Shown here: piece by piece, positions 1-29,662 of the stretch | Layout of the letters: the number at the start of each line of letters is the position of its first letter | Numbering within the stretch: the first letter of the stretch is position 1 | Virus record (IMG/VR): IMGVR_UViG_3300034789_000011 | Location: 1-29,662 of that record | DNA length: 29,662 bases | Reading direction: 5' to 3' (one strand) | DNA from: a virus | Notes under the pieces: generated by a model | Told to the model about the DNA's origin: nothing | What the model saw: the letters and a program-made list of their open reading frames with translations, nothing else | Databases searched by the model: none | Program-made: the position numbers and the translations under genes

Positions 1-16
1 TTCCCGGTGTATTTTA

Positions 17-1099
17 ATGGCAGCTATCTCAGTAACAAGAGAAAGCCAAGCCAGTAACTGGCAGAGATTCTGCGAGTGGGTTACAAGCACAAACAACAGA
101 CTATATGTAGGTTGGTTTGGTGTCTTAATGATCCCTTGCTTACTCGCTGCAACAACTTGTTTTATACTCGCCTTCATCGCAGCACCGCCTGTGGACATAG
201 ACGGCATACGTGAGCCAGTTTCCGGCTCGTTATTATACGGGAACAATATTATATCTGGAGCAGTAGTTCCAAGCTCCAATGCAATCGGACTGCACTTTTA
301 TCCTATATGGGAAGCCGGCACTTTGGACGAGTGGCTATACAATGGTGGACCATATCAACTTGTTGTCTTTCACTTCCTCATCGGTGTAGCAGCCTATGCT
401 GGTAGACAATGGGAACTATCATACAGACTCGGAATGAGACCGTGGATCTTCGTGGCTTACACAGCTCCACTATCAGCAGCACTCGCTGTATTCTTAGTCT
501 ACCCTTTCGGACAGGGGAGTTTCAGTGATGGTATGCCTCTTGGTATTTCTGGTACTTTTAACTTCATGTTCGTATTCCAAGCAGAACACAATATCCTTAT
601 GCACCCGTTCCACATGCTCGGCGTTGCTGGGGTATTCGGTGGAGCTCTTTTCGCTGCTATGCATGGAAGTCTTGTTACTTCCTCTATCATTGCAGAGACA
701 ACAGAAGAGGTATCACAGAACTATGGTTATAAGTTTGGACAAGATGAGGAAACATATAACATCGTTGCAGCTCATGGCTACTTCGGTAGATTAATTTTCC
801 AATATGCTTCTTTTAATAATTCTCGTAGCTTACATTTCTTTTTGGCTACTTGGCCCGTGGTTGGCATATGGCTCACCTCAATGGGTATCTGCACCATGGC
901 TTTCAACCTTAATGGTTTTAACTTTAATCAGTCCATCGTTGACGCAAACGGCAAGATCGTTCCAACATGGGCTGACGTTGTAAACAGAGCTAACTTAGGC
1001 TTTGAAGTTATGCATGAGCGTAACGCACACAACTTTCCATTAGACTTAGCATCTACTGAGTCTACAAACGTTGCCTTAACAGCACCAGTTATCGGCTAA
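17..1099 (+). CDS. psbA: Photosystem II D1 reaction-centre protein (phage psbA)
   Basis: Encodes a full-length 360-residue D1 protein, the thylakoid photosystem II core subunit that binds P680, pheophytin, QB and the Mn cluster. Numbering here is canonical D1 plus one. TyrZ is Y162 with its partner H191. Chlorophyll ligand H199, iron ligands H216 and H273, QB residues H253, S265 and F266, and Mn ligand D171 are all visible. The C-terminus carries the H-E-R-N-A-H-N-F motif and an LDLA/STES processing site, leaving a 15-residue extension for CtpA-type cleavage. The canonical residue-130 position holds Gln (GRQWELS), the state of cyanobacterial D1:1-type proteins. No Shine-Dalgarno (SD) sequence is visible before the ATG. 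Phage D1 is known to replace photodamaged host D1 during infection. No hli gene lies beside it in this window. The protein is intact, so function is very likely. Confidence 0.98.
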
Positions 1100-1116
1100 A
1101 TATATAATAACCACCC

Positions 1117-1623
1117 ATGAAAACAGGAATAGAAAAATTTAAAAATGTTATAGATCCTGATACCTGCAATTTTATTATTGAAAGTATTGAATCTAATATA
1201 GATAATGCAACTGATGCCTCCCATGCGTATGGACAACATGTAATCGCTAAAGAACTACCAGTAATATCTACTGAATTAAATAGTATTATTCATAACTCTG
1301 TATCAAAAGCTGTAGAGCAGTATAGAGATATGTATACTTACTTAATTGTTTCTCGTGATACAGGCTATAATCTTAGAAGGATATCAGGTGCTACTAGAGC
1401 ACATATAGATAGTGGAGCCGGACGTGATAGTAGAAATGTATCTATCATCGTTGGTCTGAATAGTGACTATGAAGAAGGAGCGTTCCACTTTCCAGTACAA
1501 GATTTTTCGACAACTGTCAAACAAGGAGAGGCTATACTCTTTCCTGTTTGGTTCATGTACCCACATTATGTAGATGCACCTATTGGTTTTAGGTACACTA
1601 TTAATACGTGGTTACAATATTAA
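1117..1623 (+). CDS. Short 2OG-Fe(II) oxygenase (prolyl-4-hydroxylase-like)
   Basis: A 168-residue protein of the Fe(II)/2-oxoglutarate dioxygenase superfamily. The metal triad is visible as H96-x-D98 (AHIDSG) and distal H150 (YPHYVD), with 2OG-binding R159 nine residues later. The stretch SIIVGLNSDYEEGAFHFP (residues 109-126) is the usual double-stranded beta-helix strand seen in P4H-like enzymes. It starts 17 bases after psbA stops, so the two probably share a transcript, and no SD precedes the ATG. Such enzymes hydroxylate proteins, nucleic acids or small molecules; the substrate cannot be read here. It is a compact catalytic core without extra domains. A second, unrelated-looking family member occurs at 21436-22029. 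The family call is firm; the role is unknown. Confidence 0.85.
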   Translation: MKTGIEKFKNVIDPDTCNFIIESIESNIDNATDASHAYGQHVIAKELPVISTELNSIIHNSVSKAVEQYRDMYTYLIVSRDTGYNLRRISGATRAHIDSGAGRDSRNVSIIVGLNSDYEEGAFHFPVQDFSTTVKQGEAILFPVWFMYPHYVDAPIGFRYTINTWLQY

Positions 1624-1698
1624 CGCCACGTCCGTTCATCGCTTATGCGACGCATGACAACCTAGCATGGAACGGGGCTAGGGTATATGGAGATTACC

Positions 1699-1752
1699 AT
1701 GAAAGTAACATTCGTATATCGTGGCATTGCTTACACAAAATTTGTGAAGTAA
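1699..1752 (+). CDS. 17-codon minigene ahead of the capsid gene
   Basis: ATG at 1699 opens a 17-residue reading frame, MKVTFVYRGIAYTKFVK, ending at TAA 1750-1752. A clear SD, GGAG at 1689-1692, stands six bases before the ATG. This is notable because neighbouring late genes such as psbA and the capsid gene have none. The Y-R-G-x-x-Y pattern recalls the N-terminus of small cyanobacterial DUF4278-type proteins (YRGVSY-like), but similarity over so short a stretch is weak. It could be a true micropeptide, a truncated remnant of such a protein, or a translated leader controlling the capsid transcript. It is too short for homology to decide. Confidence 0.45.
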   Translation: MKVTFVYRGIAYTKFVK

Positions 1753-1910
1753 TAACAGCAGGGGAGCACCTCAGAGTCGGACTCCCCCGCCCTTGGCTTT
1801 TGCCCTCTAAGGAGGATACCTTTAGCCGTCTAGACGGTGTGGATAGACACACAAAAAATCTCGAGAAAAATTTGTACAAAGCAATATCAATCCTTAATTA
1901 ATCCATATCA
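1753..1910 (+). promoter_or_regulatory. Capsid gene leader with inverted repeats and an orphan SD
   Basis: No convincing gene lies here. GGGGAG (1761-1766) can pair with CTCCCC (1782-1787) around a 15-base loop. TAAGGAGG (1808-1815) is a near-perfect SD but has no ATG, GTG or TTG within the usual distance. CCGTCTAGACGG (1826-1837) is a perfect 12-base palindrome. The capsid ATG at 1911 has no SD of its own. The segment may hold a phage RNA polymerase promoter, an RNA-processing site or a translational control element. I cannot assign which. Confidence 0.4.
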
Positions 1911-3059
1911 ATGGCACAACAGAACAGCACATTGACCACGAGTCTAACTCGTCCGGGTCAATCGAATAGTGCAGGCGACCAGAGAGCCCTCTATTTAAAG
2001 TTGTTCAGCGGGGAAATGTTCAAGGGCTTCCAGCGAAACACAATCGCTAGGGATCTTGTAATGAAGAGAACCTTACAAAACGGTAAGAGTCTTCAGTTCA
2101 TTTTCACCGGTAGAACAACAGCCGAGTATCATACACCCGGCAACAGCATACTAGGTAACTCCGACGGAGCACCTCCAGTAGCTGAAAAGACAATTACATG
2201 CGATGACCTATTAATCTCAAGTGCATTTGTCTATGAGCTAGACGAGACACTAGCACACTACGATCTAAGAGGAGAAATCTCTAAGAAAATCGGCTATGCA
2301 TTAGCAGAGAAGTATGACAGAAAGATCTTCAGATCAGTTACAAAGGCAGCTAGACAAGCTAGCCCAATCACTAAGGCTAACTTCGTTGAGCCCGGTGGTA
2401 CACAGATACGTGTAGGTACAACTACAAACGCATCTGACGCTTACAGCTCTACAGCTCTAGTAAACGCTTTCTACGATGCAGCTGCTGCATTTGATGAGAA
2501 AGGAGTTTCTGGTGACGGAAGAGTTGCTGTGTTGAACCCAAGACAATACTACGAACTAATACAAGCTGTTGGTTCTAACGGTCTTATCAACAGAGACGAG
2601 CAAGGTGACGCATTACAGTCAGGTAATGGCATCATCGAAATTGCTGGAATCAAGATCTTCAAGTCAATGAACATTCCGTTCTTTGGAAGATTCGGTACTA
2701 AGTATGGTACAGGTTCCTCAACAAACCCCGGAGTAACAGATCCCGGAAACACAGGAAGCTTCACAGAAGTTGAAATGGTTGACGAGACAGCTGGTACATC
2801 AGCTACTAAGACTGTTAACTCTTACGGTAATGGTACATCTGACTTCGAGAACTCATGCGGACTTATCTTCCAGAAGGAAGCTGCTGGTGTTGTTGAAGCA
2901 ATCGGACCACAAGTACAGGTAACATCTGGAGACATTTCAGTTGTATACCAAGGTGACGTAATCTTAGGTCGCCTAGCAATGGGAGCTGACGCACTTAACC
3001 CTGCTGCTGCTATCGAATTATTCGCTGGTACAGCAACTAAGCCTGCTGCTTTCTCATAA
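1911..3059 (+). CDS. Major capsid protein (T7 gp10-like)
   Basis: A 382-residue protein with the features of T7-type capsid proteins. It has a polar N-terminus, then LYLKLFSGEMFKGFQ (residues 28-42) and SLQFIFTGRTTAEYHTPG around 60-77, which match the gp10 family N-arm and start of the HK97-fold core. It forms the icosahedral shell, normally over a scaffolding protein that is not in this window. Length is close to T7 gp10A. Codon use is richer in C-ending codons than downstream genes, as in psbA, consistent with high expression. An intrinsic terminator follows immediately, as in T7 where Tphi follows gene 10. The region around residues 265-300 is Gly/Ser/Thr-rich and may be a surface insertion. 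There is no sign of the T7 10A/10B frameshift extension. Confidence 0.95.
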   Translation: MAQQNSTLTTSLTRPGQSNSAGDQRALYLKLFSGEMFKGFQRNTIARDLVMKRTLQNGKSLQFIFTGRTTAEYHTPGNSILGNSDGAPPVAEKTITCDDLLISSAFVYELDETLAHYDLRGEISKKIGYALAEKYDRKIFRSVTKAARQASPITKANFVEPGGTQIRVGTTTNASDAYSSTALVNAFYDAAAAFDEKGVSGDGRVAVLNPRQYYELIQAVGSNGLINRDEQGDALQSGNGIIEIAGIKIFKSMNIPFFGRFGTKYGTGSSTNPGVTDPGNTGSFTEVEMVDETAGTSATKTVNSYGNGTSDFENSCGLIFQKEAAGVVEAIGPQVQVTSGDISVVYQGDVILGRLAMGADALNPAAAIELFAGTATKPAAFS

Positions 3060-3073
3060 TTTATATTTTATAC

Positions 3074-3096
3074 GGGGGCTTCGGCTCCCCTTTTTT
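3074..3096 (+). terminator. Rho-independent terminator after the capsid gene
   Basis: A six-base-pair stem, GGGGGC paired with GCTCCC (one G-T wobble), closes a TTCG tetraloop of the especially stable cUUCGg type. It is followed directly by TTTTTT at 3091-3096. It sits between capsid and tail tubular A, the same position as the partial terminator Tphi of T7. It probably sets a capsid-high, tail-low expression ratio. Confidence 0.93.
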
Positions 3097-3099
3097 CTT

Positions 3100-3747
3100 A
3101 TGGCTACCACAACTATTGAAACCGATACCGAACTATCCGCAGTTAACTCAATACTGGGAGCTATCGGACAAGCACCAATAACACAATTAAAAGATCCCAC
3201 CACTGGAGCTATAGCTAACGCTAACCCAGAAATACAATTTATATATAATCTACTACGTGATGCAAACGTTGACACACAGTCGGAAGGCTGGCACTTCAAC
3301 AGAGAACGTCATGTAACATTTAACAAAGATTCTGTTACAAACAAGATAGCTATATCAGATGACATAGTTAAAATAGATTTACCAGATAACTGGAGCAGAA
3401 GACACTACAACTTTGTTAGACGTGGTGGATTTCTGTACGACAAGATTACGCACACTGATGTCTTTACTGACATGGCTGATTCAATCGAGTTAGATGTAAT
3501 TAGATTATATAACTACGAAGATCTACCTCCAGTATTTAAAAGATATATAACTTACAGAGCTTCACGTACAGCAGCTACACAGCTCGTAGCTAACCCACAA
3601 CTTGTACAACTATTAGGACAGCAAGAAGCATTAAGTCGTGCTGCTCTTATGGAGTATGAGTGCAATCAGGGTAATCATAGTATGTTTGGATTTGAAGATG
3701 AGACAGCATATCAAACTTATCAACCATGGAGAAACCTTAGAAGATAA
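3100..3747 (+). CDS. Tail tubular protein A (T7 gp11-like)
   Basis: A 215-residue homologue of the gatekeeper/adaptor that forms a dodecameric ring under the portal. Recognition rests on the N-terminal pattern (ELSAVNSILGAIGQAPI, residues 11-27), the QSEGWHFNRE segment near 60-69, and the IDLPDNW (92-98) and LYDKITHT segments, all characteristic of gp11 proteins. Its position between the capsid terminator and gp12 agrees with T7. It ends in an Arg-rich WRNLRR. The ATG begins four bases after the terminator T-run and has no SD. Its stop overlaps the next ATG in a TAATG. Confidence 0.93.
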   Translation: MATTTIETDTELSAVNSILGAIGQAPITQLKDPTTGAIANANPEIQFIYNLLRDANVDTQSEGWHFNRERHVTFNKDSVTNKIAISDDIVKIDLPDNWSRRHYNFVRRGGFLYDKITHTDVFTDMADSIELDVIRLYNYEDLPPVFKRYITYRASRTAATQLVANPQLVQLLGQQEALSRAALMEYECNQGNHSMFGFEDETAYQTYQPWRNLRR

Positions 3748-6629
3748 TGGCAGGCATTACACAAACTATCCCTAGCTTTAATCAGGGGATTTCAGAACAA
3801 CCAGATCACTTAAAATTCCAAGGGCAAGTTAGAGATATTGTTAATGCAGTACCTGATATTACACTTGGACTATATAAAAGACCGGGTGCAGCACGTATAG
3901 GAACCACACCCCTCGCTAACGTACAAAGCGGAGGGTCTTGGTTTCATTACTTTCGTGATGAGACAGAAGGATCTTATGTAGGTCAAGTAGCAGCTGACGG
4001 TCAAGTCAGAGTCTGGCGTTGTAGTGATGGACAACAGATGACTACAGCCTATGGTACTGGTGGACAGACAGCTATACAAAATTATCTTGCAACAAATGAA
4101 CCAGAGAATTTACAATTCCTTACTATCAACGACACTACCTTTGTTAGCAGTCGTGATAGTTCTAACGCTAATACTTTAGTAGGCACAACAGGAACAACAG
4201 ATGATCGACCAGAAGCTCACTGTGCTATGGTTGAATTATTACGAACAGAAAATGGACGTCAATACGGCATTAATATATACGATAGCTCTGCTTCTTCTAG
4301 CCTCACTACTGTAAAACGAGCAACTAAAGTTAAGATTACAGGCAACAGCTATGACGAAAGTGATGGCTCAGGTCATTGTCCCGGTATAGGTACAGAGGTA
4401 TATGCTGTTACAGCTGCTGGAAGTTATGGTGCTACAAGTAATGTAGTACATGTAAAGAACAGTAGTGGTACAACAATAACTACAGGTAAAAATAACTTAA
4501 CATTCCGTGTTACAGCTTTAGGTCAGCAAGGTGTCAGCCCTAACTATAGTGCTAGCAGTAATGGACCGGGCGGACAAAACTACAGATGTAGCTACAACCT
4601 CGAAGTTGTTTTACTTCATGGTGGAGAAGGCTGGGATGTCGGTGATGTTATACGTGTAGAACCAGAGCATGCAGCTACTGCTAACAGCTCTGATGGTCAA
4701 GCATATATAGAAGTTAGTGTAACAGAAATAGAAACTACTACTGTTAAAGCAACATTATCTAGTGCAGGTGACGGTCTCATACGTCCAGCTCCTACGCCCT
4801 TTGATGCTGATACAGCTGTAACTGCTGATACTATATTAGCTGGTATAACAGCACAGTTACCTTCTGGTATTAGTGCTAAGGTTATAGGACCGGGTATATA
4901 TCTATCTAGTGCTAACCCGTTTAACGTCGAAATAGCTGAAGAAGACCTCATGAGAGTCTTTCAAAAGACTATTAACGAAGTAACATTGCTACCTAATATG
5001 TGTAGACATGGGTATATAGTACAGGTTAAGAACGCTAGAATGTCTGACGAAGACGATTACTACCTAAGATTTGACGGAGAAAACCAGCTTGACGGAACAG
5101 GATCTTGGACAGAATGTGCAAAACCGGGTATAGCTAAAACTTTAACAAACATGCCGTTAGTTATACAGCGTACAGCTGCAACTACATTTACTGTTAGGCA
5201 GTTTACGTATCAGGATAGACGAGTCGGTGATGATAATACTAACCCATTACCTACATTTGAAGGTAAACGTATCAATAAAGTATTGTTTTTCCGTAATAGA
5301 TTAGCATTATTAGCAGGCGAAAACGTCATATTATCTCGCCCCGGTACACTAGGTACACCTGATTTCTTTATAGAATCAGCTCTTACTGTATCAGCTAGTG
5401 ACCCTATTGACATATCTGCTGCCTCTATGTTCCCATCTGACCTATTTGATGGTATAGAAATCAATGCTGGACTATTAGTATTCAGTACAAACCAGCAGTT
5501 TTTACTATCTACAGATGATACTGTGCTAAATCCAGACACAGCAAAACTGCGTAGTGTATCTACATTTAACTATAATAAAGATATACCTCCTATATCACTA
5601 GGTACTACCATATCTTACCTTGATAATTCTGGTAAATTTAGTCGATTAAACGAGATGGCTAACACATCCAGAGAAGGAGAGCCTGATGTTGTAGAAATTA
5701 GCAAGCTAGTGCCTACATTATTACCAAAAGATCTAGATTTATTTACTAATTCACGAGAAAACTCTATTATATTGATAGGTAAAACTAACTCTGATATAGT
5801 ATTTGGGTATAAATATCTTGCTATAGGTGATAAAAGACAGCAACAAGCATGGTTTAAATGGAAACTAAACAATCCATTACTGTATCATTTTATTATAAAT
5901 GACGAATATTTTTTTGTAGATACAGATAACTTTTTACAAAGTATAAAACTTGTACAATCAGACGATGATCCTACTATTGTTAGGGCAGATGATCTAAATT
6001 TTCAAATACATTTAGATAATCATACTACAGTTAGTGGTGGTAGCTACAACTCCTCTACAAATTTAACTACATTTAGTGGTGTTAGTTGGCTTTCTAATGT
6101 CACAACACCTAACTATCAGCTTGTAGTCATTGATGAAGGTGGTACACCAGCTCCTACTGATGGACAAGGTAGATATGCTGAAGCTACAAAAGATCCGTCT
6201 TCTAACACTTTTACAGTTCCCGGCGATTGGTCTAATACAACTGTGCGTATAGGTTATTTATACGAGTATTTAGTAGAGTTTCCTAGAATCTATCCTAAGA
6301 AACAGGTAGGAGAACAATCTCGTGCTGATGTAAATTCATCTCTTATTGTACATAGAATCAAATTACATTTTGGTAAAATAGGTATGTACGAAACAACACT
6401 AACACGTATAGGAAAAGATGATTACTCTGAAGTACATGAATCTACAGCTATGGATTCATATTCCGCATCAAGAGTGCCTTACTTAGAAGAGGATATTAAA
6501 ACTATACCTGTTTACGAAAAAAATCACAACGTAGAAATTAAACTTAAATCAAGTCACCCAGCTCCAGCTACTCTAAGAGCTATGGCATGGGAGGGGGACT
6601 ATTCACCATTATTTTACAAACGTGCCTAA
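3747..6629 (+). CDS. Tail tubular protein B (T7 gp12-like nozzle)
   Basis: A 960-residue protein, longer than T7 gp12 (about 794). The N-terminus (QTIPSFNQGISEQPDHLKF) is the conserved family start, followed by the PGAARIGTTPL segment near 46-56. The RVGDDNTNPLPTFEGKRINK stretch (about 491-510) and the following FFRNRLALLAGENVILSRPG are also family hallmarks. Six copies would form the tail nozzle that holds the fibres and through which DNA leaves. The extra length lies mainly in Ser/Gly/Thr-rich central segments (about residues 170-330) that may be surface decorations. It overlaps gp11 by one base and the next gene by eight. Confidence 0.93.
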   Translation: MAGITQTIPSFNQGISEQPDHLKFQGQVRDIVNAVPDITLGLYKRPGAARIGTTPLANVQSGGSWFHYFRDETEGSYVGQVAADGQVRVWRCSDGQQMTTAYGTGGQTAIQNYLATNEPENLQFLTINDTTFVSSRDSSNANTLVGTTGTTDDRPEAHCAMVELLRTENGRQYGINIYDSSASSSLTTVKRATKVKITGNSYDESDGSGHCPGIGTEVYAVTAAGSYGATSNVVHVKNSSGTTITTGKNNLTFRVTALGQQGVSPNYSASSNGPGGQNYRCSYNLEVVLLHGGEGWDVGDVIRVEPEHAATANSSDGQAYIEVSVTEIETTTVKATLSSAGDGLIRPAPTPFDADTAVTADTILAGITAQLPSGISAKVIGPGIYLSSANPFNVEIAEEDLMRVFQKTINEVTLLPNMCRHGYIVQVKNARMSDEDDYYLRFDGENQLDGTGSWTECAKPGIAKTLTNMPLVIQRTAATTFTVRQFTYQDRRVGDDNTNPLPTFEGKRINKVLFFRNRLALLAGENVILSRPGTLGTPDFFIESALTVSASDPIDISAASMFPSDLFDGIEINAGLLVFSTNQQFLLSTDDTVLNPDTAKLRSVSTFNYNKDIPPISLGTTISYLDNSGKFSRLNEMANTSREGEPDVVEISKLVPTLLPKDLDLFTNSRENSIILIGKTNSDIVFGYKYLAIGDKRQQQAWFKWKLNNPLLYHFIINDEYFFVDTDNFLQSIKLVQSDDDPTIVRADDLNFQIHLDNHTTVSGGSYNSSTNLTTFSGVSWLSNVTTPNYQLVVIDEGGTPAPTDGQGRYAEATKDPSSNTFTVPGDWSNTTVRIGYLYEYLVEFPRIYPKKQVGEQSRADVNSSLIVHRIKLHFGKIGMYETTLTRIGKDDYSEVHESTAMDSYSASRVPYLEEDIKTIPVYEKNHNVEIKLKSSHPAPATLRAMAWEGDYSPLFYKRA

Positions 6630-7062
6630 CTACATTCACCCAATTACTATGGAGGCTGCTACAGAAGTAGCCTTCAATCTCCGTCCAGATGACCTTAGAG
6701 AGGTCGAAGAGGGTCACGGGATAGATCATACCCACCTACCATTTCTCATGACTCACAACCCCTCCTACGTGTATTTTACAGTGCCTGACGGCAAGACTGC
6801 TGGCATGGCGGGAGTAGGAGAAAAAGGTGATATATGGATGCTTTGCACTCCTGATATACACCGATACCCAATTACATTTGCAAGAGAGGCAAAGCGGTAT
6901 GTCGATAGCCGTACTGAGCCACTCCTCTGGAATATAGTTGACAGTAGAAATAAAGTACATTTAAAACTACTTAAATTTCTAGGCTTCAAGTTCTTACGCA
7001 AGTTTGAACATGGACCAAATAACGTACAATTTATAGAATTTTGCCGTGTGCATGGATGCTAA
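6622..7062 (+). CDS. Internal virion protein A (T7 gp13-like, GNAT-fold)
   Basis: A 146-residue protein resembling the T7 gp13 family (formerly DUF2833), which has an acetyltransferase-like fold. The N-terminal ITMEAATEVAFNLRPDDLRE and the internal segment from VYFTVPDGKTAGMAGVGEKG through DIWMLCTP match the pattern 'environmental residue list, beta-strand, glycine-rich turn'. The C-terminal LLKFLGFKFLRKFEHG is also GNAT-like. T7 gp13 is needed for virion maturation and is found in virions in low amounts. There is no evidence that it has kept catalytic activity. It starts inside the end of gp12 (GTGCCTAAC context with the ATG at 6622 in the +1 frame), so it is translationally coupled. Confidence 0.75.
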   Translation: MPNYIHPITMEAATEVAFNLRPDDLREVEEGHGIDHTHLPFLMTHNPSYVYFTVPDGKTAGMAGVGEKGDIWMLCTPDIHRYPITFAREAKRYVDSRTEPLLWNIVDSRNKVHLKLLKFLGFKFLRKFEHGPNNVQFIEFCRVHGC

Positions 7063-7639
7063 CGCCTCAGCTAGAATGGCTGCTAGGCAAAGATGGATGG
7101 AGAAGGACGCTAAGTACAAATCCGAATCCTTAAAATTCTTTAACAGAGAAGCTCAAGCTGTTAGAGGTATGCAAAATGTTGCTAGAGGTTATAGTAAAGG
7201 AATCTCTAATGACTTAACAAGAGCTATATATGTTAGAGGTCAGGCTTTAAAAGCTTACGAAAAAGGCTTTACTTCCTATATGGGAACTAAAGAACTGGCT
7301 AAATCAGTAGAAGCTGGTCGATCTAGAACTGCTGGTAGAAAAGGTCTGCTTGCTTTACTACGAGCTCAAGGAGCACTCGAAAACTCAGTATCACAAGAAT
7401 TTGGTGCAAACATGCACAGACGGTACAGAAGTAGATTAGAACAGATGCAGGCTAAACAAGCTGGAGTTATTAATCAGCTAGGTGTACGTCCAGAATATGG
7501 AGCACCTGTACTCATGCCTCCGACTGACAGATTGAGCGGTGCATTAAGTATTGCAAGTCAAGTTATGTCTATTGGCACAATGCCTTTAGGTGGTACGGAA
7601 GGTGCTACCATATTTAGCAAACTATTGGGATTAAAATAG
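7052..7639 (+). CDS. Internal virion protein B (T7 gp14-like)
   Basis: A 195-residue protein at the T7 gene 14 position and of the same length class as gp14 (196). It is highly basic and helical, Ala/Arg/Lys/Gln-rich, with AARQRWMEKDAKYKSESLKF near the start. It ends with an amphipathic/hydrophobic tail (ALSIASQVMSIGTMPLGG). gp14-type proteins are ejected first and insert into the outer membrane as part of the trans-envelope channel. I chose the ATG at 7052 over a GTG six bases earlier; both overlap the gp13 stop. The assignment rests largely on position, size and composition. Confidence 0.75.
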   Translation: MDANASARMAARQRWMEKDAKYKSESLKFFNREAQAVRGMQNVARGYSKGISNDLTRAIYVRGQALKAYEKGFTSYMGTKELAKSVEAGRSRTAGRKGLLALLRAQGALENSVSQEFGANMHRRYRSRLEQMQAKQAGVINQLGVRPEYGAPVLMPPTDRLSGALSIASQVMSIGTMPLGGTEGATIFSKLLGLK

Positions 7640-7642
7640 ATT

Positions 7643-10195
7643 ATGGCAACAGTAGAATCATACTTTGAGTCGTTAGGAAGGCAGACCGCCAAGCCCTTCC
7701 TAGACGAACAAAACTTATACACCGAAACCGAACCTGATTTAACCAAACCGGTTAATGATAACATCACCAAACAACAAGAAGATACATCACAATTTTTTAG
7801 AGATAATATTGCGATGTATAAAGAACTAATCAAAGTTAGAGATAATAGGCTAAAGAGTATATTTCAGATAACAAAATCTGGAGCTCCTCTTGTTGCAGCT
7901 TATGCAGAGCATCGAGACAGATTAAAAAGGTTAGATATATTAGAAAGTGAAAAATCTAGAATTAAATTTAGAACTGAAGGTATAAATTTTAATGAACTAA
8001 CAAATAAAAACTTAGTTGAATTAAATAAAGAAATAGGTCGAGCTAAGAAAGAAATAGAAAAAAACGGTATTTATATTACACAAAATGCTGATGGAGAAGA
8101 AGTAAGGATTACTACCAGTAAAGAGTTAAATTCATATGCTTTGATGATTGCTGGTCTCACAACCTCTAACGGACGAGACACAGCACGAAACGCTGTAAAG
8201 TATTTTCCTAAGTTTCTTGAAATAGCAATGAAGGATATGCCTCATGAGAATGGGCGTTATTTTCATGACTTAACATTAGATGAACAGGTAGAATGGTGGA
8301 GAAGCCTTAAAGCATATTACATAGGAATGTGGCAAAAAAAGGACGACAGATTCAGTGATGGTCTAGTTGTCAATCACTTGTTTGACGCATTTGATAAAGC
8401 AGAAAAAAACTTTTACTCAAACATTTTTCAAACAGATAATGAAGCTACTGAGAAAGTGCTTTCTGATGGTAATTATGCAGAAGCTGTTGGAATTATTAAT
8501 ACTCAATCAGCCAATATTCAAAGAGAAAATTCTTACGTAGCTACAGAAGGAAAGGTTATAGATGAGTTCTGGGGAGAGAATGGTTACTATAACAGAAGAC
8601 TTGGGTTTTACATAGAATATCATGACGGTAATAAACAAAAAGCTTTTGAATCACTTGATAACGAATTAAAAGCAATTTTTAGAAAAGGTATTGAATCTGG
8701 AGAGCTTTTACCAGATGTACTAGATGATCTTTTTACAGAGTGGGCATTTCCAAATAAGGATGGCAGTGGTCTGACAACATTCCAAGGCTTAAATACAACA
8801 AGAAGTAAAAACTTAATTGCGTTTATTGATGGCTTACTAGATGAAAAGACTAGAACATTAAATCTAACCACACTAGAAAATAAATTAACTACGTACGAAG
8901 ATAATTTAAAGAAAAACATCTTCATGACTCAAGATCAGTTTAATGAGTATATAACATATTCTGGGTCTCATCCAGAGCTGTATAGAAAAGCAGAGACTAT
9001 ATTCTTAGCAGGTCAGCAAGGCGGTATGGAAAACGCTAAGGAGTTTGGTACTGTTGATGCACTACTGAAAGACGAAATATTAAATTATGTGAATGATAAT
9101 AAAGAACTTTTTGGAATAAGTAAAAAACTTAAGGACACCGATAGATTAGTTATCGCTACTGTAAGCGGAATTACACCCGCTATCAATAGAGCATATTTTG
9201 AATATTACGAAGGATTCTTAACACAGTATGAAAATGTAGAGGATGCTAAGAAAAAGGCACTTGAAGCAGTCACCATAGATATTCAAAATGGTAAATTTAA
9301 ATCACCTCTAACAGCATTAGCTGATGAAAATTACGAGATAAAAGATGTCCAGAAATTAGGTAAAACTTTTGAAGACATGATAGCGAGCGATAATAAGGGT
9401 TGGGTATCAGCTAACCTAGCTCATGAAGGAGAAATGCCTCATCTTCTGATCGGCAGAGAAGCTTTAACAAATGGTGGACCACTGCCAGCTATCTATAGAC
9501 AGTTATCAAAATTATATCCAGATCTAAGTGCTGAAAACTTATTGTATGAAAGACTTGTAGCTACAGGTTTAATTAAGCCTAACGATCCAAAGTTCCGAAT
9601 GTATGCGTTAAGGCTAATACCAGAAACTAATATACAAGACTCTAGGTTATTAACTCACTTTCCAACTATGACTAAGGCTCTACAGTTCATGTCATTAAAT
9701 GCCGAGCAGTGGGCTGAACAAACTGAAAAATTACACGACAAAGACTCGTTAAAACATTTTGATGGCTACGGTGCATTTAAGATGGAAAACGGAACTTACA
9801 GTGAAGATATTGATCTACGCACAATGTCAATACAAGATCTTGGACAATTACTTATTGGTAATGAAAATGCCAAGTTTGGTATCTACGGTATAAAAGGGCA
9901 AGATTTAAGTTTAACATTACAGTATTTAGTCGATAACCAACTTATAACAGGAGACGAAGTTTTTGATGACAGGTTTCAATTGAAACTATTGGTAACTAAA
10001 ATGAAGCTAAATCAAAATGGTCAGCTAGCATATACTGGTGATGCAAGTTACTTAAATTTATCTAAAATTAGTGATGAAGATGAAGCTGAGTTTAATCGAC
10101 TTATAGGTAAACAAGGTGAGAATATTCCTATGTTTGACAGACTAGAATTTTTATTACCATATCTTATACGCTATAAAGCTAACACAGAATTATAA
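7643..10195 (+). CDS. Internal virion protein C (T7 gp15-like)
   Basis: An 850-residue, mostly helical charged protein at the gp15 position (T7 gp15 is 747). The N-terminus ATVESYFESLGRQTAKP is followed by a long coiled-coil-prone region (about 50-150), rich in Lys, Glu and Arg, and then alternating helical repeats. In T7, gp15 forms the middle ring of the ejected core and the periplasmic tunnel with gp16. It carries no membrane segment or enzymatic motif that I can identify. Its stop overlaps the start of gp16 by one base (TAATG), keeping the 15:16 stoichiometry coupled. Confidence 0.8.
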   Translation: MATVESYFESLGRQTAKPFLDEQNLYTETEPDLTKPVNDNITKQQEDTSQFFRDNIAMYKELIKVRDNRLKSIFQITKSGAPLVAAYAEHRDRLKRLDILESEKSRIKFRTEGINFNELTNKNLVELNKEIGRAKKEIEKNGIYITQNADGEEVRITTSKELNSYALMIAGLTTSNGRDTARNAVKYFPKFLEIAMKDMPHENGRYFHDLTLDEQVEWWRSLKAYYIGMWQKKDDRFSDGLVVNHLFDAFDKAEKNFYSNIFQTDNEATEKVLSDGNYAEAVGIINTQSANIQRENSYVATEGKVIDEFWGENGYYNRRLGFYIEYHDGNKQKAFESLDNELKAIFRKGIESGELLPDVLDDLFTEWAFPNKDGSGLTTFQGLNTTRSKNLIAFIDGLLDEKTRTLNLTTLENKLTTYEDNLKKNIFMTQDQFNEYITYSGSHPELYRKAETIFLAGQQGGMENAKEFGTVDALLKDEILNYVNDNKELFGISKKLKDTDRLVIATVSGITPAINRAYFEYYEGFLTQYENVEDAKKKALEAVTIDIQNGKFKSPLTALADENYEIKDVQKLGKTFEDMIASDNKGWVSANLAHEGEMPHLLIGREALTNGGPLPAIYRQLSKLYPDLSAENLLYERLVATGLIKPNDPKFRMYALRLIPETNIQDSRLLTHFPTMTKALQFMSLNAEQWAEQTEKLHDKDSLKHFDGYGAFKMENGTYSEDIDLRTMSIQDLGQLLIGNENAKFGIYGIKGQDLSLTLQYLVDNQLITGDEVFDDRFQLKLLVTKMKLNQNGQLAYTGDASYLNLSKISDEDEAEFNRLIGKQGENIPMFDRLEFLLPYLIRYKANTEL

Positions 10196-13100
10196 TGGAA
10201 GAAGAATTAAAATATGACCCTACGGGATTACCCTCTGATGACGATAGAGCAGCATTTGATGAGATTAACGATAGGTTAAACGAGAGTGTTGAACGGGGTG
10301 AAGAAGAACGAAAACGATTCACCGAAGTTAGAGATGATCCACGTAACTCAGAAAACTGGGGACTTGGTGGAGTAGCAAAAGAGTTAGGGAGTGCAATCCA
10401 AGGGGGTCTACAGGATACTGCATCTTCCGTTACAACTTTTGCTGAACGTACAACAGATGCTTTGTCTGGCGAAAGACAACGTGAAATAGAAGAAAAAGGA
10501 TTTTACCGACCAGAATGGGATCCTTTTGTAGATTACGATGATCCTATAGTAACCAAAACTTGGTGGGGTCAACTACTACGAGGAACAGTTCATTTTGGTT
10601 CTATGGCTATTGGTACTGTTTTAGCTGCTAAAGGACTAGCTGCTACAGGTATACCTATACTTGCAGCTGGTGGCGCAGGTTTAATGGGCATGGGTAATGT
10701 CACTAGAGCTATGGCTATAGGTGGTTTATCCGACCTTATTTCTAAAGAGTCAGATGGTCATAATGCTTTAGGTAGTTTACGTGACCATTATGGTTGGATA
10801 GATACACCTCTGTCAACTAGAGATACCGACCATCCTATTATGATGAAAATGAAAAACATCGTAGAAGGTATGGGTATAGGACTTGCATTTGATGGTGTAG
10901 GCTTCTTACTAGGTAAAGGTAGTAGAGGTGTTAAAAATCAGATTATAAGACGTAATGGTAGTATAGAAGATCAGACAACTACTCAAGCTTTAGCACAGCT
11001 CCGTAGAGGAGAAACTGAGTTTAGAGCTGATAAGAACAAACCTGTAGCTGCACGACATCAAGGTGCTCATACATCTACTGTTGAGCCCGGGCAAGCTAGA
11101 GAACAATTAAAGAAAACTAGAACTGATTGGGGATCTGAAGATGGATCTTCTGGCGGTGTTACTACTGCTGTCGAAAGAGAGCGTATTGCGAGATACGGTG
11201 GTACTACAGATGAGATTGTTGAGACTACTTTAAAAGGTTTGATGAGCGATGAAAAGTTTAAAGTGGAACTAGAGTCTGTAAAGGGCGATAGAAAAGCTTT
11301 AGCTGATACATGGCGTGATGCTGTAACAGAGTTTCAAAAGATAACTAATGGTAGAGAAGCTGTAGAAATGACTCCAGAAGAGTATCTTAGTGATTTATTT
11401 GAAAAGCAAAAAGCTGTTTTACCTATGGGTGATGAAGTTTTTGAAACTTGGTCTGCTGAAACAGTAGTTACAGCTGATTTAGTTGTAGGTGATTTACTTA
11501 AAAAACTACGTGATACAGGTATAGCTGGTAGAGAACTACAAAACTTTGTAGCATTAGATGACATAGATGGTCCAGCAAAACAGATTATTGATACTATGCT
11601 AACAGCTTTATATCAAACTAAGAAATCTAGGTTTGTAGCATCTGATTATTTTAGATCATTTGGAGCTGGTAAGACTAAAGCACAGTTAAATGATGCAGTA
11701 AATCAAGCTGTTCAGTCTGAAATAGAGGATGTTAAAGAGTCTATCCTGTCTATTCTTAAAATTGCTAAAGATGACGCAGATGATAATTTACTAAATGCAT
11801 TGTTTGAAGCTTTCTCAATGATGAAGAATGTAAATAATCTAGATGACTTTGACAACTGGGCTAGAAAAATAATAAAAGGTGGTCAATTTGAGGAAACAGG
11901 ACCAGACCGTACAGGTGCTTTAATACGTAGTTTACAAGAAATGGTAAGTCACAGTATATTAAGCGGACCTAAAACACCAATGCGAGCACTTTTAGGTACA
12001 GGTACTGCGACATTTTTAAGACCATTGCAAACCTTTATGGGAGCTATGATTCGTTATCCGTTCGAGGGAGATACAACTACAATAAGAGCTAGTCTTTCTT
12101 CTATGAATGGTATGATGGAAGCTATACCAGAAGCATTTGATTTATTTTTTACTAAGTTAAATGGTTACTGGAGTGGTGAATTATCAACAGTTAGAACAAG
12201 ATATACTGAATTTACACAAGGAGATGCAAACTGGGAATTAATACGTAGATGGGCAGAAGATAGTGGTCGAGCTGATAAAGTTGATCGTGCTCTATTTGCT
12301 TTTACTAACATGGTACGTAATGTAAATAATAATAATTTCTTTACTTACTCTACTAAGATAATGGCAGCGACTGACGATGCTTTTACTTTCTTACTTGGCA
12401 GAGCTAAGATGAGAGAAAAAGCTATGCGTCAAGTTTTAGATATGCAAGGTAATGGTATTGAACTACCTAAAATTACTACAACATTAATGAGAGCATATCA
12501 AGATGATTTCTACGGACAGATTTTTGATAACAATGGTAATTTAGTAGATGAAGCTGCAAACTTTGCACGTAAAGAAGTTACACTTACACAAGACTTAACA
12601 GGCTTTGCAAAAGGTTTAAACGATGTACTAACAGCTAACCCTTACGTAAGACCATTCTTTTTATTTGCAAGAACTGGTGTAAACGGACTTGCACTAACAG
12701 GTAAACATACACCCGGTTTTAACTTTTTAGTTAAAGAGTTTAATGATATAGCTTTTGCAAACCCAGCTAATTTAGGTCCACTTAAAAAATATGGTATTAA
12801 TACTGTAGAAGAACTAGCTAACGCCCGTGCACTACAAACAGGTAGATTCGCAATGGGTTCTGCTATAGTATTTTTAGGTATTAATTCTTGGATGTCTGGT
12901 AAATTATCAGGTAATGGACCAGCTGATAGACAAAAACGTCAAGGTTGGATAGATGGTGGTTACATACCAAGAACCATACAGTTAGGAGAGGTAAGAGTAG
13001 GTTATGATTCTATAGAACCATTTAACCTTATACTATCTACAATCGCCGATGTTGGTGATGCAAGTATGTTAATGGGAGAAGAGTGGACAGAAAGAGAACT

Positions 13101-13890
13101 ACAAAAGATTTCATTAGTTATAGCACAAGCTATATCTAGTAAGTCTTACTTAGCTGGTATACAACAGCTTGTAGATTTAGCAGCTGGACGCCCCGGTCAG
13201 GTTGAACGTATTGCAGCATCTCTTGCTAACAACACCGTACCTCTGGCTGGTTTACGTAATGAAATAGGTCGACTAATTACACCATACATGAGAGAAATAA
13301 ACTCTGGTGTATTTCAGTCATTGCGTAATAGAAACTTAGCAACAGAATATTTACCCGGCAGAGATCTACCTATAAAGTATGATATGTTAAATGGTAAACC
13401 TATCAAAGATCATGATTTTCTAACTAGAGCATTTAATGCTATTAGTCCTATTTCTATTAATTTAGAAGAATCAGATGGTAGAGATTTTCTATTTAATAGT
13501 GGATATGATTTACGTATGTCCACATACTATGCACCAGATGGTACTAATTTAACTGACCATCCCGAGATTAGATCAATGTTCCAGAAAGCTATCGGAGCAT
13601 ATAATCTTGAATATGAATTAGATAAATTAGCTAAAGATCCTAAGATTATTGCTTCTTTACAATTAATGTATAGCGATATAAAAGCTGGAAGACGTGGCGA
13701 GTTTAATGCTAGAGATTACTACCACAACCAAGTTATTGATGGATTATTTAAGAAAGCTCGAAAATCAGCATGGAGAGATATCATGCGTGTACCAGAGGTT
13801 TCTATATTAATAGCTGAACAAAAAGCGAAAAAAACACAACAGGATGAGAAATCAAATGAATCTTCTTCCTTATTAACTATGTATAAATAA
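10195..13890 (+). CDS. Internal virion protein D (T7 gp16-like, no visible transglycosylase)
   Basis: A 1231-residue protein, somewhat shorter than T7 gp16 (1318), in the gp16 position. The first 125 residues are acidic and polar, with none of the soluble-lytic-transglycosylase motifs (E-S-x-x-N, G-x-x-Q) found at the T7 gp16 N-terminus. Residues 127-180 form a Gly/Ala-rich hydrophobic block ([19 protein letters not shown]) suited to membrane insertion. The segment around 780-880, including [15 protein letters not shown] and [14 protein letters not shown], is a well-conserved gp16-family region. It would form the inner-membrane end of the ejection channel. The missing lysozyme activity may be supplied elsewhere or not needed. 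Confidence 0.85.
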
Positions 13891-16575
13891 ATGGCAACAA
13901 CTTTCGTAGACTACACAGGAGACGGAAACGCTACGAAGTCGTTTTCCTTTCCTTCCATCAAAGAAGCAGATATTAAAGTAGAGGTTGATGAGGTTCTTAA
14001 AACATTAGGCAATCACTATAATATAACTAGCTATACTACAACGGGCGGCGGTAATGTTGTTTTTACATCAGGCAACATACCAGCCAGTCCAGCTGCAATC
14101 CGTATCTTTCGTGATACAGATGTAGACAGTGCAAAAGCCACCTACACAGCAGGGTCGTCAGTTAAAGCTAATGATCTTAACAACAACCAAACTCAGGTGT
14201 TGTATGCTGCACAAGAAGAACAAAATCAAACAATACAAACACATAAAATAAAAGACTCAGCAGTAACAACTGCTAAGATTAAAGCTGATAATATTACAAG
14301 TGCACTTATAGCAGATGACCAGATAAACTCTGAACACTATGTAGATGGTAGTATTGACACAGCACACATTGCTGATGCTAATATTACTACTGCAAAGTTA
14401 GCAGATAATGCAGTTACAACTGCTAAGATTACAGATGCACAGATTACAACAGCGAAGCTTGCAGCTGATGCAGTCACAACTGCTAAAATTACAGATAACA
14501 GTGTTACAACTAATAAAATAGCAGCTGACGCAATCACTGCTGCTAAAATAGGTGATGACGTAATTAACTCTGAACATTATGCAGCAGGGTCTATTGATAC
14601 TGAGCATATAGCAGATCTAAATGTTACTACAGGTAAGATCGCAGCAGATGCAATTACAAATGCAAAAATTGCTGATGACAGTATAGACTCGGAGCATTAT
14701 GCAGACGGATCTATAGACACAGCTCATATAGCAGATGCACAGATTACAACAGCAAAGCTTGCAGATGATGCTGTAACAGATGCTAAGATAGCAGACGGTA
14801 CATTAGATAATAGATATTACACAGAAACTGAACTAGACGCTGGTCAGTTAGATAACAGATACTTTACAGAAACAGAATCAGACGCAAGATACTTTAGACA
14901 GGATTCTACTGAAACTATATCTAGTGGAAATACATGGTCTAGCAGTGATAGTTTTATAGCTACTACAGGTGCTATTAACGCTCGTATTGTTGACCTTATA
15001 GATGATGTTGGTGGTTTTACAGCTATAACAAGTGAGCAGCATTTTCCTAATACAAACCCACAAGGTTCTACAGGACAGGCAGCTATACTTAGTATACAGG
15101 CTGCATCTACTACACTAACACCTAGTGGTACAACAGTTACAATAAGTAATGGTAACTTAGCTGATAATGCTAATATTACAATAACTGGTGTGTCAGCTGC
15201 CATACCTTCGGGCTTCGGATTCTTGGTAGAATCTACATCTACTTTACATACATATACTTTTCACAGATTAGTTCCTAAAGCAACAGAAGTAACAACAGTT
15301 GCAACTAATGCTACTGCAATAGCTACAGCAGCTACAAACGTAGCAGATATAAATAACTTTGCAGATTTATACATTATATCTAGCAGCGAACCTACACAAA
15401 GAGCTGACGGTACATCTTTACAAGAAGGTGACTTATGGTATGACAGTTCTAATGACAACTTACAAGTTTATACTGGTAGTGCGTTTTCTATTATTACACC
15501 ATCTCAGTCAGTTCTTGATGACGTAGCTATTGTATCAGGTGCTATAACATACAGTGAAGATTTAGGTCTTATAACTGATGCTGCATCAACAGGTAGTTCT
15601 AATGGTTCACTTGACATAGTAGCAGATGCACTAGAAGACGAAGTAACATTTACTGTTACAGCTGCTACTGGTAAATTTATTATTGATGGTGAAGATAAGC
15701 CTGCACTAACATTATACAAAGGCTGGACATATACATTTGATTTAAGTGACGCATCAAACGCATCGCACCCACTACGCTTCTCAAGCGGTGGTAGTGCTTA
15801 TAGTACTGGTGTTACTGTTACTGGCACTCAAGGACAGGCTGGTGCAAAAATCCAACTTGTAGTACCTGAGTCACAGCCAACAAGTTTTATATACTACTGC
15901 ACAAACCACAGTGGTATGGGTAACAGTATAACTGTAAAGGATGACCCAATCAAGACAGTATCTGACAATATAACTAATATTAATACAGTTGCTTCTGATT
16001 TAACTGAAGACACATCTGAAATAGATACAGTTGCAACTAACATTACTAATGTAAATAATGTTGGAAACAATATATCTAATGTCAACAGTGTACATAATAA
16101 CGCAACCAACATTAACAGTGCAGTATCTAACGCAACAAATATAAACACTGTTGCTGGGTCTATATCTAACGTAAATACAGTTGCATCTAATGTTAGTGGA
16201 ATCAATGATTTTGCTGATAGATACCGTGTGGCAAGTAGTGCCCCATCCAGTAATAATGATGCAGGTGATCTTTACTTTGATACAACATCTAACGAACTCA
16301 GAGTTTATAATGGTTCATCTTGGCAAGGTGGTGTAACAGCTACTGGAAACTTAGCTGGTCTAGGTGCTAACACATTTACTGGCAACCAAACGATAAACGC
16401 AAACATTATTGTATCAGGTACAGTTGATGGAAAAGATGTATCTACTTTAATAGCAAATGTTGTTGAAGATACTTCTCCCCAACTAGGCGGAGCGTTGGAT
16501 GGTCAAAACAACAACATGTCAAACATTGGTACTATAGATGGTACTAACTTACAACTCGACTTCGGAACTTTATAA
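13891..16575 (+). CDS. Tail fibre (T7 gp17 N-domain) with embedded cupredoxin-like domain
   Basis: An 894-residue fibre. Residues 1-110 (TTFVDYTGDGNATKSFSFPS...YTAGSSVKANDLNNNQTQVL) are the T7 gp17-type N-terminal domain that attaches to the gp11/gp12 tail. Residues about 117-305 are TTAKIADDAVT-type repeats. Two similar modules, each ending DLWYDSSN or DLYFDTTS with an L-x-V-Y-x-G-S strand, lie near 500-535 and 775-810. Residues about 585-690 resemble a cupredoxin: LYKGWTYTFDLSDAS, H626, and C670-x-x-H673-x-x-M676. Residues about 690-775 are seven-residue NI-x-NVN repeats that would form a trimeric shaft. The C-terminus (EDTSPQLGGALDGQ) is a common phage-fibre ending. It has no C-terminal chaperone; the next gene does. 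Confidence 0.9.
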   Translation: MATTFVDYTGDGNATKSFSFPSIKEADIKVEVDEVLKTLGNHYNITSYTTTGGGNVVFTSGNIPASPAAIRIFRDTDVDSAKATYTAGSSVKANDLNNNQTQVLYAAQEEQNQTIQTHKIKDSAVTTAKIKADNITSALIADDQINSEHYVDGSIDTAHIADANITTAKLADNAVTTAKITDAQITTAKLAADAVTTAKITDNSVTTNKIAADAITAAKIGDDVINSEHYAAGSIDTEHIADLNVTTGKIAADAITNAKIADDSIDSEHYADGSIDTAHIADAQITTAKLADDAVTDAKIADGTLDNRYYTETELDAGQLDNRYFTETESDARYFRQDSTETISSGNTWSSSDSFIATTGAINARIVDLIDDVGGFTAITSEQHFPNTNPQGSTGQAAILSIQAASTTLTPSGTTVTISNGNLADNANITITGVSAAIPSGFGFLVESTSTLHTYTFHRLVPKATEVTTVATNATAIATAATNVADINNFADLYIISSSEPTQRADGTSLQEGDLWYDSSNDNLQVYTGSAFSIITPSQSVLDDVAIVSGAITYSEDLGLITDAASTGSSNGSLDIVADALEDEVTFTVTAATGKFIIDGEDKPALTLYKGWTYTFDLSDASNASHPLRFSSGGSAYSTGVTVTGTQGQAGAKIQLVVPESQPTSFIYYCTNHSGMGNSITVKDDPIKTVSDNITNINTVASDLTEDTSEIDTVATNITNVNNVGNNISNVNSVHNNATNINSAVSNATNINTVAGSISNVNTVASNVSGINDFADRYRVASSAPSSNNDAGDLYFDTTSNELRVYNGSSWQGGVTATGNLAGLGANTFTGNQTINANIIVSGTVDGKDVSTLIANVVEDTSPQLGGALDGQNNNMSNIGTIDGTNLQLDFGTL
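14241..14803 (+). repeat. In-gene repeats coding TTAKIAD / SEHYxxGSIDTxHI units
   Basis: DNA coding ACAACTGCTAAGATTACAGA-like units is repeated many times with third-base drift. Three copies of a longer unit coding SEHY-x-x-GSIDT-x-HIAD start near 14328, 14568 and 14688. A fourth copy of the same unit is in the next fibre gene near 16986. The copies are similar in DNA as well as protein, so recombination between the two fibre genes is plausible. Confidence 0.85.
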
Positions 16576-17673
16576 ATGGCAAAATTATTAAAACTAAGAC
16601 GTGGTACAACTACGCAACATAGTAGCTTTACCGGAGCCGAAGGCGAAGTTACTATAGATACAACAAAAGATACAGCTGTTGTACATGATGGCTCACAAGC
16701 TGGTGGTAGACCTTTATTACGTGAAGATCTAACCAACCTAGCTACAGGAGGTATTGCAACTGCTAAGATAGCTGATGACGCTGTTACAGCAGACAAACTT
16801 GCTAATACAGCTGTGACTGCTGGCAGTTATACAGCAGCAGATATTACAGTAGATGCACAGGGTAGAATTACAGCTGCCTCTAGTGGAGCGATAGCTACAA
16901 GTGAAATAACCGATGCAGCAGTAACTACAGCTAAAATAGGAGCTGATGCAGTAACTAATGCAAAGATAGCTGACGACAGTATAGATAGTGAGCATTACGT
17001 TGATGGAAGTATTGATACAGCGCATATAGCTGACGATCAAGTTACCTATGCCAAAATCCAAAATGTTTCAGCTACTGATAGACTATTAGGTAGAGATTCA
17101 TCTGGTGCTGGTATTATAGAAGAGATAGCACCAAGCGCAATACGTACAATGATTAACGTAGAAGATGGTGCTACTGCTGACCAGACAGGTGCTGAAATAG
17201 CATCTGCACTTAACGGACAGAATATATATACAACAGGTGTTTTTGGTAGAGATAGTACTGACTATATAGGTTTTGCTAATAATGCTCAAATGGATATCTA
17301 TATAAACGGTAACAACGAGTTTAGATTTGAAGCTGATGGTGACTTCCATGCAGATGGAGATGTTATAGCTCAGTCAACAACTATCTCATCTGACAGAAGA
17401 TTAAAAGAAAATATCGAACCAGTATCAGACGCTCTTAAAAAAGTACAAGCACTAAATGGAGTATCCTTTGACTGGAAAAAAACTGGCGAAAAAAGTGCCG
17501 GTGTTATAGCTCAGGAAGTTATAGGTGTATTACCAGAAGCAGTAAAAGAAGTAACACCTGTTGGAGGTGGTGGTAGTCATCTAGCAGTTAACTACCACGC
17601 TTTAACATCCATACTAATTGAAGCTATAAAAGAACTAAAAGCAGAATTGGATGAACATAAAGGAGGTAAGTAA
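16576..17673 (+). CDS. Tail fibre with C-terminal S74 intramolecular chaperone
   Basis: A 365-residue fibre that starts directly after the previous stop (TAAATG). The N-terminus LLKLRRGTTTQHSSFTGAEG is the common 'RRGT' fibre opening, followed by TTAKI-type repeats and one SEHYVDGSIDTAHIAD unit shared with the gene before it. The C-terminal 94 residues are a peptidase S74 domain. S272-D-R-R-L-K277 provides the Ser-Lys dyad and cleavage site, followed by SAGVIAQEV and HLAVNYHALTSILIEAIKEL. In this family the domain drives trimerisation and then cuts itself off, so the mature fibre would end near residue 271. The last codons contain the SD for the next gene. Confidence 0.9.
   Translation: MAKLLKLRRGTTTQHSSFTGAEGEVTIDTTKDTAVVHDGSQAGGRPLLREDLTNLATGGIATAKIADDAVTADKLANTAVTAGSYTAADITVDAQGRITAASSGAIATSEITDAAVTTAKIGADAVTNAKIADDSIDSEHYVDGSIDTAHIADDQVTYAKIQNVSATDRLLGRDSSGAGIIEEIAPSAIRTMINVEDGATADQTGAEIASALNGQNIYTTGVFGRDSTDYIGFANNAQMDIYINGNNEFRFEADGDFHADGDVIAQSTTISSDRRLKENIEPVSDALKKVQALNGVSFDWKKTGEKSAGVIAQEVIGVLPEAVKEVTPVGGGGSHLAVNYHALTSILIEAIKELKAELDEHKGGK
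17660..17666 (+). promoter_or_regulatory. Strong ribosome binding site for the glycine-rich adhesin
   Basis: AAGGAGG lies six bases before ATG 17673, inside the last codons of the S74 fibre. It is one of the few perfect SDs among the structural genes and fixes the adhesin start. Confidence 0.85.
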
Positions 17674-18890
17674 TGGCTATTCAAGATAGTGGTCAAATTA
17701 AAATATCAGATATAGTTGCAGAATTTGGTGGTACTGCTCCTCACGGTATGACCGAATATTACCGAAATGGTGATAATGTTCCCGGAAATAATACTAATGT
17801 TCCCGAGTCAGGACAAATTTCTCTTACTAACTTTTATTCTGCTGTTAATGAAATACAACAGACATATAGCTCGACTACTACAAACCTTAACTTAGCTACA
17901 GTATTCGGTGGTAACTGGGGTTCAACAGTACCTAAACGAGTCACTATTAATAGTGGCGTAACAATCGGTGCTACATCAGGTAACGCCGCAATACTTATAC
18001 CATCTGGTATGGCTGGTACTTTAGTTATTGACAATAATGGTTCTATAGAAGGTCACGGTGGAGCAGCTAATAGTGGAGCTGGAGGCAACGCTATTACAGC
18101 TACACATACAACTGGTGTAACCATAAATAATGCGTCTGGTGCATCTATCAAAGCTGGCGGCGGCGGAGGCGGTCAAGGCGGAACTGGAGGTACTGGCGGA
18201 AACGGCGGTGCTGGCGGAACTGGTGGTGGAGGTAAATATGATTATGTCGTATATACTCAACCATGTAATGATTACGCACCTAAAGGTGACTCTTCTTATG
18301 CACAAACTTATCAAATTCCCGGTAGATGTCAACAAAACGGTGGTGATGGTAGATTCCAAAACGCTCAAACATGTATGGTTCAATACTACTTACCATCATG
18401 GGTGTTTCAATGTTTAGCTGAAGCAAATACTAACGGAGGAGCTGGAGGAGCTGGAGGTAACTCTGGTGGAGCCGGTGGAGCCGGTGGAGCTGGAGGTGTA
18501 GGTCAAGGATATAACCAAACTAATACTTCTGGATCTAGTGGATCAGCTGGTGCAAGTGGAGGATCAGGTTCTGGTGGTTCTAGTGGAGGCACAAATGCCG
18601 GTACTGGTGGTACTGGAGGTGCTCGTGGTCAAGGTGGAACTGGTGGAACTGGAGGAGCCGGAGGTACATTTGGTAACTCTGGTGGTACTGGTTTAACTGG
18701 ATCGACTGGAGCAACTGGAGCAACTGGAAGCTCAGGAGCTAATGGTAACAGAACAAACGGATCTAGTGGATCTGGAGGATCTTCTGGTAGTAGCGGTTCT
18801 AGTGGATCTGCTGGAGGTGCAGCTGGTTATTATATTACTAACCGTGGTTCAATTACATTAAATAACTCAGGCTCAGTAGCCGGACAATAA
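17673..18890 (+). CDS. Glycine-rich tail adhesin (possible polyglycine-II host-binding tip)
   Basis: A 405-residue protein. Residues 1-55 (SGQIKISDIVAEFGGTAPHG, then an SGQISLTNFYSA repeat) are an attachment module common in phage tail proteins. Residues 65-155 are beta-strand-rich (RVTINSGVTIGATSG). From residue 162 onward long Gly-rich blocks alternate with a Tyr/Cys-rich segment (about 188-250) holding four cysteines. The Gly blocks read GG[TANS]GG, with Gly at two of three positions, like the polyglycine-II helices of T-even gp38-type distal adhesins. The ending AAGYYITNRGSITLNNSG resembles the C-terminal cap of such adhesins. The variable Tyr/Cys loop would then be the receptor-contact surface. 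Function is inferred from pattern and position. Confidence 0.75.
   Translation: MAIQDSGQIKISDIVAEFGGTAPHGMTEYYRNGDNVPGNNTNVPESGQISLTNFYSAVNEIQQTYSSTTTNLNLATVFGGNWGSTVPKRVTINSGVTIGATSGNAAILIPSGMAGTLVIDNNGSIEGHGGAANSGAGGNAITATHTTGVTINNASGASIKAGGGGGGQGGTGGTGGNGGAGGTGGGGKYDYVVYTQPCNDYAPKGDSSYAQTYQIPGRCQQNGGDGRFQNAQTCMVQYYLPSWVFQCLAEANTNGGAGGAGGNSGGAGGAGGAGGVGQGYNQTNTSGSSGSAGASGGSGSGGSSGGTNAGTGGTGGARGQGGTGGTGGAGGTFGNSGGTGLTGSTGATGATGSSGANGNRTNGSSGSGGSSGSSGSSGSAGGAAGYYITNRGSITLNNSGSVAGQ
18156..18826 (+). repeat. Glycine-codon-rich repeats in the adhesin gene
   Basis: Short GGN GGN (A/T)NN units, such as GGTGGAGCCGGTGGAGCTGG near 18471-18500, recur in three blocks separated by a Tyr/Cys-coding stretch and a Ser-rich stretch. 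They are protein-coding low complexity and a likely site of slippage and length variation. Confidence 0.85.
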
Positions 18891-18892
18891 CT

Positions 18893-19300
18893 ATGAAATT
18901 TACAGTAAAAGCAAAAACTCCGTCTAACGTAACAATAGAATACGAAGACAAAAGTATTGCGGTAATTCCTATTGTTAAAGGATTTACTAAAGATAATATT
19001 AAATACCATGCAGCTCTTTATAATGAAAGAGTTAGTGAGTTTGATTCAGCAGATGACGTACCAGTCACAGTTGGAGAAGTATTAGAAACAACAGTAGAAC
19101 TAGATAAAGATGCTACTTATAAAGAAGCTAGAGAAGCACACTATCCCTCAGTAGCTAAACAACTTGACGTCGCATACTGGGCAAGAAATGGTGATGATGC
19201 TCCACAGAAAAAAGTAGATGAAGCAATTAAATTAGTCAAAGATACTATACCTAAAACTTGGACAGGTAAGCAAAGTCAGATTGCATCTTTAATGGATTAA
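18893..19300 (+). CDS. Putative tail fibre assembly / tail accessory protein
   Basis: A 135-residue protein just downstream of the fibre cluster. The N-terminal half is beta-rich (FTVKAKTPSNVTIEYEDKSI). The C-terminal half contains AHYPSVAKQLDVAYWARNGD (about 93-112) followed by an amphipathic helix and VKDTIPKTW. The YP-x-x-x-x-QLD pattern ahead of a VK-x-x-x-P ending is widespread in small phage tail or fibre-assembly proteins, which supports a fibre-related role. No enzyme motif is visible, and no SD precedes the ATG. The assignment is a family-style inference, not a firm homology. Confidence 0.5.
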   Translation: MKFTVKAKTPSNVTIEYEDKSIAVIPIVKGFTKDNIKYHAALYNERVSEFDSADDVPVTVGEVLETTVELDKDATYKEAREAHYPSVAKQLDVAYWARNGDDAPQKKVDEAIKLVKDTIPKTWTGKQSQIASLMD

Positions 19301-19304
19301 TTAT

Positions 19305-19709
19305 ATGAGACCACCAGATTACTTTAAAAATCCATTTGTAGAAACTACAGAACTATATAGAACTGTTGATATTTATGAAAGAATAAACTTAAATATGTTG
19401 TATATAGTTCCTATAAATAGAATTTTTATAAGAACAGAACCTCATGTTAAAAAATTAAGAGTAGTAGAAGCTGATTATAGATATCCGGGAATACTATATA
19501 AATCTAAATTAGATCCATTAAATACGACAGTTAAAGAAGAGTTCTGCATATTTGACGGAACTCATCGAGTACATAAAATGTTAATGGATGGTAAAACTGC
19601 TGGTGCGTTTTTTATAATAGAGCCAAAGGTTTTTGAAGGTTTAAAATACAGAGGAGCTAAGACAACTAATACGTGGAGAAGCACTGGTTGTCTTGGGTGC
19701 ATGGAATAA
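19305..19709 (+). CDS. Small protein with ParB/sulfiredoxin-like FDGTHR motif
   Basis: A 134-residue protein of unknown function. Residues 82-90 (IFDGTHRVH) and the helix after them resemble the nucleotide-binding D-G-x-H-R motif of ParB/sulfiredoxin-fold proteins. Family members bind or hydrolyse nucleotides such as CTP or ATP. The remaining sequence is short and strand-rich, and there is no helix-turn-helix, so this is not a partitioning protein. It ends with a CLGC pair. Its TAA overlaps the next ATG (TAATG at 19707-19711). Its place among tail and lysis genes gives no clear clue to role. Confidence 0.5.
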   Translation: MRPPDYFKNPFVETTELYRTVDIYERINLNMLYIVPINRIFIRTEPHVKKLRVVEADYRYPGILYKSKLDPLNTTVKEEFCIFDGTHRVHKMLMDGKTAGAFFIIEPKVFEGLKYRGAKTTNTWRSTGCLGCME

Positions 19710-20107
19710 TGGAAATACCTACAATAGTATTACCTGATATTAAAAAGATAGAGACTGTCGAAATACCTATACCTACAGCTGACGTGCCATATTATACACC
19801 TATGGTAGTTCCTCCTAGCGATCTACGAGATCAAGAGGATGAGCCTGTCAAGACTGTAGAAGAAACACCCGAACCACCTACACTTAAAATACCGTTTATT
19901 AAGCAGCCAATACCACAACCTTCTACTGAGGTTGTAGTTACGGCTCTTACAACGGCGGTTGTAGCTGTATCAACGACAACGTTATCGCAGCCTATAATCG
20001 AATGGATACGTAAAAAGATTCAGAAATTCCTACAAGATAAAATCACCACATGGAGAAAAAACCGGAAGAACAAAAAGGACTCTTCAAAAGAATCAAAGAA
20101 GGAATAG
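19709..20107 (+). CDS. Proline-rich single-span membrane protein
   Basis: A 132-residue protein whose ATG overlaps the upstream stop; I reject the longer in-frame start at 19673 for that reason. Residues 1-70 are Pro/Ile/Val-rich with alternating acidic residues and would be extended. Residues 73-99 (STEVVVTALTTAVVAVSTTT) form a possible membrane span. The tail is extremely Lys/Arg-rich (WRKNRKNKKDSSKESKKE). It overlaps the holin candidate by 58 bases in another frame. A membrane-anchored basic tail next to a holin could belong to the lysis module, but a structural role is equally possible. No family is recognised with confidence. Confidence 0.6.
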   Translation: MEIPTIVLPDIKKIETVEIPIPTADVPYYTPMVVPPSDLRDQEDEPVKTVEETPEPPTLKIPFIKQPIPQPSTEVVVTALTTAVVAVSTTTLSQPIIEWIRKKIQKFLQDKITTWRKNRKNKKDSSKESKKE

Positions 20108-20334
20108 ACGATCATGAAGAACAGATGGTGGTACTGGGGGCGATGGTTCGTCTTGGTGTCGTTATCTGGTCTGGGTTTATCATAACCCTAAATTATGTCG
20201 AACTACCCATGGTTAAAAAGAGTCCCGGTGGGGATATCACATTCCCAGCTTCAATATTTACAGGAGCACTCGCCACCTTTGGCTTGTCCACTGGCAATGG
20301 TAAAAAAGACAAAGAGACAAAACCAAAGACATGA
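20050..20334 (+). CDS. Holin candidate
   Basis: A 94-residue protein with a charged N-terminus, a hydrophobic segment at about 26-50 (MVVLGAMVRLGVVIWSGFII), a second at about 64-80 (FPASIFTGALATFGLS), and a highly charged Lys/Asp C-tail. Small size, two spans and a polar C-terminus fit phage holins, which open the inner membrane at lysis. No endolysin gene is recognisable in this window, so the usual holin-endolysin pairing cannot be confirmed. It overlaps the previous gene by 58 bases and the next by four (ATGA). Confidence 0.55.
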   Translation: MEKKPEEQKGLFKRIKEGIDDHEEQMVVLGAMVRLGVVIWSGFIITLNYVELPMVKKSPGGDITFPASIFTGALATFGLSTGNGKKDKETKPKT

Positions 20335-20687
20335 CTAAATGGATAATACTCTTAAGCCTGTTGTCACCCGCAGTTGCAAGAGCAAACACTGTCACGCCCC
20401 AGTTCACAACAGGGTCGATGCAGTCAACAACGACAACAACCCAAACTATAACAGAAGAGATAGTACACGAAGTAGAAGGAGCAGAAGTAAAAACTTGGTC
20501 TGGAACAAATGTTACACCAAGTGCTGCGATTGGTGCAGACGGTACAACTTATTCAGTAATAAACAACGCAACCGAATGGGATCTACAGATCACCACGAGA
20601 GACGCAGGCGTAATCGAAACGATAACAATAGACAGAACAATAGAAACAGATTCTACTACAAACTCTTACTCTATCTTTGCACAATAG
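20331..20687 (+). CDS. Secreted small protein with signal peptide (unknown function)
   Basis: A 118-residue protein starting in an ATGA overlap with the holin candidate. Residues 1-19 are a signal peptide (KWIILLSLLSPAVARA, cleavage expected after ARA). The mature part is Thr/Ser-rich and beta-prone: TTTTTQTITEEIVHEVEGAE, then NVTPSAAIGADGTTYSV, and a final DSTTNSYSIFAQ. Similar Thr-rich sequences with a terminal S-x-S-x-FAQ/FSQ occur in cyanophage hypothetical proteins, from memory. An exported product suggests a role at the envelope or in the virion. Its last 112 bases are overlapped by the next gene in another frame. Confidence 0.65.
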   Translation: MTKWIILLSLLSPAVARANTVTPQFTTGSMQSTTTTTQTITEEIVHEVEGAEVKTWSGTNVTPSAAIGADGTTYSVINNATEWDLQITTRDAGVIETITIDRTIETDSTTNSYSIFAQ

Positions 20688-21175
20688 GTACACCTGTATT
20701 TGCTGAAGATACAAATGTCAGCAATCCTGTAGCTGCTGCTACTGGTAACGTAACTAACCAAGCTGTACAGTTTCAGAACAATGGTGCGTCATCACGTCAG
20801 ATATATGGTCCAAACATACAATGTAATGGATCTACCATGACGTTTAGCCCTTTTTATATGGGTAATCACAGCAAACCATTTGACGAGTTTATGCAACCTT
20901 CTAGCTACACCCTAGCAGAAAACTGGGGATTCCAGATTAATTTTATGGTTCCTCTAGATAAGTCAGGATATAAGAAGTGTAAAGAGATGGCAACAAGATA
21001 CGAGGAAAAGATGAAGCTCGAGTATGAAATTACACGGGCACACAAATGTGCGGACTTAATGAAAAAAGGTTTTATGTACAGACCTAATACACCTAATGCA
21101 AAGATGTGTCAGGATATTGTACCTATAGTCAAAGTTAAACCGCCTAAAGAAAACAAAAAATTTGGATTATTTTAA
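20576..21175 (+). CDS. Second secreted protein, start uncertain, overlapping the first
   Basis: About 199 residues if read from the ATG at 20576. That is the only standard start between the preceding gene's body and the signal-like segment KLLLYLCTIGTPVFA. This start gives a 29-residue Arg/Asn-rich leader before the hydrophobic core, which is unusual. Alternatives are a non-standard start near 20650, or ribosomal frameshifting from the upstream secreted gene. The mature part has NPVAAATGNVTNQAVQFQNN, an MTFSPFYMGNHSKPFDEFMQ stretch, and several cysteines after a coiled helix (KCKEMATRYEEKMKLEYEI). A similar pair of secreted proteins seems common in marine phages, but the function is unknown to me. 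A DNA segment in this frame before 20576 is open but is probably a shadow of the neighbour. Confidence 0.65.
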   Translation: MGSTDHHERRRRNRNDNNRQNNRNRFYYKLLLYLCTIGTPVFAEDTNVSNPVAAATGNVTNQAVQFQNNGASSRQIYGPNIQCNGSTMTFSPFYMGNHSKPFDEFMQPSSYTLAENWGFQINFMVPLDKSGYKKCKEMATRYEEKMKLEYEITRAHKCADLMKKGFMYRPNTPNAKMCQDIVPIVKVKPPKENKKFGLF

Positions 21176-21277
21176 ATGAGCACACTAACACTACAATGGG
21201 AAAGAGAAGCTAAAGCAAGAGCTGAAGCTGCAAAGAAAAAAGCACCTAAAAAAGCTAAGAAAGAGGAGACTAAATAA
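21176..21277 (+). CDS. 33-residue Lys/Ala-rich small protein
   Basis: ATG 21176 follows the preceding TAA directly, and the frame ends at TAA 21275-21277, which overlaps the next ATG. The sequence is a single charged helix dominated by Ala, Lys and Glu (EAKARAEAAKKKAPKKAKKE). Its exact packing between two coupled genes supports translation. Function is unknown; a nucleic-acid-binding or charge-neutralising peptide would be guesswork. Confidence 0.6.
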   Translation: MSTLTLQWEREAKARAEAAKKKAPKKAKKEETK

Positions 21278-21435
21278 TGTTAGGATTACTTAAACCACTT
21301 GTTTTAACAGGACTAAAAAGCCCTAAGTTTAAGCAATTTGTAGTTGATCTATTAGAAAAGCTAGTAGAGCAAACAGATAACAAGCTAGATGACAAAGCAC
21401 TAGCTATAGTTAAAAAAGGTCTAGACATAGAATAA
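21277..21435 (+). CDS. 52-residue small helical protein
   Basis: It starts in a TAATG overlap and ends one base before the next ATG. It has a hydrophobic N-terminus (MLGLLKPLVLTGLKSPKFKQ) and an amphipathic helix with regularly spaced Leu and Lys to the end. There is no full-length membrane span. The tight spacing on both sides and neighbour-like codon use support a real gene of unknown function. Confidence 0.65.
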   Translation: MLGLLKPLVLTGLKSPKFKQFVVDLLEKLVEQTDNKLDDKALAIVKKGLDIE

Positions 21436-22029
21436 ATGACAAATTCCATCCAAGTTATAGATGATTTTCTACCTAACGAAGTATTTGAAGCTTTTGCATA
21501 TACATGTATGACTGAAGCTATTTATGCACCAAGTGATTCAACTGCCGGACTTGACGAATGTGATGGAAGTATAAATAAGTTTGGTGAAGATTTAACTCCA
21601 GTAGATCAAAAAAATTTTGCTGAAGTAATGTTTCAAGCTCTTTTATTTCGTAGGAATCCTTCATATAATATAGTACATGATGTTTTTTCTTGTTACCCTT
21701 TATTTTATAAAAAACTTGAAGAACTTTTAAATGTAAAACGTTGGTGGATACTACGACTTAATGCTACCATGGGTCAGTCAAAACCTCATCAAGGTCGGTA
21801 TCATGTTGATTTTGATGAAGAACATGGAGAGCTTTTTGCTAATACTACAACGGCAATTTTATATTTAAACACAAATACAGGCGGAACTAAATTTAGAGAC
21901 ACCGGCGAGTTTGTTCAATCTAAAAGAAATAGATTAGTAATATTTCCAACTCATACTTATCATGCAGGTGTCTGGAGTACAGACGCAAAACTTCGTTTCG
22001 TATTAAACATGACTTATGAAACAAAATGA
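21436..22029 (+). CDS. 2OG-Fe(II) oxygenase
   Basis: A 197-residue Fe(II)/2-oxoglutarate dioxygenase. The N-terminus SIQVIDDFLPNEVFEAF is the standard opening of P4H-like proteins. H123-x-D125 (YHVDFD) and H176 (TYHAGVW) are the metal ligands, R187 (LRFVLNM) binds 2OG, and ILYLNTNTGGTKF (about 141-153) is the core strand-turn. It is clearly distinct from the short enzyme at 1117-1623, so the phage has two. Its location next to the terminase genes suggests action on DNA, a packaged protein or a virion component, but no substrate can be deduced. It begins directly after the previous stop and ends in an ATGA overlap. Confidence 0.9.
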   Translation: MTNSIQVIDDFLPNEVFEAFAYTCMTEAIYAPSDSTAGLDECDGSINKFGEDLTPVDQKNFAEVMFQALLFRRNPSYNIVHDVFSCYPLFYKKLEELLNVKRWWILRLNATMGQSKPHQGRYHVDFDEEHGELFANTTTAILYLNTNTGGTKFRDTGEFVQSKRNRLVIFPTHTYHAGVWSTDAKLRFVLNMTYETK

Positions 22030-22289
22030 ATGAACTAAAAAAACTACCCAGAAAAGCAACAGAGGAAAGTTTTAACGAGCTACACTATCTTGTTACAGAA
22101 GACTTTTTACGTAGAATAAGAAGCGGAGAAGCTACCACACAAGATCTAAAAGCAGCTTGCGATTGGCTAAAAACCAACGATATAACAGGTGTTGCTTTCG
22201 ATGGTAGTCCTTTAGATAAGCTTAACAAACTTCTACCTACCGTTGATCCTTCACTTGTTAAGAGGAAAGTATATGGCAAAAACAGCTGA
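22026..22289 (+). CDS. Terminase small subunit (T7 gp18-like)
   Basis: An 87-residue protein the size of T7 gp18 (89). The central EATTQDLKAACDWLKTNDI (about 36-54) and the following GSPLDKL match the T7-type small terminase pattern. It recognises concatemeric phage DNA and regulates the large subunit. In T7 the large terminase follows almost directly; here four genes (about 3.2 kb) separate them. It overlaps the oxygenase stop by four bases. Confidence 0.85.
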   Translation: MNELKKLPRKATEESFNELHYLVTEDFLRRIRSGEATTQDLKAACDWLKTNDITGVAFDGSPLDKLNKLLPTVDPSLVKRKVYGKNS

Positions 22290-22524
22290 ATACTATAAGA
22301 AAAACCCTAAAGCTGCGGCTAAACGTCGCAAGCAGCAGGCAAAATACAACAAAACAACTAAAGGTCTAGCAATACGAGTTAATGCAAACAAACTTAATAG
22401 GAAACTTGGCACTTACGGTAACAGAGACGGTAAAGACTCTTGCCATGCAAAAGGCAGTACTACTAAAGGAAAGACGTGCCCAGCAAAAGTTAACAGAAAA
22501 AGCAGAACTAAAAAGAAAGCATGA
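22273..22524 (+). CDS. Basic 83-residue protein (AYYKKNPKAAAK type)
   Basis: ATG 22273 has an AGAGGA SD; a TTG 30 bases earlier is rejected. It is very Lys/Arg-rich: AEYYKKNPKAAAKRRKQQAK at 4-23, then LNRKLGTYGNRDGKDSCHAK and a Lys-rich end. Proteins with this YYKKNP...YGNGDGKD...H layout recur in phage and other viral genomes, and I recall them only as uncharacterised. It probably binds DNA or RNA, judging by charge. The two cysteines and the D-S-C-H segment could bind metal. It overlaps the small terminase end and the HNH start. Confidence 0.65.
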   Translation: MAKTAEYYKKNPKAAAKRRKQQAKYNKTTKGLAIRVNANKLNRKLGTYGNRDGKDSCHAKGSTTKGKTCPAKVNRKSRTKKKA

Positions 22525-22847
22525 CCCCATTACTACCTAACCCTGATCACTATTTACACAATTTAATAACGATGACAAGTTCAGATTCAAAACGGCTCTG
22601 GAGAAGAGCTATCAAAGAGCACTTTAATTGTCAATGCGTTTATTGCGGAGAATTTCATGAATTACACAACCTTACAATCGACCATGTACGCCCAAAATGT
22701 AAAGGGGGCAGAGACATTGCGTCGAATGTTGTACCCTCATGTAGACGATGTAATCAGGAAAAGGGTAGTAAAAACTGGCTCGACTGGATGAGGTCGACAT
22801 TCGGTATAACGGACCGAGAGCATACAATCTTATCACACATAAATTAA
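22521..22847 (+). CDS. HNH endonuclease
   Basis: A 108-residue single-domain HNH nuclease. Zinc ligands are C39-x2-C42 (CVYCG) and C74-x2-C77 (CRRCN). The catalytic part is D54-H55 (LTIDHVRP), then N69 (ASNVVPSC). The KGG and NQEKG segments are typical. HNH proteins next to terminases are required for packaging cleavage in many tailed phages, while other copies are homing endonucleases. The tight ATGA/TAATG joints on both sides suggest a resident packaging-associated gene rather than a recent insertion. Confidence 0.9.
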   Translation: MTPLLPNPDHYLHNLITMTSSDSKRLWRRAIKEHFNCQCVYCGEFHELHNLTIDHVRPKCKGGRDIASNVVPSCRRCNQEKGSKNWLDWMRSTFGITDREHTILSHIN

Positions 22848-23593
22848 TGGCAAGAAGTAGAACCACTGAAAAGATTAATCTTAGTGCAAGTGTATTATCA
22901 CGAAGACAAGAACGTTTAAAATACTTAAAAGACAGGCTTGCTGGTGTTATAGAAGATCGTTCTAACATGAGTGAAAACTATCTTAGTATAGGCAGTGAGA
23001 CAAAATACAAAAAATTAAATGATCGAATAGCTAAATTAAATTTTGAAATTATGCTGCTGGAAGGTGGTACAATAAAAGATAACCATGTAGCAGAATGGAT
23101 AAATAAAAATAGATGGAAATATCAAAACCCATATACTGGAGAAGTAAGAGATTTTAAAGTAGGAGACCGTTTTAATTTAGATTATGGTGGCTACGATAAT
23201 AAAAATAAGGTTGTTTTAGAAAAGAAAGACTGGACTGGTGGTAAGCACTATCATAAATTATGGAACGCTGATCCAAATGATACATCAAATTATCAAACTT
23301 TTCAATTAGACAGGATTAGGAACCGTATAGACGACTTAAAAATTGGCAAAACATCTAACTCTATATACCAGCTTGAAGGAGAATCAGATGAAATGTTTAA
23401 TTTAAGAAAACAAGATTTTAGTGAGAAAGTTCCCGGATCAACGAGTATGTTGCTGTCAGATTTTCAGAGATCAACAGATCATAACATAGTTGAGAAAGAA
23501 CATAATATAGTTACTAATGATTTAATCGAAAAGTTAAAAATTAGTAGTAGTGAATCCAAACGTGATTTATCAATAACAAATGGTACGAACTAA
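22847..23593 (+). CDS. Unrecognised 248-residue protein upstream of the nuclease-like gene
   Basis: Starts and ends in TAATG overlaps. Residues 15-72 are helical and charged (RRQERLKYLKDRLAGVIEDR). The middle is strand-rich with many aromatic residues (NKNRWKYQNPYTGEVRDF, GDRFNLDYGGYDNKNK, GGKHYHKLWNADPND). The C-terminus is a charged helix with a near repeat, HNIVEKEHNIVTNDL. I recognise no family. Strict coupling to the next gene suggests that the two products act together, for example as a packaged partner, chaperone or inhibitor of the nuclease-like protein. That is inference. Confidence 0.75.
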   Translation: MARSRTTEKINLSASVLSRRQERLKYLKDRLAGVIEDRSNMSENYLSIGSETKYKKLNDRIAKLNFEIMLLEGGTIKDNHVAEWINKNRWKYQNPYTGEVRDFKVGDRFNLDYGGYDNKNKVVLEKKDWTGGKHYHKLWNADPNDTSNYQTFQLDRIRNRIDDLKIGKTSNSIYQLEGESDEMFNLRKQDFSEKVPGSTSMLLSDFQRSTDHNIVEKEHNIVTNDLIEKLKISSSESKRDLSITNGTN

Positions 23594-25524
23594 TGACTGA
23601 TGAAGAATCTAGGATTGATTTAAAAAAACGCCTAGCTGGAGTCGGAATTGAAGTAGGTAGTGGTATCGGTACAGATTTGTTAACAGGTGCATTATTAAAT
23701 CCACTTACTTTAAAAGCAACAGCTGGTTTAAGCGGTCTTGCTTATGGTGCTATCAACTTTGGTCAGGGTGCTTATACTAACTATTTAGTACAAAAGCATC
23801 TATACGGAGAAGACGAGATTAACTGGGGTGAAGTTATAGGTTCTGGTGCAGCTGGTGCTATACCATTTATGAACATTGGAGCTAGTAAAGGAGTAGCTAA
23901 AGTTGTTGGTCAAGCTGGTTCTGTAAAGCGTGGTATTACTGGTGGATTAGCTACAAGTTTAATTAGTGAGCAGACACGGGTAGGTATAGATGAAAATAGA
24001 CTTTTATCACCAACAGAAATGGCTATAGCTGCTGGAACTGGTAGTATTTTTGGTGGTGGCTTTACAGCTGCTGGTAAAAAGCTACAAAAAGTTCAAGCTA
24101 ACCGTGCATACAAAAAATATTATGGTAACTATGGCTCACCAGCAGAAGCTGCAAGAGCAAAATATAATGTCAACTCTGATTTACAAGGTAAATTACTAAA
24201 AGATATACAAGCTGATGATTATGACTTACCGGTTGTAGATCCAAAAATAGGTCAAAGAATAACAAGCTGGAAAGCTTACGGTGCATCCGATACAGCAACT
24301 GAAACAGCTGTCAATTCTTGGATGGGTCGTATGAATATGCCTAAAAATGCAGACGGTGAATATGTATTTGATTATAATGTATACTTAGATGCTATTAAAA
24401 CTGGTAAAATTAATTCATATACCGATGCACGTATATTTATTGGTACGTTTCAAGCAGCCGGTGCAGCAAAAGCTGGTAAAACTTACGAAAAAACACTTAA
24501 AAGAGATTTTATTAGAAGATATAAAACTTTATTTGATGTTTTAGGTATTCCAGATGGTCATTTTCAACCACATCATATTATGCCATTAAAAGCTTCTATG
24601 CCTTTATATCACGGTTTAGTGTATGGTAGTGAAGAGTGGTGGAAACTGACTGCACATTTGTTAAAACGAAATATACAAGCCGGAGATAGTTTAGAAAATT
24701 TACAAATGCTTATAGGTGCTGGACGTTCTACTACTCCTCGTGCGGGAAGAACACCAGCTACAGGGTCTAAAATAAAACTTAATAAAGGTAAAGTTAAGAC
24801 ACCTCATTCTATACAGCATGCTTATATTAGAGATAGAGATAATGGAATAGGTGAATCTGGTCAATATTTTTTTGACCAAGCTATGCTAACTAAACTTAAG
24901 AATGAACCTAATTCTAGAATACCTATTACAGATAAGTTTCTTAATAAAATGCGTAGAGGATTTGATCTAACTAACGACGCTCAACGTATATATAATGGAA
25001 TGTTTGACATGCGTGAGTTAAGTGAAAAGGATCTTAAACTAGAGTTAGACGGATTAATAGCTGTACTCAACAAACTTGATAACGATGGATATTTACCAGA
25101 TTATCTTAATGTAAAAAAAGATTTTCAAGTTGATCTTATGTCAAAAGTTATCAAACAAGTTGAGAAAGATGGTAATGCAGACGCATATATCAGAATGATA
25201 GAAGGTGAACGAGAGTTACAAAAGATAAAAGAGTCGATTGAAGATGCAACTGCTAAGATGGCACAACTTGATATTAATATTAAGACACTATCTCAAAATA
25301 TGAGTATAGCAGAAACTCAAAAGTATCTGGCAAAGGTCACTAAACGTAACGCATCTAAATGGTCTATAGTTAGTGATAAAGATGACGCTTTTGAAATGGC
25401 TGAAAAGATTTTAAAACCTCAGTTTATTTTACCAAATGGTCAAACAAGAATCTTTAATAATTCTGGTTTAACTTATAAAGTAGCTGTTAATATGCTTGCT
25501 AATTTAATATATGAGAATAAATGA
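23593..25524 (+). CDS. Large glycine-zipper protein with AHH-like His-Me finger nuclease signature
   Basis: A 643-residue protein. Residues 15-165 contain repeated Gly/Ala-rich hydrophobic stretches (LSGLAYGAINFGQGAYTNYL, INWGEVIGSGAAGAIPFMNI, EMAIAAGTGSIFGGGFTAAG), like the membrane-active pre-regions of ejected virion proteins and polymorphic toxins. Residues 323-412 carry H323, P326-H327-H328-I-M-P, H340, D365-S-x-E-N369-L, and later H405-x3-H409-x-Y. This order matches AHH/HNH-type toxin nucleases (HHI-x-P ... NL ... H-x3-H). The rest (about 430-640) is helical, with a coiled coil near 540-590. It probably cuts nucleic acid if active. The location between the terminase genes and the N-terminal glycine zippers suggest a virion-borne or ejected nuclease, but a packaging nuclease is possible. 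Confidence 0.6.
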   Translation: MTDEESRIDLKKRLAGVGIEVGSGIGTDLLTGALLNPLTLKATAGLSGLAYGAINFGQGAYTNYLVQKHLYGEDEINWGEVIGSGAAGAIPFMNIGASKGVAKVVGQAGSVKRGITGGLATSLISEQTRVGIDENRLLSPTEMAIAAGTGSIFGGGFTAAGKKLQKVQANRAYKKYYGNYGSPAEAARAKYNVNSDLQGKLLKDIQADDYDLPVVDPKIGQRITSWKAYGASDTATETAVNSWMGRMNMPKNADGEYVFDYNVYLDAIKTGKINSYTDARIFIGTFQAAGAAKAGKTYEKTLKRDFIRRYKTLFDVLGIPDGHFQPHHIMPLKASMPLYHGLVYGSEEWWKLTAHLLKRNIQAGDSLENLQMLIGAGRSTTPRAGRTPATGSKIKLNKGKVKTPHSIQHAYIRDRDNGIGESGQYFFDQAMLTKLKNEPNSRIPITDKFLNKMRRGFDLTNDAQRIYNGMFDMRELSEKDLKLELDGLIAVLNKLDNDGYLPDYLNVKKDFQVDLMSKVIKQVEKDGNADAYIRMIEGERELQKIKESIEDATAKMAQLDINIKTLSQNMSIAETQKYLAKVTKRNASKWSIVSDKDDAFEMAEKILKPQFILPNGQTRIFNNSGLTYKVAVNMLANLIYENK

Positions 25525-27254
25525 ACAGTCTACAATTACTAAGACAAGACTTTAAAATGTTTCTACAGGCACTCTGGCACGAGCTGGGGTTGCCTGCACC
25601 TACGAGGGCACAGTATGCGATTGCAGATTACTTGCAGAATGGTCCCAAGCGACTACAAATACAGGCGTTTCGGGGAGTTGGTAAGAGCTGGATTACTGGT
25701 GCTTTTGTTTTATGGACTTTATTTAATGACCCCGAAAGAAAAATAATGATTATCTCTGCCTCTAAGGAGAGGGCAGATAACATGTCGATCTTCTTGCAAA
25801 AACTTATCATTGAGACACCATGGCTAAACTTTTTAAGACCGAAAGCGGACGATTCTCGTTGGAGTCGCATCAGTTTCGACGTCGCTTGTTCACCACACCA
25901 AGCACCAAGCGTAAAGTCGGTAGGAATCACTGGGCAGCTAACAGGAAGCCGAGCCGATCTCATGATTTTAGACGATGTAGAGGTTCCGGGCAACAGTATG
26001 ACGGAGCTTATGCGTGAAAAGCTACTACAACTATGTACTGAAGCGGAGTCGATCCTTACCCCGAAGAGCGATAGCCGTATTATGTATCTCGGGACTCCTC
26101 AGACTACTTTTACTATTTATCGTAAGCTGGCAGAGCGTTCGTATCGTCCCTTTGTTTGGCCCGCCAGATACCCAAGAGGAAGAAATATCACCCAGTACGA
26201 AGGGCTCTTAGCACCAGAAGTACAGGCAGATATAGATAATGGAGCAGAAGAGTGGGCTCCTACAGATGATCGGTTTACAAACGAAGACTTACTGGAAAGA
26301 GAAGCTTCTATGGGTCGATCTAACTACATGTTACAGTTTCAATTAGACACAAGCCTATCAGATGCAGAAAAATTCCCACTTAAGATGGCAGATCTCATTG
26401 TTACTAGCGTTAATCCTGATACTGCACCCGAAAACGTCATATGGTGCTCAGATCCAGCCAATGTCATCAAAGATGCACCCACAGTTGGACTACCGGGGGA
26501 CTATTTCTATTCACCTATGCAACTGCAAGGGAATTGGGAAGAATATGACGAAACCATTTGTAGTGTCGACCCATCCGGTAGGGGAACAGACGAAACAGCG
26601 GCTTGTTATCTATCCCAACGCAACGGAATCATCTATTTGCATGAAGTGCGAGCGTACAGAGACGGGTACAGTGATCATACCTTGCTCGACATCCTTAGAG
26701 GATGTAAGAAGTACAATGTTACAAGCTTGGTTATCGAAACAAACTTCGGAGATGGAATCGTAAGTGAATTATTTAAGAAACATCTTATACAGACAAAACA
26801 AAACATATTTATCGAAGAGGTCAGAGCAAATGTCAGAAAGGAGGACCGTATTATTGACAGTCTTGAGCCTATTCTCAACCAGCATCGCCTTGTTGTTGAT
26901 CGTGGGGTTATCGACTGGGATTATCGGTCAAACAAAGACAGTGCGCCTGAAGAACGGCTCCTCTATATGTTATTTTACCAGATGAGTCGTATGTGTCGTC
27001 AAAAAGGTGCAGTTAAGCACGACGACAGGTTAGATTGTCTAGCACAGGGTGTCAAGTACTTTACAGATGCTTTACATATAAGTGCATTAGACCAAATTAA
27101 GATGCGTAAGGATGAGGAATTTCTAGATCAGCTTGAGGCGTTCCTAGATGACCCTCAGAGCAGCGCAAACCATTTAGTGCTAGGTATGTCCTTAGAGCAG
27201 CGACAAGCCGCTAGAGGGCTAGATACGGGCAATCACGTACCAAATTGGAGATAA
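25521..27254 (+). CDS. Terminase large subunit (T7 gp19-like)
   Basis: A 577-residue packaging motor and nuclease, close in length to T7 gp19 (586). The N-terminal ATPase has Walker A FRGVGKS (residues 50-56) and Walker B with ADLMILDD (145-152), followed by a coupling motif region YLGTPQT (189-195). The RNase H-like nuclease has D350 in ICSVDPSGRG, the VIETNFGDG segment (about 410), and the HDDRLDCLAQG motif near 510-520. It pumps concatemeric DNA into the prohead and cuts genome ends. It overlaps the upstream gene by four bases. G+C and codon use are slightly higher than in its upstream neighbours. No gene follows for about 500 bases. Confidence 0.97.
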   Translation: MNSLQLLRQDFKMFLQALWHELGLPAPTRAQYAIADYLQNGPKRLQIQAFRGVGKSWITGAFVLWTLFNDPERKIMIISASKERADNMSIFLQKLIIETPWLNFLRPKADDSRWSRISFDVACSPHQAPSVKSVGITGQLTGSRADLMILDDVEVPGNSMTELMREKLLQLCTEAESILTPKSDSRIMYLGTPQTTFTIYRKLAERSYRPFVWPARYPRGRNITQYEGLLAPEVQADIDNGAEEWAPTDDRFTNEDLLEREASMGRSNYMLQFQLDTSLSDAEKFPLKMADLIVTSVNPDTAPENVIWCSDPANVIKDAPTVGLPGDYFYSPMQLQGNWEEYDETICSVDPSGRGTDETAACYLSQRNGIIYLHEVRAYRDGYSDHTLLDILRGCKKYNVTSLVIETNFGDGIVSELFKKHLIQTKQNIFIEEVRANVRKEDRIIDSLEPILNQHRLVVDRGVIDWDYRSNKDSAPEERLLYMLFYQMSRMCRQKGAVKHDDRLDCLAQGVKYFTDALHISALDQIKMRKDEEFLDQLEAFLDDPQSSANHLVLGMSLEQRQAARGLDTGNHVPNWR

Positions 27255-27306
27255 AAACCGATCCCTCACGTATACAGGGGAAGAGAAGGGTGGACTCGAC
27301 CCCTAT

Positions 27307-27328
27307 GGAGGAGACTAACATCTCCTCC
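27307..27328. repeat. Perfect 8-bp hairpin
   Basis: GGAGGAGA (27307-27314) pairs perfectly with TCTCCTCC (27321-27328) across a six-base loop. No T-run follows, so it is not a classic terminator. It lies 52 bases after large terminase and could be an RNA-processing, 3'-end-protection or packaging site. Confidence 0.7.
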
Positions 27329-27341
27329 TACACTATTACCG

Positions 27342-27362
27342 GTTATCATATGAGTTGATAAC
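27342..27362. repeat. Perfect 7-bp inverted repeat
   Basis: GTTATCA (27342-27348) and TGATAAC (27356-27362) flank a seven-base spacer. An alternative overlapping hairpin, GAGTT/AACTC (27352-27364), shares its right arm. It may be a protein-binding operator or a switching RNA structure. Confidence 0.6.
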
Positions 27363-27515
27363 TCTTAATATACTAACCACTAACCTCCTCTAACAGATAT
27401 TTACTGTATAATACCGGCGGAAGCCCGTAAATTTTAGCATAAATTTCTGAAGCCATGATATACGACGGAGGGAGGTCGGATTTCCCCCATTGACATCTTA
27501 ATTATAATAAGGAGG

Positions 27516-27553
27516 TTGAGTCTCATTGAGTCCGACGAGTCGCTTGAGTCTCA
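27516..27553 (+). repeat. Four GAGTC boxes at helical spacing
   Basis: Boxes NNGAGTC begin at 27516, 27526, 27535 and 27544, giving spacings of 10, 9 and 9 bases. The first and last are extended to TTGAGTCTCA, whose core TGAG-T-CTCA is itself an odd palindrome. One box per helical turn suggests cooperative protein binding on one DNA face, or an iteron-like element. Confidence 0.65.
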
Positions 27554-27608
27554 GCGCAACAAGGTCGTAGTCCGAGTGTTACAATGTGTCACGATCTGTT
27601 GGCATCTC

Positions 27609-27646
27609 AGTCTTAGTCCAGTATCATACAGTATTAGACTAAGACT
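27609..27646. repeat. 10-bp inverted repeat upstream of the first early promoter
   Basis: AGTCTTAGTC (27609-27618) and GACTAAGACT (27637-27646) are perfect arms around 18 bases that contain a direct repeat CAGTAT-N4-CAGTAT. It lies about 70 bases before a TATAAT box and may be an operator or activator site. Confidence 0.7.
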
Positions 27647-27694
27647 CACAATCATATGCGACTCAAATAAGATGTGTGGTACTGCTCAAATCTT

Positions 27695-27723
27695 ATACCA
27701 TTCTCAGATTGGACTGCTATAAT
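27695..27723 (+). promoter_or_regulatory. Sigma70-type promoter with weak -35
   Basis: TATAAT at 27718-27723 is perfect. The hexamer 17 bases upstream, ATACCA, matches the -35 consensus at only three positions. The expected start lies near 27730, with an AAGGAG SD at 27741-27746 and ATG at 27756. A weak -35 next to inverted repeats suggests dependence on an activator. Confidence 0.55.
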
Positions 27724-27755
27724 AGTAGTATAAGACAGATAAGGAGATTCCAAAC

Positions 27756-27953
27756 ATGACAAACATTGAGACACAAGCTAAGACAGCCTTCGGCAAGACA
27801 TTACACTATGTTACAGATCCAGTTTATGCTGATGCACTAACAAGACTAACTGGTAAAAAAACTATAAATGATCTTGACATCATCAATTTACAAATGTTAG
27901 GACTTCAAGTTAATGGTGTTAACGCAATCGCACAGTTGGAGCTTGCAGTCTAA
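27756..27953 (+). CDS. 65-residue early protein of unknown function
   Basis: AAGGAG nine bases before the ATG fixes the start. The product is a compact, mostly helical protein (TQAKTAFGKTLHYVTDPVYA, then LTGKKTINDLDIINLQMLGL) without membrane span, metal motif or recognised family. It is the first gene after the putative genome junction and has a host-type promoter, so it is a candidate early host-takeover protein. Its TAA overlaps the next ATG (TAATG). Confidence 0.75.
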   Translation: MTNIETQAKTAFGKTLHYVTDPVYADALTRLTGKKTINDLDIINLQMLGLQVNGVNAIAQLELAV

Positions 27954-28126
27954 TGTTGAGATCATATGATTATTACAAGACATTACATGATAGTATTGTT
28001 CAATTAGAAACACAATGTAAACAAATAGATTACAAAGTATTACCATCTACTGTTAATTATAAACGCAAGTCAAAGTTTATAAAATGTAATAATAATACTT
28101 TTAAGTCTCATAAGAAAGTGGGTTGA
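27953..28126 (+). CDS. 57-residue basic early protein
   Basis: Starts within the previous stop (TAATG) and ends at TGA 28124-28126. It begins MLRSYDYYKTLHDSIVQLET and continues into a Lys/Arg/Asn-rich C-terminus (KRKSKFIKCNNNTFKSHKKV). The coupling and full use of the space up to the next control region support it. High charge suggests nucleic-acid or ribosome binding, but no family is recognised. The stop codon lies inside the TTGAGTCC box that opens the following control region. Confidence 0.6.
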   Translation: MLRSYDYYKTLHDSIVQLETQCKQIDYKVLPSTVNYKRKSKFIKCNNNTFKSHKKVG

Positions 28127-28296
28127 GTCCAGTATGATTCTCATGCGACTCACACTCATTCACAATCAGTCTCATGCGACACAGTATACTCATCTGAGAT
28201 TCCACACATCTCATGACAGTCTCAAGATAAGATGCTATAATATAAGTATAGAGACAAATTTTCGCACACCATCACAATCACAGCACAAGGACGCAC
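28127..28296 (+). promoter_or_regulatory. Second early control region, related to 27609-27723
   Basis: No gene. It contains AGTCCAGTATNAT (28126-28138), ATGCGACTCA (28143-28152) and ATAAGATG (28227-28234), which occur in the same order upstream of the gene at 27756 (27615-27627, 27656-27665, 27667-27674). TCTCATGCGAC is repeated at 28139 and 28170, with a partial TCTCATGACA at 28209. The spacing between shared words differs, so it is a diverged or modular copy. Confidence 0.55.
28213..28241 (+). promoter_or_regulatory. Sigma70-type promoter
   Basis: ATGACA (28213-28218, five of six to consensus), a 17-base spacer and a perfect TATAAT (28236-28241). Transcription should begin near 28248 and lead to the gene at 28297. 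The sequence after the -10 (ATAAGTATAGAGACA) resembles that after the promoter at 27718. Confidence 0.8.
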
Positions 28297-28584
28297 ATGG
28301 CAACAAACAAATTATACAAGGTCGTATTCGACATAGACATAGACTGCGAGGAGCTACTCGACGCAATAGGTCTAGATTACACAAGGTCAGAGCTAGATGA
28401 CACACAGAACGTCGTGGAAATAGAGCTGACACCATCAGAAGCACATGATGTACTTGACCAGTCACTATTAACATTAACCAACGAACAGACTATCGCAGCT
28501 GCTGTACTCAACCACGAACTCAGCGAGTACACAACGTCAGCAGTTATTGAAACACCACAAGGAGACAGAATAATATTTGAGTAA
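28297..28584 (+). CDS. Acidic 95-residue early protein
   Basis: AAGGA at 28287-28291 stands five bases before the ATG. The product is markedly acidic (FDIDIDCEELLDAIGLDYTR, then TPSEAHDVLDQ and ELSEYTTSAVIETPQGDRII). It looks like a small alpha/beta fold with no recognised family. Strongly acidic small early phage proteins often mimic DNA and inhibit host DNA-binding proteins, but that is only a possibility here. It has its own sigma70 promoter. Confidence 0.75.
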   Translation: MATNKLYKVVFDIDIDCEELLDAIGLDYTRSELDDTQNVVEIELTPSEAHDVLDQSLLTLTNEQTIAAAVLNHELSEYTTSAVIETPQGDRIIFE

Positions 28585-28592
28585 AAATACTC

Positions 28593-28621
28593 TTGACTTT
28601 TATTTTTATCTTTGTTATAAT
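28593..28621 (+). promoter_or_regulatory. Strong sigma70 promoter with extended -10
   Basis: TTGACT (28593-28598), exactly 17 bases, then TATAAT (28616-28621) preceded by TG-T, an extended -10. The spacer is T-rich. Start expected near 28628, 15 bases before the ATG at 28643. This is the best host-type promoter in the window and lies just after the preceding stop. Confidence 0.9.
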
Positions 28622-28642
28622 TAGAATACAGGACAAAAAACT

Positions 28643-28924
28643 ATGCTACACCACCTCACACTAGGACGTAACAAGCCAGACGGCGGTTATGTATCAGACT
28701 TAGACTGGCAAATGTATTGTCAGGAAGTACTTGACGCTAACTTTGACGGGTATACTATACAGGACGCAACGGGAACGTGGAAGTCTGACTTAGAAGATAC
28801 CAAGATAGTTATTATCAACACTACTAACCAAGACAAGGTAGAGGATGTCGCTTGGCACTACAAGGATATGTTCAACCAAGAAGCGGTTGGTCACTTTACA
28901 ACATCACCAATGGAGTTTATTTAA
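28643..28924 (+). CDS. 93-residue early protein, DUF3574-like
   Basis: A 93-residue protein with LGRNKPDGGYVSDLDWQMYC (7-26), then FDGYTIQDATGTWKSD (34-49) and TKIVIINTTNQDKVEDV. The order 'L-G-R/dG-x-VS-D-x-DW, GYT-x-x-DA-x-G-x-W, strand-rich end' resembles the small DUF3574-type ferredoxin-like proteins. The resemblance is from memory and the function of that family is unknown. AGGA at 28630-28633 serves as SD. It is driven by the strong promoter just upstream and is probably expressed at once on infection. Confidence 0.7.
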   Translation: MLHHLTLGRNKPDGGYVSDLDWQMYCQEVLDANFDGYTIQDATGTWKSDLEDTKIVIINTTNQDKVEDVAWHYKDMFNQEAVGHFTTSPMEFI

Positions 28925-28925
28925 T

Positions 28926-29354
28926 ATGACAACAGCAACAGAAGCAGCTTATTATTCAATACTTGACACATACACACCACTTGATGTCAAGGACATACTA
29001 TTACATGGTGCTAGTCGCAAGGCTGCACATCACAAGACACAGGATGACATACTTAGCTGGTACGCAGATCATAATGAAGGTTTACATCATTCATTACTTG
29101 ACTCAAGCCCAAGATGCTTTACCTATTACATGACCTGTCAAGCAGCATACAATGCGTCAGACAAGACACATGATGACCAGTATCATTTTATCAGGGACAT
29201 TGTGTGGCTATACATTGACGGAGTATGCAATGAGTTAGGTAACGAGTATCAACTTAACACCAAGACAAGGGACGAGATACAAGACGAGATGCTTGCTATC
29301 GACCTCAAGCACAGAAAAGCACAACTACACGTAATCGACGGAGGTAAATCATAA
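28926..29354 (+). CDS. 142-residue early protein of unknown function
   Basis: ATG 28926 lies one base after the preceding stop, with GGAG at 28912-28915. A longer in-frame opening at 28845 is rejected because it lies inside the upstream gene. The protein is helical, His- and Asp-rich (HGASRKAAHHKTQDDILSWY, then DNEGLHHS-like and KTHDDQYHFIRDIVWLYIDG). The many His residues might bind metal, but there is no known motif. It ends in a TAATG overlap, part of the early operon from 28593. Confidence 0.75.
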   Translation: MTTATEAAYYSILDTYTPLDVKDILLHGASRKAAHHKTQDDILSWYADHNEGLHHSLLDSSPRCFTYYMTCQAAYNASDKTHDDQYHFIRDIVWLYIDGVCNELGNEYQLNTKTRDEIQDEMLAIDLKHRKAQLHVIDGGKS

Positions 29355-29512
29355 TGTTTAACACATACATAGAGGACAAAGCCATGATACCAGTACTACT
29401 AGGATATGACTGGATGGTATCACATGGTACATGGACAGATTGCCCTTACGAAACTTATATGTTTCTCAAGAAGAAGGTCATACATAATGGCAATGCCAGA
29501 GAATTATCTTGA
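29354..29512 (+). CDS. 52-residue early protein
   Basis: Starts in a TAATG overlap with a good SD, GGAGG at 29340-29344, nine bases upstream. It reads MFNTYIEDKAMIPVLLGYDW followed by MVSHGTWTDCPYETYMFLKK and ends at TGA 29510-29512. It is aromatic-rich and compact. No family is recognised, but the SD, overlap and absence of a competing gene make it credible. Confidence 0.65.
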   Translation: MFNTYIEDKAMIPVLLGYDWMVSHGTWTDCPYETYMFLKKKVIHNGNARELS

Positions 29513-29527
29513 TTTCCTAATTTTTTA

Positions 29528-29559
29528 TTGTCAAGTTCTTAATTTTTTGCTATTATAAT
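29528..29559 (+). promoter_or_regulatory. Sigma70-type promoter at the edge of the last gene
   Basis: TTGTCA (29528-29533), then either TATTAT (29551-29556, spacer 17) or the overlapping perfect TATAAT (29554-29559, spacer 20). The spacer is AT-rich. With the 17-base geometry the start would fall at about 29563, the A of the next ATG. Confidence 0.7.
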
Positions 29560-29562
29560 AAT

Positions 29563-29662
29563 ATGAATATCTTTGTTACAGACCGCTGCCCAATACAGTC
29601 AGCTCGCAACCTACCCGACAAGCACATAGTCAAGATGCCACTCGAGACTTGCCAAATGCTAT
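29563..29662 (+). CDS. Pyrimidine-dimer glycosylase-like protein, 5' part only
   Basis: The frame begins MNIFVTDRCPIQSARNLPDK and continues HIVKMPLETCQML until the window ends. The arrangement NIF-x-x-D-x-x-P-x-x-x-A-x-x-x-x-DKH-x-VKM-x-x-E-x-x-Q-x-L is the conserved N-terminus of a family annotated as pyrimidine-dimer DNA glycosylase, common in cyanophages, where its real activity is largely untested. The conserved MNIF start supports the ATG even though no SD precedes it. Only 33 codons are visible. Confidence 0.65.
   Translation, partial: MNIFVTDRCPIQSARNLPDKHIVKMPLETCQML

Follow-up and report, generated by a model that had tools for sequence, protein, structure and literature searches.

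Does a phage tail fibre that displays the four copper ligands of a type-1 cupredoxin in the right order contain a genuine cupredoxin domain, and what might such a domain do on a virion? The question arises from a 29,662-base virus record (the window, by which we mean the whole stretch of DNA analysed) whose source was assigned to a T7-like cyanopodovirus. The window encodes psbA (photosystem II D1), a T7-like major capsid protein, tail proteins, and internal virion proteins, together with a fibre operon and terminase. Its capsid protein is 76-79% identical to those of cyanopodoviruses such as S-SBP1, S-RIP2, and P-GSP1, an identity that points to marine Synechococcus or Prochlorococcus as the most likely host. 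psbA lies side by side with a gene for a 168-aa protein (positions 17-1099 and 1117-1623 of the window), upstream of the capsid gene, and this second gene gives ambiguous PHROG matches (ferrochelatase, 2OG-Fe(II) oxygenase, and endonuclease).

Results

The tail fibre gene (positions 13891-16575, plus strand) is an open reading frame for a protein of 894 aa that falls in PHROG tail fibre families. Fibre residues 3-145 match PF03906 (Phage_T7_tail) with 41.6 bits against a cut-off of 25.2, and the N-terminal domain thus places the protein among the T7-like tail fibres. The original prediction put a cupredoxin-like domain at residues 585-690 or so, naming the stretch LYKGWTYTFDLSDAS, H626 in an SHPLRF strand, and the loop C670-T-N-H673-S-G-M676. 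All of these residues are present in the reading frame. The location of the domain also held, while its limits are better set at about residues 583-685 (positions 15637-15945, plus strand). An AF2 model, PDB matches, and a profile match to cellular cupredoxins support the domain.

Four residues on the plus strand are candidate ligands, each supported by conservation. The first His, H626 (15766-15768), aligns with a plastocyanin His ligand. The Cys candidate is C670 (15898-15900), and the second His, in the C-x2-H motif, is H673 (15907-15909). The candidate axial Met, M676 (15916-15918), completes a C-x2-H-x2-M loop with the same spacing as that of amicyanin (CTPHPFM). C670, in the CTNHSGMG loop, is the sole Cys among 894 residues, and apart from the initiator the fibre has just two Met, one of them M676, so the motif was not picked from among many Cys, His, and Met residues.

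A helical, coiled-coil-like shaft with NINTVASN-type repeats follows directly after the domain (15946-16224, plus strand). In an AF2 model of fibre residues 535-790 it is predicted as a single helix at model residues 152-244 (about 93 residues), mostly with a pLDDT of 66-76, and this placement is fitting for a coiled-coil shaft. The segment made up of cupredoxin and shaft is flanked on either side, at residues ~510-535 and ~790-815, by a GDLWYD/GDLYFD...VY(T/N)GS element, an arrangement suggestive of insertion or duplication of the unit.

We modelled the domain with AF2 using 25 relatives. The model is a compact beta-sandwich of nine strands with a mean pLDDT of 88, rising to 93-98 (mostly 95-98) over most of the core, and the model of residues 535-790 gave the same domain again. 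When the PDB was searched with Foldseek, the top 12 matches were all copper proteins, namely three-domain nitrite reductase and rusticyanin. VIA-align returned matches with Z scores of 8-9 over 90-99 residues, in a list that also includes auracyanin and Synechococcus plastocyanin. Three-domain nitrite reductase (2dv6, 6tfo) gave the best match, through its N-terminal cupredoxin domain (Z 9.0 over 99 residues, rmsd 3.0); that domain belongs to an enzyme and is about 20% identical to the phage domain. A Z score of 7-9 could by itself reflect merely a common arrangement, but the matches agree on one superfamily and on the ligand positions, and the likeness therefore goes further than that. Query-normalised TM-scores were moderate (0.4-0.5), probably owing to the low-confidence N-terminal tail of the model and to differing loops.

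Three hallmarks of the type-1 copper subgroup of the cupredoxin superfamily can be read from the predicted fold and the sequences: a Greek-key beta-sandwich, a His before a mid strand with a Cys-His-Met set around the last loop, and conservation of the ligands across the family. In the model, H626 sits just before a strand, C670 ends the penultimate strand, and H673 and M676 lie in the loop that leads into the last strand, a placement that sequence and DSSP assignments agree is that of cupredoxins. Had the predicted fold placed the four residues at a distance from one another, the original prediction would have been refuted. Their positions are instead cupredoxin-like and in register with the plastocyanin ligands, although inter-atomic distances were not computed, and the best solved matches to the predicted sandwich are type-1 copper domains. 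An immunoglobulin V-domain was also considered, since a single-sequence PDB search gave only weak antibody light-chain matches, through an IYYC motif. It was rejected because the protein has one Cys only and because the fold and the His and Met columns indicate a cupredoxin.

We compared the domain with cellular cupredoxins at the level of sequence. All four residues are in register with the plastocyanin ligands in sequence and profile alignments. A profile of phage domains aligned to seven cellular cupredoxins with an E value of 1.6e-4 and with all four ligand residues lined up, and a more diverse phage profile aligned to cellular cupredoxins with an E value of 5.1e-4. The hhalign probabilities were modest for both of these short alignments (50% and 31%), and the profile alignment on its own would not settle homology. 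Among 25 relatives, 10 are weakly matched by PF00127 (best E 0.0022) and five by the TIGR02656 plastocyanin model (best E 0.0038). The window domain has no match above any Pfam or NCBIfam cut-off, and a PF00127 search of the window's own record returned no match. It does not reach the PF00127 (Copper-bind) gathering cut-off of 21.2 bits and is therefore not filed under that family.

Two cellular proteins that do exceed the PF00127 cut-off link the phage domain to these families. One (L198) is a secreted-looking 148-aa reading frame from a Prochlorococcus single-cell genome, and the other (L199) is from Bacteroidetes. An HMM of domains from viral contigs matches them with E values of 3.6e-10 and 8.1e-8, obtained in a search of a small set, with the H/C/H/M residues aligned. 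In a tree of 55 rows, both fall between the phage clade (SH-aLRT 99) and plastocyanin/amicyanin. The tree is only a guide because the domain is short, and its rows were pre-filtered for C..H..M, which makes it uninformative on loss of the site. These comparisons support homology of the phage domain to real cupredoxins, with the two proteins as its closest bridge and a possible source family.

We assembled 202 related domains, each of at least 78 aa and not filtered for the ligands, and 195 of them keep all four residues. Retention in the aligned domains is 97.5% for H626, 98.5% for C670, and 99% for both H673 and M676. These are the most conserved columns, equalled only by the core residues F616 and Y614. 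Our first viral scan was biased, because its search patterns included the loop itself (CTNHSGMG). A second scan used peptide patterns from elsewhere in the domain that covered none of the four ligand residues, and of the domains from loci newly found with them, none of 70 has lost C, H, or M and none of the 68 that reach the first His has lost that residue. The ligands stay in place while the length of the loop varies (CxxHxxM, CxxHxxxM, and CxxxHxxM), and the Cys and His codons differ synonymously (TGC/TGT and CAC/CAT) while the residues are unchanged. As read from these alignments, the conservation is far beyond chance. Loss of the Cys or His in most homologues would have counted against the original prediction, and the opposite was found.

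The seven exceptions are degenerate or truncated copies. In two, the first copies in Flavobacteriaceae proteins, the four sites hold Y, D, Y/F, and R/G while the remaining fold is kept, and the second copy is intact in both proteins. A third, in P-HM2, holds K, D, H, and a gap beside an intact adjacent copy. The matches to the remaining four stop before the loop. Taken over the whole set, the pattern is the trace that a putative metal site leaves. It also appears that the fold can serve without metal, because a few site-less copies persist.

Individual loci offer further observations. The two Flavobacteriaceae proteins (L183 and L184; 1491 and 1493 aa), with a ligand-less first copy and an intact second, form a natural contrast that bears on the role of the metal. 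Tandem copies are also found at five other loci (L134, L101, L114, L109, and L133), with the ligand residues intact wherever copies are complete. In one fibre frame (L042, start base 471), an in-frame gap of about 20 residues at residues ~697-700 removes the first His and the next strand, and it is either a true deletion or an artefact of assembly.

The domain recurs in several kinds of virion protein, including tail fibres, gp9 fibre connectors, and baseplate wedge and other baseplate proteins, from cyanophages, pelagiphages, and Methylophilales phages. Named carriers include the tail fibres of pelagiphages Baldr and Mosig, of Methylophilales phages, and of P-SSM2, a virion protein of S-TIM5, and genes within the fibre region of P-SCSP2 and P-GSP1. 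In T4, gp9 connects the long fibre with the baseplate, and many cyanomyoviruses carry the domain at the gp9 C-terminus. The Kyanoviridae gp9 wedge-fibre connector (PHROG 677) resembles the window fibre in this related C-terminal domain with its four residues intact; it differs in being a T4-like baseplate protein with a PF07880 N-terminus and an annotation that does not mention a copper domain. When a gp9 copy was used as a query, 349 of 50,697 phage records matched, and the named groups among them were all marine: Synechococcus, Prochlorococcus, and other cyanophages, Pelagibacter and Methylophilales phages, and uncultured marine viruses.

The domain also turns up in some large bacterial proteins whose repeats resemble those of adhesins. 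Matches on genome contigs are mostly on short marine MAG or SAG contigs that may be viral, and few are on long contigs. Very large proteins with an intact site are encoded on a 1.06 Mb Bacteroidetes contig (L170) and a 189 kb Prochlorococcus contig (L186); they also carry DUF285, FG-GAP, or laminin-G-like domains and may be cellular surface proteins.

Discussion

The original prediction is confirmed as to the residues and supported as to the cupredoxin domain, with copper binding inferred; its suggestions on fibre stability and host contact were only a list of possible roles. The domain fold and its site are known, and what is new is their setting in phage tails. We found no description in the literature of cupredoxin, plastocyanin, or copper in connection with phage tails, although our coverage was incomplete and absence is not proof. 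The phage domain shares with plastocyanin, amicyanin, pseudoazurin, and rusticyanin (PF00127) the fold, the His/Cys/His/Met order, and the topology, as well as the amicyanin loop spacing and a profile match with the ligands in register. Those proteins are secreted electron carriers, whereas the phage domain sits within a virion structural protein, scores below the curated cut-offs, and has its own conserved TYxFD strand and GTxGxxGA stretch. A fibre-held metal has a precedent in the HxH octahedral iron sites of T4 gp37 and Alteromonas phage R22Y, the 'Ferrojan/Trojan Horse' fibres (PMC11705849). The window fibre does not belong to this class: a comparison of all its His positions found no HxH motif, that is, no two His two residues apart. 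T4 Hoc and similar Ig-like phage domains are likewise recurring beta-sandwich accessories on virions, sometimes in tandem, but they belong to another sandwich family, and the phage cupredoxin has a conserved set of metal ligands.

We propose, with a probability of roughly 0.6, that the phage-borne cupredoxin is a copper-dependent accessory adhesion and rigidity module of the attachment apparatus. The site is most likely a functional mononuclear copper site in a host-facing module ahead of a long coiled coil, with copper loading and role both inferred. In our proposed mechanism, a cupredoxin domain, probably cellular in origin, would have been adopted by marine phages as a reusable module carried on the virion. 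One copper ion would be held by His626, Cys670, His673, and Met676. Apo-cupredoxins fold without metal, and loading would most likely follow folding, from host or lysate copper. The metal would tie together one end of the sandwich and leave the exposed His673 face free for contact with the host surface, so that the module could add both adhesion and rigidity. A trimeric fibre with the domain ahead of its helical shaft would carry three copies. T7-like virions have six trimeric fibres (P-SCSP1u), which therefore gives an inferred 18 copies per virion. Cryo-EM of P-SCSP1u did not resolve the distal fibres and hence provides no structure for this part.

Copper might instead be bound for redox chemistry or metal delivery, through electron transfer with a partner on the host surface, oxidation at the cell envelope, or a copper 'Trojan horse' in which the domain engages a copper-uptake protein of the host. 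Type-1-like sets of ligands are characteristic of electron carriers, and a receptor-mimic role has been proposed for iron in phage tail fibres (PMC11705849). We nevertheless consider such a role unlikely: no redox partner or copper receptor has been identified, and the module occurs in different virion proteins of phages of both photosynthetic and non-photosynthetic hosts, a distribution that a general structural or adhesive role fits better. Redox chemistry or mimicry of a copper receptor cannot be excluded.

Free copper is very scarce in the cytoplasm, which is where phage proteins assemble, and another metal or an empty site is therefore possible. Cys/His sites also take zinc, and a protein folding in the cytoplasm could use such a metal as a purely structural cross-link. 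We regard this as quite improbable, since His, Cys, His, and Met together in a cupredoxin fold are the mark of copper, zinc is poorly bound by Met, and the Met is kept as strictly as the Cys and His across the 202 domains. Least credible is a metal-free Ig-like adhesion sandwich that keeps the four residues for packing alone, for although such sandwiches are common phage accessory modules, a few degenerate copies exist, and the single-sequence PDB search gave weak antibody light-chain matches through a YYC motif, the four residues rank among the most conserved columns, survive changes of loop length, and tend to vanish together, a single Cys allows no intrachain Ig disulphide, and copper domains rank first in the fold search.

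We therefore return to the copper-dependent adhesion and rigidity module. Conservation among its relatives shows that the site matters, not that its purpose is adhesion. The kept ligand residues suggest that the viruses carrying the domain use copper on host-facing parts, with copper binding itself an inference. The broader picture remains tentative, and we hold it with less than even confidence: that many phages of the ocean, numerous cyanomyoviruses among them, bear loaded type-1-like copper sites on the host-facing part of the virion, that infection depends on copper, and that such a metalloprotein attachment apparatus ties adsorption to trace copper in seawater. If the site does hold copper, viruses of an abundant ocean group would have a metal cofactor where they make contact with the host. 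A domain whose current annotation is limited to tail fibre, baseplate connector, or hypothetical protein would gain a function, the iron 'Trojan Horse' idea would have a copper counterpart, and trace copper would be linked, in a way not yet explored, to adsorption and virion stability.
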